This document shows positions 1-64,000 of a stretch of 64,000 bases of DNA, one piece after another (the stretch's first letter is position 1; each line of letters begins with the position of its first letter). The stretch is from Bacteroides sp. 519. Lineage in GTDB: Bacteria > Bacteroidota > Bacteroidia > Bacteroidales > Bacteroidaceae. The notes under the pieces were generated by a model. That model ran no database searches, had not been told where the DNA came from, and saw only the letters and a list, made by a program, of their open reading frames with translations. A program made the position numbers and the translations under genes. The stretch is from positions 307,542 through 371,541 of the forward strand of contig NZ_QVMJ01000003.1 in the NCBI RefSeq assembly GCF_010500955.1. Direction: 5' to 3'.

Positions 1-185
1 ACTCCCATTTGTTCGGCCAAATCTTTTTGAGACAACCCTTGATGTTTCAGCGTTTTCAATACTTTGAATGCGATATTCTTAGATTCGCGTAACCATGCCT
101 TATTTTCTTTTCGAAAACAAATGCCTTCTTGTGTTTCGTTATTAGTGGAAGAAACGAGTGATAGAAATTTTTCTTTGTTTGCCAT
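1..185 (-). CDS. XRE-family antitoxin-like HTH protein (3' part outside window)
   Basis: The reverse strand from the ATG at 185 reads MANKEKFLSLVSSTNNETQ and continues open to the window edge, about 61 residues. Residues 40-61 (KVLKTLKHQGLSQKDLAEQMG) are the first half of a Cro/C1-type helix-turn-helix. Proteins with this start and layout are usually the antitoxin/autoregulator of Bacteroidales type II toxin-antitoxin pairs in which the toxin gene comes first. It begins 2 bp after the stop of the upstream gene, so the two are almost certainly co-transcribed. The C-terminus is not visible. The HTH assignment is firm; the antitoxin role is inferred from context. Confidence 0.75.
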   Translation of the reverse strand, partial: MANKEKFLSLVSSTNNETQEGICFRKENKAWLRESKNIAFKVLKTLKHQGLSQKDLAEQMG

Positions 186-187
186 AA

Positions 188-706
188 TTACTCTCCAATG
201 ATTTCAAAAAATGAATCCTCATCAAAAACATCTTTAGACTGCAAATAGTTTTTGCATTGCTCTAGTTTTTGAAACTCTTTGTTTGCATCGGGGTGCTCTT
301 GCATTGTACGAGTGATTTTAATCGCACCACCTGTAATTACATAACAGTTCACATCTATACGAATAGCATAGAGGCGCAGAAATCTGCATCTTTTCTTTTG
401 AAGAGATAATATTTTGCTTTTATACTCTTGATTGTGCAATGGTTGAAAACAAGAATCAATAAGCAATTCGTTATCTCTATATTTCAAAAGTAATTCTTCT
501 AATATCTCTGCATCAACTAGAATACGTTCAACGAAACCATCGGTTGAGTATCCTAGTTGTGCTATGTAATCTTTGTTTTCTTCTGCAAAGTCGAATAAAT
601 ATTCCGGATCATTCCAGGCATCAAGAAGACGTCCATATTCGTCTAAACACTCACCCTCGTAATGAAACGAAAATAATTTGTCTGCAAAGATAGGAACTAT
701 TTTCAT
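188..706 (-). CDS. Putative toxin of a type II TA pair (HigB/RelE-like C-terminal region)
   Basis: A 172-residue protein. I chose the ATG at 706 over the in-frame TTG at 715 because MKIVPIFADKLFSF is a natural start. The last 70 residues (KKRCRFLRLYAIRIDVNCYVITGGAIKITRTMQEH, then a Lys-rich helix) resemble the beta-sheet core of RelE/HigB-type interferases with the 'aIKiTrtMqeh' strand seen in Bacteroidales proteins that precede an XRE gene. The first half is acidic and I do not recognise it. It sits 2 bp upstream of the HTH gene on the same strand, the usual toxin-first order. No catalytic residue can be assigned with confidence, so the toxin function is inference. Confidence 0.6.
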   Translation of the reverse strand: MKIVPIFADKLFSFHYEGECLDEYGRLLDAWNDPEYLFDFAEENKDYIAQLGYSTDGFVERILVDAEILEELLLKYRDNELLIDSCFQPLHNQEYKSKILSLQKKRCRFLRLYAIRIDVNCYVITGGAIKITRTMQEHPDANKEFQKLEQCKNYLQSKDVFDEDSFFEIIGE

Positions 707-728
707 CAAAATCAACTTGTGAGTTTAT

Positions 729-1845
729 TTATTCCGCTTCCCCCGCAAACTCCATCAAATATGCTTTAATAAACTCATCTAGTTTTCCGTCCATGACTCC
801 GTTTACGTCCGACGTTTGATAATTTGTGCGATGATCCTTCACCCGGCGGTCGTCGAAGACATAGCTGCGGATTTGTGATCCCCATTCTATTTTCTTCTTT
901 CCGGCTTCTATCTTCCGTTGTTCGGCCAGGCGTTTCTGTAACTCCATGTCGTATAATTGCGAGCGGAGTAAGCGCATGGCGTTTTCGCGGTTGTCGAGCT
1001 GCGAGCGGGTTTCGGTGTTTTCAATAAGAATTTCTTTTTCTTCTCCGGTATCGGGGTCTTTGTACTTATAACGCAAACGAACTCCGGTTTCTACCTTATT
1101 TACGTTCTGACCTCCGGCACCACCCGAACGGAATAAATCCCAGGTAATTGCAGCCGGATTGATTTGTACTTCAATGCTATCGTCTACCAACGGAGAAACA
1201 AAGACAGAGGCAAATGAAGTCATTCGTTTACCCTGGGCATTGTATGGAGAAACACGAACCAAACGGTGAACACCATTCTCACCTTTCAGGTAGCCGTAAG
1301 CATAATCGCCTTCTACCTGAATGGTACAGGTTTTTATTCCGGCCTCGTCGCCATCCTGTAAGTTAGATATTGTTCCTTTGTAACCATGATCTTCGATCCA
1401 GCGTAAATACATACGCATTAACATGGATGCCCAGTCTTGACTTTCGGTACCTCCTGCACCCGAATTGATTTTCAACACACAGCCCAGCTGGTCGGCTTCT
1501 TCGCGAAGCATGTTCTTTAGCTCCAGATTTTCTACTGCTTCCAGTGCTGCGGCATAAGCATTGTCGACTTCCTGTTCGGTTACCAGTTCGTCTTTATAGA
1601 ATTCAAAGGATAGTTCCAGTTCGCCGGTTAGGGTTTCTACTTCGTTGTATCCTTCTATCCATTTTTGTAATCCCCTAACCAGTTTCATTTGGGCTTCGGC
1701 CTTTTTCTGATCGTCCCAGAAACCGGGGGCTTGCGTTCTTAATTGTTCTTCTTCGACTTGAATTTTCTTCCCGTCGACGTCAAAGATACCTCCTCAGCGC
1801 ATCAGTGCGCTCTTTCACGTCTTTAAGTTGTTCTAAAGTAATCAT
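729..1845 (-). CDS. prfB: Peptide chain release factor 2, with programmed +1 frameshift
   Basis: RF2 recognises UGA/UAA and hydrolyses peptidyl-tRNA. Frame 0 starts at the ATG at 1845 (MITLEQLKDVKERTDALRRYL) and meets an in-frame TGA at 1782-1780. The message there reads AGG AGG TAT CTT TGA C: an internal Shine-Dalgarno-like AGGAGG followed by the classic CUU UGA C slippery stop. Skipping one base continues as DVDGKKIQVEEEQLRTQAPGFWDD and runs to the stop at 729, giving about 371 residues, normal for RF2. The GGQ peptidyl-hydrolase motif is visible (RSGGAGGQNVNKVETGVRL). Thus RF2 autoregulates: low RF2 slows termination at the UGA and favours the shift. A simple ORF caller would start it falsely at 1688. 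Confidence 0.96.
1780..1796 (-). promoter_or_regulatory. RF2 autoregulatory +1 frameshift site
   Basis: Reverse strand AGGAGG-TAT-CTT-TGA, with C following at 1779. The AGGAGG lies 3 nt before the CTT shift codon, the spacing needed for stimulation by anti-SD pairing. This is notable because most Bacteroidota messages lack SD sequences, yet the prfB stimulator is kept. Confidence 0.93.
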
Positions 1846-1876
1846 ATCTTTTTATTTTAATTCGGTACAAAATTAG

Positions 1877-3682
1877 TTATTCTTCGTACATACTATCAAT
1901 AATAGCTTTATAGTTTTGAGCAATTACACTACGTTTTATCTTCAGTGTATTTGTAAGCTCACCCCGTTCCATGCTGAAAGGCTCGGGTAATAGTGTGAAG
2001 CGCTTGATTTGTTCGTAATGTACAAATTGCTGTTGCAAGGTATCGATACGCGAGCGGAACAGTTCAATAATCGTTGGATTCTTCAACAAGTCGTCCATTG
2101 TGTTATACGCAATGTTGTTTTTCTGCGCATACTCTTCTACCAGGTTATACACCGGAATGATTAAAGCTGAAACAAATTTGCGTTGATCGGCAATGATGGT
2201 TAACTGGTCGATGTAGCGATCGGTTACCAATTTGGTTTCTAATGCTTGTGGGGCAATATACTTACCATTCGATGTTTTAAACAAGTCTTTGATACGGTCG
2301 GTAAGATAAAGTTCACCGTCTTTAAAATAGCCGGCATCACCGGTATGGAACCAACCGTCTTTGTCGATGGCTTCGGCAGTTGCCTCGGCTTTCTTGTAAT
2401 AGCCCTTGGTTATGGTTTTGCCTTTTAACAGGATTTCGTTGTTCTCACCGATTTTAACCTGCACATCGGGCATTACTTTACCAACCGAGCCAATGGTATA
2501 TCCGGTTAGCCATGAACACGAAACGGTAGCGGTTGATTCTGTCAAACCATATCCGGCAATCATATTGATGCCCACCGAACGTACAAACTCGTATATGCCA
2601 TCGGGGATAGCGGCACCCGCTGTTGGAAAGAAGTTACCGTTTTCAATACCAACTGTTTCTTTAAGAAGCTTATAAACTGTCTTTTCGTAGAACTTATATT
2701 TCAGCCTATTTCCCAATGGGGGTGTTTTGCCTACACGCAGGTAATCAATATTGTGAATCTTACCTACTTTAATGGCATCGAGCATTAATGCTTTCTTAAT
2801 TCCGGTTGCTTCGTTTATTTTTTCCTGCACACCTGCATATACTTTTTCCCAGAAACGGGGAACACTACACATTAATGTGGGACGAATTTCTTTGATAGTC
2901 ATCTGTATGTCTACCGGACGCAGATTGATACACATCTCCACTCCCCTATGAATACAATAATGACACCATGCTTTTTCAAACACATGGGTCATGGGCAGGA
3001 AGTTCATCGAGATGTCTTGATCTGTCATTGTAGTTAAACGGATGTCGTGTATACGAAAGACCTCCATATAACAGCTATGGTGAATCATAACCCCTTTGGG
3101 TTCGCCTGTGGTTCCTGAGGTGTAAAGAATGTTAGCCAAATCATCCTCGGTAGCACGGCTTGAGCGTTCTTCTACAACTGCGTTGTGAGGAAGATCTTTC
3201 CCCAATGCCAGAAACTCATCGAAGTAAATTGAATTATTATCGCGTGGGTCTTTCTTTACTTTAGGATCGAATATAATCAGCTTTTCCAGTGTAGAGCAAA
3301 AGCTTAAAATGCTGAAGGCTGCATCGTATTGAAATTGTTCGCCAACAAACAGGTATCTTACCTCTGCATCATCAATAATGTATTGCGCCTGTATAGGCGA
3401 GCTTGTTGCGTATAATGGTACGGATACTGCCCGGTTGGCAAAACAAGCATATTCAACAAAAAGACATTCGGGCATGTTTTGCGAGAAGATGGCTACATTC
3501 TCTTCTTCCTTAACGCCCATAGAAACAAGTGAGTTTGCTGCTGTTCTTATTTTCTGTGAGAATTGATTCCAGCTTATCGGGAACCATTGTCCTTTTTCAT
3601 AATCGCGATAACGGAGTGCTGACCTGTTACCGTATTTTTCCGCCTGGCGATGAACCAGAACGGCAGGATGATAATAATTCAT
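1877..3682 (-). CDS. Long-chain fatty acid--CoA ligase (AMP-forming)
   Basis: A 601-residue adenylate-forming enzyme of the long-chain acyl-CoA synthetase (FadD15/FACL-like) type, activating free fatty acids to acyl-CoA through an acyl-AMP. Visible motifs: P-loop-like AMP-binding signature YTSGTTGEPKG at residues 187-197; adenine motif GYGLTESTA near 375; GDAGYFKDGELYLTDRIKD hinge region near 447-465; and the C-terminal Lys-containing segment LTNTLKIKRSVI. Length is typical of the bacterial long-chain group. No signal peptide; cytoplasmic or membrane-associated. It is transcribed away from the M20 gene with about 100 bp between the two starts. Substrate chain length cannot be read from the sequence. 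Confidence 0.9.
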   Translation of the reverse strand: MNYYHPAVLVHRQAEKYGNRSALRYRDYEKGQWFPISWNQFSQKIRTAANSLVSMGVKEEENVAIFSQNMPECLFVEYACFANRAVSVPLYATSSPIQAQYIIDDAEVRYLFVGEQFQYDAAFSILSFCSTLEKLIIFDPKVKKDPRDNNSIYFDEFLALGKDLPHNAVVEERSSRATEDDLANILYTSGTTGEPKGVMIHHSCYMEVFRIHDIRLTTMTDQDISMNFLPMTHVFEKAWCHYCIHRGVEMCINLRPVDIQMTIKEIRPTLMCSVPRFWEKVYAGVQEKINEATGIKKALMLDAIKVGKIHNIDYLRVGKTPPLGNRLKYKFYEKTVYKLLKETVGIENGNFFPTAGAAIPDGIYEFVRSVGINMIAGYGLTESTATVSCSWLTGYTIGSVGKVMPDVQVKIGENNEILLKGKTITKGYYKKAEATAEAIDKDGWFHTGDAGYFKDGELYLTDRIKDLFKTSNGKYIAPQALETKLVTDRYIDQLTIIADQRKFVSALIIPVYNLVEEYAQKNNIAYNTMDDLLKNPTIIELFRSRIDTLQQQFVHYEQIKRFTLLPEPFSMERGELTNTLKIKRSVIAQNYKAIIDSMYEE

Positions 3683-3709
3683 ATTCTATTATTTAGTGAA
3701 TATTTGGCA

Positions 3710-3717
3710 CAAAGGTA
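3710..3717 (-). promoter_or_regulatory. -7 element TACCTTTG upstream of the acyl-CoA ligase
   Basis: The reverse strand carries TACCTTTG, a match to the Bacteroidales -7 consensus TAnnTTTG, 28 bp before the ATG at 3682. No good TTTG is present at the -33 distance, so this is a single-box call. Confidence 0.4.
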
Positions 3718-3738
3718 AGAATAATGTTCTATTATCAT

Positions 3739-3746
3739 TAAATTTG
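3739..3746 (+). promoter_or_regulatory. -7 element TAAATTTG upstream of the M20 deacylase
   Basis: TAAATTTG matches TAnnTTTG and lies 40 bp before the ATG at 3787. The -33 box is not convincing. It is consistent with a divergent promoter pair between the ligase and the M20-recO operon. Confidence 0.4.
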
Positions 3747-3786
3747 CAGTACATAATAGTTGTAATTGAAACTTTTTTGCCTATCT

Positions 3787-4827
3787 ATGGAAGCTATAAA
3801 TCTATTGAAATCTTTAATTGCAATCCCCTCTATAAGTAGAGAGGAGACACAAGCGGCCGACTTTCTGCAAAACCACATCGAGGCTCTTGGTATGGAAACC
3901 GGTCGTAAGGGAAACAATGTTTGGTGCCTTAGCCCAATGTTCAGCCTTGATAAACCTACCATATTATTAAACTCGCATATTGATACGGTTAAGCCGGTTC
4001 GGGGATGGATGAAAAACCCGCATACCCCTGTCGAAGTGAATGGTAAGTTGTATGGTTTGGGTAGTAATGATGCCGGAGCAAGCGTGGTTTCACTATTGGA
4101 AACATTTACGAACTTATGCCGCACCCAACAGGCGTATAACCTGATATTCCTTGCATCGTGCGAAGAAGAGGTGTCGGGCAAGGATGGTATTGAAAGTGTG
4201 TTGCCCGAACTGCCACCTATTAGCTTTGCTATTGTAGGCGAACCTACAGAGATGCAACCCGCCATTGCCGAGAAAGGATTAATGGTGCTCGATGTTACAG
4301 CAACGGGTAAGGCAGGCCATGCCGCACGCGAAGAGGGTGAGAATGCTATTTACAAATCATTGACAGATATTGCCTGGTTCCGGGATTATAAATTCGATAA
4401 AGTTTCGCCGCTATTGGGCCCGGTAAAGATGAGCGTTACCCAGATAAACGCGGGTACACAGCATAACGTTATTCCCGATCGTTGCACTTTTGTTGTAGAT
4501 ATACGCAGCAATGAGCTTTACTCTAACGAAGAGCTTTTTGCTATCATTAAAGAGCATATTTCGAGCGAAGCCATTGCTCGTTCCTTCAGGCTGAGTTCTT
4601 CGCATATTTCAGAAGATCATCCGTTCGTAAAGCGTGCAGTAGAATTCGGCAGACAGCCATTTGGTTCGCCTACGCTTTCGGATCAGGCATTGATGAGATT
4701 TCCTTCGGTTAAGATGGGGCCGGGTCGTTCGTCGCGGTCGCATACTGCAGACGAATACATTATGATCAGGGAGATAGAGGAAGCCATTGAATTGTATGAG
4801 AAACTTTTGGATAAATTGAACATTTAA
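3787..4827 (+). CDS. M20 family metallopeptidase, probable acylornithine deacylase
   Basis: A 346-residue M20 zinc hydrolase that removes an acyl group from an acyl-amino acid. The start MEAINLLKSLIAIPSIS at the ATG at 3787 fits the family; a TTG 21 bp upstream adds seven unlikely residues. Metal-site motifs: LLNSHIDTV (His64, Asp66), GSNDAGA (bridging Asp95), SCEEEVSG (catalytic Glu126/127), VGEPTE (about residue 150) and the C-terminal SRSHTADEY His. The short dimer-domain GKAGHAA is present. In Bacteroidales, proteins of this size act in arginine synthesis on N-acetyl- or N-succinyl-ornithine; no other arg gene is in the window, so the substrate is a guess. It runs into recO with a 6-bp gap, so the two are co-transcribed. 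Confidence 0.8.
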   Translation: MEAINLLKSLIAIPSISREETQAADFLQNHIEALGMETGRKGNNVWCLSPMFSLDKPTILLNSHIDTVKPVRGWMKNPHTPVEVNGKLYGLGSNDAGASVVSLLETFTNLCRTQQAYNLIFLASCEEEVSGKDGIESVLPELPPISFAIVGEPTEMQPAIAEKGLMVLDVTATGKAGHAAREEGENAIYKSLTDIAWFRDYKFDKVSPLLGPVKMSVTQINAGTQHNVIPDRCTFVVDIRSNELYSNEELFAIIKEHISSEAIARSFRLSSSHISEDHPFVKRAVEFGRQPFGSPTLSDQALMRFPSVKMGPGRSSRSHTADEYIMIREIEEAIELYEKLLDKLNI

Positions 4828-4833
4828 AGAACA

Positions 4834-5562
4834 ATGTTACAAAAAGTCACTGGAATTGTGCTTCATGTGTTGAAGTATAACGACACCAGCAATATAGCCG
4901 ATATTTATACGGAGCAGTTTGGACGTGCTTCTTTCCTTGTTTCCGCATCGCGGTCGAAGAAAGCATCGGCCAAGCCGGCACTGTTTCAGCCATTGGCATT
5001 TATTGAGTTCGAAGCAAACATACGTCCCGGTGCAAATATGTATCGTATAAAAGAGGCAAAGTCGGTTTATCCGTTCTATAACATACCTTACGATCCTTAT
5101 AAATCGACAATTGCCTTGTTTCTGGCCGAATTCCTCTACAGGGCGGTGAAAGAAGAGTCGGAAAACAAACCTTTGTTTTCTTATTTGCAGCACTCCATCA
5201 CTTGGTTAGATACCTGCGAAGCTGGTTTTGCCAATTTTCATCTGGTATTCCTAATGAGGCTATCCCGCTTTCTGGGATTGTATCCAAACCTGGACGATTA
5301 TACCAAAGGAGATTACTTCGATTTACAGAATGCTTGCTTTACTTCGCTCAAACCGCTGATTCATTCGCATTATATTAAGGGAGAAGAGGCATACCGTTTT
5401 ACCCAACTGATGCGTATGAATTACAACACCATGCATCTGTTTGCCATGACCCGAACGGATCGCGCCCGGTGCCTGGAGATAATAAACGATTATTATCAGT
5501 TACATATCCCGGGGTTTGGCGAGCTTAAATCGCTGGGGGTATTGCAGGCGTTGTTTGATTAA
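4834..5562 (+). CDS. recO: DNA repair protein RecO
   Basis: A 242-residue protein with the RecO layout: N-terminal OB fold (residues 1-80: [41 protein letters not shown], the hallmark start 'giVL..kY.d.s.i..iyT...G...f') followed by an alpha-helical C-terminal domain. RecO loads RecA on SSB-coated ssDNA with RecR in the RecFOR pathway. The four-Cys zinc knuckle present in some RecO proteins is absent. It overlaps the convergent S9 peptidase gene by 4 bp at the stop codons, leaving no room for a terminator between the two. Confidence 0.92.
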
Positions 5563-8243
5563 TACCCCAACTCAAACTCCTGATCCACCGCCGGAACTCC
5601 TTCCTCCATCCATTTGGGCATTGGTTCTCCTTTCAAATAATGGTTAAAGAACTGGAACATCCGCTGCTGAAAATCAATACGGTTTGCCATCTTCATGGGC
5701 CAATGAATCTCTCCGGTATAATTCAACAGCCATGCGGGTTTACCCAAACGTTTTAAAGCATTAAAGTATTCAATTCCCTGATACCAAGGCACATGACCAT
5801 CCTGATCGTTGTGCATAATCAAGATAGGAGTTTCTACCTTATCCATGGTAAACAACGGAGAGTTTTCGAAATACCGCAACGGAGCATTCCATGGGGTATC
5901 TCCTACCCTGCTTTGTCCGATCTCATACTGATACATCCTGCTCCGGCCTGTTCCCCAACGTATGCCGCCATAGGCGCTGAACATGTTTACTACCGGGGCA
6001 CCCGATTCTATCGCAGCAAAAAGATTGGTTCGTGTAGCCAGGTAAGCAACCTGATAGCCTCCCCAACTATGACCCTGTGCACCTATTGCCTTTTCGTCGA
6101 CATAACCTTCCGAAACAATTTTGGCTATACCGGGCATTACGCAATTGAAACAACTTTCGCCCGGATAACCCGTTTTATAGTAAACCTCCGGATTAAATAC
6201 CACGTAGCCGTTGCTCAGATAAAAGTGATAATCAACAGTTGAGCGGTGAGGCTCGGGCATGCGATAACTGTATAAGTTTTCGGCGCTTCTTTCATAAAAG
6301 TTCACAATCATTGGATACTTACGGGACGGATCAAAGTTTGAAGGTTTATACAGCAAGCCTTCAACCGGAACACCATCTAAAGACAACCACGATACGAGTT
6401 CTGCTGTACCATCGAGCAATCCTTCGCTTTGCTTTGCACCATCTGTTAGCTTTACCGGTTTCTTGAAATGAATATCCGTAAAATGAATATCCGGATACTG
6501 ATTAAATGTTTCGCGGGTAAAGATTAGTTTATCGGCCTGTTTGGCTTTGGCAAGTCCTTTCAGCATAAAGTTACCAGCCAATAATGCTTTGGGAGTAGTA
6601 AACTTCCAACTGTAATATCCTGTTCCTTTGGTGGTTGCATTAAAGCCTCTCAATATATACGCTTTACGGCTATCAATAAATTTTTCGTCTTTATCCAGAC
6701 TCACCAGGCGATAAGCTGTTGTGGTTTGCCGCCCGTTTTTTGTGAGGTTAATACCGGGAGAGGCTCCTGTTGGGTCAATCTGCCAGATATCGTACCGATC
6801 GTATAACAATACATACTTATCATCTTCCGTCCATCCGGCAGTACCATAAGCCGAAGGGATTCCTGGTGTATCGGTTTCTTCATCCCATGCAACAAAGGTT
6901 TCGGGAGTGGTTATGCGAACTTTCTTTCCATTGTTCAGATTTATACTATACCAACTACTATCGTTCCGGGCATACCACCAAGCATATTTACCTTGTGGCG
7001 AAATACGCAAGTATTCTTGTGTTTCTTTTATCAGTGGTTTCTTTTCTCCGGTTTTAAGCGAAACAGTATAATAATCTTTTCGCTCACTACCCTCCCACAT
7101 AGAAACAACGGGATAAGGCAATGAGGTCGACAGCAGTGCTATTTCATTATTGCCTTCGCTCCCAAGGGTTATATTAGGATATTCGGGCGTAGCCAATTGC
7201 AGCGTTGTTTTTTCCAACAAGTTGTACAAGGCGAGATATGTTTTTTTCAGATCTTCTTTCTTATCATGATGCTGCACTGTATATGGTGTATGCTCGTTCC
7301 AGTTCCACACTTGCACCAGTGGACGGTACTCTTCGAGCTGGGTGGTGTCTTTTTGTTTCGGCCGGGGGGCTGTACCAAACAAAAGTCTTTCTCCGTTTTC
7401 GGAAAAGGAGATCTTGCCATTCTCGCTTATCACCCAGTTTGGCAAGATGGCTTTGTTTTGCCGGGCAACAACCGGTGTGGCCGGTTTATTATCTTCGGAC
7501 AGCCAAACAGCATGTGCCACATGTGTAGAGTCTTTAGACTCACAGTAAAGAAATGCAAGTTTAGTACCCTCATTATCAAAAGCAATCTGTTTAAACACAC
7601 CCGAACCTTCTTTTATTAAATTTGCACTTACAGAGGTGCCGGGAGTTAATGTATACAGTCCGGCCTTTGTATGGAGCGTATCGCCGGATGTAACATAGTA
7701 AAGCACATTGTTCTTATCCGAAAACCTGTATTGTTTTACTGCCGGATATTGAATTTCTTTATCACCATTAAGTAAACGCACATACAATGTAGAGTCTTTC
7801 CGCCCTTTTTGATATGCAATCCAATCGCCCTCGGCTGCTAGTTTATAGTTCTTAAGAGAGTCGATTATTTCTTCTTTCCCCGACGAATGCCGGATGATAA
7901 GTTTATTCATTGGCATATCTTTTCCCTTTGTTTTTTTGAGCTTCAACGAATCGAGCTGTGTTTTAGGGCATGTTTGGGTTACAATAAAATAGTGTGAGGA
8001 TGATGAGAATTCCATATTCAAGGCGTAGGGATATTCGCTTACCTTTCCTTGTTGATTAAAGAGTTGAACCGAGGCATCGCCCACCCATGGTTCCATTTTA
8101 CATGCCACCCACTTGCCATCATCGGATATTTTCTGAGTGGTAATTCGTTTCCAGTTACTCAAATCGTCGAGGGTTATGCTGCGTTGGGCTAAAACATATC
8201 CGGAAATTGTTAATATAAACAGAACAAGGAGCAGTTTTTTCAT
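5559..8243 (-). CDS. Secreted S9 family (prolyl oligopeptidase-type) serine peptidase
   Basis: An 894-residue protein. Signal peptide [20 protein letters not shown], so it acts in the periplasm or is exported. Residues about 25-600 form a beta-propeller-like region; the alpha/beta-hydrolase domain follows with nucleophile motif GHSWGGY (Ser726), Asp815 in [10 protein letters not shown] and His847 in GEIHWP. This makes it an active S9 peptidase, probably an oligopeptidase/dipeptidyl-type exopeptidase involved in peptide scavenging. It is a single gene: 75 bp of AT-rich DNA separate its start from a small ORF, and it converges with recO. Confidence 0.9.
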
Positions 8244-8318
8244 GGTTATTTAAATTAAAAAGTAGACTTTACCCACAAAGTTAATAAAAAAGTGGAGTAT
8301 AATAATTACTTTTGCTCC

Positions 8319-8444
8319 ATGGGTTGGAGATGGGAAAGAAAATATGGTAAATACTACACCTTTTGGCAAACTGCGGGGCCAGTGATTATAATGCTGATTT
8401 TAATCTTTGTGTTTTTCTTTGTGGCGTATTATTTCTGGGGATGA
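8319..8444 (+). CDS. Small single-pass membrane protein (41 aa)
   Basis: ATG at 8319, stop TGA at 8442. The product is MGWRWERKYGKYYTFWQTAG followed by a 20-residue hydrophobic segment (VIIMLILIFVFFFVAYYF) and WG. The basic, aromatic N-terminus and a clean transmembrane helix make translation plausible, with a cytoplasmic N-terminus. I recognise no family. It stands alone in a gene-poor stretch; it could be the surviving end of something larger. Confidence 0.4.
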   Translation: MGWRWERKYGKYYTFWQTAGPVIIMLILIFVFFFVAYYFWG

Positions 8445-8453
8445 TCTAATAAT

Positions 8454-8474
8454 GGCCGTTGGCCTCCACATCTA
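8454..8474 (+). repeat. Dispersed palindromic scar, copy 1
   Basis: GGCCGTTGGCCTCCACATCTA here matches 20 of 21 bases with 21,776-21,796. The core GGCCGTTGGCC is a small palindrome. It sits immediately before the gene remnant at 8,476; the other copy sits next to the ISAon1 remnant. Confidence 0.55.
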
Positions 8475-8475
8475 G

Positions 8476-8607
8476 GATCAAGTTGAAATCTTTGTTGGTG
8501 ATCCCATTATAAATTGTTCTTTCGAAGAACTGGAAGAAAACGTAAGAACGTATTATGCTAATTATCAAACAAGACTAAAAGAAAAGGAAGAGCAAAAAAA
8601 GGAATGA
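8476..8607 (+). pseudogene. C-terminal remnant of an unidentified gene
   Basis: An open stretch of 43 codons that begins directly after a stop codon and has no start: DQVEIFVGDPIINCSFEELE followed by a Tyr/Lys/Glu-rich helix ending in KEEQKKE. The charged helical tail resembles the end of a real protein, and the scar repeat lies at its left end, so I read it as a deletion or insertion remnant. No family recognised. Confidence 0.35.
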
Positions 8608-8654
8608 TCCGCATGGTGTAGATAATGGTTTAGATCCGAGATAGGGCAACCAAA

Positions 8655-8678
8655 GACCCTGCCACATCTGGCAGGGTC
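8655..8678 (+). terminator. GC-rich hairpin, probable terminator
   Basis: A perfect 10-bp stem GACCCTGCCA / TGGCAGGGTC with a CATC loop, followed by ACTTTAATAAAAAC. It lies downstream of the gene remnant. The U-tract is weak on the plus strand, so termination is plausible rather than clear. Confidence 0.5.
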
Positions 8679-8812
8679 ACTTTAATAAAAACTTTTGTTC
8701 GGCCACCAAACCATATATAACTAAATAAGCACATTTATACCGCAAATTTAGCAAATATTTGTGACCCGGTAATGATTATCTCTTAATACCTTTATTTTTC
8801 TCGCTACGCTGT

Positions 8813-8859
8813 CATACAAAAAAAAGCAAGAGGCAACCTTAGTATAGATGCCCCTTGCT
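8813..8859 (-). terminator. Intrinsic terminator of the fimbrial operon
   Basis: The reverse strand has an 11-bp stem AGCAAGGGGCA / TGCCTCTTGCT (one G-U pair) at 8859-8849 and 8835-8825, directly followed by a run of eight T. It begins 41 bp after the stop of the last fimbrial gene and has nothing else to terminate on this strand. Confidence 0.88.
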
Positions 8860-8899
8860 AAATTATTTAGAGTCTTTAAAGACAGTGCAAAATCAAATA

Positions 8900-11893
8900 T
8901 CAATCGGCTCTAACACAGAATCTGTTTCCAGCTCTAGTACCAGGATTAATAAGACTTATTTTAAATTTTTGAGAAGAATCGTCTCCGTTATTACCATTTA
9001 CATATTGAACTTTACTACCTGAGTAATCACCAAGTTGGAAAGCCATATAACGATAGTTACCTTCGCCTAAAAGTGGTAGTAATTTCACGCAATCTGTTGA
9101 AGTTGCCATACGCCAATTGTATCCTCCATTTGTTGCATTATCACAATATTCTTTGCACTCATTGTATGTAGCTACTAGTGAAGTTGAGTAAAGTACTGTT
9201 AGGTCTCCTATAGCAGTAATACCTGTAGGAAAGTTAGATGTTCCATCATTTAACTGCTTTACGGAAACTTGTACACTAGATTCTACCCAGTCTGATCCGT
9301 CTAAATAGTAAATACGAAGGGCTATAGTACGAGATGTTACATTTGTGGAATAATTGTACCATAGTGGTATTTGAATATCAAGTGTAACCTCCTCAAGACC
9401 AGACACTTTTTTTTCTGTACTAGTTGCAACTGTTTTGGTACCAGAAATAGCTACGATTTTAACTGTTGCATTACTTTTTACTTTCCAGGAAAGTGCCTTG
9501 CCAAGATGATCAATGTCTGTTGTGTTAGGTGCTACTACAGAAGTTATACTCAACGGATTTGTACGCTTCAAAGTGATAGTCTTACTATCTTCATTACCAC
9601 TAACATTGTTTACTGTAGCCAAAGTTAAAGTTGCAGTGGTTGTTCCGAATTTTTCGTTGGCAGATGAGGTTTGGGGCGTAAATGTTATTGATTTTGATGC
9701 CGGATTCAAAGGGGTTCCTCCTGTTTGCGCTGTGTTAACTATTGGAGAAGCTACTGATATAACGTTATCATAATTCGTGCCCTTTGTAAACTTCCACTTT
9801 CCGTTTACTTTAAACGTCAATGTTTTATTTGCATTCGAGCTTCCAAAATCAATGGTTGTTGCACTAATATTGATAAACTTAGGTTTCTCATAACCCTGAT
9901 TTATCAGGATATTCTTTTTAAATGCCGGCGAGGTCGATACTGCTTCAATTGTAGCAGTTCGCAGTGCAAAAGTGTTATTAGCCGTTAAAGTGAAAGTATA
10001 CTCCATCTCATCACCGGCACCTTGCACATCGGTTTCCAATTCAGAAAGTATATCATCGACATCTTCTTTAACAATCATTGCCCAGTTTTCCAATGTTGTG
10101 GTTACCTTGAATTTCAATCCCGGACCACCTGCCGCAGGATACAAGTCTTCCAGTAAAGCAATGAAGTCAATATCACTGGCCAATTGTCTGATTGACAAAT
10201 TGCGACTAACCATCACTTTTCCATCCGCATCGGTAATATATACAGTAATCACTCCTGTTCGTGTAGAAGTTCCTCCTGTATATGCAGGTGGCTGTATGGT
10301 GTAGGTTTCAGCCCATGAATCCGAACTTTTGGGAATTAAAGGCCATGAAAGGTAGTTATTGGCTATCCAATCGCCTCCAATATAACTAAAATTACGGGTT
10401 GCATTTACCGGATAAGTAGTAATCTTAACCTCTTGTCCGGGTGTACCACCACCATAAAAGGTCAGCTCGTCTGGTGTTATGGTTATATCTAATGCAGTTA
10501 GGTTAGGTTGTTCTACATCAATTCTTTTTTTCAGCTTTCCGGCTTTAATGAAGAAGTACCCCACCCTGTCTTCATCGTTTGGATCTACGATTGCTGGAGC
10601 TGAAACTTCTATTACATGACTTTGTTTGGCTGTTCCTTCATTGGGAGTTACGGTTAACCAGCCTTCATATGCCTGTGGAACTTCAATAGTCCATCCGTTG
10701 GGATAATCCGTATAAAGTGTTATCTCTCGCCCGGGTGCTGAATCGTCCGACAACAATGTTACACTGCTTTTATTTACAGTTAGCTGGTATTGTCCGTCAA
10801 ATTGAATATTGTTCATATCTTTGTCATTCCAGGCTTCAATATGTGTATCCATATTAACAGGAGCCGATCTGTAGGCTTGATCTATTTCTCCATAGCCGGC
10901 ACCTGTAACTTTGGTTATGGTTACATTGTAACTGTGATTACGAAGCATGCTAAGCCAATCTGTTCCCGAAATAAAGTCAAGACGATAGTATGTAACATCT
11001 TCCAAGTCGTCATACTTTCCACCCACAATCAAACAAGGACTTAACTCCCAGTCGGGATTTCCATAAGATGCTACATGTTCTGTTTCGAACACATAAATAG
11101 TATTCAGACACAATTCAAAATTCGCAATATCCGTATCTGTATAATGCAGAAAACTGTTACTGTTATCTGCATCGGCAGGAATGGTTGGAAATACCAAATC
11201 GCCATTTCCATCCTTATCCGGCACAATTGTACCTTTATCATTGTGGTTGCAGAAGTAGATATCTGTCAATTCAAAATTGTCTACCGATTCCCCCAATGAT
11301 ACATTGATTCTTGCCAGCATACGTGTGAGCGAAAACTCTACCGGATTGTTAGATGGTGAGTAATTATCGTCCACCACTTGATCTAGTAATTCTCCCCACA
11401 TCGGAATTGAATTGCTTTCGTTTGTACCATCAACTACCCATTTGTCTGCTTTCTCAACTTGAAGTGCGGCCATTATCTCTACACGGGTAGTACCCGGTGC
11501 CAAATTTACTCTGTTGGCTGCGTTGGCTACTGCTATCAGGTCGTATGTGTTTCCTTTGGTTAGCTTGGCAGTAAATGTCCAATCTTCTTTTGTTGCATCC
11601 AGATTGGTTACGTTGTTACAGATTACTACATCTACTAGTTTGCCATCCGGTTTTTCCGCTGTAATGGGTTCGCATACCAACAAACGGAGTGTTTTAATTG
11701 TATTTTCTTCCGCTGTTCCCACGGTACCTCTCGTTCGCACAATTGTTGCCGCTGGCAGTTTCAAGGTGAATGTGGTTTCTCCCCCACTCCTCTTCGGGTT
11801 ATATACCTCTTCGTTCTGACACGAAACCAACATCGTCATTCCTCCCACTATAAATAGAAGTATATGCATCAGGTTAAAGGTTCTCTTTCTCAT
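8900..11893 (-). CDS. Large fimbrial tip/adhesin-like lipoprotein with BACON domains
   Basis: A 997-residue protein. Lipoprotein signal with lipobox (LFIVGGMTMLVSC, Cys25). Residues about 35-340 look like the N-terminal Mfa/FimA fold (TTFTLKLP...TRGTVGTAEENTIKTLRLLV). Residues about 370-680 contain two or three BACON-type Ig-like modules (LTVNKSSVTLLSDDSAPGREITLYTD... GWLTVTPNEG). The C-terminal 90 residues (YNWRMATSTDCVKLLPLL ... GNRFCVRAD) resemble the C-terminal domain found on Bacteroidales fimbrial tip subunits, with two Cys. It is the last gene of the operon, 19 bp after its neighbour, which suits a tip or host/glycan-binding adhesin exported as a lipoprotein and assembled at the cell surface. 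Ligand unknown. Confidence 0.72.
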   Translation of the reverse strand: MRKRTFNLMHILLFIVGGMTMLVSCQNEEVYNPKRSGGETTFTLKLPAATIVRTRGTVGTAEENTIKTLRLLVCEPITAEKPDGKLVDVVICNNVTNLDATKEDWTFTAKLTKGNTYDLIAVANAANRVNLAPGTTRVEIMAALQVEKADKWVVDGTNESNSIPMWGELLDQVVDDNYSPSNNPVEFSLTRMLARINVSLGESVDNFELTDIYFCNHNDKGTIVPDKDGNGDLVFPTIPADADNSNSFLHYTDTDIANFELCLNTIYVFETEHVASYGNPDWELSPCLIVGGKYDDLEDVTYYRLDFISGTDWLSMLRNHSYNVTITKVTGAGYGEIDQAYRSAPVNMDTHIEAWNDKDMNNIQFDGQYQLTVNKSSVTLLSDDSAPGREITLYTDYPNGWTIEVPQAYEGWLTVTPNEGTAKQSHVIEVSAPAIVDPNDEDRVGYFFIKAGKLKKRIDVEQPNLTALDITITPDELTFYGGGTPGQEVKITTYPVNATRNFSYIGGDWIANNYLSWPLIPKSSDSWAETYTIQPPAYTGGTSTRTGVITVYITDADGKVMVSRNLSIRQLASDIDFIALLEDLYPAAGGPGLKFKVTTTLENWAMIVKEDVDDILSELETDVQGAGDEMEYTFTLTANNTFALRTATIEAVSTSPAFKKNILINQGYEKPKFINISATTIDFGSSNANKTLTFKVNGKWKFTKGTNYDNVISVASPIVNTAQTGGTPLNPASKSITFTPQTSSANEKFGTTTATLTLATVNNVSGNEDSKTITLKRTNPLSITSVVAPNTTDIDHLGKALSWKVKSNATVKIVAISGTKTVATSTEKKVSGLEEVTLDIQIPLWYNYSTNVTSRTIALRIYYLDGSDWVESSVQVSVKQLNDGTSNFPTGITAIGDLTVLYSTSLVATYNECKEYCDNATNGGYNWRMATSTDCVKLLPLLGEGNYRYMAFQLGDYSGSKVQYVNGNNGDDSSQKFKISLINPGTRAGNRFCVRAD

Positions 11894-11912
11894 TATTGTA
11901 GTTTTTTGGTTA

Positions 11913-12953
11913 TTACAGTTCCTGCTCTATCTCTTCATCATTCCAGGAATTCACACTAACATTGAATTCCAATTCTCTATCTGTTGAAATAAACACTTCC
12001 ATATCGAGGAATGTGTTTCTTGGAAGCGTATAATTTTCTTCATTTTTGTCTATTCGCACAAACGCCTTCAGATGGGGTGCGCCACCAGCCTGTTTTATCA
12101 CCAATGTAAGCGCCTTATCCGTATCATCAATAGGTGTAAATATGTTTTCGGGCAGAATAATTCGCTCCCATGTCCATGTTTCTATAGCATCATTGTTTAA
12201 GTCGGTTCCCAATTCAAATTCCAGTGCTTCATCATTATAATCCACCGGTATTTTATTATCGGCAAAGAGATATGCTTTCTCGGGCACATTATATAAATGA
12301 AGAAAATATTTCCCCCCTTCTGCCAACAAAGACGTTTGTTGTTCTTCGGTAATAGTTAGTGTAAGACTTAGTTTTATCCCAATGCGCTCCATTTGAATAG
12401 GCCATTTATTGATAGTAGTATTGCCTTCCTGAGGGTCAATCAGTTTGTTCTCTCCCTGAATAGTAATATTCTTCTTTACCGTTACCATGGGGATATCTTT
12501 ATCTTTATCGAAAGCTGCGCGCGAAAAAGTGACTTGTTCTTTCAAATAATTTAGCGTATTGTTTTGACTTTCGGTTATGTCATCTAGTGTGGCGGTAAGG
12601 TCGTCGGCATGTTCATTGGCAATAAAAACAACAGTAAATTTTCCGGTTTTCACAGTAATGTTTCCTTCGTATGTTTCTGTATTTGTATCAGCATCAGGAA
12701 AACCATAAGCCTTTTCATTAAAAGCCAGTTTGCCGTCCGAAATCCGGTAACCCATCACCCGAAGCCTGTTGATGTATCTGTCTTTCGCATCTCCCAGCTT
12801 AGGATCATCACCGTCTGACCGCGACCCTGTTGCAATGGTAATAATTACATCTTGTCCATCTTCTGTAGAATGAGTTGTATTTTCTTCATTGCAAGCCATC
12901 AATAGCAATAGCGGTAACACCATTAAACTTATTAGTCTATATCGTTTCTTCAT
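11913..12953 (-). CDS. Fimbrillin-like accessory lipoprotein
   Basis: 346 residues with lipobox MVLPLLLLMAC (Cys21). The early beta-strand DVIITIATGSRSDGDDPKLGDAKDRYINRLRVMGYRI has the Arg-containing cleavage-like segment and 'i..lrV.' strand of Mfa-type fimbrillins, and the end NTFLDMEVFISTDRELEFNVSVNSWNDEEIEQEL carries the typical 'V..W' closing strand. Probably a minor structural subunit between anchor and tip. It lies 29 bp after the FimB/Mfa2-like gene. Exact position in the pilus is inference. Confidence 0.65.
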   Translation of the reverse strand: MKKRYRLISLMVLPLLLLMACNEENTTHSTEDGQDVIITIATGSRSDGDDPKLGDAKDRYINRLRVMGYRISDGKLAFNEKAYGFPDADTNTETYEGNITVKTGKFTVVFIANEHADDLTATLDDITESQNNTLNYLKEQVTFSRAAFDKDKDIPMVTVKKNITIQGENKLIDPQEGNTTINKWPIQMERIGIKLSLTLTITEEQQTSLLAEGGKYFLHLYNVPEKAYLFADNKIPVDYNDEALEFELGTDLNNDAIETWTWERIILPENIFTPIDDTDKALTLVIKQAGGAPHLKAFVRIDKNEENYTLPRNTFLDMEVFISTDRELEFNVSVNSWNDEEIEQEL

Positions 12954-12982
12954 ATTCTTTGTTCTGATATTGTTTTAAACCT

Positions 12983-13933
12983 TTAATCCAATTCTCCCGG
13001 CTGGGGTAAGTAATCCCATCCATTAACAGATACCATCACCCCCATTTCGGTGTCATAAGTAAGCACAATGTCGAACGTAAAGGTGGTGTTGAAATCCACT
13101 TCCTTTCCAGAGGCTTGATAGACATTGGTGATGGTTTGTATCAGATCCCTATCAAAAAAGGTTTCGTTTTGTGTGATGTTGTAGAAACGAAACTTCGGAC
13201 TGCGGTTGTTTTGTAAACGAAGCACTTTTATAGATGTATTCAATTCGCCACTGGCCTCAGTAGCAGTGCGTATATATTGGAAATCGCTTTTCCCTGCGAT
13301 TATCGAATTGTCAAAAGCATAGTGAGAGTTATTTTCGGTTATTGAAAATCCGAAAACATCTTCCGAAACAGGAAGTCCTTTCACTTTTACATTTATCTGG
13401 TAAGTATCGGGAATCATCAGCACTGTGAAGTGATGGTTTCGTCCTGATATAATGGTGGCTGCATGATAAACACCATACAAGAGGTCGGGAATCTCTTTCT
13501 CAGTTATTTTGTTTTCCGGATAAGCCAGATAGTATTCGAGGTCTTGCAGCAATGGTTTGCGCACCTCACATTCTTCTATCGAATAGTTTGTTTGGTAAAT
13601 ATCTCCCGGATTTGTCCATACCACAAATTGGTATTCGCCCTCGGGCAGGTTCAAATAGAACTCATAAGGTTCTCCATAAATGTAAGCACCGCCCCGGCAC
13701 GAGGCAATATAGCGGTTACCGGCGTCAAACACATATACATGTATACTGTCAATGTAGTGTCGACCGTATAAATCAGATCTTGATGCCACATTGGCTTCAA
13801 GGTTAAGAGTCAATCGCACATTACCCCTTGAGTCAACGCATGCATCCCGGTCGTCATCCAAGCAAGAGCTAATGCCCAGGGCCAGACCTGTAACAACAAC
13901 CAACTTCAGAATGATGGAATATATATTTTTCAT
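12983..13933 (-). CDS. FimB/Mfa2-family fimbrial anchor/accessory subunit
   Basis: 316 residues from the ATG at 13933 (MKNIYSIILKLVVVTGLALGISSC, lipobox Cys); an upstream ATG adds eight polar residues before the signal. The segment VRLTLNLEANVASRSDLYGRHYIDSIHVYVFDAGNRYIAS, followed by PEGEYQFVVWTN, is the Mfa2/FimB signature; the end VDFNTTFTFDIVLTYDTEMGVMVSVNGWDYLPQPGEL is also typical. In Porphyromonas, Mfa2/FimB anchor the pilus to the outer membrane and limit its length. It directly follows the major fimbrillin, as in the mfa1-mfa2 order. Confidence 0.8.
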   Translation of the reverse strand: MKNIYSIILKLVVVTGLALGISSCLDDDRDACVDSRGNVRLTLNLEANVASRSDLYGRHYIDSIHVYVFDAGNRYIASCRGGAYIYGEPYEFYLNLPEGEYQFVVWTNPGDIYQTNYSIEECEVRKPLLQDLEYYLAYPENKITEKEIPDLLYGVYHAATIISGRNHHFTVLMIPDTYQINVKVKGLPVSEDVFGFSITENNSHYAFDNSIIAGKSDFQYIRTATEASGELNTSIKVLRLQNNRSPKFRFYNITQNETFFDRDLIQTITNVYQASGKEVDFNTTFTFDIVLTYDTEMGVMVSVNGWDYLPQPGELD

Positions 13934-14045
13934 TGTTTCTTTTTTCGTTATTATCATGCAGATGCAGCATCAAAGGCTGCGAATAGGAAAAGCATAGGCT
14001 GCCGCCCTAAGAGCAGGCAGCCTGTTTACGAATTTCAATCAGAAA

Positions 14046-15449
14046 TTACTCAAGAGTTATCTCATTCTTTGCATATGCCCAAGGTTTTACTTCGATGTCA
14101 ATCATCAAGAAAGTATCTTGTTCAATAACCGGGTCGGTTGGATCGGTTGGGTCAGGATTGTTAGGATCTGTTGGTTTGTTAGGATCTGTTGGTTTATTAG
14201 GATTGATTGGCTTTTCAGGCTCATCTTTGTCACCTGGGTAACCACCAAATCCATTGTCACTGCTTACTCCTTTAATCAATAATTCAATGTATTGATTACG
14301 ATAAACATTCAATTCGTCGCCTACAACACCTTTGTTCAACCATACTCTAAAGTACACATATCCTTTTGCATAAGTATATACATTGAATCCTTCGCCTTTA
14401 AATGCAGCAATTGCATTTGCGTCAGCTACCTCACTACACAAATATTGCTCTGTTTTATCTGCATTTTGCACCAAATAGAATGCGTCATCGGTAGTTGTTG
14501 CACCTGCTGTCCATTCAACTGCATTGTTAGCAGCATTCATTTTAGCTGTTTTGCTTAAAGTAGCTTGGGTACGTATCATAGCATAAGTAGCTTCGCCTAC
14601 AAATTTGTTGGCTGGAGCATTTTCACCGATATAGAAGAAATCAGTTGCAGAATTTGTACCTTTAAATGCATCTTTATCATCCGAGAAAGTTCTTACGGCA
14701 CCCGGAGTAGAGAATACATCATCTACAATTTTTTGAGCAGTAAAGGTTTTTGTAGCATCTTGCATAATAGCAAATTTATCTACAGCCCAAGTAATGGTCA
14801 CTACTTCGTCATTATCGCCCAATTCAGGAGCCGATGTTGCAATAAATCCATCCTTACTGGCCACCACTTTAGCTACCATACGTTCCAGCTTCACAGATAC
14901 TTTATTGGCATCAGGAATAGCATCTTTGCTATCAGAAGCTTCTAGTGCTGGTGTGCTTACAGCCGAGAACATAGCAAAGCTATTGTCGGCAGACATATCA
15001 GCAACGATGTCTTTAGCTTCGAAAAGAGCACTTTCACTGCTGAAAGTTTTGAAACCATCGGGCAAGTTGGCACCAATATAAACTCTTTTACCACCTGATA
15101 CAGTTTCAATAGCTTTTTCGTTTTTAAGGGTATATACACCCGATGCCTCTGTAAAGTCGCTTGTTGTAGGATCAGTGGTGATTGCAAACGTGCTGTTGTT
15201 TCCATCAGCAGCGCTTCCGTCGTTGTTGAAAACAAATACATATACGTTTGATATGCTGCTTTCTCCGGCAGTTCCAGCTACATCTTCACGTGTGTTGTTC
15301 TGGGGTAATTTAATGCTTAATCCCATTTGGGCTTTAGCTCCTTCAATGTTGCCATTGTTTTCAATAGCATCATCGTTGCTACAGCTTGTGAAACCTGCCA
15401 TTAAAGCAGCGCAAGCCATCATACTTACATACTTAAAATTCATTTTCAT
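14046..15449 (-). CDS. Mfa1/FimA-type major fimbrillin
   Basis: 467 residues. Lipobox ALMAGFTSC (Cys23). The N-terminal domain LSIKLPQNNTREDVAGTAGESSISNVYVFVFNNDG contains an Arg suited to gingipain-like maturation, followed by the 'vy.FvF' strand of the family. The middle is Ala/Asp/Thr-rich. Residues about 408-440 form a Pro-Asn-Lys-Thr-Asp repeat (PNKPTDPNKPTDPNNPDPTDPTDP) that probably acts as a linker, and the C-terminal strand (IDIEVKPWAYAKNEITLE) is the donor-like strand with the V-P-W motif of Mfa1. It is exported as a lipoprotein and polymerises on the cell surface. The short direct DNA repeats encoding the linker (about 14,120-14,215) could change length by slippage. Confidence 0.82.
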   Translation of the reverse strand: MKMNFKYVSMMACAALMAGFTSCSNDDAIENNGNIEGAKAQMGLSIKLPQNNTREDVAGTAGESSISNVYVFVFNNDGSAADGNNSTFAITTDPTTSDFTEASGVYTLKNEKAIETVSGGKRVYIGANLPDGFKTFSSESALFEAKDIVADMSADNSFAMFSAVSTPALEASDSKDAIPDANKVSVKLERMVAKVVASKDGFIATSAPELGDNDEVVTITWAVDKFAIMQDATKTFTAQKIVDDVFSTPGAVRTFSDDKDAFKGTNSATDFFYIGENAPANKFVGEATYAMIRTQATLSKTAKMNAANNAVEWTAGATTTDDAFYLVQNADKTEQYLCSEVADANAIAAFKGEGFNVYTYAKGYVYFRVWLNKGVVGDELNVYRNQYIELLIKGVSSDNGFGGYPGDKDEPEKPINPNKPTDPNKPTDPNNPDPTDPTDPVIEQDTFLMIDIEVKPWAYAKNEITLE

Positions 15450-15521
15450 TTTTCTTGTTTATTTATTAATTAATAATGGGTTTCCCCGAGTGTTTATATC
15501 TTTTTTATGATTTGTAATCTA

Positions 15522-17174
15522 TCATAATTTGTCTAAATATTCACGTAAATTAGATTCCTGTATCATCTTACTTATCTCCGGATCCCTTTCCGCCCTATTT
15601 ATCTTGCTTGGATCCAGCCTGCAAGCTTCCATTAAATGATCTACCGCAGCTTGATGTTCTTTTAACCGGCAGCACAAAATAGCAGCCAGATAGTGTGTAT
15701 TCGCAGTTTGAGGCAAAGCAGCCAATGTGTTATAAGCTTTACCGTCATACCCCAGACAGGTCAATGCTACGGCCGTATTGTAATCATCGTAATCATTCAA
15801 TATGTTCAGGGCACGTTGGTATTCGCGGTTCCTTAGTAATTTCAAAGCATGCATATACTCCGTGCGCTGCTCAACTGTGAACTCTGGGTTGCCAAGTAAA
15901 TTGCCATCAGCCAGTTCGTCCATCGAAGAGATTACATAACTCAGTGTATCTACACGTTGAACCTTATAGTAACTGCGGTCGGTAGCGGTAATACTTCCAC
16001 CCAGCGTTAAACGAAGGTTTTTAAGTCCGGCTGTTACCGGATAGCTGCGGGTATAGCGGTACATATAATCTTTATCCAGAGTAATTATTGCATTATAGTG
16101 TGCATCCATACGGTAAGGACTGGGCACCATGTAACGGAACATTTCTTCTTGGCGCGAACCTTTTACTTCGTTAGCAGCTATCTTCTGATGCAAAACAAAA
16201 CCTTCGGCTATTTGCAGCGAATCACGTTCTTGTGGTAAAAGCGGTTCCAGATCTTCAGGTGTAATGCCTTTGCGATAGAACTCGCGATACTTGGCCGGAA
16301 CAGCATTCAGGGTTATCTGCCTACGACCAGGGGCCGTATCAATAAGCTTCTTGCGTTCGGAACGGTACTTATGCCCCAGTCGTGAGGTATCGGCACGCAT
16401 GGCCAGTTGACGCGAAAAAGCTGTTTGGTATTTCATGTCATGGCTGATTAACTTACGCCGTAATACTTCGGCTTGTTTGATGTTATAAGCATCGTATTCG
16501 GCCTGCTGCGTGTTTCGCCAGTCGCGATACTCTTGCATCAAGGCCCATTTGTTATAGTACTGGTCAAGTTCTGTTTGGCGACGCCTGCCTAGTTCACGGT
16601 TCACCCCACGGTGATCAACAAAAGCAGAATCATAAGCTGAGGGGTCAATAATACCACTCAGGTATTCTTCAAAGCGTTCGTAATCTTGTTTTTGTAGCTC
16701 AATAAAGTTTTTTCCACGCAATACTACGTCTTCCAGTTTTACCAGAGAGTCGTTGTGCAAAAGCTCCGGAGTAAGTGTAACTTGAAAGTCGTCCGATAAG
16801 TAAGCTTGGGGTACCCGAATCACAAAGTCAATGGTTACCTGCCCTTCTCTTACCGGGGCAAAGCGAGCACGCGAGGTAACTGTTACCTGCGAAAGTGTGT
16901 ACACTTTGTTGGTATCTAAACGGGCTTCGTCTTCCTGAGCGGCTTCGGCATTGGTTAGTTGAGGTTCGGTTGTATAATTTACCTGCTCGGCCAGTACCAT
17001 TGGTCCCTGCTGTCTATTAGCCTGCCCCGGCTGGTCACTGGGATGAGTGATGGCAATGTGGCTGCGCTCCAGAAACAATCGCTCCGTAAGGTGGCGTTTG
17101 TGGGTGCTACCAGTATTGCAAGAGGCAAGGGTTAGTAGAATGCCAAGAATGTATAGTAGTTTGTTCTCTCTCAT
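15522..17174 (-). CDS. TPR-containing lipoprotein of the fimbrial operon
   Basis: About 550 residues from the ATG at 17174 (MRENKLLYILGILLTLASC, lipobox). The longer frame to 17216 would add MNKRYYQLPSAFIF, which is encoded by a piece of dispersed repeat and precedes the signal, so I reject it. Residues about 80-180 form a beta-rich domain; 170-270 is a long charged, Tyr/Arg-rich helical segment (probably coiled coil); the last about 120 residues (RTEYMHALKLLRNREYQRALNILNDYDDYNTAVALTCLGYDGKAYNTLAALPQ) are tetratricopeptide-like. It lies 11 bp after the DUF3868 gene and likely works with it in assembly at the outer membrane. I do not recognise a named family. Confidence 0.6.
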   Translation of the reverse strand: MRENKLLYILGILLTLASCNTGSTHKRHLTERLFLERSHIAITHPSDQPGQANRQQGPMVLAEQVNYTTEPQLTNAEAAQEDEARLDTNKVYTLSQVTVTSRARFAPVREGQVTIDFVIRVPQAYLSDDFQVTLTPELLHNDSLVKLEDVVLRGKNFIELQKQDYERFEEYLSGIIDPSAYDSAFVDHRGVNRELGRRRQTELDQYYNKWALMQEYRDWRNTQQAEYDAYNIKQAEVLRRKLISHDMKYQTAFSRQLAMRADTSRLGHKYRSERKKLIDTAPGRRQITLNAVPAKYREFYRKGITPEDLEPLLPQERDSLQIAEGFVLHQKIAANEVKGSRQEEMFRYMVPSPYRMDAHYNAIITLDKDYMYRYTRSYPVTAGLKNLRLTLGGSITATDRSYYKVQRVDTLSYVISSMDELADGNLLGNPEFTVEQRTEYMHALKLLRNREYQRALNILNDYDDYNTAVALTCLGYDGKAYNTLAALPQTANTHYLAAILCCRLKEHQAAVDHLMEACRLDPSKINRAERDPEISKMIQESNLREYLDKL

Positions 17175-17181
17175 AAATATA

Positions 17182-17202
17182 AAAGCAGACGGCAATTGAT
17201 AA
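17182..17202 (-). repeat. Solo end of the 27.7-kb palindrome
   Basis: The reverse complement (TTATCAATTGCCGTC..., 21 bp) is identical to 27,677-27,697, the outer arm of the long palindrome. It lies just in front of the lipoprotein start at 17174 and partly in the frame upstream of it. An end fragment of a mobile palindromic element is the likely reading. Confidence 0.6.
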
Positions 17203-17226
17203 TATCTTTTATTCAAAGCGAATTTT

Positions 17227-18750
17227 TTAACGGTTAGCCCGCTTCAATTCATCTTCTCTTTTCTTCGCCAATTCCTTCAAATTATGCTCAGCCTCGCTCA
17301 CCCCACCAACTGATGCCTGATTCAACAAACCAGTTGCCTTATCCAACTCACCACGTAACATATAGATGATACCCAGGTTGTTCCAGGCGGCAGGCAGATT
17401 ATTTGCTTTTTCCAACAGTCTTGCCGCTGTGGCCAGTTCGCCATTCTCAATTAGCAGGGCGGCAGCATTATTCATGGCTACAGGGTCGTTGTCGAAGTAC
17501 TTCGGAATGGTTTCGATAATAATTTTACGGTATTCGGGCTGATCTTTGCCATATTCCAAAGCTACACTATAGAGTTCTAACTGAGACAGGTTTTCGGGAT
17601 TGGTACCTACCAGCCGTCGGGCTTCGGTAGTGGTGTAATTACGTACAGAGTAGTCAATCTGGTATTCAACACGACGCAATTCGGGGAATATATCGCGAAG
17701 CAGAGTGTTGTAAACCGATAATTGTTTCAACTGCAATTCTTTAGTATCGTAGTCCGATTTGTTGTCAATTATGGCCAAAACACGATCTTTCTGTGCAACA
17801 GAACTTTCTTCTATTTTCGTTTTTAGTCCAATCCAGTCTTCGCCAACAGATCGAACTGTAAATATATTCTCACCAAGCATATAACGGTTTTTGATATAAT
17901 CTTTCAATGCAACAGCACGTTCATGGGCCAGTTTGTCGTTGCTGTTATATTTGCCTTCGGGCGAGGCATAGCCTTCTATAAACAAAGCGGTGATTTGGGC
18001 ATCCATATCGCCCATTACATCTACCAATGCATCGTTGATTTTACCTAGTTCAACAGGGTTCCGGCGGAAATCAGGAAGGATTACCGAACGTCCGGACTGG
18101 AAATCAAGGAAGGCACTTCCCTGACGGTTGCGTACTTTTGCAACATTGGCAGGCGTGGCTAAAGCCACAAGTGGCTGGACTTCATAGGGGGCACGGGGGG
18201 CGAGTGTAACCCGATCGCTAAGCTTATAGGTATAACTATTTACCGTGCTACGGCATCCTATCAACTCCTGACGAAGATACAATCCGGACTTATCCATCCA
18301 ACTTTCGTAGGGCAATGAAACAGCGTAATGCATTTGCTCGTCTGTATATTTTTCGCTATTTACAATCATTTGTGGAGCATCGTAGGTAGAAAGCCAATTA
18401 TCGCTGGCAATCATAAACCAACGGGCATTGAGTTTAGAACGCTTTTTACTATTCAATTGCACATAAGGAAGGTCAATGATGTGTTTACCGTTGCGAAGTT
18501 CGGGGGTAAAATACATGCTCGAACAGTTGGGAACTGCATGGGCCTCGACCTTGATGCTGAAGCAAACAATTAAACTGTCGTTACGCTCCGAAAAATCGGT
18601 AGACTCAACCATAACAGAGCCTTTGTAGTTCTGGGCAGAAAGATTGCCACAGGCTATAAAAATGATAAAGGCTATAAAGTAATGAGTTTTGAGTAATGAG
18701 TTTTGAGTTACGATGCTGTATGGGTTATTTTTATTTTTCATCTTCTTCAT
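17227..18750 (-). CDS. DUF3868/OmpA-like protein with C-terminal TPR-like region
   Basis: 507 residues. A hydrophobic signal segment (HYFIAFIIFIACGNLSAQ) is preceded by about 20 polar residues (KKMKNKNNPYSIVTQNSLL), much of it encoded by a dispersed repeat element (18,679-18,723). Residues about 45-190 match DUF3868 (beta-rich). Residues about 245-330 resemble an OmpA-type peptidoglycan-binding fold (ITALFIEGYASPEGKYNSNDKLAHERAVALKDYI). The end (LPAAWNNLGIIYMLRGELDKATGLLNQASVGG) is TPR-like. DUF3868 and DUF3575 proteins go together in Bacteroidales fimbrial operons and are thought to help anchor or assemble pili. Role here is inference from context. Confidence 0.75.
   Translation of the reverse strand: MKKMKNKNNPYSIVTQNSLLKTHYFIAFIIFIACGNLSAQNYKGSVMVESTDFSERNDSLIVCFSIKVEAHAVPNCSSMYFTPELRNGKHIIDLPYVQLNSKKRSKLNARWFMIASDNWLSTYDAPQMIVNSEKYTDEQMHYAVSLPYESWMDKSGLYLRQELIGCRSTVNSYTYKLSDRVTLAPRAPYEVQPLVALATPANVAKVRNRQGSAFLDFQSGRSVILPDFRRNPVELGKINDALVDVMGDMDAQITALFIEGYASPEGKYNSNDKLAHERAVALKDYIKNRYMLGENIFTVRSVGEDWIGLKTKIEESSVAQKDRVLAIIDNKSDYDTKELQLKQLSVYNTLLRDIFPELRRVEYQIDYSVRNYTTTEARRLVGTNPENLSQLELYSVALEYGKDQPEYRKIIIETIPKYFDNDPVAMNNAAALLIENGELATAARLLEKANNLPAAWNNLGIIYMLRGELDKATGLLNQASVGGVSEAEHNLKELAKKREDELKRANR
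18679..18723 (-). repeat. Heptad/CCATGCGGCATCG-family element inside a coding region
   Basis: Plus-strand arm made of the 7-bp words gAGTAATG/AGTTTTG followed by the apex variant CGATGCTGTATGG (reverse complement CCATACAGCATCG). It is one-armed. It lies entirely within codons near the start of the DUF3868 gene, where it encodes NPYSIVTQNSLLKTHY. Confidence 0.65.
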
Positions 18751-18759
18751 GTTGTTTTT

Positions 18760-18840
18760 TTATTTGAAACGCAGATTAGTGTGGATTAACGCAGATTATT
18801 TTAATTAGATTAACCCGCTTTAATCTGCGTTTCAAAAATC
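18760..18840. repeat. AACGCAGATTA inverted repeat
   Basis: GAAACGCAGATTA at the left end is answered by TAATCTGCGTTTC at the right end (13-bp inverted repeat); an extra ATTAACGCAGATTA lies between. It occupies the gap between the DUF3575 and DUF3868 genes, so a transcript could form a hairpin between the two cistrons. Confidence 0.6.
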
Positions 18841-18853
18841 AGTAGCGTCATTT

Positions 18854-19459
18854 TTACTTCAAAAAATAAATTAAGTTCAACCCAATCTTTGTGGGTCCAA
18901 CATAGTGAGTAGTGCCCTCGTCGAGCTTAAGGCCGCATTTAGGCGCTTCGAACTTTTCGTAATCAATATACGCATAACCAAAACCAATGGTAAACTCCAT
19001 CGACCACCGGGGAGAGAGCAACCAGTGATAACCCCACGAAACCCCACCACCGGCAAGCCAGCCTTCGTAACGGTGATGCCTGGTAGCTTTCAAAGGACCA
19101 ATATTACCTACATTGTACTCGCCATAATGTCCGTGAATGCCCAGAAAATGGCCCGAGAAAGATTCGCAGAGCCAGTAGCGAAGCTCGGGTTGAACAAGAA
19201 GATGTTTCCACTTCCGGTTGTTTGAAAAACTAAAAGAATTGTAACTGACTGGTATGTCGAGGGTATAACGTTTGCTGAGTTTGAACTCGACTCCCAGATT
19301 CAGACTTAGAACCGCATCATAAAGCAAATTGCTTTTTATGGAAAAATGGGGAATAGGATCGTACAAACGATGGCTATAGCCGGATAACTCTTGCGAACGG
19401 ACAACCCCCGACGCCAGTGAGAAAACAAGGATGACTATAAATATGGATGAATTACGCAT
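18854..19459 (-). CDS. DUF3575 outer-membrane beta-barrel protein
   Basis: 201 residues with a signal peptide (MRNSSIFIVILVFSLASGVVRSQE). The motif KSNLLYDAVLSLNLGVEFKL near residue 42 and alternating aromatic strands ending in ...IGLNLIYFLK are diagnostic of DUF3575, a small outer-membrane barrel family found in Bacteroidales fimbrial operons. It probably supplies an outer-membrane partner for the DUF3868 protein. It follows the 111-aa ORF by 32 bp. Confidence 0.82.
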   Translation of the reverse strand: MRNSSIFIVILVFSLASGVVRSQELSGYSHRLYDPIPHFSIKSNLLYDAVLSLNLGVEFKLSKRYTLDIPVSYNSFSFSNNRKWKHLLVQPELRYWLCESFSGHFLGIHGHYGEYNVGNIGPLKATRHHRYEGWLAGGGVSWGYHWLLSPRWSMEFTIGFGYAYIDYEKFEAPKCGLKLDEGTTHYVGPTKIGLNLIYFLK

Positions 19460-19491
19460 AATACGAAATTTACAAGTTTACGGATTACAAA

Positions 19492-19827
19492 TTAAGAGTG
19501 ACGAGAGGATTCGATTTTGTTTAACCAAAGTCTATAACTACGATTAAACTGACGAATTGTGCGAGGAAACTCGGTCCGACATTCTCTGCTTACAAGAAGA
19601 CGGTCAACGACTTTACCAACTTCGCTTAAGATAGAAACCAAAGAGGGTATATCAAGACTGCGGGTTATACGTCCCGAACCGGAAAGATAACCTTGCAAAC
19701 GCAACTCTTCAGGAGAAGGTGAGGAAGAAACTACATGTCGACTTTGTTTACGACGAGGTGTTTCAATACACAATTTACTTGCGCGGTGAAGCAAGTATAC
19801 TACATATAAAGTCTTCTGGTCTAACAT
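19492..19827 (-). CDS. Unrecognised 111-aa protein, first ORF of the fimbrial operon
   Basis: MLDQKTLYVVYLLHRASKLC start at 19827. Basic (many Arg and Ser), no signal peptide, no transmembrane helix; the end (RTIRQFNRSYRLWLNKIESS) could be a helix. It starts 20 bp downstream of the left inverted repeat of the putative invertible promoter and ends 32 bp before DUF3575, so it would be the first cistron of the operon in the ON state. No family recognised; it may be a small cytoplasmic regulator, or an untranslated leader that happens to be open. Confidence 0.45.
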   Translation of the reverse strand: MLDQKTLYVVYLLHRASKLCIETPRRKQSRHVVSSSPSPEELRLQGYLSGSGRITRSLDIPSLVSILSEVGKVVDRLLVSRECRTEFPRTIRQFNRSYRLWLNKIESSRHS

Positions 19828-19847
19828 AATACTTTAGTCGTTAATCA

Positions 19848-20245
19848 TCCGTCTTATCTAAGGAGACGGACATTTTTCTGAAATGCAATAAAACAAAGGC
19901 TAGAACAAAATAGAAATAAAACAGAAATGTAATGTGTGCTATTTTAACCGCAAAAAGGAATCAAAGAACAAAAAAACAGAAAGAAAGAAGAATACTTCAG
20001 AACAAGTGGAAAACCTATGTAAATATTTAATTAAGGTTAAATATTATAGCTACAAAATAATGAATTTGTAACATATTATATCCCAACAAACACCTTATTT
20101 ATAATGAATTTGAGTGATAATATACGTTTTTGTTACTGTGTTAAAAAAGCGGCAACCCGAAAAAAACAGACTCCATATTGCATAGTTAAACCAATAGTTG
20201 TACATTTGCATCATGAACACAGTCCGTCTCCTTAGATAAGACGGA
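19848..20245. promoter_or_regulatory. Putative invertible promoter segment (fimbrial phase switch, OFF orientation)
   Basis: Two perfect 24-bp inverted repeats, 19,848-19,871 and 20,222-20,245 (GTCCGTCTCCTTAGATAAGA... in the right copy), enclose 350 bp of about 70% AT DNA without genes. Each repeat is itself an imperfect palindrome (TCCGTCT...AGACGGA). Inside, next to the right repeat, is a promoter-like pair facing right, away from the fimbrial operon. If the segment is flipped, coordinate x becomes 40,093 - x, so the -7 box would fall at 19,885-19,892 facing left, with transcription starting about 50 nt before the ATG at 19,827. This is the architecture of Bacteroidales invertible promoters that control capsules and fimbriae. 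No recombinase gene lies in the window. Inversion itself is inferred. Confidence 0.75.
20177..20208 (+). promoter_or_regulatory. Promoter inside the invertible segment, facing away from the operon
   Basis: ATTG (20,177-20,180), 20 bp, then TACATTTG (20,201-20,208), matching TTTG-N19/20-TAnnTTTG. The same -7 octamer followed by CATC is used by the tRNA-Glu promoter in this window. As placed, it fires rightward across the right inverted repeat into the IS remnant, where no plus-strand gene exists. Confidence 0.7.
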
Positions 20246-20309
20246 CATGTAGCATAGAAAACCCACACGCATTTATTTCTGTAATTACTATAGCTTTTCG
20301 GATACCACA

Positions 20310-21296
20310 TCAGTGTATGGAAACCAAACTACCATCGTCGTTTTGAGCATGAATGGATGCGCTATGCCAAAAGACCCGCTTTAACTTTGCATTAAATGAT
20401 TCCGCTGAGGCGTTTGTTTGCCTACTCACAAAGAAGTTTAATATGGTGTCATAATGATTAGTGAAGGTGTCAATAACAGTATGGAAAGCATTCCCTGCCA
20501 ACCTACTTACCTTGTCAAACCATTTAGCCAAATTCAGTCTTGCTGCATTCTTACTGCTTTTCTTATTGTAGATATTGGTCAGTTCCATGGCTACATCGTA
20601 TGCCTGTTTCAATTCCGGATAAAACTCAAAGATGATATCCGCCCTCCATCTCTGTGAGGGTGTCCACTTAGTTTCATGTCTTGTTAGGATGAACCTTGCC
20701 CGTGCCAAGAGTTGTTTGCGTGTATCTCCATTAGCATACCGGAAAGGAATATATTGTTTTTTCTCTTCTCTACACTTTTTTATTTCTGCATTCTCCAAAT
20801 CTCTGGCCATCCAACGGTAAGTTATGCGCAAGTCATCCAGCGCATCGTAATAAAGCTTTTGTACATGAAAACGATCGTTGGTAATGCGTGCCTTAGGGAA
20901 CACCGAACGAGCTATGAGCATCATAGCAGAGGAAAGATCCAGAGTTATCTCTTCCACTAGCAGGCGTTTGTTTCGGTTAATTTTCTCAAGTACGGCGATT
21001 ACCGTTTCTGCTTTTGTGCCGTGGACAGCAGCCACAAGAGTACCAGGACCGCCATGTCCGTCTTTGTTGGTCAGAAAAGTGTAGACCTCACCACTACTCA
21101 GACAGGTTTCGTCCAAACTTAAATTAGGACCGATGTTTTCAGGAAATAGCAGATATTCAGAGGCATGTGACAATTGATTCCACTGTCGATAATCACTGAA
21201 GTGTTCTTTGTATTGACTGCTGAGTAACTTACCATTGACACCATAATGTTCAGCGATACCTTTGATACTTTCGGCAGTACTCTCAATCCTCTTCTT
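20310..21296 (-). pseudogene. ISAon1-type transposase, C-terminally truncated
   Basis: The frame is open from 21296 (KKRIESTAESIKGIAEHYGVNG) to 20310, about 328 codons, with no ATG at its beginning. DDE core of the ISL3-like (ISAon1) group: NLSLDETCLSSGEVYTFLTNK, ITNDRFHVQKLYYDALDDLR and the late Glu in NASAESFNAKLK. After AKLK the sequence stops resembling the family (RVFWHSASIHAQNDDGSLVSIH), and the usual C-terminal FR..FRGVR region is missing. The gene therefore looks broken. It is preceded by the N-terminal ORF in an overlapping frame. It lies directly to the right of the invertible segment. Confidence 0.72.
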
Positions 21297-21633
21297 TTAA
21301 AAAAACAACGAACTCAGGGGATAATTTAGAGCCGTCTTCAGTCAAGTCATCAAAGTTATAAGTGAATATTTCACCTGTAGAACGATCAACCCATTTACGG
21401 CGACGAACATGAAGATAGACACTGCGACCGCGAATCGGAAAGTCTTGTATCGTTTTAGCTTCGGTAAAACCATAAGGACGAACGGTTCCTTTCTTATAGT
21501 CCTCACGGGACATATACTCACGCTCATCTAACCAATACTCTAAAGTGGATTCACTCTCACGATAATCTACAAAATTAAAATTGTCGGTGATTACTTCAGG
21601 GAAAATACTTCGTAATATCTGATATTGTTTCAT
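21283..21633 (-). CDS. ISAon1-type transposase N-terminal ORF
   Basis: Counted from the ATG at 21633, 116 residues (MKQYQILRSIFPEVITDNFN); an open frame extends upstream and the family usually has a few more residues (LLPLG...), so the true start may be non-ATG. Contains the family motif DFPIRGRSVYLHVRRRKWVDRSTGE and ends SPEFVVFLKEED. These elements encode the transposase in two ORFs. Here ORF2 is in the +1 frame relative to ORF1; a TTTTTTTAAAAG run lies at the overlap (near 21,290-21,310), but the common -1 slippery reading does not lead into ORF2. Confidence 0.68.
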   Translation of the reverse strand: MKQYQILRSIFPEVITDNFNFVDYRESESTLEYWLDEREYMSREDYKKGTVRPYGFTEAKTIQDFPIRGRSVYLHVRRRKWVDRSTGEIFTYNFDDLTEDGSKLSPEFVVFLKEED

Positions 21634-21744
21634 GCCCAAAGGTAATAATTGAGAAGCAGATTTGAATGGTTTGCAACCGGGTTTTAGGACTGACCCATTT
21701 AAAGTTGACCCCGTTGGGGTCACAATTACAATATAATTTGCCAA

Positions 21745-21796
21745 CGTAGGGCTTTGCCCTACGCTACTGCATAGAGGCCGTTGGCCTCCATATCTA
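21745..21796. repeat. Double hairpin CGTAGGGC...GCCCTACG plus scar repeat copy 2
   Basis: CGTAGGGC-TTT-GCCCTACG (21,745-21,763) is a perfect 8-bp stem. It is followed by GAGGCCGTTGGCCTC and then CATATCTA; positions 21,776-21,796 match the scar at 8,454 in 20 of 21 bases. It lies between the IS remnant and the rpsT terminator. Confidence 0.6.
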
Positions 21797-21833
21797 AATT
21801 TAACAGCCACTGAGTTCACAGCACCATATACAC

Positions 21834-21862
21834 GAAAAAAGCCAGACCCTAAAGCCTGACTT
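21834..21862 (-). terminator. Intrinsic terminator of rpsT
   Basis: Reverse strand stem AAGTCAGGC / GTCTGGCTT (two G-U pairs, 6-nt loop) followed by TTTTTTCG. It begins 36 bp after the rpsT stop. Confidence 0.8.
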
Positions 21863-21897
21863 TAATACTATTCTAAAATTTCAAAAAATTCCTTTTC

Positions 21898-22152
21898 TTA
21901 GCCTAACTTGTTAATGTAGATAGCCAATTTCGACTTCAAGTTATTCGCCTTGTTTTTGTGAATGATATTCACTTTAGCCAACTTGTCTACTTTCTTAACA
22001 ACAGTTGGATACAAAGCTTCCGCTTCTTTCTTATCAGTAGTAGAACGAAGTTTTCTAACAGCATTTCTCATGGTTTTAGCATAATATCTGTTATGAAGTC
22101 TTCTCTTTTCTTCTTGTCTGATTCTTTTTAATGATGATTTATGATTTGCCAT
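21898..22152 (-). CDS. rpsT: 30S ribosomal protein S20
   Basis: 84 residues, highly basic: [44 protein letters not shown], the standard S20 N-terminus, then [27 protein letters not shown] with the conserved KGIIHKNKA-like box. S20 is a 16S rRNA-binding primary assembly protein of the small subunit. The gene lies 40 bp downstream of tRNA-Glu on the same strand, so both are probably transcribed from the tRNA promoter at 22,319-22,349. Confidence 0.96.
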
Positions 22153-22192
22153 TTTCGACTAATCTTTTTTAATTTCGTTATTGTTTTATTTG

Positions 22193-22264
22193 TAGCCCAT
22201 AGGGGAGTCGAACCCCTCTTTCAAGAATGAAAATCTTGCGTCCTAACCGATAGACGAATGGGCC
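22193..22264 (-). tRNA. tRNA-Glu (UUC anticodon)
   Basis: 72 nt beginning GGCCCATTCGTCTATCGG. Acceptor stem GGCCCAT/ATGGGCT with a G-U first pair, D-loop ATCGGTTAGGA, anticodon loop TTTTCAT with TTC, variable loop, T-arm AGGGGTTCGACTCCCCT and discriminator A. CCA is not encoded. Confidence 0.95.
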
Positions 22265-22318
22265 AGTTGGTTAAGCATTTCTGCTTGGTTAACCGATGTT
22301 ATCTCTCGATTGCGGATG

Positions 22319-22349
22319 CAAATGTATGGACTATTTTTGAATTGACAAA
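22319..22349 (-). promoter_or_regulatory. Consensus promoter of tRNA-Glu-rpsT
   Basis: Reverse strand TTTG (22,349-22,346), exactly 19 bp, then TACATTTG (22,326-22,319): a full match to the Bacteroidales primary sigma consensus, 55 bp before the tRNA. Confidence 0.82.
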
Positions 22350-22481
22350 ACATTCGGCAAAAATATTTCTGCTTTTTTTCATAACTAAAACTATTTATTG
22401 CTGATAATCAAGCAAATAGATAACTAAAAAAAAATATCGCAGCTTTGTGCCTTGCTTCATCAATTTGGTTGAATCAGACTG

Positions 22482-22635
22482 GTGTTGAATAAAAACACAG
22501 AGTCACAGAAACACTGAGCTTTTCCTTGTGCTGAACACGGAGGCTTCGCTTTTGTCGTACAATAACTCTGTGTTCAGCACAAGGAAAGGCTCCGTGTTTC
22601 TGTGACTCTGTGTTTTAATTTTAGTTCAACACAGC
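22482..22635. repeat. Long inverted repeat of CACAGAGTCACAGAAACAC words
   Basis: Left arm 22,482-22,542 and right arm 22,565-22,635 pair almost throughout: AACACAGAGTCACAGAAACAC, then CTTTTCCTTGTGCTGAACAC on the left are answered by their complements on the right. The arms differ by a few mismatches and a short insertion. The loop is about 22 bp. No ORF of interest; it follows no gene closely. Confidence 0.8.
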
Positions 22636-22650
22636 CTCTAACCGAACCAA

Positions 22651-22731
22651 AAATGCAGTTCATTTGCCCCTTAAATGCAGTTCATTTACACCTCAAATGC
22701 AGTTCATTTAGCATGCAAATGCAGTTCATTT
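22651..22731. repeat. Array A: AAATGCAGTTCATTT x4, 22-bp pitch
   Basis: Four identical copies start at 22,651, 22,673, 22,695 and 22,717, exactly 22 bp apart, with unrelated 7-bp spacers (gcccctt, acacctc, agcatgc). The word is a partial palindrome (AAATG.....CATTT). No protein-coding sense. Confidence 0.92.
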
Positions 22732-22737
22732 GTAACG

Positions 22738-22862
22738 CTATATAGCTTCACGCCCTCGGTCTATATAGCTCTGGCCCTTTCGTCTATATAGCTTCGACCT
22801 CTCCGTCTATATAGCTTTGACCCCTCGGTCTATATAGCTTCAAATCTTCGATCTACAACTTC
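22738..22862. repeat. Array B: CTATATAGCT x5-6, 23-bp pitch
   Basis: CTATATAGCT starts at 22,738, 22,761, 22,784, 22,807 and 22,830, exactly 23 bp apart, with a decayed sixth unit (CTACAACT) at 22,853. The core GCTATATAGC is palindromic. Spacers differ but most are pyrimidine-rich and end in TCGGT, TCCGT or TTCGT. It follows array A with only 6 bp between them. Confidence 0.92.
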
Positions 22863-23108
22863 GTTTTTATAACTACTACAGCAACAACAGCAGTTTCTTC
22901 TTTTTATATTTTCTTCTGATGTTATGTTCTTTTCTGTTCTTTTCTTTTCTGTTGTTATAGCGATACTATATTATTTTTCGCCCGATTGTACATATTCGTC
23001 CCACAAAGCAAATACATAACAGGCTGTTTTATAACACAGTGAATGAGCCCGGATGTACAATTATTTAAATTGCCAACAGAGGTTAAAAACAAACGTTTGA
23101 CTATCAAA

Positions 23109-23175
23109 CGAGTGCAAAACGGATGCAAAAACGAGTGCAAAATGAATGTAAAACGGATGTAAAATGAACACAAAA
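23109..23175. repeat. Array C: (C/T)G(A/G)(A/G)TG(C/T)AAAA x6, 11-bp pitch
   Basis: Units CGAGTGCAAAA, CGGATGCAAAAA, CGAGTGCAAAA, TGAATGTAAAA, CGGATGTAAAA and TGAACACAAAA start at 23,109, 23,120, 23,132, 23,143, 23,154 and 23,165: one helical turn per unit. The A-tracts are in phase, so the DNA is likely bent. It lies immediately downstream of the acyloxyacyl hydrolase gene. Between arrays B and C (22,863-23,108) I see only AT-rich DNA and the small palindrome CAAACGTTTG near 23,091. Confidence 0.85.
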
Positions 23176-23197
23176 CAAACGGCATTGAACATTTTAC

Positions 23198-24511
23198 TTA
23201 TCGTCTTAATGCAGGGTATTTATTGTTAAACCGGAAACCAACTCCCAGCATTAAGAAGTTAGGCAGATGAAAATCTTTAAGACTATAACCTATATGCAGG
23301 TACGAATTGCGTGTTATTCCAACCTTAAGTGCCAGTATCTGGTACAGGCCTCTCAAGTCGCCACCGTTATGCAATACATTTGCTCCTAAACCTACATTTA
23401 CGCTAAAATACGGCATAACATACTCACCACGTACCGAAAGCCCCAAAGCTGTTTGAAACCGGATGGGAGGCGTTACAAAATCGGGTTTTCCGCTGTTGGT
23501 ATAATCTTGGTTATATATATTTGCGCTGCCATCGTAAAAGCCATCTAACGAAACACCGGCACGGAACCTGTATCCAAAATTATACATGGGCGCAAAACAA
23601 AATCCGGCAACCGGATAGGCATGTGGCGAAGCTACGTACTCATTATCTATAACAATACCTTTTCGGCGCCATGCACCAAACAGGGCCAAATCGTAACTGA
23701 TGTGACGCATAAACTCGGGTATGGAAGCCGGATAATGGGTTTGCGCCAGTACATCTTTATGCCTGTTGAAGTTATACACAAAGCCGATTTTAGCACCCGT
23801 GGTGTTTAAACCGGCATTGGGATATTTGGTGTTACCGTTAGAGAAATGCGTAAGTGTAACACCTCCTATAAAATCGAAGTACTTGGAGAGCATCCACTTA
23901 AAATAGAAATTAACGTTCATATAGGCATTTACCTTAGAGCCGATAACCGTGTTGTAGTAATTTTCGTAATAGTCGTAAGGTTTCCATCTGAACGACAAAC
24001 CAAAATTCCACTCATAGTTTAATGATACTCGCGAGCCAAGCCGGGCTATGCGTGCACCCTGAAACAAATAAACGCCAATAGGGTTTCCTATTTGCTGGCG
24101 CTCGCCAAAAGAGAAATAAGAGATGCCTATCCCCTGGTATGCGCCTTTATAAACACGGTCGCTAATGGAATTTGGTAGTGCTTTGAACGAGTATTTCAGA
24201 TGTGCCGAGAAAGCATTTCGGATAGGTTTTTTGTCGTAATTATGCCCTTCAAGGAATTCTATAGTAGGGATGATATACTCGGGACGAGTTTCAAAACTCA
24301 ATTGATGAAGATAGTTTGATTCAAAACGAAAATGGTCGGCAACGCAAATAGAGCTGTGTAAGAAACTTCTGGCCGAAGGAAAAGAAACAACCGAATCGGT
24401 TTCGTTTTTGGGCGAAGAATCGATTAATCCTTTCGCACAAATAACACCGGATAAGAAAAGCATTGCTACCAGCAGCGGCAAAATTTTCCACATCTTTATC
24501 GCTGATCCCAT
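23198..24511 (-). CDS. PagL-like acyloxyacyl hydrolase (lipid A 3-O-deacylase family)
   Basis: 437 residues from the ATG at 24511 (MGSAIKMWKILPLLVAMLFLSGVICAKG, signal peptide); the 18 upstream in-frame residues are not part of a signal. The motif LTHFSNGNTKYPNAGLN holds the PagL catalytic His and Ser (about His222, Ser224) at the end of a barrel strand, and the preceding aromatic-rich strands (GIGISYFSFGERQQIGNPIGVYLFQGARI) fit an outer-membrane beta-barrel. The enzyme would remove an ester-linked acyl chain from lipid A, changing host recognition. The protein is much longer than PagL itself (about 150 mature residues), with an N-terminal extension and a second barrel-like half, as in Bacteroidota members. 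Divergent from the M16 peptidase. Confidence 0.77.
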   Translation of the reverse strand: MGSAIKMWKILPLLVAMLFLSGVICAKGLIDSSPKNETDSVVSFPSARSFLHSSICVADHFRFESNYLHQLSFETRPEYIIPTIEFLEGHNYDKKPIRNAFSAHLKYSFKALPNSISDRVYKGAYQGIGISYFSFGERQQIGNPIGVYLFQGARIARLGSRVSLNYEWNFGLSFRWKPYDYYENYYNTVIGSKVNAYMNVNFYFKWMLSKYFDFIGGVTLTHFSNGNTKYPNAGLNTTGAKIGFVYNFNRHKDVLAQTHYPASIPEFMRHISYDLALFGAWRRKGIVIDNEYVASPHAYPVAGFCFAPMYNFGYRFRAGVSLDGFYDGSANIYNQDYTNSGKPDFVTPPIRFQTALGLSVRGEYVMPYFSVNVGLGANVLHNGGDLRGLYQILALKVGITRNSYLHIGYSLKDFHLPNFLMLGVGFRFNNKYPALRR

Positions 24512-24685
24512 AATATAATTCAGTCTTGATTGTGAATTTTCTCGAATTAAAGCGTAAATATACAATTTATCTTTTTACGAAAATGCTCACAAAGGTATCT
24601 ATGTTTAGTTTTTTAGAGCGAGCAAAGCAACAAATAATTTCGTAAATTTCGTACGTTGTTATGAAATATTAACGAAACTATTTTA

Positions 24686-24693
24686 TATATTTG
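24686..24693 (+). promoter_or_regulatory. -7 element TATATTTG upstream of the M16 peptidase
   Basis: TATATTTG fits TAnnTTTG, 26 bp before the ATG at 24720. There is no TTTG at the proper -33 distance. Confidence 0.45.
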
Positions 24694-24719
24694 CCAAAAT
24701 CACTTTAAATATTGATAAT

Positions 24720-27641
24720 ATGAAAAGATCCATTCATTTTTGTCTTCTGTTTTTGTTTGCGATAACAGCAACAGGAGTTTATGCAGTAGAAAACCAGAAC
24801 TACCCGTACGAAACGGTGCCCAACGATCCGCTGAAAGCGCAAATTTACACGCTCAATAATGGACTGAAAGTATATTTAACTGTAAACAAAGAAACACCAC
24901 GCATACAAACATATATTGCTGTAAGGGTAGGTGGAAAGAACGACCCTGCCCAAAACACCGGATTGGCCCACTACTTTGAACACCTGATGTTTAAAGGAAG
25001 CGAAAAGTTTGGTACACAGAGCTATGCCCTCGAAAAACCAATCCTCGACCAAATTGAGCAGATGTTTGAAGTGTACAGAAACACCGAAGACGATAATGAA
25101 CGGAAAGCCATATACCAGGTAATAGACAGTTTATCTTACGAAGCTTCTAAACTGGCCATCCCCAATGAATATGATAAACTTATGTCGGCCATAGGTGCAA
25201 AAGGTACCAACGCCTACACCGGGTTCGACATGACGGTTTATACCGAGGATATTCCTTCTAATCAAATTGATAACTGGGCAAAGATACAGGCCGACAGATT
25301 TAAGAATAACGTAATTCGCGGATTCCATACAGAGCTTGAAACAGTTTACGAAGAAAAGAACATGTCGTTAACCCGCGATGCCCGCAAAGTAAACGAGGCA
25401 ATGTATGCGGCACTCTTCCCACATCATCCTTATGGAACACAAACGGTATTGGGTACACAGGATCATCTGAAAAATCCATCTATCAAAACCATTAAAGAGT
25501 ATTATCGTACTTGGTATGTACCCAATAACATGGCTATATGCGTGTCGGGCGATTTCGACCCAAACGAAATGATTGCAGTTATCGATAAGTATTTTGGCGA
25601 TATGAAGCCTAATCTTAACCTGCCTCCGTTGCCGGTAAGAGCCGAAACCCCGCTTACTGCACCTGTTGTACGCGAAGTTCTGGGGCCTGATGCCGAAATG
25701 GTTACTATCGGTTGGAAACTACCCGAAGGAGCTGCCAGCCTGGAAACCGAAACATCGACACTGCTGGGACGAATTATGTATAATGGCAAAGCGGGTCTTT
25801 TGGATGTTGACCTTAACCAGCAACAAAAAGTATTGAACGCATACGGGTATGCTTATTCTATGGCCGACTATGGCATGTATCTGTTACAAGCCCGCCCAAA
25901 GGAAGGACAAACACTTGAGCAGGTAAGAGACTTACTGTTGGCCGAGGTTGAAAAACTGAAATCGGGTAACTTCGACGAGGATATGCTACAGGCCATCATA
26001 AACAACTTTAAACTTTATCAGCAACAACAACTAGAGTACAATTCGGTACGTGCCGATATGTTTGTAAGTGCATTTATTAATGGCCGCGACTGGAAAAACG
26101 AAGTAACTTCGCTCGATAGAATGTCGAAACTAACAAAGGCCGATATTGTTGCGTTTGCCAATAAACACTTGGGAAACAATTACGCCATTATTTATAAGAA
26201 GAAGGGACAAGATCCTAACGAAAAGAAAATAGACAAACCAACAATTACACCTATTGTAATGAATCGCGATGAGGCCAGTGCTTTCTTGAAAGAGATTCAG
26301 AACACCAAGGTTACTCCTATCGAACCGGTTTTTATTGATTACAGTAAAGACCTCTCTAAATTGCAAGCTCAATCGGGTATCGAAGTGTTGTACAAGCAAA
26401 ATGTTACAAACAACGTATTCCAGTTGATGTATGTTTTTGATATGGGAAACAACCACGACAAGGCATTAGGAACCGCATTCCAGTATATGCGTTATCTGGG
26501 AACTTCGGACATGAGTCTGGAAGAAATTAACCGCGAATTTTACAAGCTGGCCTGCTCGTTTGGCGTAAGTCCGGGTAGCGAACGCACCTATGTAACACTG
26601 TCGGGGCTGAACGAGAATATGCCCAAAGCGCTCGAACTGTTCGAAAAAATAATGGCCGATGCACAAGTAAATGCCGAAGCATACAATAACCTGGTTAACG
26701 ATATTGTAAAGCAACGCAATGATGCTAAATTAAATCAGTCGCAAAACTTTAGCCGCCTAACCCATTATGCAATGTATGGACCTAAGTCGCCCACTACCAA
26801 TTTGCTCACTGCACAGGAGCTAAAAGACATGAATCCGCAAGAGTTGGTAAACCGCATTAAAAACCAGAACAGCTATAAACACCGTATAATTTATTACGGC
26901 CCATGTAACGAAAAAGATGTTCTTGCCTTAATTAAGAAACATCACAAGGTGCCAAAAAAACTGAAAGATATTCCTAAAGGAGAAGAATTCCCTTATCTGC
27001 TCACCAACGAAACCAAGATATATATTGCTCCTTACGAAGCTAAACAGATATATATGTCGCAAATATCGAACAGAGATGAAAAATTCAATCCGGCTATCGA
27101 ACCTACAAGATATATGTATAACGATTACTTTGGTGGCGGTATGAACTCTATTGTGTTCCAGGAAATGCGCGAATCTCGCGGACTGGCTTACTCGGCATGG
27201 GCAGGATTTAGCGGACCTTCCAAGCTCGACAGACCGTATGTGTTCCGTTCGCAGATTGCCACACAAAACGATAAGATGCTTGAAGCCATTGAAACATTCA
27301 ACGATATTATAAACAACATGCCGCAATCCGAAGCCGCATTTAAGTTGGCACAAGAGGGTATCATCAGCCGGATTCGTACCGAAAGGGTGATAAAGAGCAG
27401 CATATTGTGGTCGTACATCTACGATCAGGATCTTGGTCAAACCACAGATGCACGCATCAAAAGGTTTAACGATGTTCCTAATATGACACTACAGGATATT
27501 GTGAAGTTCCAGGAAGAATGGATTAAAGGCCGCACATATACATATTGCATCTTGGGAGATGAAAAAGACCTCGACCTTGAAGCATTAAAGAAATATGGTA
27601 CGATTGTTAAGTTAACAACGGAAGATATTTTTGGGTATTGA
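24720..27641 (+). CDS. M16 family zinc metallopeptidase (pitrilysin-like, two-domain)
   Basis: 973 residues. Signal peptide MKRSIHFCLLFLFAITATGVYA. The inverted zinc motif HxxEH is intact: HYFEH (His84, Glu87, His88), with the distal Glu in ETVYEEKNM about residue 220. Residues 30-500 form the active half, 540-960 the inactive half with the R/Y-type signature (SRGLAYSAWAGF). The whole is a clamshell peptidase for unfolded peptides, acting in the periplasm. It is a full-length fusion of two M16 halves, usual in Bacteroidales. It converges with the GH16 gene; the space between them is filled by the long palindrome. Confidence 0.92.
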   Translation: MKRSIHFCLLFLFAITATGVYAVENQNYPYETVPNDPLKAQIYTLNNGLKVYLTVNKETPRIQTYIAVRVGGKNDPAQNTGLAHYFEHLMFKGSEKFGTQSYALEKPILDQIEQMFEVYRNTEDDNERKAIYQVIDSLSYEASKLAIPNEYDKLMSAIGAKGTNAYTGFDMTVYTEDIPSNQIDNWAKIQADRFKNNVIRGFHTELETVYEEKNMSLTRDARKVNEAMYAALFPHHPYGTQTVLGTQDHLKNPSIKTIKEYYRTWYVPNNMAICVSGDFDPNEMIAVIDKYFGDMKPNLNLPPLPVRAETPLTAPVVREVLGPDAEMVTIGWKLPEGAASLETETSTLLGRIMYNGKAGLLDVDLNQQQKVLNAYGYAYSMADYGMYLLQARPKEGQTLEQVRDLLLAEVEKLKSGNFDEDMLQAIINNFKLYQQQQLEYNSVRADMFVSAFINGRDWKNEVTSLDRMSKLTKADIVAFANKHLGNNYAIIYKKKGQDPNEKKIDKPTITPIVMNRDEASAFLKEIQNTKVTPIEPVFIDYSKDLSKLQAQSGIEVLYKQNVTNNVFQLMYVFDMGNNHDKALGTAFQYMRYLGTSDMSLEEINREFYKLACSFGVSPGSERTYVTLSGLNENMPKALELFEKIMADAQVNAEAYNNLVNDIVKQRNDAKLNQSQNFSRLTHYAMYGPKSPTTNLLTAQELKDMNPQELVNRIKNQNSYKHRIIYYGPCNEKDVLALIKKHHKVPKKLKDIPKGEEFPYLLTNETKIYIAPYEAKQIYMSQISNRDEKFNPAIEPTRYMYNDYFGGGMNSIVFQEMRESRGLAYSAWAGFSGPSKLDRPYVFRSQIATQNDKMLEAIETFNDIINNMPQSEAAFKLAQEGIISRIRTERVIKSSILWSYIYDQDLGQTTDARIKRFNDVPNMTLQDIVKFQEEWIKGRTYTYCILGDEKDLDLEALKKYGTIVKLTTEDIFGY

Positions 27642-27662
27642 TACAAAGTAGATGTAGCATAA

Positions 27663-27874
27663 TTAGTTCGTATTATTTATCAATTGCCGTCTGCTTTAGA
27701 GACTGTGTGAAAACGTCCTCCTCCGCCCTTTGGGCACCTCCTCCAAAGGAGGATAGCTGCGCTATACGTATCCGCAGGGTATCCTCCTTTGGAGGAGGTG
27801 CCCAAAGGGCGGAGGAGGACGTTTTCACACAGTCAACTGAAGCTGACGACAATTGATAAGCAATACGAGCTAAC
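27663..27874. repeat. Near-complete 212-bp palindrome (MITE-like), possible bidirectional terminator
   Basis: Left arm 27,663-27,755 and right arm 27,780-27,874 are complementary almost end to end: outer TTAG(T/C)TCGTATT..TTATCAATTG(C/T)CGTC, then ACTGTGTGAAAACGTCCTCC and CGCCCTTTGGGCACCTCCTCCAAAGGAGGATA, separated by a loop of about 24 bp. Mismatches are confined to the outer part. Short ORFs inside it on both strands are just the same palindrome read twice. The element sits between the convergent M16 and GH16 genes. Its outer end recurs alone at 17,182. Confidence 0.85.
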
Positions 27875-27888
27875 ACTTAGTAATCAAC

Positions 27889-29370
27889 CTATTGATAAAC
27901 CCGTACATAATCTACATAATACTTCAACGGGAGTTCCGATAGAACAGGCTGACCGCCGTTTCCACCCATTGCCAGATTCAAGAAGATTTGCTGGCCAAAA
28001 TCATCGCCACCATTACCTGCTTCTTTAAACGGATTTCTCCACGAACCGCGCCACCAGTCGCTCAGGCCTCCGGTTCCATTATTTGTTTGGCTGAGGTCTG
28101 TTTCGTTCATGAGTTCATCGTCTAAGTAGAGTCTGATAAAATCATCGTCCCAGTCCATACGCCATATATGGTACTTATTACCCCATTCTGCATCCTTGGC
28201 TGCGAAGTCGGCTATTGGACGGTTGTACGAATCCCATCGTCCACTCCATCGGGTATCGCTTGCCCAACACACATTGGCGTGGATGCTTTGTTTGCCATTT
28301 ACATAATAGTACTCCATCAAATCTATTTCGCCGCCCAAAGGCCATTCCCAACACCAGCTATCGTTGCTTCCTCCGGTTGTCCATATAGCAGGCCATGCAC
28401 CCGATTCGGTTGGAATTTTGGCCCTTACAATCATGGTTCCTTTGCGGAAACGGTAGTTCGAAATGATGCTGCTTGAGGTATATTCGGCATACTCGCGGTT
28501 CTTTTTCCAATCGCTGCTGCCAGCCTCATAATTGGGATTATCTACACGTTCGCGTTTCCCAGTAATTACCAATGCTCCGTTTTCGCAAACTCCGTTTTTA
28601 TTGCTATACCATTGTAGTTCTTCGTTGCGTTGGAAACCTTCTTCAAATCTCCATTTATCGGAATCAGGGGTACCTGTACCGTTGAATTCATCGTGGAATT
28701 TCAACACCATACCGTTTTCCAATGTATGATCTTCGGCAATGCCTTCGGTATCAGGATTGTATTCGGGTCCTGTTTTTGATGGTACATATTTTACCTGAAA
28801 AAAGAACATCAACGTATTGGTTTTATTGTTTACTGCGTAGGCCGATGGATTGGTTATGCACAGCGGTAATACAAAGTTGGCATCGCTTTGACGTTGTTGT
28901 ACCAGGTTAATCAACTCGGCAGAGTAAACTATCAGTTCTACGTTTTCCGATTGTTTATCTCCAGCCGGGAGTAGCATTTCGGTCGACGATAAAAGATAGT
29001 ATTCTTCCGGAAGAAGTTCTGCTCCGGCATATTTTTCATAAACTCCTCCTTGAGGTGCCTTTGCTATTGCTTTGTGCAGTGAATCGGCATTAGCCTTTAA
29101 ATCTACGGCAATATCCTTTCCTACTGTTCTGTTTTGGTAGAATACCAAATTAAGGTTGTACGAGAAGTTACTTACCTTATCGTCACTTTTTTGCAGGTTG
29201 GTAATTACATTGCATTCGGCACCATCCCATAAATTGGCAGCTTGCTTTATGCTCAACAGGTTGAGATCGAGACTACCGTTGTAGCTGAAGTCTTTATCGT
29301 CGTCGCAACCGTAAATCCCAATCGTAAAAGCAGCTATGCAGGCCGCTAACCATTTTATATTACTTTTCAT
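27889..29370 (-). CDS. GH16 endo-beta-glucanase (laminarinase-like) lipoprotein
   Basis: 493 residues. Lipobox FTIGIYGC (Cys22) followed by DDDKD, a surface-export-type acidic stretch. Residues about 35-195 form an N-terminal domain of the DUF1735/BT_3987 type. The GH16 domain spans about 215-493; catalytic motif GEIDLMEYY (Glu348 nucleophile, Asp350, Glu353 acid/base). The extra Met in EIDLME is the beta-bulge form of laminarinases and other GH16 endo-beta-1,3(4)-glucanases. It hydrolyses beta-glucan at the cell surface to feed the SusC/SusD pairs upstream. Last gene of the PUL. Confidence 0.88.
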   Translation of the reverse strand: MKSNIKWLAACIAAFTIGIYGCDDDKDFSYNGSLDLNLLSIKQAANLWDGAECNVITNLQKSDDKVSNFSYNLNLVFYQNRTVGKDIAVDLKANADSLHKAIAKAPQGGVYEKYAGAELLPEEYYLLSSTEMLLPAGDKQSENVELIVYSAELINLVQQRQSDANFVLPLCITNPSAYAVNNKTNTLMFFFQVKYVPSKTGPEYNPDTEGIAEDHTLENGMVLKFHDEFNGTGTPDSDKWRFEEGFQRNEELQWYSNKNGVCENGALVITGKRERVDNPNYEAGSSDWKKNREYAEYTSSSIISNYRFRKGTMIVRAKIPTESGAWPAIWTTGGSNDSWCWEWPLGGEIDLMEYYYVNGKQSIHANVCWASDTRWSGRWDSYNRPIADFAAKDAEWGNKYHIWRMDWDDDFIRLYLDDELMNETDLSQTNNGTGGLSDWWRGSWRNPFKEAGNGGDDFGQQIFLNLAMGGNGGQPVLSELPLKYYVDYVRVYQ

Positions 29371-29400
29371 TGCTTGTATTAAATTTAGTTTAAATTAAAA

Positions 29401-29424
29401 CTCTGTGCCTCTGTGTCTCTGTGT
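29401..29424. repeat. Short CTCTGTG(C/T) tandem repeat
   Basis: CTCTGTGCCTCTGTGTCTCTGTGT: about three 8-bp units between the GH16 gene and the gene upstream of it. It uses the same CACAGAG word as the inverted repeat at 22.5 kb. Confidence 0.6.
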
Positions 29425-29432
29425 TCTAAAAA

Positions 29433-30329
29433 TTAATCTAAAGGCACTGTTTCAGGATCATAGATATCAATATCTACATCATAAAACATTAACTCGGAGA
29501 TGCAGAAATAGCTGGCAGACCCTGACGCTGCAACCACACTGAACCGGAAATGAGTAAAACTTTCTCCCGGCATAAAGTAAGGCGAAGCATACTCGGAACC
29601 TGCTTGAGTAGGCATTCCGCTTAGCGTTCCTACAGTAGTCCAGTTATCGCCGTCGTTAGAAACCTGCAAGTCAACAACAGCCGGACGTCCTGACTCTCGC
29701 CAAGTGTCGTCTGTACGGTTGATGTATTTAACTGCAAAGTTTTCGTGCGGTTCATCGAAATCAATTTGAATGTATGTGGGGTAAGTAGTACCGCTATTGT
29801 GCCAGTTACTTGAAAAGAAACTACCCTTATCGTCATCTATCAGGTTGCTTACTTTACCTTCGCTCGAATCGGCTTGGTCGGTAGATACTTGTAAACCAGT
29901 AAGGGGTACCTTTGTTCTGTTCTTCTCGGTGTACGATGCCGGAGCAGCTCCCGATTTTGCTTTCACTTCGGTTACGGCACTGCTCTGGTTTGCAGCATTG
30001 AATGTTTGGAAGGCAAAAGAATAGTCACCAAAACGGGCACGTGTGTTTTCAACCAATAGTTGAGTAGCCCCTGTTGAGAAAATCTTGCAAATATCTTTCT
30101 TTTCCAACGGATCGTGGTATCTTACCTGCATATAGGCAAAGTCGTTGGGCTGCGCACTCCATGTTAGGTTGATGGCTCCCGGCAACGCTTCCGACTGGAT
30201 AGCCGAAGCACTGATAGCAACAGGAGCACCAGTTGAACCGTTGTTTTCAAACGGTTCAAGTTTATCGTCACAACTAGTTGAGCCAATAAGTGTAAGTATA
30301 ATAATAAGGTGTTTTAAGTTCACTTTCAT
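29433..30329 (-). CDS. Surface glycan-binding-like lipoprotein with Ig-like and discoidin (F5/8C) domains
   Basis: 298 residues. Lipobox TLIGSTSC (Cys20) followed by DDKLEP. Residues about 38-125 resemble a fibronectin/Ig-like domain (GAINLTWSAQPNDFAYMQVRYHD), similar to DUF4959. Residues about 145-285 match an F5/8 type C/discoidin fold (NLIDDDKGSFFSSNWHNSGTTYPTYIQIDFDEP, RPAVVDLQVSNDGDNWTTVG). Position between SusD and the GH16 gene is that of an SGBP that holds the polysaccharide at the surface. Ligand binding is inferred from context. Confidence 0.72.
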   Translation of the reverse strand: MKVNLKHLIIILTLIGSTSCDDKLEPFENNGSTGAPVAISASAIQSEALPGAINLTWSAQPNDFAYMQVRYHDPLEKKDICKIFSTGATQLLVENTRARFGDYSFAFQTFNAANQSSAVTEVKAKSGAAPASYTEKNRTKVPLTGLQVSTDQADSSEGKVSNLIDDDKGSFFSSNWHNSGTTYPTYIQIDFDEPHENFAVKYINRTDDTWRESGRPAVVDLQVSNDGDNWTTVGTLSGMPTQAGSEYASPYFMPGESFTHFRFSVVAASGSASYFCISELMFYDVDIDIYDPETVPLD

Positions 30330-30356
30330 ATTCTTAGAATTTAATCATTCAACATG

Positions 30357-32033
30357 CTACTTAATCTCCCAACCCGGGTTTTGTACAAGGTTTGGATTCT
30401 TTCTGATTTCACTGTCGGGTATGGGGAAGAAGTACATCTTATCATTCCAAACCAGTGATTTGGTAGTCTTTTTGTACGAGAAGGTTTCGTCGCCTGTTTT
30501 TGTTATCTCCATACGCGAAACATTGGTGAATCCACCCTCTTTCCAACGACGCACATCCCAGAAACGATGTCCTTCGAAAGCCAGTTCAACCATACGTTCG
30601 CGTTTGTAACGTGTCCAGAACTCATCGCTGCTCAGCGTTTTAGGAAGACCGGGCATTTTAACATCCGAACGGTTGCGTATCACATTAACAGCGTCGATGG
30701 CTGTGAGGAAGAACTGGTCGGAAGTAGCATCGGGCGAATCCAGGTAACGGAATATAGCTTCGGCATAATTAAGGTAAAACTCTCCTAACCTGAAGGTTAC
30801 CCAACTATGTCTCTTTCCACCTGTACCCTGACTGGCACTAATATCGGTTGAACCATCCAGGTACTTTTTAAGGTAATAACCTGTTGGGGTAGCATATTGA
30901 ATAGGAGCCGCATTTCTTCCACCTGTATATATTTCGAGTGGAGTTGGGTTGGTGTCGGGCCATTTATCGCCATTCACAGCTATAGTCATACCCAAACGTG
31001 GATCTCTTCCGGTGTATGGATTATTCGGATCGGGTTCTCCGCCGTTCTTCATTTCGTAAGCATCTACCAATGTTTGTGTTGGGCAGTTACCCGAATTGGC
31101 GTTCTCCATTCCAATGGGGAAGTTGTACCATTCGGGGTTATTGGTATCGCCTACCCTACGGGCAAAGATAACTTCTGTTGCTTTGTAGTTGTTAACTCCC
31201 CAAAGGTCGGTGTACTTTCCAAGGCTAATACCGTTTTCGGCACAATAATCAATAACTGTTTGATTGGCTATTGCTGCTTCTTTCCAACGTATTTTGTCGT
31301 TACTTTCGTTAAATAGCTTGCTGGCACGGTAAAGGGCAGCGCGTGCTTTCAATGCCAGTGCTGTACCACGTGTAACACGTCCGGTTTCGGGGTTGGTAGT
31401 GCCTCCGGCAGCATCGTTCTCTAATCCGGAGTATGTAACGGGTAGTTCGGATGCAACCAAATCACATTCGCTCATAATAAAGTCGAATATTTCGGATGCC
31501 GGAGTACGGGTTATGGTGTTTGCCTGCTCTTCTGTCAACACATCAGTAGTGAAGGGCACATCGCCATAGGCACGAACCAACAGAAAGTAGTAATAGGCGC
31601 GCAACAACCGTACTTCATACTTGTAGCGGTTAAACCGGTTCATTTGCGATTGATAATCCTGTGCAAAACGAAGATCGTAGAAATCAAGATCTTTGGTTTC
31701 TTTCAGGAAATAATTGGCAGCACGAATGGCTGTGTAATATCCCCATTGCGATTTGGAGTTCAAAGCACTCCAGTTGCCATTGGTATAATCAAGCACCGAT
31801 GAGTAAGTTAATGCCATCTCGGCCTCGTCGGTTGCCGAAGCTAAAGAGGTAAGTCCGGGTAAATCTTGATCCAGGTGTGAATAGATATTGTTCACAAATC
31901 CGGCCGTACGGCCGAAATCGGAAAATACATAATCTTTTTCATAATTGGTATATTCGTGATAGTCCATCTTGTCTGTACATGCCGACAGGAATGCTACACA
32001 AACAATACCGATATATATGTTTTTAAGTTTCAT
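30357..32033 (-). CDS. SusD/RagB-family nutrient-binding outer-membrane lipoprotein
   Basis: 558 residues; lipobox CVAFLSAC (Cys19). SusD hallmarks: helical TPR-like body (RYKYEVRLLRAYYYFLLVRAYGDVPFTT) and C-terminal signature RMVELAFEGHRFWDVRRWKEGG, ending SEIRKNPNLVQNPGWE. It forms the lid of the TonB-dependent pore encoded 30 bp upstream (the 1005-aa SusC). It captures oligosaccharides released by GH16. Second SusD of this locus. Confidence 0.92.
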   Translation of the reverse strand: MKLKNIYIGIVCVAFLSACTDKMDYHEYTNYEKDYVFSDFGRTAGFVNNIYSHLDQDLPGLTSLASATDEAEMALTYSSVLDYTNGNWSALNSKSQWGYYTAIRAANYFLKETKDLDFYDLRFAQDYQSQMNRFNRYKYEVRLLRAYYYFLLVRAYGDVPFTTDVLTEEQANTITRTPASEIFDFIMSECDLVASELPVTYSGLENDAAGGTTNPETGRVTRGTALALKARAALYRASKLFNESNDKIRWKEAAIANQTVIDYCAENGISLGKYTDLWGVNNYKATEVIFARRVGDTNNPEWYNFPIGMENANSGNCPTQTLVDAYEMKNGGEPDPNNPYTGRDPRLGMTIAVNGDKWPDTNPTPLEIYTGGRNAAPIQYATPTGYYLKKYLDGSTDISASQGTGGKRHSWVTFRLGEFYLNYAEAIFRYLDSPDATSDQFFLTAIDAVNVIRNRSDVKMPGLPKTLSSDEFWTRYKRERMVELAFEGHRFWDVRRWKEGGFTNVSRMEITKTGDETFSYKKTTKSLVWNDKMYFFPIPDSEIRKNPNLVQNPGWEIK

Positions 32034-32063
32034 AACGTACTAAGTTTTTTGTTTCAGGATTAG

Positions 32064-35000
32064 TTAAAGACCTATCGTTAAACCAACATGTACAGAACGG
32101 GTAGCCGGATAAACATAACCCATTGCTTCGGGGTCGGTAAGATCTATGCTGTCAATGCTGAATAAATCAACACCTCTAACATACAGCTTTGCATTCTTCA
32201 TGCGGATTTTACTTAACCAAGGTGCAGGTAGTTTATAATACACTTCGCAATTACGTAGTTTCAGGAAAGAACGATCGGCCAACCACACAGAACTTGCATA
32301 CTGTGTATTATTGTCAACAACTTCTGTAGATAAGCGTGGGAAACGGGCAGATGGATTTTCTGGAGTCCACCGATTGTTATATGCATACTTCGAGATAGAA
32401 GTATTATCAATTAACGGCATGTATAAACCCGATGTTAATTGTGCTGTGTAATTAGCTACTCCCTGAAAGAAAGCGTTAAATCCAATTCCTTTCCACTCAA
32501 GTCCTACATTGAATCCATAATAAATTTCCGGACAGTTATAGCTATAGCCCATTGGAATAATGTCGTCTTCATTGATAACATTGTCACCATTGATATCTTT
32601 ATATTTTATATCACCTGGTTTTACCGGTCCAAACTGTTGTGGAGTGCTGTTGGCAATATCGGCTTCATCAACAAAATAACCAATGGCTTGCAAGCCCCAT
32701 ACTTGTCCAACCTTTTTTCCTGTTGAACGACGATAGCTGTAAGCTTGTGGTTCTTCAAGCATCTCAATAATTTTGTTGCGATTGAAAGAGAATGTTCCTC
32801 CAAGTTTAAGCTGGAAATCATTTATTCTCTTTGTATAATCCAAACCAATTTCGGTGCCCCAGCTATCTACAATTCCTGCATTCACAAAAGGACTTTGAAT
32901 ACCTATTACTGATGAGTTTTGACCAGCTGCACTTACCCAGATATCCGAACGTCTTTCATAAAATCCGTCTACATTCAGTGTAAGTCCTTTCAACAAAGAC
33001 ACATCTAAACCTACATTGTATTTATATGCTTTTTCTGTAGTTCCATTCAGAGATGGCAAACGCCCTTCGGCCCATCCACCGTCACCATTAAAGTTATCTT
33101 GTATGGGATAACCATTGCTGCCGTTTACTGTGGTGTTCCAATAACCATTTGAAGGTATATTATCTGTATGAATAACACCGAACGATGCTCTTAATTTCAT
33201 GAAATCAATGATGTTTTGGTTTTTCATAAAATCTTCGTTGGAGATAATCCATGACAACCCAATTGTAGGAGCCAACCCCCAGCGACTATCCGGATCAATT
33301 CTGTTTGAGGCAGATGTTGTTAATGTAAAATCGGCAAAATAGCGGTTGTTGTATCCATAATGGGTATACCACGAAGCACTTTGTGTGTACCAGGTGTTAT
33401 TAATTCCGTTTTTATTATCGTACTTGTAAGTGTACAATAACATGGAGTAAAGGTCGTGATTGCCAAAGCGGCGTGCCCAATCAATATTTGCCTGAAAGTT
33501 AAACGAGCGGTGTTGCCAGTCTAGCTTTGCATTATCACCCGAAACAACTCCTACTGATCCGCCTTCAAAGTTATTGAACTCAACCGGTTCACCGTTTTCC
33601 CATTTACTTACCGATTGCATACCGTACTTGGCGCTTACCCTATAATCTTCCCAATACGAAGCAATGTTATCGTATCCTACACGTACATTACCACCCAAGC
33701 CTTTGGTTATAGCCGATAAATCCTGACGTAGTGCAGCGTCGAAATACAACGCACGGGTATGACCTTTGGAGTATCCACGTCCCTGAGCCAGATATACAGG
33801 GTTGTAACCACCATCCCATGTAGAATTACCTCCCCACAAACCGCTTTCGGTTTTAATAGGGAATGCGGCCGAAGGAACTGTAAATACTTTATGCATAAGG
33901 TTTTCGCCTCCCGATGCCGGACGGCTGAACTCATTAAGCACTCCCATAATATTGGCCTGCAAACGGGTTTTAGGAGTTAAATCAATATCGAGGTTGCTAC
34001 GGAAGTTTGCTTTCGAGTATTTTTCTTGTGTAGAATATCCGTCGTTGGCATTGGCATTCTTTATGAATCCGCTGTTGTTTTGCAGATTCAGCAGTGTGAA
34101 ATAACGCATTTTGGTAGATCCCCCGCGGAAAGTCAGCGTTACTATATCCGATGAACTGTTGTTGCGAAACACTTCATCGGCCCAATTAACATTGGGATAC
34201 AAGTAAGGGTATTTACCACTTTGAAAAGCGTTCAGCTCATTCTGTGAGTAACGAGCCGCTTTGCCGTTATTGGCTAATGCTTCATTAACGGCACTAGCGT
34301 ACATATACGAATCTGCCATTTCGGGAATACGTGTTTGTGTATTAAAAGCATGATCGTACGAGAAACCAATTTCTCTTGTGTTATACTTACCACGCTTGGT
34401 TACAACATTAATAACACCATTTATTCCCCTGTATCCATAAAGAGCTATAGCGGCAGCATCGCGCAATATACTTACCGATTCTACTTCTTCGGGGGTAATG
34501 TAGTTCAGTGCGTTCCAATTGTTATCGCGTTCCAAACCATCAACTACCAAAAGTACTCCATTGTTATTGTTCAATGTTTTTTGTCCGCGTATTAACATTG
34601 TTGGTATCTGTTCCCATACAGTACCTGTTTTTTGCATGGTAGCAAGACCGGCAACATTGCCATACAATGAATTGCCAACATTCATAGCCGAGCGGTTATC
34701 AATCTGATCGGCATATACTGTTGATACAGCTCCTGTTGATGCGGCATTGGTTTGGTTTAATCCAAATCCGTAATTTACCTTCTGTGCCGAGAAGTCCATT
34801 ACAACGGTTATCGTTTTATCGTCGGTAACCGATACCATTTTTGTAGCCTCATCGCCGGTTTGTACTTTCAACATAACACCCCTGCCTACTGTGATTTCGA
34901 ACAATCCGTTTCGGTCGGTTGTTGCCTGTACCAATGAATTGCCTTCAACTGTAACCAGTGCTCCTGCCACCGGATTACCAAGCTTGTCAACCACTTTGCC

Positions 35001-35081
35001 GTTTACATTACCCTCCTGTGCAAATGTATTCAGGCTAATAAAGGTTAACATTGCCAAAGCTATTATCTTATATTTTTTCAT
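32064..35081 (-). CDS. SusC/RagA-family TonB-dependent transporter
   Basis: 1005 residues. Signal peptide MKKYKIIALAMLTFISLNTFA. A carboxypeptidase-regulatory-like N-terminal extension (residues 22-95, GKVVDKLGNPVAGALVTVEG), then the plug (LLVVDGLERDNNWNALNYITPEEVESVSILRDAAAIALYGYRGINGVINVVTKRG) and a barrel ending SVHVGLTIGL. It imports oligosaccharides through the outer membrane with TonB energy. The plug lacks the usual 'DEVVVVGYG' TonB-box-like stretch just after the extension. It pairs with the 558-aa SusD and is distinct from the other SusC of this locus. Confidence 0.92.
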   Translation of the reverse strand: MKKYKIIALAMLTFISLNTFAQEGNVNGKVVDKLGNPVAGALVTVEGNSLVQATTDRNGLFEITVGRGVMLKVQTGDEATKMVSVTDDKTITVVMDFSAQKVNYGFGLNQTNAASTGAVSTVYADQIDNRSAMNVGNSLYGNVAGLATMQKTGTVWEQIPTMLIRGQKTLNNNNGVLLVVDGLERDNNWNALNYITPEEVESVSILRDAAAIALYGYRGINGVINVVTKRGKYNTREIGFSYDHAFNTQTRIPEMADSYMYASAVNEALANNGKAARYSQNELNAFQSGKYPYLYPNVNWADEVFRNNSSSDIVTLTFRGGSTKMRYFTLLNLQNNSGFIKNANANDGYSTQEKYSKANFRSNLDIDLTPKTRLQANIMGVLNEFSRPASGGENLMHKVFTVPSAAFPIKTESGLWGGNSTWDGGYNPVYLAQGRGYSKGHTRALYFDAALRQDLSAITKGLGGNVRVGYDNIASYWEDYRVSAKYGMQSVSKWENGEPVEFNNFEGGSVGVVSGDNAKLDWQHRSFNFQANIDWARRFGNHDLYSMLLYTYKYDNKNGINNTWYTQSASWYTHYGYNNRYFADFTLTTSASNRIDPDSRWGLAPTIGLSWIISNEDFMKNQNIIDFMKLRASFGVIHTDNIPSNGYWNTTVNGSNGYPIQDNFNGDGGWAEGRLPSLNGTTEKAYKYNVGLDVSLLKGLTLNVDGFYERRSDIWVSAAGQNSSVIGIQSPFVNAGIVDSWGTEIGLDYTKRINDFQLKLGGTFSFNRNKIIEMLEEPQAYSYRRSTGKKVGQVWGLQAIGYFVDEADIANSTPQQFGPVKPGDIKYKDINGDNVINEDDIIPMGYSYNCPEIYYGFNVGLEWKGIGFNAFFQGVANYTAQLTSGLYMPLIDNTSISKYAYNNRWTPENPSARFPRLSTEVVDNNTQYASSVWLADRSFLKLRNCEVYYKLPAPWLSKIRMKNAKLYVRGVDLFSIDSIDLTDPEAMGYVYPATRSVHVGLTIGL

Positions 35082-35119
35082 ATTATTGTTTCTTAATTAA
35101 CTGAATGTTTCCTCAAACA

Positions 35120-37030
35120 TTAGTTCCAACCCGGATTTTGAGTTAAACCATATCCTTTGTTTACTTCAGAGGGTGGAAATGCCGACAGGTACCATTTGCT
35201 GCTGAAGTTGCTCCACCAAGAACGCGAGCTATTACCTAAAGTAAACACCTCGTATCTGAAGCTAGCAGGCTTGTTGGGGAATGCACTTGCGTTACCATCT
35301 GTTCCGCTCCAAGGCTTATCACCACCACCGTCGTTACGGTAAATGCGCAGTCCGTGCAAAGGTTTCTTAAACAAATCGTCTCGTTTGTAACGAATCATAT
35401 CGAAGAAACGAACGTCTTCCAATCCCAACTCGCAAGCTCTTTCGCGCAGAATTTCCTCTAACAGCGCATCTTTGTTCGATGTGAGGTTTTTATCGGGGTT
35501 ACATGTTTCCAGTTTACCCAAACCTACACGGCTGCGTACTATATTTACGTTTTCCAAAGCACCGGCAAAATCGTTCTTAGCCTGCAAACATGCTTCGGCA
35601 TAAATTAAGTAAACCTCGGCTAAACGCAGGTAAGGCCATTCCAGGTAATTACCAGCCAAGCTTCCCTTGCCTTCTTTAAAGAACTTGTAGTTGCGGAATC
35701 CTGTTGCGGTTTGTCCTGTTTCGAGGCGGGTTTCATCAATATTCTCACGTCCGCCTATCCAAAGTTCGGCTGTATGGTCGGAGTAAGAAGCTCCATTAAC
35801 CAACATGGTTTCGTACAAACGTGGGTCGCGTACCGGTTGGTTGTTATCGTTTTGATTAAAGAAAGGATGTGCACCTTCTTTCAGGTATTCATCGCTAAAA
35901 GGTTTTCCATCGCTCATTGGGAACATTTGCATATATTCCAACGTTGGGGTATATCCTCCAAAGGTTACCCACTCGCCCCAGTAATACCACCATTCCCAGT
36001 TGTATTTACCAATAATACGGGTAGATATTAGTAACTCGGTGTTGTTTGTGCGTAAGAAATAGGCATGATTAAATGCTGCACGATAATCGGAAGGCGTATC
36101 CGAGTTTGGCTGTATCAACGAATAGAAACCGTTTTTATCCAATTCTTCAAAGAAATCGGAACAAGCTTGCCAACAGCGTTCCCACCATTCGGCCTTATAG
36201 GCACCGTACCACACCTGATGATTTTCGACAGCTGTTTGTGGATTTTCCGTACTGTATGCCTGATTATCGTTAAACAACGGACTGGCAGCAAACAGCAATA
36301 CTTTACATTTCAATCCCATGGCAGCGGCTTTGGTGAAACGTCCTTGCCAGTTGGCATCATCTTCGCCCAAATCCCACGGTAATACATTCGCGGCTTCGTC
36401 TAGTAAACGTACTATGTAATTGGCTGTTTCTTCGGCTGTGGCACGTGGAAGTTCATAGCTGGGTTGCACATCATAGGTTTGTTCCAACAACGGTAAACCA
36501 CCAAAGTGACGGAAAAGGTCGAAATAGCGTGAAGCGATAATTGTTTTTGCTTCGGCTTTTAAACGTGTTTTTTCCGCATCGTTCATGTCGGGCACACGGT
36601 CTACATTTTCAATAAACATCCATGAGGCACGAATGGCTTCCCAGCAGTTTTCTTTTAAATAGTTAAACTTGGTGTCATCGCCTGCATCTTCATCGCTGGC
36701 TTTATAGCCTCCCGAGTAGTATTTACGGTTAATGCCATCCCATGAGTTATGGCTGTGCCAGCAATCGGACAGGGTTTCGAACATACCAGTATTCATTTTG
36801 CCGTCAACTGCATTCCAGTTGGTGGCAAGGCCGTAGTATAATTTAGAATAAGCATTCCACAGGAACGCCCGCGCATAGTCGGCTTTATTAAAGATAGTAT
36901 CCTGATTCATATCACCCGTATCGGGGGCTTTCTCCAGGAAGCTGTCGCCGAACTTTATCTGATCAACACAAGAGGAGAATATGGTTGCTCCTACAAATGC
37001 TGCTACAAACCATTTTGTCAGATTTTTCAT
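35120..37030 (-). CDS. SusD/RagB-family lipoprotein (first pair)
   Basis: 636 residues; lipobox GATIFSSC (Cys21). SusD body with KLYYGLATNWNAVDG, AKTIIASRYFDLFRHFGGLPLLEQTY and the C-terminal RACELGLEDVRFFDMIRYKRDDLFKKPLHG, ending LTQNPGWN. It partners the 1046-aa SusC 31 bp upstream. The larger size and different sequence from the 558-aa SusD suggest it binds a different oligosaccharide size or linkage. Confidence 0.92.
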   Translation of the reverse strand: MKNLTKWFVAAFVGATIFSSCVDQIKFGDSFLEKAPDTGDMNQDTIFNKADYARAFLWNAYSKLYYGLATNWNAVDGKMNTGMFETLSDCWHSHNSWDGINRKYYSGGYKASDEDAGDDTKFNYLKENCWEAIRASWMFIENVDRVPDMNDAEKTRLKAEAKTIIASRYFDLFRHFGGLPLLEQTYDVQPSYELPRATAEETANYIVRLLDEAANVLPWDLGEDDANWQGRFTKAAAMGLKCKVLLFAASPLFNDNQAYSTENPQTAVENHQVWYGAYKAEWWERCWQACSDFFEELDKNGFYSLIQPNSDTPSDYRAAFNHAYFLRTNNTELLISTRIIGKYNWEWWYYWGEWVTFGGYTPTLEYMQMFPMSDGKPFSDEYLKEGAHPFFNQNDNNQPVRDPRLYETMLVNGASYSDHTAELWIGGRENIDETRLETGQTATGFRNYKFFKEGKGSLAGNYLEWPYLRLAEVYLIYAEACLQAKNDFAGALENVNIVRSRVGLGKLETCNPDKNLTSNKDALLEEILRERACELGLEDVRFFDMIRYKRDDLFKKPLHGLRIYRNDGGGDKPWSGTDGNASAFPNKPASFRYEVFTLGNSSRSWWSNFSSKWYLSAFPPSEVNKGYGLTQNPGWN

Positions 37031-37060
37031 ACTTCTTAATTCTATTTAAGGTGAAACGGA

Positions 37061-40000
37061 TTAGAATCCTACTTTCAAACCAATATTAAATACACGTGTC
37101 AAAGGATAATTGGGGCGGTCGCTTTGACGTGATTCGGGATCACCCCACATAAAGTCTGTAAAGGTTAACAGGTTATAGCCATTCAGGTACAACCGACAAT
37201 CGTTCAATTTCAATCTCTTCATGAAAGGGAAATCGAAATTGTAACCTACTTCTACACTCTTCAAACGCAAATAACTGGCATTTATCAGGTATAAATCGGA
37301 GCCTGCATAGTTATTGGTAGCATGAAGACTGGAGGCACGTGGAAATTTGGCAGTATAAGTATCTTCGGACGAACGCCACGTGTTTTCGTATTGATAAGCC
37401 AGTAATCCTTTATTGTTTGTATCACCCATAGGGCGGCGGAATTCGCTCAACATACGGTCTACATTCCATGCGCCTGTCCATTGCATAGAGAAGTCGAACT
37501 TGCCCCAAGTAAATCCGGCACTGAATCCGGCTGTGTATTCGGGTACATCGGTATAACCCAGATCGCGGGTAACGTCGTTTCCATCTACCTTGCCATCGGC
37601 ATTCAGGTCAAGATAAACAGCATCTCCCGGCACCAATGTAATACCATGATCGGCAATGGGGCGGCCATACTGTTCGTAGTAGCGGGCATCGGCTGTTTCG
37701 TCATAAAATCCCCAGAATTTATACATGGAACGCGAACCAATGCGGCGGCCGGTTTGATACATCCAAGGTTCGTTCTGCGCTACTTCATTCATGTAGATAA
37801 TCTTGTTGGTGGCGTACGACATATTTGCGCTCACCCAGTAGCGGAAGTCGGGATTTAGTTGGTCGTTCCACTTCACTTGTATTTCGTAACCTTTGTTCTC
37901 GGTTTCGCCTACATTAACCGCAGGAAGTGTCATCCCCAGTAACCCGGGCAGATAGTCGGGAGTTTTCAGGATGTCCTTACGTCTTTCGGTAAAGTAATCG
38001 GCCGAAACGCTTAACCGATCGTTCAACACATTGAAATCAATACCGTAGTTCTGTTTTACCGACGTTTCCCATTTAGCATACGGGTTCGATTGGGTTGCTT
38101 CCAAAGCTCCCGGTCTTTTATTGTTTACTTCCTGACCAAAGTAATATCCTTTATCGCCTTCGTATGTGTATTTACCAGGCAAGTATAAAAAGCGTTCGGA
38201 ACCATTCTTGTCATTACCTACAAGACCTACCGAGGCACGCAGTTTTAAATACCCAACCACTTTTTTAGCTGCTGCAAAGAATGGTTCTTCACTAATAACC
38301 CAACCAATTGAACCGGCAGGGAAGATTCCATAACGGTTTCCTTTGGCAAAGTTCTCGGAACCATTGTAACCAACATTGAATTCTGCCATGTAGCGGGTTT
38401 TCCAATCGTAAGTTACACGACCAACAAGGCCTACATATCCCGATGGAATGTATGTATAGGTACCGCCCGGGTAATATTTTTTAGATTGATTGTATAAGGC
38501 AAGTGCCGATACATTATGATCGCCGAATTTACGGTTGTAATTCAAAGCCAATTCCATATACCAATCGCGTGCTTTACCAAAATCACCATCGCTATAACTC
38601 AACTGACTGTCGGAACCTGATTTGCGGAAAGAGATGGAACCATCATCGCCCACAATGGGAGTATAGTTAGCTACCGAGGCACTGGCTTTTTTTACATTAG
38701 AGTAGGTTGAATTATAAGACCCCTTCAGTTTAACCGAAAGCCCTTTGGTAATAAAATCCAGTTTCTGATCTAAAACCAAATCCACATTCAACACATTGGT
38801 TGTTTTTGTGCGGGCTCCTTTGCCATAATAAGAGGCCAATCCATCGGTACCTGTAAAAGGCAGGTAGTCGCCATTAGATTTTATGTACATACCATTAACA
38901 ATACCGGGGCTTGCAAATGGAACAGCCCAGTAAAGTTTCCGGAACAATTGGTTCTGGTCTTCGTCCGACTCGGGGGTTTGTTTTGTTTCTATACGTCCAC
39001 CAATATTAACCGATAAAAGCGTGGTTTTTGTGAGGTCAAAGTCGAGGTTTGCACGATAATTGTATCGTTTATAGTCGAAGTTGAAGTCGTCGGAGGCATT
39101 GAACTGTTTAAACATACCGTTCTGTGTAAAGAAACCACCCGAAACGAAATAGCGCATATTATCCGTTCCACCCGAAATGTTCACATTGTGTTGAGTTTGT
39201 ATGGCTGCTTTGTTCATACAGTAATCTATCCAGTTGATATCGGGATAGAGCAACGGATTTGTATGATCGCGGAAAGTGGTTAACTGCTCTTCCGAGAAAA
39301 TATCACCACCCCCATCGTTGCGCGACATCATATTATAATAGTCGGCATATTGATAAGAGTTGGCAAAATCGAGTTCCTTGGTACGTACATTTACACCAAG
39401 TGAGGTAGAAAACGAAATCTTAGCTTTACCCTGAGCACCACGTTTGGTAGTAATCAGGATTACACCGTTAGCACCACGTACCCCAAATACGGCTGTTGCC
39501 GAAGCATCTTTCAAAATGGTAATACTTTCGATTTCGTTGGGGTCGATTTGCGACATTTCGCGTTCCACACCATCCACCTGTATCAATGGTGCAGAGTTTC
39601 CCCAAGTGGCAATACCACGTACATAGATATCTGCGGCATCAGCACCAGGCTCACCCGAGTACTGTACCGAAGATATCCCAGTCATTTGTCCCGAAAGGAT
39701 GTTTGAGATGGATCCGGATGGCGTTTTCAGTAGGTCATCACCTTTCATAGAGGAGATAGCACCTGTTACCGAAACCTTTTTCTGAACCCCATAAGCTACA
39801 ACTTCTACCTCGCCCAACATCTGGGCATCTTCTTCTAATACTATATTTATACTAATACCTTTTTTAACTGTGACTACCTGTTCTTTGTAGCCAATAAAAC
39901 TAAATTGTAACTTACTGCCGGGATCGGCTTCGAGACTAAATGTACCATTAAAATCGGTTATAACACCAACTGTACCCCCTACCACTTTTACGTTAGCACC

Positions 40001-40195
40001 GATAATCGGTTCTCCAGTTGCATCTTTTACTGTTCCTGTTACTTTAACAGTACTTTGCTGAACGGTTTCCGGAAAAGGATTTCCTGTACTGTATCCTTTC
40101 AATGGTACCGATAAGAACAAGAGCAATAAAACAGCAGGTAGCAACCGGCCTTTTACTTGCATTTGCTTTTTATGGAAGCTTTCTTGTTTTTCCAT
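37061..40195 (-). CDS. SusC/RagA-family TonB-dependent transporter (first pair)
   Basis: 1044 residues from the ATG at 40195 (a GTG at 40201 is also possible). Signal segment GRLLPAVLLLLFLSVPLKGYS; carboxypeptidase-like extension VKVTGTVKDATGEPIIGANVKVVGG; GEVEVVAYGVQKKVSVTGAIS TonB-box region; plug PLIQVDGVEREMSQIDPNEIESITILKDASATAVFGVRGANGVILITTKRG; barrel ending NIGLKVGF. First gene of the PUL after the regulator; the 290-bp leader upstream contains TATCTTTA (reverse strand, 40,290-40,283), a weak -7 candidate, and the heptad hairpin. Expression is presumably activated by the HTCS. Confidence 0.93.
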   Translation of the reverse strand: MEKQESFHKKQMQVKGRLLPAVLLLLFLSVPLKGYSTGNPFPETVQQSTVKVTGTVKDATGEPIIGANVKVVGGTVGVITDFNGTFSLEADPGSKLQFSFIGYKEQVVTVKKGISINIVLEEDAQMLGEVEVVAYGVQKKVSVTGAISSMKGDDLLKTPSGSISNILSGQMTGISSVQYSGEPGADAADIYVRGIATWGNSAPLIQVDGVEREMSQIDPNEIESITILKDASATAVFGVRGANGVILITTKRGAQGKAKISFSTSLGVNVRTKELDFANSYQYADYYNMMSRNDGGGDIFSEEQLTTFRDHTNPLLYPDINWIDYCMNKAAIQTQHNVNISGGTDNMRYFVSGGFFTQNGMFKQFNASDDFNFDYKRYNYRANLDFDLTKTTLLSVNIGGRIETKQTPESDEDQNQLFRKLYWAVPFASPGIVNGMYIKSNGDYLPFTGTDGLASYYGKGARTKTTNVLNVDLVLDQKLDFITKGLSVKLKGSYNSTYSNVKKASASVANYTPIVGDDGSISFRKSGSDSQLSYSDGDFGKARDWYMELALNYNRKFGDHNVSALALYNQSKKYYPGGTYTYIPSGYVGLVGRVTYDWKTRYMAEFNVGYNGSENFAKGNRYGIFPAGSIGWVISEEPFFAAAKKVVGYLKLRASVGLVGNDKNGSERFLYLPGKYTYEGDKGYYFGQEVNNKRPGALEATQSNPYAKWETSVKQNYGIDFNVLNDRLSVSADYFTERRKDILKTPDYLPGLLGMTLPAVNVGETENKGYEIQVKWNDQLNPDFRYWVSANMSYATNKIIYMNEVAQNEPWMYQTGRRIGSRSMYKFWGFYDETADARYYEQYGRPIADHGITLVPGDAVYLDLNADGKVDGNDVTRDLGYTDVPEYTAGFSAGFTWGKFDFSMQWTGAWNVDRMLSEFRRPMGDTNNKGLLAYQYENTWRSSEDTYTAKFPRASSLHATNNYAGSDLYLINASYLRLKSVEVGYNFDFPFMKRLKLNDCRLYLNGYNLLTFTDFMWGDPESRQSDRPNYPLTRVFNIGLKVGF

Positions 40196-40388
40196 TAGCA
40201 CAAAATTTAAGATTTAACATAATGAATAATAATCTCAACCAACAACTGTAGTTGCTTGCTTACATGTTTTTGGTTTGCGAAGTAAAGATAGAGTGCTGTT
40301 AGAAAAAGGGCATTCTACAACATCCCAAACAGACGTTAATTTGGTTCATGAAACATTTGTGTATGTAAAATGGCGGATTTGTACACCA

Positions 40389-40495
40389 TAGTAGTTAGTA
40401 GTTAGTAGATAGTAGCTAGTAGCTAGTAGACCATGCGGCATCGCTACTAACTACTAGCTACTAACTACTAGCTACTAACTACTACTAACTAGTAA
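40389..40495. repeat. Heptad hairpin element, AGTAGTT type, apex CCATGCGGCATCG
   Basis: Left arm 40,389-40,429 made of AGTAGTT/AGTAGAT/AGTAGCT heptads, apex ACCATGCGGCATCG at 40,430-40,443, right arm 40,444-40,495 made of the complementary words (CTAACTA, CTAGCTA). The last 11 bp encode the final residues and stop codon of the HTCS gene (ACT AGT TAG). A transcript of either strand would fold into a hairpin of about 40 bp. Confidence 0.85.
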
Positions 40496-43400
40496 ACCGT
40501 TCCATATACTCGGAAGGTTGCATGCCAAATTCTTTTTTGAAACTGCTGCTAAAATACCGGGGATCATTATATCCTACAGCGTACGCTAACTCTGATATAC
40601 GGATATTCTTTTTCTCTTCCATAATCCGGCAAGCGGCCTTCATACGAATATTGCGGTTGAAAGAAACATACGAGAGGCCAGTTAAAGATTTCAGTTTCCT
40701 GAAGAAGGTTGATTTACTCATGTGCAGTTCATTCAGTAGTTGCTCCTGATCAAAATCGGGATCGTCCAGATGAAGAGTAATGCAGTCGATGGCCTGTTGC
40801 AGGAATTCTTCGTCAACACTGGTATAGTTCAACTCTTTGGCTTCAAATACCAATTGGTTTTTAAAGTCTTTCCCCATGCGTTTACGACTGCGCAAAAGGT
40901 TAGTGATACGGGCATGCAACACACTCAGGTTGAACGGTTTACTTATAAAAGCATCAGCACCCGAGTTGTAGGCTTCTACCCTATCTTCTTCTTTATTCTT
41001 GGCAGTTAATAAGATTAGAGGTATATGTGAGGTTTCGAGCTTGTTTTTGATGTATTTACAGAATTCGATACCATCCATCTGAGGCATCATAACATCCGAA
41101 ACAATCAGGTCTATATCCTCACGTTCAACAACATCAATGCCTTCTATGCCATTGGTGGCAGTATGAACAATGTAGTCGGTGTTTAGCAACTTGGTCATTA
41201 ACAGTAGGAGCTCTTCATTGTCTTCGACTATTAATAAAGCTGGTAAGGTATGAGTTGATTCTGTTTCTTGTTTTTCATCCATTTCATCGTCAAAATCCTC
41301 TTCGGTGAATGCTGTTTCGGACAATTCTGTTTTAACATCGTCTGTTAGCAAGTTCTCTACTTCCTCTTCCGGATAAGAACTGCGGAGGTATGGTAGATTG
41401 ATTGTAAACACTGTACCTTTTCCTTCTTCACTTTCTACAGCTATTGTGCCGTGGTGCAATTTAACCAGATCACGAACCAATGAAAGCCCTATACCGGTTC
41501 CAATGGTTTTGAATTTTCTGTAATCGCCTTCGTAAAAGCGTTCAAACAGGTTCTTCTGTGCTTCTGCGGATATACCGGGACCATTGTCTTTTACTACCAA
41601 CCGGGCCATTCCTGTTTCATCTTTGGTAAGTTCTACTGTTACCATACCACCCGAACGGTTGTATTTTGATGCATTAGAGAGTAGGTTGTAGAGTATCTTA
41701 TCTATCTTGTCCGAATCGAAATAGGCATTAAATACCTCAGGCTGGCACGAAATACTAAATTGGATATCTTTCTTTTTCATCAACGGACGGAAACTATCCA
41801 GCCCCCGGCTTATAAATTGGGCCAGATCGCCATGCGCAACCCGTAGTTTAAGATTACCGGTTTCGGCTTTGCGGAATTCAAGTATTTGCTGCAAAAGACG
41901 TATCAACCGGTTAATATTGTTGCTCATTACCCGATACTGATCTTTGTAGGTGGGTGCAATGCGCTTTAACTCGTCTACCGAGGCCGAAATAATGGTTAAC
42001 GGAGTGAGCAGTTCATGAGTAATATTGGTAAAGAATTGTAGTTTGGCATGGTTCACCTCTTCCGACTTTGCCTGTTCCATTTCGCGTAAATGCAATGCGT
42101 TGCGCAAACCAATGCGATTGCGTATTATCCGGTATATGTAATAAGCCAAAGCGCAGGTAAATAGCAGATACAAGGTATAGGCCCACCAGGTTTTCCATGG
42201 TGGCGGAAGGATGGTAACTTTCATCTGTAGTGTATCTTCGTTCCATATTCCATTGGCGTTAGAGCTTTTCAGGTTGAATGTATAAACTCCCGGTTTCAGA
42301 TTGTTGTAATAAGCAAAGTGTTTAGAGCCTCCTGTATATTGCCAATCGGATTCGAATCCGGTCAATTTGTAAGCGTATTGGTTCTTATCGGGGTTTGCAT
42401 ACTCCAGTGCCGAAAACTCAATATTAAAATTGTTGTGCCAGTGGTCCAGACATATTTCGTTTGCAAAGCTGGGCGAGAGTGCCGAAACATCCATACGTTC
42501 TTTTAGTGGTAAATTGCTCCACGACTGGTTGAATATTTTAATATCGGTCACTGTAATAGAGGTTGACGATAATTGCTCTTGCTGTTTTTGAGGATAAAAG
42601 CTATTGTATCCTTTGTGTCCACCGAAAAACATTTCACCGTCTGTAGCTGTGGCCAAGGCGCAACGGATAAAAATATTATCCTGCAATCCGTCTACTTTGG
42701 TATAGAGGCGGAAACTTACAAGTTCGGAATCATCGCCAATGATAAGTTTTATTAATCCGGCATTGGTACCAAGCCACAGATTATTGTCTTTATCACTTTG
42801 AATGCTTACAATGGCATCGCCCGGCAGATTCCATTTTGCATGTACAGGTATGAATGAGTCGGAAGTTTCATCGTACAAACTTAAACCGCTTCCACCCGTG
42901 CCTACCCAAATACGGCCTTTATTATCTTTATAAATGCAATCGGCATAAATACTGTTTAGTTTACCATTGTTGGTTGAGTAATAAGACACTGTATAGTTAT
43001 CGGCTTCATCTCGTTGTAGCCTGAGTACTCCGTGTGTGTTGGAGGCTGCCCACATATCGCCATTGATGCCTTCGGTAAGGTACATGGTATGAATGTTTTT
43101 CATTAAGTTGTTACCAACCTGCAAGTTATCGAAACGTACTGTTTCGCCATTGGCTTTGTGCATAGACATACCATTGCGTGTGGCGAACCAGAGGTTGTGC
43201 CCAGAGTCTTCGTATATATGGAAAACGCAATTACCGGGTAACCATGAAGCATTTTGTGGCAGGTGGTTCTTTACTCTCTCGGCTGTGGGGGCTTGTTTGT
43301 TTACTTCAAAAACACCGCCATCGTAAACAGCAAACCATATATGACCTGTAACAGAGTGTTGCATTATAGATGTTACAGTTGATATGCTTTTATAAGACTC

Positions 43401-44645
43401 AAATCCGGGCATCTGAGTGTAATATGTAAACTGACCTGTTTGCCTGTTTTTTACTCCTAATCCATAGCTTCCTATTCCCAGCCATAACAGTCCTTCATCG
43501 TCCAGCAGGATGCTGCGAACAGAAGTTGTTTTCAGCATTCTTTTTACTTCCAGCAATTCATCCCAGTAAAAGTTTGCTTTCCGGGTATTGACATTGTTAA
43601 TGCCACCTCCAATCATGCCTACCCACATCAATCCCTGACGATCGCGCATAAGACTGGCCACTTCGTCACTGGCAATGGAACTATCTGATTCGGTAGGGTA
43701 AAAATTACTAAAGGTTTCGGTACCTTTATAATTATCGGCAAGTGGAAGCACACTTAATCCCTTACGAGTTCCAACCCATAGAGAATGGGTATTGATGTCT
43801 TCGGATAGGGTATAAATTATATCGTCTGAAATTCCTGTAGGATTATTTTCATTGTATCGGTAAGTAACCCAGGTAGTTTTATCGGGTTGGTAAGCATCTT
43901 GTAAAAGTACCAGTCCACCACCCCATGTACCTATCCAGATATTCTTTTGGCTATCCTGAAATATATAATGGGCAGAGTTTTGGCCGTTGGCGCTGTTTAG
44001 CCTTGGATACCGGAAGTATTTATTTGTTTTACGTTCATAACGATAGAGCCCTTCGTCCCATGTGCCAATCCAAATATCTCCCCGATCATCTTCGAGTAGC
44101 GATTTGACAGTGGTTTTAGGGAGTATGTTCCCTGTGTTGCTTTGCTCATGGCTTAAAAAATCATCTTTATCTTCGTCGTATTCATACAATCCCCAATCTG
44201 TTGCAAAAAGAATCCGTTCGTCGCTGGTAACCAGTATTTGCGGAATACTATTGCCATTCATTGCCGGATTATCAATTTTGCGTATGATACCTGTTTTCTT
44301 ATCTAAAACATTGAGGCCACTGTAAGTACCAATCCAAAGGCGGTGCTTTGTGTCTTCGGCTACACAAAAAACATTGTTATTGGTTATCAGATCGGGATGG
44401 AAAAGGTTAGACTTATAGGTGGTAATTGAATAACCATCGTACTGAAATAATCCGTTGCGGCTACATATCCAAATATAGCCATCGCGATCTTGATAAACAG
44501 ACTGTATGTCTTTATTGGGCAGATCACTAAGGATAGAGGAAGATTTAAATATTAAAGAGCCAGGATTAACAATTTCGTTTGCCTGGCACAGAGATACGGA
44601 TAAAAGTAAAACCAAATGAATAAGACGCCTGATTCTAGTTTTCAT
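40485..44645 (-). CDS. Hybrid two-component system sensor/regulator (HTCS)
   Basis: 1386 residues. Signal MKTRIRRLIHLVLLLSVSLCQA; periplasmic two-bladed propeller sensor (Reg_prop repeats such as IWIGTWGGGL, LWVGTRKGL, residues 35-690); Y_Y_Y domain (about 700-790); one transmembrane helix (about 800-820); HisKA with phospho-acceptor His in NITHELLTPL (about His877); HATPase_c (NLLSNASKYNRSGG, VKDNGPGIS, GTGIGLSLV); receiver with Asp in VSDVMMPQMDG (about Asp1184); C-terminal AraC-type HTH (LLNELHMSKSTFFRKLKSLTG ... ELAYAVGYNDPRYFSSSFKKEFGMQPSEY). All phosphorelay motifs look intact. It should bind an oligosaccharide in the periplasm and activate the neighbouring SusC-led operon. Confidence 0.95.
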   Translation of the reverse strand: MKTRIRRLIHLVLLLSVSLCQANEIVNPGSLIFKSSSILSDLPNKDIQSVYQDRDGYIWICSRNGLFQYDGYSITTYKSNLFHPDLITNNNVFCVAEDTKHRLWIGTYSGLNVLDKKTGIIRKIDNPAMNGNSIPQILVTSDERILFATDWGLYEYDEDKDDFLSHEQSNTGNILPKTTVKSLLEDDRGDIWIGTWDEGLYRYERKTNKYFRYPRLNSANGQNSAHYIFQDSQKNIWIGTWGGGLVLLQDAYQPDKTTWVTYRYNENNPTGISDDIIYTLSEDINTHSLWVGTRKGLSVLPLADNYKGTETFSNFYPTESDSSIASDEVASLMRDRQGLMWVGMIGGGINNVNTRKANFYWDELLEVKRMLKTTSVRSILLDDEGLLWLGIGSYGLGVKNRQTGQFTYYTQMPGFESYKSISTVTSIMQHSVTGHIWFAVYDGGVFEVNKQAPTAERVKNHLPQNASWLPGNCVFHIYEDSGHNLWFATRNGMSMHKANGETVRFDNLQVGNNLMKNIHTMYLTEGINGDMWAASNTHGVLRLQRDEADNYTVSYYSTNNGKLNSIYADCIYKDNKGRIWVGTGGSGLSLYDETSDSFIPVHAKWNLPGDAIVSIQSDKDNNLWLGTNAGLIKLIIGDDSELVSFRLYTKVDGLQDNIFIRCALATATDGEMFFGGHKGYNSFYPQKQQEQLSSTSITVTDIKIFNQSWSNLPLKERMDVSALSPSFANEICLDHWHNNFNIEFSALEYANPDKNQYAYKLTGFESDWQYTGGSKHFAYYNNLKPGVYTFNLKSSNANGIWNEDTLQMKVTILPPPWKTWWAYTLYLLFTCALAYYIYRIIRNRIGLRNALHLREMEQAKSEEVNHAKLQFFTNITHELLTPLTIISASVDELKRIAPTYKDQYRVMSNNINRLIRLLQQILEFRKAETGNLKLRVAHGDLAQFISRGLDSFRPLMKKKDIQFSISCQPEVFNAYFDSDKIDKILYNLLSNASKYNRSGGMVTVELTKDETGMARLVVKDNGPGISAEAQKNLFERFYEGDYRKFKTIGTGIGLSLVRDLVKLHHGTIAVESEEGKGTVFTINLPYLRSSYPEEEVENLLTDDVKTELSETAFTEEDFDDEMDEKQETESTHTLPALLIVEDNEELLLLMTKLLNTDYIVHTATNGIEGIDVVEREDIDLIVSDVMMPQMDGIEFCKYIKNKLETSHIPLILLTAKNKEEDRVEAYNSGADAFISKPFNLSVLHARITNLLRSRKRMGKDFKNQLVFEAKELNYTSVDEEFLQQAIDCITLHLDDPDFDQEQLLNELHMSKSTFFRKLKSLTGLSYVSFNRNIRMKAACRIMEEKKNIRISELAYAVGYNDPRYFSSSFKKEFGMQPSEYMERFTS

Positions 44646-44714
44646 AGCAATTGTCTATATTTATGATGCCTCGGTAAGACATCACAAATATAGATAAATA
44701 CTTCCGAAAACAGG

Positions 44715-45884
44715 CTATCTTTCTTCATTTTTAATCCATGTAGCCTTTTTCCACAACCATTCTAACGGGCCTTGACGATGTGAACGAATCCACCAACGAC
44801 AAAATAAGAATTGAAGAAAGAACACAGCAACACCCATCAGGAAGCATGCTGTAATGCCAGTGTACTGATAAAGCCCCAGCCCCCAGTTATAAAACAAGAA
44901 TCCCCCGATTAAAGACTGCGACAGGTAGTTTGTTAAACTCATGCGACCATAAGGTGCCAACTGATGAAGTACACTTTTGAATCGTGTAAGGTAATAAACA
45001 AGTATTATGCCAGCAAACAGTATCCCTGTAAAGGCAATGTTCGAGAGCGACTTTAGTATAAGGGTAGAAGGTACAAGCAATGCTTCACGGTTTACAAAGT
45101 CGGGCAGTATAGCTATTAAACCATAAATGGGAAAGAAGGCTAAGGTAGATGTAATAAACACATTGACCCAGAGTTTTATATTCTTTTCCGAATAAAGGAA
45201 TAAACTACTGCGACCTATTAGCATGCCTATCATAAATAATCCTGCTGTTTGGGTAACCCGTCCATGTAATATCATCCAGCCCATATTGGCAACATTGCCT
45301 GTCCATATAGCGGTTTTGCACATTTCGAGAAACGAACCTTCTTTCTGTGCTATGTTAACCAACTCCCAGTATGGCCCATCGAACTCGGCATTCATGGTGA
45401 ATTGAGGGTTAATGAGTGCGTAAATTAGCTGTATCCATTCAAGCGGTTGCAGTAAAAGAACAACAGCAATCAGTGCCACTGTACGGGTAGATAGCCGGCA
45501 AACTGCAATCAGTACATAACCAATCAACGCATAGAGCACCAATATTTCGCCGGGAAATAAAGTTGAGTTTATACAGGCTATAAAGAATAGTAATACCAAC
45601 CGCCAGGCAAACCGACCACGAAAATCTTTTTCTTTTTGTTTTTGTGAGTTATCCTGAATAAAAAAGCTGAACCCAAAAAGCAAAGCAAAGATACAGTAGG
45701 CTTTGCCCGAAAAAGCAAAGAACACACTGTCCCAGATTACCTTGTCGGTAAACTGTAAGAAATTGCAGGTTTCTTCGGGGAAGCTATTGAGACTAAACCG
45801 CTCAATGAAATGAATCAGGGTAATCCCCATTACGGCAAAGCCACGTAATACGTCTGCTATCTCTATACGATTAGTAGTGTGCAT
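44715..45884 (-). CDS. DUF418 family membrane protein
   Basis: 389 residues with about ten hydrophobic segments. Starts MHTTNRIEIADVLRGFAVMGITLIHFIERF (the RGFA.MGI.. motif) and has the DUF418 C-terminal block LAPYGRMSLTNYLSQSLIGGFLFYNWGLGLY ... QFLFCRWWIRSHRQGPLEWLWKKAT. Inner-membrane, distantly like acyltransferase-3 proteins; reaction unknown. It lies 70 bp upstream of the HTCS gene on the same strand. Confidence 0.85.
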   Translation of the reverse strand: MHTTNRIEIADVLRGFAVMGITLIHFIERFSLNSFPEETCNFLQFTDKVIWDSVFFAFSGKAYCIFALLFGFSFFIQDNSQKQKEKDFRGRFAWRLVLLFFIACINSTLFPGEILVLYALIGYVLIAVCRLSTRTVALIAVVLLLQPLEWIQLIYALINPQFTMNAEFDGPYWELVNIAQKEGSFLEMCKTAIWTGNVANMGWMILHGRVTQTAGLFMIGMLIGRSSLFLYSEKNIKLWVNVFITSTLAFFPIYGLIAILPDFVNREALLVPSTLILKSLSNIAFTGILFAGIILVYYLTRFKSVLHQLAPYGRMSLTNYLSQSLIGGFLFYNWGLGLYQYTGITACFLMGVAVFFLQFLFCRWWIRSHRQGPLEWLWKKATWIKNEER

Positions 45885-46071
45885 ACTTTCTTAGATTTTA
45901 AATGTTAGCGTTTTATTTGTGCCGCAAATTTATGATAAAACAGGTGCGTAATCTAAGAAAAATGGGTCAATAAGTGGTGAAAAGAGGTATATAGTGATTT
46001 TTGCACACTTAGTTGAATAAAATAAGAATAACTGTGCAAATATTACTGAACCAAAGTATCTTTAAAACAAG

Positions 46072-46116
46072 AAACAAAAAAGCGACAAACCGAAGAAATC
46101 TTCAATTTGTCGCTTT
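46072..46116 (-). terminator. Intrinsic terminator after tRNA-Leu
   Basis: Reverse strand: perfect 11-bp stem AAAGCGACAAA / TTTGTCGCTTT with a 16-nt loop, followed by TTTGTTTC. It starts 3 bp after the tRNA 3' end. Downstream of it (45,885-46,071) I see only AT-rich DNA. Confidence 0.88.
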
Positions 46117-46119
46117 AAG

Positions 46120-46201
46120 TGCGGCTGAAGGGACTCGAACCCCCACGTCTCACGACACTAGATCCTAAGTCTAGCGCGGCTACCAATTACGCCACAGCCG
46201 C
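46120..46201 (-). tRNA. tRNA-Leu (UAG anticodon)
   Basis: 82 nt beginning GCGGCTGTGGCGTAATTGG. Seven-pair acceptor stem GCGGCTG/CAGCCGC with discriminator A, anticodon stem CTAGA/TCTAG around CTTAGGA (anticodon TAG), long variable arm TGTCGTGAGACGT typical of class II tRNAs, and T-arm GGGGGTTCGAGTCCCT. CCA not encoded. Confidence 0.95.
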
Positions 46202-46222
46202 GTCGCTTTTGGTTTTGCGATG

Positions 46223-46253
46223 CAAAGATATGATCTTTTTTTGGTTACACAAA
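46223..46253 (-). promoter_or_regulatory. Consensus promoter of tRNA-Leu
   Basis: Reverse strand TTTG (46,253-46,250), exactly 19 bp, then TATCTTTG (46,230-46,223), 22 bp before the tRNA. Same geometry as the tRNA-Glu promoter. Confidence 0.83.
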
Positions 46254-46290
46254 CTATTTTTGGCAGAAAGTTTAAATAATATAATATTCC

Positions 46291-47463
46291 TTAGTTAAAT
46301 TCAATATCAACAATGCCCGAATCGTCCTCCTTGAGTTGTATAGAAGGGTGTTTCTTATAAGTTGTATTCTTATAAGTTTTTTCTCCGGCTTTGTTATACT
46401 GCTGAACATTTACCAGTCGACCGGTTTCGTCTAGCAGCATGAGAAGTTTAATTTTACCATCTTCGTATTGTTTTTCTTGAATGGCTTCGCCGTGGCGGTA
46501 AAGTGTTTCTTTCCACAATATGCCTTTGTGATACACTTTATGTACACCGTGAGGCTTGTCGTCCTGATAATCGCCCTCGTTTTCAATGGTGTTGGGGCTT
46601 TCGTCGTAATAGGTAGACTTGCCGTTGCGCTTACCGTTGGCATATTCTACTATCGATTTTACAATGTTTCCTTTATAGTAACTCTTTTCCTGACCATGGC
46701 GTTTGTCGTTCAGGTAAGTTATTTCTTGCTTAATGTCACCGTTTTCCTGGGCAAAGATCCATTTACCTATTTTCTCTCCGTTTTTGTTGTACGTTCCTTT
46801 TTCTCTGATGTTCCCGTTTGCATAATGTATGCTGTAGTCGCCAACCTGCTGTCCGTGTTCGTAGTGCGAGGTAGTGGTTTGTCCCTGGCTATCCATCTCG
46901 AAATGCTTTCCGTGATATTTTCCGTGGGCATACCCCTTACTTGCTATTAAAATGCCCTCATTATTATACCTCACACGGTTTCCGTGTATTTTGCCTTCGT
47001 TATCGTACGAGAATTCTTCGCTAACCTTGCCATTGGCGTGGTGCGAAATACGATGTACGGATGTTCCATTCTTATACGTATGCCGGGTTTCAACGTATCC
47101 ATCGCTGTAATAACAGTAGTCGCCATCGGGTCTTCCGTTTTTATATGTTCCTTTCTCGGCCAACGAGTTGTATCGGTATTCTTCCCAATCGCCATTAACA
47201 ATACCTTTGGTAAAGTTACCAATGTTGTACTTTACCCGGTTTACTACAATATGATAGGTTCCGTTTAAGGGCTTCCCGGTTTCGACTTCGGAATACTGGC
47301 TGATGTAATTACCGAGCTCCAGTACACGGATGGTTATTATATCCGGCAATTCCTGATCTTTCTTTATCAGAAAACCTTTGTAATCTCCACCTTCCATTTG
47401 TGCATAAGCAGAAAACAGATTCATGGAAATAAAGAACGCAATAAAGTATAGTTTAATTTTCAT
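46291..47463 (-). CDS. Exported MORN-repeat (YwqK-like) protein
   Basis: 390 residues. Signal peptide MKIKLYFIAFFISMNLFSAYA. From residue 85 to about 340 it consists of roughly eleven MORN_2-type repeats of about 22 residues (NGDWEEYRYNSLAEKGTYKNGRPDGDYCYY; IGKWIFAQENGDIKQEITYLND), giving a long beta-sheet. Proteins of this kind are annotated as 'YwqK family antitoxin' in Bacteroidota but their job is unknown. It begins 2 bp after the zinc-ribbon gene, so they form an operon; both appear to face the periplasm. Confidence 0.78.
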   Translation of the reverse strand: MKIKLYFIAFFISMNLFSAYAQMEGGDYKGFLIKKDQELPDIITIRVLELGNYISQYSEVETGKPLNGTYHIVVNRVKYNIGNFTKGIVNGDWEEYRYNSLAEKGTYKNGRPDGDYCYYSDGYVETRHTYKNGTSVHRISHHANGKVSEEFSYDNEGKIHGNRVRYNNEGILIASKGYAHGKYHGKHFEMDSQGQTTTSHYEHGQQVGDYSIHYANGNIREKGTYNKNGEKIGKWIFAQENGDIKQEITYLNDKRHGQEKSYYKGNIVKSIVEYANGKRNGKSTYYDESPNTIENEGDYQDDKPHGVHKVYHKGILWKETLYRHGEAIQEKQYEDGKIKLLMLLDETGRLVNVQQYNKAGEKTYKNTTYKKHPSIQLKEDDSGIVDIEFN

Positions 47464-47465
47464 GT

Positions 47466-48659
47466 TTATAGCTTAATTTGTTTGTAACCGTTGTTTGTTT
47501 GAATTATAAAGCCATTATTAATGCAGATAGCATGTTTTATGGTGGTTTCGGCACCAAGTTGTTCCAAATAGATTTGCTCTCCTTTGCTGTTGAGTAGTTC
47601 TATCATCAATGGTGCATCTTGGGCTAATGTTGCTTTATAGCTGATTAGAATAAAATTTTTGTTGTTATGCAATACAGAAGGCGAGAAACAAATCCGCTCG
47701 GCCGTAATGGGTTCGAGTGAGGTTATCCGGTATTTATCCAGTTGTTTGGTGTCGCGGGCAGTAAGTTTAAGCAACTTGTTTTCGGGACCACCGTTATTAA
47801 ATAAATAGGTTACCCGCATAAGCTGTGCTACATTGCTCGACTCGTTGTTTTCTGTATTCAGAAACAGGTAATAGTTTTCTTGGCGTGCATGGGGAAGAAG
47901 CGTTTTCGATTCTCCGGTGGCAACATACCTGAAGGCTTTTTCGGTATAAAGCATATCTGCTGCCGGAAAGTAAAAGAATTCTTTTCCCAGATTGGTATTC
48001 AGCCGAAAACCTTCGCCATTTTGCTCCTTAACAAAAGCTACCGACGAGAAACCGGCGTTCAGGGCTGGTTTGCCGGCTGCAATACCGGGTGTAACATCTA
48101 CCAACATACAGCTATCGGTATGTATTGTGTAGATATGGTTTGAGTTTACAATAACATAATGGGTACTATCCGATCGGAACCATCTGTAATCAATGTTGGT
48201 TATCGGTGGGGTAACCTGCAACTTTGTTTCTTTCAATACTTTATCTGTATCAGCATCCCGGTAAACCGAATAAAATCCCTGACCATCTTTACCCGATAGC
48301 GCATTTTTGAGTTCAAGGCTAAGAATAAATCCTTGTCCGTTAACTGCTAAAGGAACCGAAAACAGCTCCTTGTTAACTACGGTGATTGCAGCGTTGTTTT
48401 CGACAAAAACAACCCTTATCAGCACATACAATAACGCAAACGCCACAATAGGTATCAATACCCATTTGCGTTTTACGGGATAGGGTGTGGTGGTTGTATC
48501 GGGTGTGGTTGGGCGATAGTTTACATTTACATTGATGTCGTCGTTATCAAGAAAAAACTTTGTATCACACCTGTCGCACTGGTAACGGTCTTTGTCTATC
48601 TCTTTAGGGCTTGTACTTCCGCATTGCGGACATTGTATCACCTTAATTTGTTTTGCCAT
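47466..48659 (-). CDS. Zinc-ribbon membrane protein with large extracytoplasmic domain
   Basis: 397 residues. Two CxxC knuckles at the N-terminus (IQCPQCGSTSPKEIDKDRYQCDRCDTKFF) form a zinc ribbon in the cytoplasm; a transmembrane helix follows (VLIPIVAFALLYVLIRVVFV, about residues 67-86); the remaining about 310 residues lie outside and look like a beta-propeller-type fold with strands such as HYVIVNSNHIYTIHT. No known function. Co-transcribed with the MORN protein, suggesting the two act together at the envelope. Confidence 0.7.
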   Translation of the reverse strand: MAKQIKVIQCPQCGSTSPKEIDKDRYQCDRCDTKFFLDNDDINVNVNYRPTTPDTTTTPYPVKRKWVLIPIVAFALLYVLIRVVFVENNAAITVVNKELFSVPLAVNGQGFILSLELKNALSGKDGQGFYSVYRDADTDKVLKETKLQVTPPITNIDYRWFRSDSTHYVIVNSNHIYTIHTDSCMLVDVTPGIAAGKPALNAGFSSVAFVKEQNGEGFRLNTNLGKEFFYFPAADMLYTEKAFRYVATGESKTLLPHARQENYYLFLNTENNESSNVAQLMRVTYLFNNGGPENKLLKLTARDTKQLDKYRITSLEPITAERICFSPSVLHNNKNFILISYKATLAQDAPLMIELLNSKGEQIYLEQLGAETTIKHAICINNGFIIQTNNGYKQIKL

Positions 48660-48827
48660 AAATAAGCTTTTGAATATTTAAGCTTTATGTGTTTTAAGCT
48701 AAGGTGCGAAATTACAATTAACTTTGTATTTACCAAAAAACACAGTTGATTCTTATTGCATAAATTATACCTTTCTTTTGGAATTGAATAATTATATCAT
48801 CATCTTTGCACTGGCATTTGTTTATAA

Positions 48828-48933
48828 ACACCCGGATGTACAAGTATCGAACACCCGGGTGTTCATGGTCTGTACACCCGGATGTTCAATACTGTTACAC
48901 CCGGGTGTTCACGCGTTGTACACCCGGGTGTTC
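48828..48933. repeat. Array D: ACACCCGGGTGTTC x5, 23-bp pitch
   Basis: Units start at 48,828, 48,851, 48,874, 48,897 and 48,920, exactly 23 bp apart. Three have the perfect palindrome ACACCCGGGTGT, two the ACACCCGGATGT variant. Spacers of about 9 bp are unrelated (atggtctgt, aatactgtt, acgcgttgt). It fills the space in front of the orphan gene at 49,014, opposite the zinc-ribbon gene's start. The remaining flanks (48,660-48,827) are AT-rich with nothing I recognise. Confidence 0.93.
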
Positions 48934-49013
48934 CAAAACAAATGCTAGTGCATTGCAAAGCAAGATGTACTACAATACACAATAAGACGTACTATATTTG
49001 AACATACATAACA

Positions 49014-49433
49014 ATGGAACAAACAAAAAAGAAGAACGGAATAGCTGCGGTTATCATTGGGGTTATATTATCTTATTTACTATCTACTTTCTTCTTCAAA
49101 ACATCGGTAGAAGAGAAACTAGCTAAGTGGGCAACCAACATAAACAAAACGTGCCCCACGATGGTAGATGAATTTACTCAGATAGATAGTGTAGCGGTTC
49201 CCAAAGGCAGTCGCACGATTAAGTATTATTATAGCATTTCGAACATTGATGAAGAAAACCTGGACTTGGATATAGCATACACCGAAATGCGTGAAGTACT
49301 GCTAAATGGCATTAAAACTTCTTCGGAATTGAAGATATTAAAGGATAATGATGTTACTTTCGACTATCTGTATTTTAATAAAAACAGGGAGAAACTGATG
49401 GAGATAAGTATTTCTCCTGCCGAATATAAATAA
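49014..49433 (+). CDS. Small membrane-anchored orphan protein
   Basis: 139 residues: a Lys-rich start MEQTKKKNG, one transmembrane helix (IAAVIIGVILSYLLSTFFF, residues 10-28) and a soluble domain with KWATNINKTCPTMVDEFTQIDSVAV and TIKYYYSISNI, likely outside. The 'CP.m.d..t..ds' pattern recalls small proteins annotated only as hypothetical. It follows array D at about 80 bp and ends at the heptad hairpin. Confidence 0.6.
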   Translation: MEQTKKKNGIAAVIIGVILSYLLSTFFFKTSVEEKLAKWATNINKTCPTMVDEFTQIDSVAVPKGSRTIKYYYSISNIDEENLDLDIAYTEMREVLLNGIKTSSELKILKDNDVTFDYLYFNKNREKLMEISISPAEYK

Positions 49434-49434
49434 T

Positions 49435-49550
49435 GTTTTGAGTAATGAGTAATGAGTAATGAGTTTTGAGTTTTACCATGCGGCATCGTTACTCAAAACT
49501 CATTACTCAAAACTCATTACTCATTACTCAAAACTCATTACTCAAAACTC
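49435..49550. repeat. Heptad hairpin element, GAGTAAT/GAGTTTT type, apex CCATGCGGCATCG
   Basis: Left arm 49,435-49,474 of GAGTAAT and GAGTTTT heptads, apex ACCATGCGGCATCG (49,475-49,488), right arm 49,489-49,550 of the complementary words ACTCAAA/ACTCATT. The apex is identical to that of the 40.4-kb element although the arm words differ. The right end supplies the GAG TTT TGA stop of the reverse-strand gene at 49,542. Confidence 0.88.
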
Positions 49551-50072
49551 ACCATACTCATCGTATTGCTTAATAAAATCGCTTTCTGCCTGAATTTCCA
49601 CCTCTTTATAATCCTCATCGTGGTTAAACCAACAAAGAAAATGTCCCAGATCGGTATAATGGAAAACATCTTTGTATGCCCATGTTGAATCTTTTATTCC
49701 GGGTTTATAGAACGATGTTTTAAGTGTATATTCACCATTGTTGCTAGTCAGCACACCGCGATAGGCTTGATACAAAGCAAAACTGATATCGGCCTGTGCC
49801 ACTTTGAAGATGTATTTATCGCGGAACTGTTGAACAACATTGTCCAATCCCTTGGTTACAAACAACAGGTTGTAATACCGATCGTTCATCATATTACGGG
49901 TTACTTTTCCGGTAGACGATGGGATTAAGGCTGCACTGTACAATTCAAAACTTTTTTCGTTGTAAGCTACCTGCCCAATGTAATATTCGGACGGGGTGTT
50001 ACTCTTTTCTTTTTCAACTAATTCCTTCATGTAGGTAATCGCTGCATCGAAGTTATTCTCAAGGATACTCAT
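49542..50072 (-). CDS. Unrecognised 176-aa cytoplasmic protein
   Basis: MSILENNFDAAITYMKELVEKEKSNTPSEYYIGQVAYNEK start; no signal or transmembrane segment; aromatic-rich second half (WAYKDVFHYTDLGHFLCWFNHDED). Its last residues GEF and stop codon are encoded at the edge of the heptad hairpin, so its natural C-terminus may have been altered. The 259 bp between its start and the SusC gene hold no clear promoter. No family recognised. Confidence 0.55.
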   Translation of the reverse strand: MSILENNFDAAITYMKELVEKEKSNTPSEYYIGQVAYNEKSFELYSAALIPSSTGKVTRNMMNDRYYNLLFVTKGLDNVVQQFRDKYIFKVAQADISFALYQAYRGVLTSNNGEYTLKTSFYKPGIKDSTWAYKDVFHYTDLGHFLCWFNHDEDYKEVEIQAESDFIKQYDEYGEF

Positions 50073-50331
50073 ATCGGGTTGTTTTAGGTTATTAATAGCA
50101 ATACAACAATTTAATGGTTGGTTTGGTTTTGATGTATATCACAACTTAAACACAACTGTTTGATTTACAGACAAATCCGAACGAAGTGAGAAAACTTTGA
50201 TGTAACCCTTTTCCGCATTTGTTGTAACATTGAAGCCCCTTTGCGCTTCGTATTCTTTTCGTCTTCTTCTACTTTCGTGCATCGGCTTTTCTTGAGCCGG
50301 CGAGAGTTATTAACAGTTAAACTTCAATTTA

Positions 50332-53300
50332 ATGATTATGAAAAGAAGACGAATTCCGAAGCAATTGCACAAGCAATTATTCATGTTCTGTTTCCTGTCG
50401 TTGCTGGGTTTTGCATACGCCAATGCACAAAGCACGATGGATGTTAAAGGTCAGGTGGTCGATGCCTTAAACGAACCACTGCCCGGAGTAAATGTAATAG
50501 AGAAAGGAACCACCAACGGTACCATAACCGATTTAGATGGTAACTTTACGCTGAAAGTAAGCTCAAATGCCACACTAACATTTAGTTATATAGGTTATCT
50601 GCCTATAGAAGTAAAAGCAACCACCAACATGAACGTTTTACTGCGTGAAGACTCGCAAACACTCGATGAAGTAGTGGTAGTGGGTTTCGGCGTTCAAAAG
50701 AAAGTAAACCTTACCGGTTCTGTTGCTACAGCAACTGCCAAAGACCTCGAAGCACGCCCGGTAGCCAATGCGCTCCAAGCACTGCAAGGGGTTATTCCCG
50801 GATTAACCATTGCAAACTCGGGCAATGGGGGCGAGCTGAATGGTACCAAATCAGTAAGCATTCGTGGTATCGGAACAATCAGCGATACATCTAGCGGAGC
50901 TCCACTTATTCTTATTGATGGTATGGAAGGAGATATAAACACCATCAATCCGCAGGATATTGAAAATATATCTGTATTGAAAGATGCGGCTGCATCATCT
51001 ATCTACGGTTCGCGTGCACCTTTTGGTGTAGTGCTTGTAACTACTAAGGCGGGTAAAGAAGGGCGTCCGGTTATTAACTACAACAACAGTTTCCGCTTCA
51101 ACTCTCCTATACGTTTGCCCAAGATGATGAGCTCGTGGGAGTATGTTAACTTCTACGACGATGCTATGTTCAACAAAAACAATACGCACTATTACAGCGA
51201 AGAATATAAGCAGAAAGTAAAAGACTATTATGATGGTAAACTAGACCCCATGGATGTTGCTGCCCCTCAAGGGAATGGAAAGTGGGACTACGACTACACC
51301 TGGGGTAATGTTGATTGGATACGCGAATACTTTAAAAACTCTTCGAGTTCGCAAGAGCATAATGCCAGCATAAGCGGTGGAACCAACAAATACACCTATT
51401 ACCTGTCGGCCAATTACATGACACAAAACGGATTTATCCGCTACGGAGGCGATGATTTTCAGCGTTACAACCTCACTGCAAAGATTTCGGCACAGCTTAC
51501 CGATTATGTAAAGATTGACTATTCGACCCGCTATGTGCGTACCGACTACGACCGTCCGGCTATGCTTTACAGCTCGTTCTACAATAATGTATTAAGACGC
51601 TGCCGTCCGGTTCGTCCTATCTACGACCCTAACGGATATTATATGTCGGACATCAATTACATTGAAGCGCTTCAAAGTGGTGGCCGCCATAAGGAACAAA
51701 AAGACGGACTGTCGCAACAAGTACGGGTAACAATTACTCCTATAAAAGATTGGAACATTATTGGTGAATTCAACATTAAAACCGATAATAACTGGACGCA
51801 TTGGGATAACAAGATTGTGTATTCGCACTACGCCAACGATCCGGAAAAGACGTATGCAGCAACCATGACGGGCCCCAGCCAGAACACCGTTTCGGAAGAA
51901 GGCTATAAAAGCACGTTCCTCAACCCCAATGTGTACACCAATTACCGTATAGACCTGGGCGATCATTCTATAGCTGCCACAGCAGGTATGCAGATAGAGC
52001 AACAGAAGTATCGCAATGTACGGGCACAACGTTCGGATATGATCTCGACCGATTTACCAGTACTCGATTTAACCACAAGCAGCTCTAACTATGGCATTTA
52101 TGGTGGTATGAACGAGTGGGCCAATGTGGGTTTCTTTGGTCGTGTAAACTACGACTACAAAGGCCGTTACCTGGTTGAAGGGAATTTACGTTACGATGGT
52201 TCATCGCGTTTCCGCAAAGACGACCGCTGGATACTTACTCCTTCTTTCTCGTTGGGATGGAATGTTGCAAGAGAAAGCTTCTGGGAATCGCTTACCGATT
52301 ATGTTTCTACATTTAAGATAAGAGGTTCGTACGGGGTATTGGCCAATCAAAACACATGGAATTTGTATCCTACTTACCGGGTGTTGACTGTAAAAGCTGC
52401 TAATGCAAACTGGCCGATAAATGGTTCTAAGCCTAACACTGCCGAGTTCCCTGAGCTGATTACTACCTCGTTAACCTGGGAGAAGATTAAAACCATGAAT
52501 CTAGGTTTCGACTTTGCTGCCCTGAACAGCCGCCTTACCGGATCGTTCGATTACTTTACCCGTAAAACTGAGGATATGATGGGCCCCGGCTTAGATTTAC
52601 CTGCTACACTAGGAACAAAAGTGCCCCGCACCAACAACACCGACCTGAAAACCTTTGGTTGGGAACTGCAAGTTGGATGGAGAGATCAGATAGGCGACTT
52701 TAAATATGGAGTTAGGTTGAGTGTTGCCGATGCACAAAGCAAGATATTGCGTTATGGTAATCCTACAAAATCATTGAGCACTTACATTGAAGGCGAAATG
52801 GTAGGAAACATATATGGTTACACCACTGTTGGCATTGCCAAAACAGACGATGAAATGAAAGAACATCTGGCTTCTTTGCCCCAAGGCGGACAAGATGCAC
52901 TGGGCAATCAGTGGGCTGCCGGTGATATTATGTATGCCGACCTTAATGGTGATGGAAAGATTAACAATGGAAGTTATACCCTTACCGATATGGGCGATAT
53001 GAAAAAGATTGGTAACAACACACCCCGTTACCTTACTGGTATCAACCTGGATGCATCGTGGAAAGGAATTGATGTACAAATGTTCTGGCAAGGTGTATTG
53101 AAGCGCGACTACTGGGCAGGCGATACCAACATGACTTTCTGGGGAGTAACCGATGGCGAATGGTGGTCGACTGCTTTGAAATCGCACCTGGATCACTACC
53201 GCCCCGAAGGTCATCCACTGGGAGCAAACCTGAACTCTTACTATCCACGTCCGGTATTTAATACCAAGAACAATAAAGTACAAACACGCTATTTGCAGGA

Positions 53301-53547
53301 TGCATCGTACATGCGTCTGAAGAATCTGCAAATCGGATATACATTCCCCAAAGCAATAGCCAACAAACTGATGCTTCAGAACCTGCGCATCTTTGTATCG
53401 GGCGAAAACCTGCTGACCTTCACCAACCTGAGCAAAACCATGGATCCTGAAACTCCGGGTGTAGGTACACAAGATAATGCACAGGCAAACGGCACAGTAT
53501 ATCCATTGTCTCGTACATATTCATTTGGCTTAAGTGTAAACTTCTAA
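50332..53547 (+). CDS. SusC/RagA-family TonB-dependent transporter (GH88 locus)
   Basis: 1071 residues. Signal MIMKRRRIPKQLHKQLFMFCFLSLLGFAYANA; extension DVKGQVVDALNEPLPGVNVIEKGTTNGTITDLDGNFTLKV; classic DEVVVVGFGVQKKVNLTGSV box; plug PLILIDGMEGDINTINPQDIENISVLKDAAASSIYGSRAPFGVVLVTTKAG; barrel ending YSFGLSVNF. Two possible ATGs six bp apart. It imports the oligosaccharide later processed by the GH88 enzyme. The 15-bp gap to SusD shows an operon. Confidence 0.94.
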   Translation: MIMKRRRIPKQLHKQLFMFCFLSLLGFAYANAQSTMDVKGQVVDALNEPLPGVNVIEKGTTNGTITDLDGNFTLKVSSNATLTFSYIGYLPIEVKATTNMNVLLREDSQTLDEVVVVGFGVQKKVNLTGSVATATAKDLEARPVANALQALQGVIPGLTIANSGNGGELNGTKSVSIRGIGTISDTSSGAPLILIDGMEGDINTINPQDIENISVLKDAAASSIYGSRAPFGVVLVTTKAGKEGRPVINYNNSFRFNSPIRLPKMMSSWEYVNFYDDAMFNKNNTHYYSEEYKQKVKDYYDGKLDPMDVAAPQGNGKWDYDYTWGNVDWIREYFKNSSSSQEHNASISGGTNKYTYYLSANYMTQNGFIRYGGDDFQRYNLTAKISAQLTDYVKIDYSTRYVRTDYDRPAMLYSSFYNNVLRRCRPVRPIYDPNGYYMSDINYIEALQSGGRHKEQKDGLSQQVRVTITPIKDWNIIGEFNIKTDNNWTHWDNKIVYSHYANDPEKTYAATMTGPSQNTVSEEGYKSTFLNPNVYTNYRIDLGDHSIAATAGMQIEQQKYRNVRAQRSDMISTDLPVLDLTTSSSNYGIYGGMNEWANVGFFGRVNYDYKGRYLVEGNLRYDGSSRFRKDDRWILTPSFSLGWNVARESFWESLTDYVSTFKIRGSYGVLANQNTWNLYPTYRVLTVKAANANWPINGSKPNTAEFPELITTSLTWEKIKTMNLGFDFAALNSRLTGSFDYFTRKTEDMMGPGLDLPATLGTKVPRTNNTDLKTFGWELQVGWRDQIGDFKYGVRLSVADAQSKILRYGNPTKSLSTYIEGEMVGNIYGYTTVGIAKTDDEMKEHLASLPQGGQDALGNQWAAGDIMYADLNGDGKINNGSYTLTDMGDMKKIGNNTPRYLTGINLDASWKGIDVQMFWQGVLKRDYWAGDTNMTFWGVTDGEWWSTALKSHLDHYRPEGHPLGANLNSYYPRPVFNTKNNKVQTRYLQDASYMRLKNLQIGYTFPKAIANKLMLQNLRIFVSGENLLTFTNLSKTMDPETPGVGTQDNAQANGTVYPLSRTYSFGLSVNF

Positions 53548-53561
53548 ATCCCTGTATTACA

Positions 53562-55541
53562 ATGAAAAAGAATCAATATAAATCAGCACTGAAAGGAATA
53601 ATACTAGCCGTTTCCTTGGTTGGGCTTACCGGCTGTAACGATTTTCTGGATATAACTCCTCCATCGTCCGTATCGCCCGAATTGTATTTGGTTGAAGAGT
53701 CTCAACTGGCAGCATATACCATTAAGTATTATCAGGATAACTTTCCATCCCTCAACGGGCAGTACGGAAACGATCTTCCTACCGATAATGCAACCACCAA
53801 ATCGGTAAATACCCGTTTTGTTCCCGGTCAATGGAGAACACCCGCAAATGATGGCGAATGGTATTTTTACCGTATTAACGAGATGAATTATTACCTCGAA
53901 ACCGTACTTCCCCGCTTGGAAGCCGGCGAGATAAAAGGTGAACCTACCAATATTAATCATTACGTAGGCGAAGGATATTTTCTTCGTGCGTACCAATACT
54001 TTTACCGTTTAAGAAAGCTAGGCGACTTCCCGATCATCACCAAAACACTCCCTGATAATCAGGAGGCATTGGTCGAAGCATCAAAACGTTCCCCTAGAAA
54101 CGAAGTTGCCCGCTTTATTCTTAAAGATTTAGACGAGGCGATTAAGCTACTTAAAAACAATCCCAATGGTGGCAAAGCACGCATCACCCGCAACGCCGCT
54201 TTGGTATTGAAAGCACGTGTAGCTCTGTTCGAAGCTACTTGGTTGAAATATCATGCCGGAACTCCACTGGTTCCCAATGGTCCGGGATGGCCTGGAAAAG
54301 ACAAAGACTATAATGCCGGTTATCAGTATCCAAGTGGTTCTATCGAGAACGAAATCAAATTCTTCCTCGACGAAGCACTCGCTGCCTCCGAAACTGTTGC
54401 CGATGCTATTCAGCTGACTAAGAACAGCAAAAGCATTCAGGAGTCGGCTTCGGAACCGGCTAACGATTATTACAACATGTTTGCTGTAAAGAATCCGCAA
54501 TCGTACGATGAAGTATTATTCTTCCGTCCCTACGATGCTGCACTAAACATTGGTACCGATTACAATCATCACATTTACTATGGATATGCCCGTGGATATA
54601 CCCACCAGATGGAACAAATATTCCTGATGCAAAACGGACTTCCGGCATACGCCGAAAACAGTGGTTATGCAGGCGATGATTATATTACCGATACCAAAGA
54701 GAATCGCGATTGGCGCTGGCGTTTATTCATGAAGGCTCCGGGTGAAGTGAAAACATTTATCAATACAACAAGTGTTGAACGTTTCGACGAGGCCCCCATG
54801 ATTTACTCGGACGATGTGAAGTATTCTACTGCCACCGGTTATTTGTTAGGCAAAGGTTTCTCGCACGACATGAACAATCAGTTGTTGAATAAAGACGAAA
54901 CGGCTGCCATACTTATCCGTGCTGCCGAAGCATATCTTACTTACATTGAAGCTTATTACGAAAAGAACGGCCGCATTGATGGCAAAGCCGATACATACTG
55001 GAAAGCCATCCGCGAAAGAGCTGGTGTTGATACCGACTATAACAAAACAATTGCTGCAACAGATATGGCGAAGGAAGCCCTCAACGACTGGGGAGCATAC
55101 TCGCATGGTAAGTTGGTCGATGCAACACTGTACAACATACGTCGCGAACGCCGCTGCGAGTTCATTGGCGAAGGCTACCGCTACGACGACCTTATCCGCT
55201 GGCGGGCAATGGACCAATTGAATGGCTATCATTTGGAAGGTATAAAGCTTTGGGGCCCTATGAACGATTTGTACGATCAGTCTAAACTTATTTACGATGT
55301 AGATGATAAGAAGAACACTGTTTCGTCGCCTACAAAGAGCGATTACTTCCGTCCGTTTCAGGTGGCAACTACTAATCAGTTGTACAATGGTATAAAGTTT
55401 ATCGAAGCGCATTACCTTACACCAATTGCCGAAAAGCACTTCCTGATATCATCGGAAGACGGAAAGAATGTTTCTACTTCGCCAATATATCAAAATCCGG
55501 GATGGCCGATAACGGCGAATGAGGCACCAAGTGTTGAGTAG
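53562..55541 (+). CDS. SusD/RagB-family lipoprotein (GH88 locus)
   Basis: 659 residues. Lipobox VSLVGLTGC (Cys25) followed by NDFLDITPPSSVSPE, the common SusD start. Body with FLRAYQYFYRLRKLGDFPIITKTL and C-terminal NIRRERRCEFIGEGYRYDDLIRWRAMDQL, ending YQNPGWPITANEAPSVE. The last two codons and the stop (GTT GAG TAG) run into a heptad repeat element. It is the partner lid of the SusC upstream. Confidence 0.93.
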   Translation: MKKNQYKSALKGIILAVSLVGLTGCNDFLDITPPSSVSPELYLVEESQLAAYTIKYYQDNFPSLNGQYGNDLPTDNATTKSVNTRFVPGQWRTPANDGEWYFYRINEMNYYLETVLPRLEAGEIKGEPTNINHYVGEGYFLRAYQYFYRLRKLGDFPIITKTLPDNQEALVEASKRSPRNEVARFILKDLDEAIKLLKNNPNGGKARITRNAALVLKARVALFEATWLKYHAGTPLVPNGPGWPGKDKDYNAGYQYPSGSIENEIKFFLDEALAASETVADAIQLTKNSKSIQESASEPANDYYNMFAVKNPQSYDEVLFFRPYDAALNIGTDYNHHIYYGYARGYTHQMEQIFLMQNGLPAYAENSGYAGDDYITDTKENRDWRWRLFMKAPGEVKTFINTTSVERFDEAPMIYSDDVKYSTATGYLLGKGFSHDMNNQLLNKDETAAILIRAAEAYLTYIEAYYEKNGRIDGKADTYWKAIRERAGVDTDYNKTIAATDMAKEALNDWGAYSHGKLVDATLYNIRRERRCEFIGEGYRYDDLIRWRAMDQLNGYHLEGIKLWGPMNDLYDQSKLIYDVDDKKNTVSSPTKSDYFRPFQVATTNQLYNGIKFIEAHYLTPIAEKHFLISSEDGKNVSTSPIYQNPGWPITANEAPSVE

Positions 55542-55575
55542 TGAGTAATGAGTTTTGAGTTACGGTGCCGCATGG
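55535..55575 (+). repeat. One-armed heptad element with inverted apex
   Basis: GAGTAGTGAGTAATGAGTTTTGAGT followed by TACGGTGCCGCATGG, whose complement CCATGCGGCACCG is the family apex with one change. The element begins inside the SusD stop codon region and ends 30 bp before the GH88 start, so it lies within the operon. Confidence 0.72.
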
Positions 55576-55605
55576 AATTCCCCGCGGACTATAATTTATA
55601 TAAGT

Positions 55606-56802
55606 ATGCAAATTAAAGTATTATTAGGTAGTTTAGTTCTGGCAGCCCTTTGTGGTTGCCAATCACCGGGAAAGGATTTGGTAAAGGATAATTTCACTTT
55701 CTCTGGGTCACAGTTGAGTTACGCGCTTACATGCGCGGACTCAGCACTGGCCGCTAATCCCGGAAATCAATGGGGATTCCCAAGGTTAATTCCCCGCACT
55801 GAAGAGAAAGATGGCTCTTTGAGGTTAGTTTCATCACACGACTGGTGTTGTGGTTTCTTCCCAGCCAACCTATGGCTTATGTACGAATACACTGGCGAAG
55901 AGAAATGGAAACAAGCAGCCGACAGGTTTTCCTGGTCTATTGAAGATGCTAAGTTCAATGCCGGAAGTCACGACCTTGGCTTCATGATTTATTGTCCTTT
56001 TGGCAATGCCTACAGAATCACCGGCGACGACCGTTACAAAGAGGTAGCCTTGCAAGCAGCCAAAACACTGAGTACGCGTTATAATCCAGCTGTGGGATGC
56101 ATCCGTTCATGGGATTTCAATAAACAAAGGTGGCAATATCCAGTTATTATTGACAATATGATGAATCTGGAACTTCTGTTCTGGGCAACCCAAACAACAG
56201 GCGATTCAATTTATCACAAAATGGCAGTCAGCCATGCCGACCGCACATTGGAGAATCATTTCCGTCCGGATCATTCATCCTATCATGTGATCAATTACGA
56301 TACAATAACAGGCAGTGTTATTTCTAAAGAAACACTTCAGGGATACAGTCACGAATCGGTATGGTCAAGGGGCCAGGCTTGGGGATTATATGGTTTTGCC
56401 ATGTCGTACAGGTTTACCAACGATCCTAAATATCTAACATTATCGCGCAACATTGCCGATTTAATGTTGAATCACCCACTGTTACCCGAAGATATGATTC
56501 CTTACTGGGATATGTCGGACCCTGCCATTCCAAATGTTCCCCGCGATGTTTCGGCAGCATGTATTATGGCATCGGGCCTCTACGAATTGTCTAAAGCATT
56601 ACCCATTGACGGTAGTAAGTATAAAGCTGCTGCCGATCGTATTCTTCAAAATTTATCCGATGGATACAGGGCAGAAGTTGGAACCCACAAAGGTTTCTTG
56701 TTGCTTCATTCAACAGGGAATCACCCTTCGGGCGATGAAGTAGATGTTCCTATTTCGTATGCTGATTATTATTATTTGGAGGCGTTGCTGAGGAAGTATT
56801 AA
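55606..56802 (+). CDS. GH88 unsaturated uronyl hydrolase (lipoprotein)
   Basis: 398 residues from the ATG at 55606 (MQIKVLLGSLVLAALCGC, lipobox); the open frame upstream to 55555 is encoded by repeat DNA. Motifs of GH88: SHDWCCGFFPANLWLMYEYTGEEKWKQAA, DLGFMIYCPFGNAYRITGDDRYKE, IIDNMMNLELLFWA and VPRDVSAACIMASGLYELSK, with paired Asp residues that hydrate the 4,5-double bond. It removes the unsaturated uronic acid left by a polysaccharide lyase or released from a glycosaminoglycan-, ulvan- or pectin-like chain. No lyase gene is in the window, so the substrate cannot be named. Confidence 0.88.
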   Translation: MQIKVLLGSLVLAALCGCQSPGKDLVKDNFTFSGSQLSYALTCADSALAANPGNQWGFPRLIPRTEEKDGSLRLVSSHDWCCGFFPANLWLMYEYTGEEKWKQAADRFSWSIEDAKFNAGSHDLGFMIYCPFGNAYRITGDDRYKEVALQAAKTLSTRYNPAVGCIRSWDFNKQRWQYPVIIDNMMNLELLFWATQTTGDSIYHKMAVSHADRTLENHFRPDHSSYHVINYDTITGSVISKETLQGYSHESVWSRGQAWGLYGFAMSYRFTNDPKYLTLSRNIADLMLNHPLLPEDMIPYWDMSDPAIPNVPRDVSAACIMASGLYELSKALPIDGSKYKAAADRILQNLSDGYRAEVGTHKGFLLLHSTGNHPSGDEVDVPISYADYYYLEALLRKY

Positions 56803-56803
56803 G

Positions 56804-56858
56804 CAATGAGTTTTGAGTAGTGAGTTTGGCAGCGGCTTTAACTTGCTACTCAAAGCTT
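56804..56858. repeat. Degenerate heptad element
   Basis: CAATGAGTTTTGAGTAGTGAGTTT, then GGCAGCGGC in place of the apex, then GCTACTCAAAGCTT: a decayed member of the same family, directly after the GH88 stop. Confidence 0.5.
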
Positions 56859-56873
56859 ATTCAGTTGTTCATG

Positions 56874-57542
56874 CTACAACTCTTTCTTTAAAAGTTCGTA
56901 TATTTCTTGCCATGTTTTCTTATAGAACCCGGTACTTTCATCAGCAAGCTGGGCGTAAGTAGTTGAAGTGTAATATCTATCGGTAGCTTCTAATTCATTA
57001 ATATCGTAATCAATCATCAGCGATTGTACCACATGATCACCTATATCATAAATTGCAATATCTATTCTGCCTTTAGCTTGCGATAATGCCTGCAACGATT
57101 GCATTGTACAAAAACAAATCTGGTGTGAGGGATTGTATGTTAAGTCTTTCAGGAATTGTTCTTTAGATATTAGGCCTTCAATATACCGATCTACTTCGGT
57201 AGTTACTTTATCATCGGCAACAGGCCCTTCTACAATGTCGTAATCGTGTACTTGTTGATTGGTTTTATTTTTTCGGTTAAGAACTACAAACTCAAGCCAT
57301 TCATCATTGTAGTCATTAAAATGAAGCTTTTTCAAATCATCATCAACCAACGCAAATTCATCAAATTCAAATTCACTGACCACTGGTGCCTTTTTACTCC
57401 ATTTTGAAACACGTATTGCCATTGTTCGAGCTTGTTCATGCAATTTTGTCACATAAAAGCCTCGCCCAAAATCTTTACCGAACTTGCATTTATTGAGGTC
57501 TATTTCTTCAATCTGCGTATCACTTCCATGATAAACTTTCAT
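56874..57542 (-). CDS. DUF3990 protein, putative ADP-ribosyltransferase-like toxin
   Basis: 222 residues. Start MKVYHGSDTQIEEIDLNKCKFGKDFGRGFYVTKLHEQARTMA: the 'vYHGS...GkDFGrGFYvT' pattern is DUF3990 and resembles the first strands of ADP-ribosyltransferase folds. A region near 70-130 (VLNRKNKTNQQVHDYDIVEGPVADDKV) is also typical of DUF3990. Its start codon overlaps the DUF3791 stop by one base (TAATG), so translation is coupled. These families usually occur as a pair and are suspected toxin-antitoxin modules; activity is not shown here. Confidence 0.75.
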   Translation of the reverse strand: MKVYHGSDTQIEEIDLNKCKFGKDFGRGFYVTKLHEQARTMAIRVSKWSKKAPVVSEFEFDEFALVDDDLKKLHFNDYNDEWLEFVVLNRKNKTNQQVHDYDIVEGPVADDKVTTEVDRYIEGLISKEQFLKDLTYNPSHQICFCTMQSLQALSQAKGRIDIAIYDIGDHVVQSLMIDYDINELEATDRYYTSTTYAQLADESTGFYKKTWQEIYELLKKEL

Positions 57543-57775
57543 TATCTCATCCCTCCATTACTCAAACAAACCTTGTATATATCTCTGATAGCCCAATAAG
57601 GATTATCGGTATGTAATGCCCACCAACATTCGTCCAAATAATCTATTCCGCCATATTTCTTTAGATACAAATAGGCTTGTTGGCTATTCATTTTATAAGC
57701 ACGAGCGAATTTTGTTATTATAAAAGTCATAAAATTAATTTTATCACTCATTTCTTTATCTATTATTGTTGCCAT
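57542..57775 (-). CDS. DUF3791 protein, putative antitoxin partner
   Basis: 77 residues from the ATG at 57775 (MATIIDKEMSDKINFMTFIITKFARAYKMNSQQAYLYLKKYGGIDYLDECWWALHTD). Helical, no membrane segment. The 14 in-frame residues upstream are not conserved-looking and I exclude them. It always seems to precede DUF3990 genes in this phylum; here the pair lies just downstream of the propeller regulator, which ends 63 bp upstream. Confidence 0.76.
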   Translation of the reverse strand: MATIIDKEMSDKINFMTFIITKFARAYKMNSQQAYLYLKKYGGIDYLDECWWALHTDNPYWAIRDIYKVCLSNGGMR

Positions 57776-57837
57776 AATTTCACACTTTAAATATTGCTTT
57801 AAACAAATATAAGACATTATTTTAATTAATCAAAAAA

Positions 57838-60696
57838 TCATTCACTCGTAATCCTTTGCAGAAACTCATACAGATTATCTTTCTCATTCAAATTCAACTT
57901 CTTCCTCAATCTATACCTTGTTATCTCCACTCCCCTAACCGATAAGTTAAGCAAAGGGGCAATCTCTTTCGAAATCATATTTGTACGAATATAAGCGCAA
58001 AGCATTTTCTCTTTCTTATTCAAATTAGGGAATTGTTTTTCCAATGCACTGAAAAAGCCATGATGCAAAGCATCGAAGTTGGTTTGAAAATCATTAATTG
58101 CTTTGTCTTGTTCAAGGTTAGTATCAATTTTGTTAATCAATCTCAGGTTCTTTCGTCTGATGTCTACCAGATTTTCTTCTTTTATTGCATTCCCCATGCT
58201 GATGGCCTCTTTCTTTATTTCCAGAAGCATTTCATTTTTGCGGGTTAAGTTCAGGGTCGAGTTTATCAACTCGGCTGTTTTGTGTTTCAGTTCTGCTTTC
58301 AGGTTTTCTTCTCTGAGGAGGTCTATCTTCTTATCCTTTAGTTCGTTCTCCTTTTTAAATTCAAGTTCTTTCTGTAGCATCTCCTGTTCTTGTTTCAATA
58401 TAAGGAACTTGCGACTTTCCTGAACCCGGTGCCAGGCAGTATAAACCAACAACAAAACAAGTATAAAGTAACAAATATAAGCCCAGAAGCTTCTGTACCA
58501 GGGAGGCAATATTTCAAAGGCAAACAATGTTGTATTAGGTTGCAAACCACTATTGGTAAGAGCCCTTACTTCAAAAGTATAACTGCCCTCTTGCAAATGA
58601 GTAAAGTCGCGGTAAGTTTGATGCGAGTAATCGCTCCATTCGCCTTTTTCATCTTCGAGTAGTCGCCATGCATACATAACATCCTGTAAAGGATCGTAGG
58701 AAGTAGCCGCAAATTCTACCCGCAATGAGTTGTGCGAGTATGGCAACAAAATGTTTGGCTGATGTGCAGTAAAGCTACGCCCATAGATTAAAGAGTCTTG
58801 CCAGGAAGTGTTATACACTTTGCGTATACAAAGGTTAACCGGTTGCTGGCTGTTATGTTGATGATTGGTATTGAGTAATGAGAAACCATCTTCCGTGCCA
58901 ATAAGGAGCTGATTGTCCGAATGAAAGTAAATATCTTCGAACTCATCAATCAGTGAGTTGGTTAAGTATGATTCATAGATATTCCGCTCATAGCTTTTTT
59001 CTTTTGGATTGTAACGAATCAGCTTTAAAGTTCCGTTAGCTACATACCAGATATTCCTTTTATCATCTTGTGCAATGTAGGTATAATGGGTTCTGCCATC
59101 CAACAGTTCTTCCAATTCCTGATACTGTTCAACAGAATCGCGGATATGGTTGTATCTGAATAAGCCATAGATAGAAGTAAACACCAAAGCATTATCAATC
59201 TTTGCAATACATATATTCCCTTTTACGGGCAGTGCATCTGTATTATAGTTTTTAATATCCTCAACCTTTCGCAAGTCTTCCGATAATTTAAGCCGGTGAA
59301 TGCCTTGTTCGCTGTTTGCTATCCAGATGGTATTCTGCATATCTTCGGCTATCATTGTTTTACACGACTGCCCAAAGCCAGCTATTTTATGTGAGTATTT
59401 CCATTTCCCGTTTTCCTGGCAAAGAACAAATAATCCCGAGTAGCCACCACCTACCAGTGCATTCTTTTCCTGATTCACATAAATCAAATCCCATGCATTG
59501 CCTTCGTATACCTTTTCTGCCTTTTTATTGTTCAATAAAAAGACACCATTATCAGAATTACAAAATGTTGCTCCATCTATATCTCTAAGCGACCACACTT
59601 GCCCTTCGGTTCCTTTTATCAAATGAATATCCAGTTCTTCTTTTTTGGAAAGAGTTTTAGCCTCTGCACAATATAATCCCTGATTGGTGCCGAGATACAG
59701 AAATCCATCTCTGTATGAAGCACTGTAGCCTGATCCGATAATTCTGCTTTTACACAAAGATTGAAGGGGTGAGTTAAGATGAACACAATCAATACCATTA
59801 TCGAGCCCAACCCACAGGTTGTTTTCAAAGTCGAAATATAGTTTTAATACGGTTTTATTTTGAAGTCCGTTTTCAATGGAGATATATTCAAAGTCATCAG
59901 TATCCAAATGAATCAGGAGAATACCATCTTGTACACTTCCCAATGCTAGCTGAGCTCCTTTTATAGCTGCACAAAAAAATTTATTGCTGTTAATTGCTTC
60001 TGTGGCATTGCCTTCGTACTGGGTAATAGTGCCATTGTTATAAAAATAAAGTCCCTTTGTATCGCTAACCAGCAAGATGCCTTGTTTAGAGGGTAGCATT
60101 TCTATGATCTTCATTTGGGCCAAAGACGATGAATTGGGCAATAAATGAAATGCACCATTTGCTAACTTCATCAATCCGTTGGCAGCAAGTATATGGAGTG
60201 CATTATCAATCATTCCCGAGGATATGATTCTCAAATCGTCGTTCACAACAGATAAAGCATTGTTATTCCACAAATAAATGGCATGATCGGAAACAAAATA
60301 GATTCCTTCGTTCTGCGAGTAGATATTCCATATTACCCCAATTTTAGTACTGGGTAACTGTTTCGACAGATTTGTATATACAAGATTCCCCTTCTCATCG
60401 GGTGTATAATACCCAAACTGCTCTAATCCGCCTGCATATATTCTGTTATTATGTATATGAACAGCGCGTACTTTTGCATGATCGAATAAATAGGAATTCC
60501 AATACACTCCATCGAATTCAAGGAGTCCTTTATTATTGGCAATATACATCCAGCCATTGGGGTGCTGGGTTATTTGCCAGTTTTGGTTGGCTGCTTTATA
60601 TTCTTTTTTACTGTAATTGGTAATTGAATATTGCCATTTGCCGGCAACAGGAAAAGAGAAGAAAAACAATAGTATTAAACAAAACAAATGTCGCAT
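57838..60696 (-). CDS. Propeller/Y_Y_Y sensor with C-terminal LuxR-like HTH
   Basis: 952 residues. Signal MRHLFCLILLFFFSFPVAG; periplasmic propeller (about 20-630, blades such as NLWVGLDNGIDCVHL, IWIANSEQGIHRL); Y_Y_Y domain (about 640-720); one transmembrane helix (AYICYFILVLLLVYTAW, about 730-746); long coiled coil (750-830, Glu/Lys/Leu-rich); DNA-binding HTH at the end (LNKKEKMLCAYIRTNMISKEIAPLLNLSVRGVEITRYRLRKKLNL). It has no kinase or receiver domain, so it is a one-component transmembrane regulator, unlike the HTCS. It is the only other regulator near the SusC/SusD/GH88 locus and may control it. Confidence 0.87.
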   Translation of the reverse strand: MRHLFCLILLFFFSFPVAGKWQYSITNYSKKEYKAANQNWQITQHPNGWMYIANNKGLLEFDGVYWNSYLFDHAKVRAVHIHNNRIYAGGLEQFGYYTPDEKGNLVYTNLSKQLPSTKIGVIWNIYSQNEGIYFVSDHAIYLWNNNALSVVNDDLRIISSGMIDNALHILAANGLMKLANGAFHLLPNSSSLAQMKIIEMLPSKQGILLVSDTKGLYFYNNGTITQYEGNATEAINSNKFFCAAIKGAQLALGSVQDGILLIHLDTDDFEYISIENGLQNKTVLKLYFDFENNLWVGLDNGIDCVHLNSPLQSLCKSRIIGSGYSASYRDGFLYLGTNQGLYCAEAKTLSKKEELDIHLIKGTEGQVWSLRDIDGATFCNSDNGVFLLNNKKAEKVYEGNAWDLIYVNQEKNALVGGGYSGLFVLCQENGKWKYSHKIAGFGQSCKTMIAEDMQNTIWIANSEQGIHRLKLSEDLRKVEDIKNYNTDALPVKGNICIAKIDNALVFTSIYGLFRYNHIRDSVEQYQELEELLDGRTHYTYIAQDDKRNIWYVANGTLKLIRYNPKEKSYERNIYESYLTNSLIDEFEDIYFHSDNQLLIGTEDGFSLLNTNHQHNSQQPVNLCIRKVYNTSWQDSLIYGRSFTAHQPNILLPYSHNSLRVEFAATSYDPLQDVMYAWRLLEDEKGEWSDYSHQTYRDFTHLQEGSYTFEVRALTNSGLQPNTTLFAFEILPPWYRSFWAYICYFILVLLLVYTAWHRVQESRKFLILKQEQEMLQKELEFKKENELKDKKIDLLREENLKAELKHKTAELINSTLNLTRKNEMLLEIKKEAISMGNAIKEENLVDIRRKNLRLINKIDTNLEQDKAINDFQTNFDALHHGFFSALEKQFPNLNKKEKMLCAYIRTNMISKEIAPLLNLSVRGVEITRYRLRKKLNLNEKDNLYEFLQRITSE

Positions 60697-60717
60697 ACTT
60701 CTGGAGTTAATGTTAGT

Positions 60718-62466
60718 TTATACTACTTCTTCCATCTCCACCAGCTCCCAACCGCGGAACACCACAGTGATAAGCCTCAGTTTTGCATTGCCAATGGTGC
60801 TTGCCACAATTTCGTCCGAAGCATATTTTTGTAGTTGGGCACGGGCATCAGCTTTCAGGGTTTCTATGCGACTATCGGGTTCGTCTCGTTTCAGGTATTT
60901 CACTTCCAACAGATAGGCAAACTCCATATCGGTAAGCCGTGGATTAGGCTGAAAATAGATATCAGCATATCCTTTTGACAATTCATATTCGGGAAGCAGA
61001 ATGTAGTAATTGGTTAGGCCCAGATAAGCCAACAGGAAACCTTTTATATGAGCCTCGCCTTCAATAAACTCGCGCACACGACTCTGTTTCTCCAATTCGG
61101 AGGCAATGTAAGAGAATACGGGTTGCCATTCGCCCTTGTAAGCCATAGCTTTTATGAGTTTCCCTAAATGATAAAAGTCGATACGGAAAACTTTAGAATC
61201 AGCAAGACCTTCGGTTAGATAAGAGTACATTTGTTCGCGAACGGTATGATTGGGAATACCTAACATGACTTCCCCATATTCTGCACCTTGTATCGTTAAC
61301 AAACCAAAGTAATAAAGCAACGACTTGAAGTTATCCGGATTAGTCATATCCTCTACCGAAAAGGAATCGCTGAGAATGGCTGGCACCTGTCCGTTTTCTA
61401 CAATCTCGCGAATTACTGAAAAGTTGGGCCCCAGTTCATTATCTACTTTTATCAGGTGACGTAGCTTGGCATAATCGGTACGGATGTTTTTATCGATCAT
61501 TTCGCGTGGAGGGGTTCCGAGCAGCAAGTGATTACTGAGATAATAAAGCACCATGTCAGAGTTGTACATGCTTTCGCCTAATGTTTCTTGTGCAAAACAA
61601 TAATTATCATACCAAGGCTTCATTTCGTTTACAGCTTCATCTACCCCTATTTTCAGCATTCCCTGACTACGATAATACTCCAACATTTGCCGTAATTCTT
61701 CTTCCGAAAACCCTACCAGACTGTTAAACAGAGGCGAGGTAGTAAAATTGGTGCCAATATTGAACCCAGAAGTCACATCATCTAATGTTATAGGACTTAC
61801 ACCGGTAATGAACATGCGTTCTAATGCCATACCATTACCCGTAGTTATTCCTTTCAATACATTAAAGAAATAACGGAAGAAACCTTCGCCATGGGTAGCT
61901 TCCTGATAGGCCTTTTTGCCCATAGTGGCTAATATAGAATTGGTGAAGTTATCGTATTCATCGATAATAAGGTAGATGCGTAGTCCTAACCCACTTGCTT
62001 TATCGTTAACGTATTGCAATTTGTCTGTAGCTGTAGCTAATTGGGTTAACTCTTCGCTGAAACCAGGTTCAAAAAGATGTTGATAGCGGCCAGTAAATTC
62101 CTGAAAGCGCAAACTACAATGACTTTCGAATGATGCTTCCAAACGCTCCGGACGCGAATCGACAAATGAGAAGTTAAAACGTAGTACCAGGAATTTTGCC
62201 CGCAAGTTGGTGGGATGTTGATAAATCCACTGGTTACCAAAAAGCTCTTCAAACCGGTCGGCATTATTGATATCGTAATAAGCATCGAGTACATTTAGCA
62301 GCAAGCTCTTGCCAAATCGACGGGGACGAATCAGAAAGAAAAATGAAGCAGCTTGCTCTATTAAAGGGATAAAGTGAGTTTTATCTACATAGTAATAGTT
62401 ATCGCGAACCATGCGTACGTAATCTGTTATTCCGTAAGGTATGCCTTTTGCTGTTATAGGTGTCAT
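60718..62466 (-). CDS. AAA-ATPase-like/PD-(D/E)XK protein (DUF1703 type)
   Basis: 582 residues from the ATG at 62466 (MTPITAKGIPYGITDYVRMVRDNYYYVDKTHFIPLIE, the family's conserved start); the longer frame overlaps the SDR gene and is rejected. Walker A-like RPRRFGKSLLLNV at residues 47-59; Walker B-like LRIYLIIDEYDNF near 180-190; PD-(D/E)XK nuclease-like end YADIYFQPNPRLTDMEFAYLLEVKYLKRDE with D, E and K in order. Common and often multicopy in Bacteroidales; role unknown, perhaps defence or mobile DNA. Follows the SDR gene with a 34-bp gap. Confidence 0.85.
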   Translation of the reverse strand: MTPITAKGIPYGITDYVRMVRDNYYYVDKTHFIPLIEQAASFFFLIRPRRFGKSLLLNVLDAYYDINNADRFEELFGNQWIYQHPTNLRAKFLVLRFNFSFVDSRPERLEASFESHCSLRFQEFTGRYQHLFEPGFSEELTQLATATDKLQYVNDKASGLGLRIYLIIDEYDNFTNSILATMGKKAYQEATHGEGFFRYFFNVLKGITTGNGMALERMFITGVSPITLDDVTSGFNIGTNFTTSPLFNSLVGFSEEELRQMLEYYRSQGMLKIGVDEAVNEMKPWYDNYCFAQETLGESMYNSDMVLYYLSNHLLLGTPPREMIDKNIRTDYAKLRHLIKVDNELGPNFSVIREIVENGQVPAILSDSFSVEDMTNPDNFKSLLYYFGLLTIQGAEYGEVMLGIPNHTVREQMYSYLTEGLADSKVFRIDFYHLGKLIKAMAYKGEWQPVFSYIASELEKQSRVREFIEGEAHIKGFLLAYLGLTNYYILLPEYELSKGYADIYFQPNPRLTDMEFAYLLEVKYLKRDEPDSRIETLKADARAQLQKYASDEIVASTIGNAKLRLITVVFRGWELVEMEEVV

Positions 62467-62500
62467 AGTTGAAAACTTTTTATGTACACAAAGATAATTA

Positions 62501-63229
62501 TTAGTTCCGTATAGGCAACCTAACCCAGAGCCTTCGTGGTATAAAACGCCAGAAAAAAACCAGCAAGCAATACTTCCAATCAATGGTTACATAGCTTTTC
62601 TGATGGAGAACTGCTTTCACTATATGTTGAGCTACTTTCTCGGGTAACAACATAAAAGGGTAGTTTTTATTATCGTTAAGCAGTTCGGTACGCACAAAGC
62701 CGGGCCGAATATCGGTAAAGGTTATCGGAATCTTTTGCATCCTTGTTAACTGTTCCAGCGATTCGATGTATAAGTTCTGAAAACCTTTTGATGCAGAATA
62801 AGAGGGAGCCGACCCAAGTCCCTTGGTACCAGCAATAGAACTGATTACGGCTATGTGTCCTTTCCCTTGTTGCTGAAAATAATGATAGGCGGAGAGTACC
62901 ATACGGGTAAATCCGTTCACATTGGTTTCTAATGTTTGAAATTCTATTTCAGAATTTAATGTGGGATTTTGCTTCCCTATGCCCGAACTCAGGAAGAAGA
63001 TATCCATTCCTCCTAGTTTTTCAATCAGTTGGGTTAAGTGATCAGGTGCTTCCGGGGAAGTTACATCCAGTTGTTGGGTTTGGTATCCCTGAGGGTCGGT
63101 GGCTTTTAATTCTTCCAGACGGTCGGCACGTCGACCAGCAATGCCAACGTACCAGCCTTGTTTTCGGAAGAGTTTGGCTACTTCCAAGCCGATTCCGGAG
63201 GTAGCACCTATGATGATGATTCGGTTCAT
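62501..63229 (-). CDS. Short-chain dehydrogenase/reductase (SDR)
   Basis: 242 residues from the ATG at 63229 (MNRIIIIGATSGIGLEVAKLF); the frame to 63268 adds 13 residues before the Rossmann strand. Cofactor motif GATSGIG (residues 7-13), NADP-type Arg in GRRADRLEE, catalytic Ser in ISSIAGT and Y-S-A-S-K (YSASKGF). The C-terminal segment (YCLLVFFWRFIPRRLWVRLPIR) is hydrophobic, suggesting membrane association. Substrate unknown. Confidence 0.86.
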   Translation of the reverse strand: MNRIIIIGATSGIGLEVAKLFRKQGWYVGIAGRRADRLEELKATDPQGYQTQQLDVTSPEAPDHLTQLIEKLGGMDIFFLSSGIGKQNPTLNSEIEFQTLETNVNGFTRMVLSAYHYFQQQGKGHIAVISSIAGTKGLGSAPSYSASKGFQNLYIESLEQLTRMQKIPITFTDIRPGFVRTELLNDNKNYPFMLLPEKVAQHIVKAVLHQKSYVTIDWKYCLLVFFWRFIPRRLWVRLPIRN

Positions 63230-63274
63230 GATGGATTGCTTCAAGTTATGAGAAGCAAAGATAGGCAAAGGAAA

Positions 63275-64000
63275 TTAATTAAGCCTATGTTTTGTAAAAC
63301 TCTCCAACTCCAATATCAATCTCATTAAATCTTTTCCATACTTAGAATCAACAGCCCACGCCTTACCCATTCTAGTTACAGTACAACCTTTATTGAACAA
63401 ATATCTGTCGTGCCGTGGGTCTTTCGTTGTGTTTCTTGGTTTAGGATAGTTCTTCATCCCTGCATACAGTGCCAGATGATCAAGATGGGCATCAATTCCA
63501 TCTTCCCAAGAATCAAAGTACATAAAGTCATCTGGGCTATCTCCGTTTCTTCCTTGTTTTTTTAAGCCACAAGGATTTTTGTGATCCACACTAACACTTC
63601 CACCATACCATCCATAACCTGTTTCTTTTGCCGACTGACAGTAGGCTACAACCGGATTAATGCCAAGAACCATGCTTCGTTTCCAATAATAATTGGCTAA
63701 TTTGATGAATGTTTCTGTTGCACCTTTTCTATGTGCCCAGTTTTTAGCAGTCTCGAGAGCTACTGTTGAAGAGTCTTCTATTAAATAAAAGAGTTCATAT
63801 CGTTCCAGAATGGTTTCATCTCTATGTAGAAATGCCCGATCTATTCGTCCATTAGAATCGATATTAATAATCAGTTCTTGTTCTTGTTTTTCGAATTCGA
63901 CACTCAAAACTGTGACAGGGATATGGCGTATTTGGTGTCCTCCACCATTTAGTGGCAAGCATTTTACATTAACAAAAGATACCGGACAACAAACATGTGC
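63275..64000 (-). CDS. Glucosaminidase-domain protein (5' end outside window)
   Basis: The frame is open from the stop at 63275 to the window edge (at least 241 residues). The TTG at 63958 is unlikely to be the true start because the frame continues upstream as AHVCCPVSFVNVKC. Residues of the endo-beta-N-acetylglucosaminidase (GH73-like) domain: NPVVAYCQSAKETGYGWYGGSVSVDHKNPCGLKKQG with the catalytic Glu in KETGYG, and SWEDGIDAHLDHLALYAG. It hydrolyses peptidoglycan glycan strands, perhaps for remodelling. The spacing to the SDR gene is 46 bp. Confidence 0.75.
   Translation of the reverse strand, partial: AHVCCPVSFVNVKCLPLNGGGHQIRHIPVTVLSVEFEKQEQELIINIDSNGRIDRAFLHRDETILERYELFYLIEDSSTVALETAKNWAHRKGATETFIKLANYYWKRSMVLGINPVVAYCQSAKETGYGWYGGSVSVDHKNPCGLKKQGRNGDSPDDFMYFDSWEDGIDAHLDHLALYAGMKNYPKPRNTTKDPRHDRYLFNKGCTVTRMGKAWAVDSKYGKDLMRLILELESFTKHRLN

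Follow-up and report, generated by a model that had tools for sequence, protein, structure and literature searches.

Organization of the region upstream of the pilus operon

Two repeats lie in front of a pilus operon in this DNA, and they raise the question of whether the operon is read from a promoter that can be turned round. The window (the whole stretch of 64,000 nucleotides that was analysed) carries a type V (Mfa1/FimA) pilus operon on the minus strand to the left of these repeats, in which genes for a major pilin, an anchor pilin and DUF3575 and DUF3868 proteins form a single run with all frames open. As judged from sequence comparison, positions 19848-20245 are very probably a site-specific invertible promoter (a phase switch) of this operon, captured in the OFF orientation. 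The features are the following.

8900-11893, minus: 997-aa protein, last long ORF in the run (from the ORF list)
11913-12953, minus: FimA-domain pilin, 346 aa (family match)
12983-13957, minus: Mfa2-type anchor protein, 324 aa (family match)
14046-15449, minus: Mfa1-family major pilus subunit, 467 aa (family match)
15522-17216, minus: 564-aa protein without family match; lipoprotein-like start judged by eye
17227-18750, minus: DUF3868 protein, 507 aa; weaker OmpA and TPR matches
18854-19459, minus: DUF3575 protein, 201 aa (family match)
19492-19827, minus: first operon (head) ORF, 111 aa, family A1; without Pfam or NCBIfam match
19836-19841, minus: leader element ACGACT, between the proposed recombination site and the first ATG
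19848-19871, plus: left (operon-proximal) inverted repeat, proposed recombination site, TCCGTCTTATCTAAGGAGACGGAC; arm TCCGTCTT, spacer ATCTAAG, arm GAGACGGA, plus C
19872-20221, no strand: proposed invertible segment, 350 bp between the repeats; no ORF of 80 aa or more in the ORF list
20177-20208, plus: Bacteroides-type promoter ATTG-N20-TACATTTG, pointing right, away from the operon (OFF)
20222-20245, minus: right (operon-distal) inverted repeat, proposed recombination site; reverse complement of the left repeat
20310-21819, minus: ISAon1/ISL3-type insertion sequence; transposase 20310-21173, N-terminal-region protein 21283-21819

From its place in the run the 997-aa protein is a possible candidate for the tip protein.

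An earlier note on this DNA had described perfect 24-bp inverted repeats around 350 bp, and these were recovered at the coordinates listed. A 20-nt repeat probe with up to three mismatches matched the two copies and nothing else in the 64-kb window, where 0.01 matches were expected by chance. The note's promoter beside the right repeat, with the operon behind it, was also found; its last base lies 37 nt from the outer end of that repeat. For the flipped segment, the distance from the last base of the -7 box to the ATG was computed as 57 nt (37 nt within the segment and 20 nt outside it), in agreement with the roughly 50 nt that the note had given. To the right, where no plus-strand gene had been reported, the first substantial one is at 24720, and the sole plus-strand ORF listed before it (82 aa) lies within the transposase gene. 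A generic sigma-70 promoter scan stayed close to the level obtained from shuffles. Each repeat is indeed palindromic (TCCGTCTT-ATCTAAG-GAGACGGA). This is not new, palindromic repeats being a feature already described for Bacteroidales switches (PMC12118408).

The insertion sequence to the right of the switch was absent from the earlier note. It is present in a single copy in the assembly, and its ORFs lie outside the 24-bp repeats. No clear terminal repeat was found, and for this reason, together with its single copy, its exact ends could not be set. In the OFF state the window promoter would read antisense into the transposase gene. At 21697-21812 a dispersed repeat of about 95 bp occurs. The genome has over 40 partial copies of it, frequently arranged as inverted neighbours some 100 bp apart, and it looks like a REP/BIME-type element.

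Twelve switches in one genome

The 5.56-Mb assembly was searched with the pattern TCCGTCT-N9-AGACGGA, allowing up to two mismatches, with the reversed pattern as control. The pattern was found at 26 places and the control at 15. Eighteen of the 26 places fall in ten pairs, two of which have a partner with three mismatches. This genome search for the repeat, which the earlier note had proposed, placed all eight exact palindrome matches and eight of the nine one-mismatch matches in pairs around promoter segments. The eight unpaired places (one with one mismatch, seven with two), one of which is at about 9296-9318 of the window, are within the range of the control.

The ten TCCGTCT-type pairs span 350-419 bp including the sites, and each encloses one promoter near one end when the strict motif is used. 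Two more pairs, with arms TCCCTCTC/GAGAGAGA, came from a general inverted-repeat search at further loci. DUF3575 has 17 matches in the genome; 12 of these 17 loci carry a conserved head ORF of about 110 aa, and the same 12 have a promoter between palindromic inverted repeats. Neither the head ORF nor a promoter-bearing repeat pair was found at the other five DUF3575 loci (C94 near 499 kb, C93, C54, C92 and C122). One of the 12 loci is divided between two contigs: C108 ends with its switch and first codons, and the remainder lies at the end of C120; these two ends appear to join. The leader element ACGACT is present in 11 of the 12 leaders, with GCGACT in the twelfth, and it occurs twice in four of them. 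A palindrome scan of viral contigs gave two loci, neither with a promoter-bearing inverted-repeat pair.

In each of the 12 switches the promoter is directed away from the operon, and 35-37 nt separate its last base from the outer end of the site. Two observations count against this regularity: with a looser motif L048 has one additional match, oriented toward the operon, and in four of the 12 segments there is one further copy of the bare -7 motif, far from the ends. All 12 switches are thus OFF in the assembly, for which the chance is 0.0002 if they are independent and even. This uniformity means that there is a strong preference for OFF or that the segments seldom flip, and it counts against the reading as switches.

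Recombinases

The earlier note had advised a search for a recombinase that co-occurs with the repeats. The genome encodes seven tyrosine recombinases of a single family (A2), with pairwise identities of 48-95%. Six of them are encoded directly upstream of six of the 12 switches; the seventh stands alone on contig C43, where the 12 kb examined gave no repeat pair. The R, K, R-H, H and Y motif positions are invariant in all 67 aligned A2 proteins (seven from this genome and 60 from relatives). At the F-Y/L-L-R-G motif all seven (L051, L053, L054, L056, L052, L098 and L105) have Gln, where 51 of the 67 have Arg, and this counts against the switch reading. No serine recombinase over the Pfam cut-off was found in the genome (one match reached 22.2 bits against a cut-off of 23.3), and a serine-invertase regulon of the Mpi type is thus not supported.

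The other six switches, that of the window included, are orphans: a search that recovered two positive controls gave no recombinase or remnant of one within 3.5 kb on the distal side, or within 1.9 kb in the case of the short contig C139. The absence of a local recombinase at the window switch counts against its being a switch. The standalone C43 recombinase could act in trans, and its gene is the most attractive candidate for flipping the window switch.

The orphan state also bears on whether the window holds a former switch that became locked OFF when a recombinase or an accessory site was lost, perhaps with the arrival of the insertion sequence, leaving the operon silent or read from another promoter. 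With no recombinase in the distal 3.5 kb, an OFF orientation in the assembly and the stop codon of the transposase gene 65 bp from the distal repeat, the insertion sequence could have removed something needed for switching, which counts against an intact switch. On the other hand, the window repeats and spacer are still perfect and the operon ORFs are open. The other five orphans have no adjoining transposase, as judged by eye from the ORF starts in the ORF lists, so that lacking a local enzyme is normal for half of the set. A locked switch is therefore considered unlikely, and a working invertible promoter remains the preferred reading.

Site architecture and proposed crossover spacers

The sites of the 12 pilus switches share one build, from outside to inside an 8-bp arm, a 7-bp spacer and an 8-bp arm. 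The spacers are identical within all 12 pairs, the window included (all 84 positions agree, where 47 would be expected between loci), and none of 20,000 shuffles of the partners reached this identity. There are 11 different spacers, ATCTAAG being common to the window and the C110 locus only. Since the spacers are identical within pairs, the sites have the character of crossover sites of a tyrosine recombinase. The outer flanks show no such likeness, with 40 of 96 positions alike within pairs and 40.0 between loci. Within pairs 81 of 96 positions of the outer arms and 94 of 96 of the inner arms are alike, as expected if the outer arms stay with the flank and the inner arms travel with the segment.

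The arms at the 12 switches are TCCGTCTY-RAGACGGA or TCCCTCTC-GAGAGAGA. The four TCCGTCT-type switches that lie beside enzymes have inner arms GAGAGGGA or AAGATGGA, whereas the six orphans have (G/A)AGAC(G/A)GA. The difference may reflect a different enzyme, a weak argument because the orphan operons are also related to each other.

Orientation of the switches in related genomes

A2 matches at E 1e-60 or better were present in at least 73 of 99 genomes of the genus, Bacteroides sp. 519 included. Sixty stretches around A2 genes of relatives were hand-picked among the matches listed, the best first and then frames of invertase length. A palindromic repeat pair lies within 400 bp of the enzyme in 49 of the 60; the other 11 have none by that rule, and a looser listing gave repeat pairs in some of them. 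The enzyme is oriented toward the switch in every one of the 49. A simple promoter rule classed 43 of the 49 promoters as facing the enzyme (OFF) and two as facing away (ON; L181 and L184), and gave no call for four. The stretches behind these counts are not independent, since several are near-copies within one genome, and some lie before capsule-like or other surface genes rather than pilus genes. Three stretches of one related genome (L155, L156 and L159) have extra ORFs between the recombinase and a DUF3575-like gene; no invertase-adjacent palindromic pair was found in them by the 400-bp rule.

The orientation of a homologous switch could be compared between two species of the genus, represented by L181 and L185, with one genome per species. 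On the same strand their 700-bp flanks match at 91.8% and 94.7% identity, whereas the inner segments match on the opposite strand, at 86.0% identity over 413 bp. In L181 the promoter is directed toward the operon. Three more distant homologues (L183, L178 and L166) have the orientation of L185. This implies that a homologous pilus switch with the same site architecture is inverted between species. The claim of the earlier note that the operon is phase-variable is thereby supported on three sides, by the 11 further switches of the same kind, by the spacer identity of each pair and by the opposite orientations of a homologous switch.

Against this background the palindromes could still be regulator-binding sites, terminators or RNA hairpins rather than recombination sites. 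Every repeat is palindromic, a flip of the segment would leave the proximal one inside the 5' leader or close to it, and the left repeat with its T-rich tail resembles a terminator on the plus strand (two such sites in the region, 0.7 expected). Such a role leaves unexplained why the two spacers of a pair, which are not part of the palindrome, always agree when 11 different spacers exist, and also the reversed segment of L181. On these two grounds it was rejected as very improbable. That the repeats are the ends of a mobile element (a small non-autonomous insertion sequence or MITE) is less credible still and was likewise rejected: a real insertion sequence does adjoin them, but it is single-copy with its ORFs outside the repeats, paired copies occur only before the 12 pilus operons with a constant promoter direction, and the unpaired weak matches elsewhere do not exceed the reversed control. 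The repeats were accordingly not found elsewhere as ends of an insertion element, the result that the earlier note had named as speaking against a switch.

OFF thus dominates the assemblies, both in Bacteroides sp. 519 (12 of 12) and in the relatives (43 of 45 called). OFF-state promoters beside local enzymes would read antisense into the genes of those enzymes. This could make OFF sticky, as a candidate mechanism. It cannot explain OFF at the six orphans. No Bacteroidales work on antisense reading of invertases at invertible promoters was found in print, as judged by titles.

Proposed mechanism and comparison with known systems

For the invertible promoter the following course is proposed. 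A tyrosine recombinase of the A2 family would bind the 8-bp arms of each palindromic site, and strand exchange inside the 7-bp spacer would reverse the segment. The promoter would drive the 111-aa head gene and the pilus genes when the segment lies one way round, and would be directed away from them when it lies the other way. The window switch, which has no recombinase of its own, would probably be flipped in trans by one of the seven homologues in the genome. We infer that the window copy still flips and that its promoter is active. The bacterium can probably change in this way which surface fibres are made.

Tyrosine recombinases that turn promoters round are well documented in Bacteroidales, and the mechanism is in this respect a known one. 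The closest parallel is Tsr19/BF2766 of Bacteroides fragilis, a tyrosine recombinase that acts on a promoter between inverted repeats with the -7 consensus TAnnTTTG and that flips one local (IVp-I) and one distant promoter (IVp-II) (PMC4747536). According to the same report IVp-I is OFF for the most part in cultured cells, and likewise in six of the seven people tested. Tsr19 is described there as governing an exopolysaccharide and outer-membrane gene cluster, with two regions, whereas the present set comprises 12 pilus loci and six local enzymes. The distant promoter IVp-II is described as having no OFF bias (PMC4747536). The precedent therefore does not explain the six OFF orphans, which counts against the switch reading. 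A predominance of OFF has a counterpart in resistance-gene promoters, reported as predominantly ON in only 4 of 96 cases (PMC8748976). The Mpi regulon of B. fragilis is alike in that one enzyme acts on many scattered promoters (13 regions), but Mpi is a serine recombinase (PMC4747536).

Palindromic switch sites beside tyrosine invertases have been described in B. xylanisolvens, B. thetaiotaomicron and P. distasonis (PMC12118408). In that account, as here, the repeats are palindromic, an invertase or integrase is adjacent, several loci have one shared repeat and the promoter segments measure about 290-345 bp. The arms differ; they are given there as GTTAC-GTAAC for most switches (GCTAC in P. 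distasonis), and the loci are mainly those of capsules and S-layers rather than pili. The difference from GTTAC-GTAAC counts against the switch reading. Among the inverton groups of hCom2, fimbrillin-family genes are enriched downstream of inverted promoters and invertases are enriched beside the switches, placed where the promoter cannot drive them (PMC11892184). That study is a catalogue by motif group, in which neither a genome with 12 pilus switches nor the head gene was found. The UpxY/UpxZ capsule system and, in B. fragilis, a phase-variable locus that includes fimbria-like proteins are mentioned in a review (PMC12632263). In the freely readable article texts that were searched, a genome with 12 pilus switches, these site arms and the head ORF were not found.

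What is extended is the range of Bacteroidales phase variation, to a set of 12 pilus loci in one genome with a shared site architecture, near-unique spacers and an own enzyme at half of the loci. For a known kind of switch this set is unusually large, and its interest lies in its size and order.

The head gene and a possible pilus repertoire

The first gene behind each switch belongs to family A1, which has 14 profile matches in the genome that cover the 12 loci (two loci are split). Searches of Pfam and NCBIfam with the head ORFs gave nothing over the curated cut-offs. Family A1 was found in one of 158 genomes of the genus and in one of 393 genomes drawn from the order, both times the genome of Bacteroides sp. 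519. On these profile searches the head gene of about 110 aa is lineage-restricted. No match to the head ORF was found at the seven named loci searched or in viral contigs. Relatives have ORFs in the same position, of which three had weak similarity to Rrf2 (best E 0.0038) and two to other entries, in every case below the cut-offs. Homology of A1 to the 123-141-aa ORFs that relatives have in that place (A3) was not supported, the profile comparison giving a probability of 0.9%. In a single-sequence fold the window head ORF was almost wholly helical, at weak confidence (mean pLDDT 62.6). At L120/L121 (contig C159, 314909-315368) the head ORF is present as two pieces that overlap in the profile and looks broken or rearranged.

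Taken jointly, the unique spacers, the half of the set that would be worked in trans, a cross-acting head gene and an antisense-sticky OFF state would make up an addressed pilus repertoire, a reading that is speculative and on balance improbable as a whole. The near-unique 7-bp spacers would let enzymes of one family flip the switches separately without joining loci, and half of the switches would be worked in trans, perhaps by the C43 recombinase. The head gene, as the first ON product, would act across loci in the manner of UpxZ for capsules, so that few pili would be made at once. OFF promoters beside local invertases would read antisense into these and keep OFF sticky. Two elements of this can now be put to the test, namely one recombinase for many addressed sites in trans and a head gene that coordinates the choice of pilus.

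One related genome carries four pilus switches (L161-L164) whose 500-bp inner segments are 94-99.6% identical. This likeness suggests recent copying or gene conversion.
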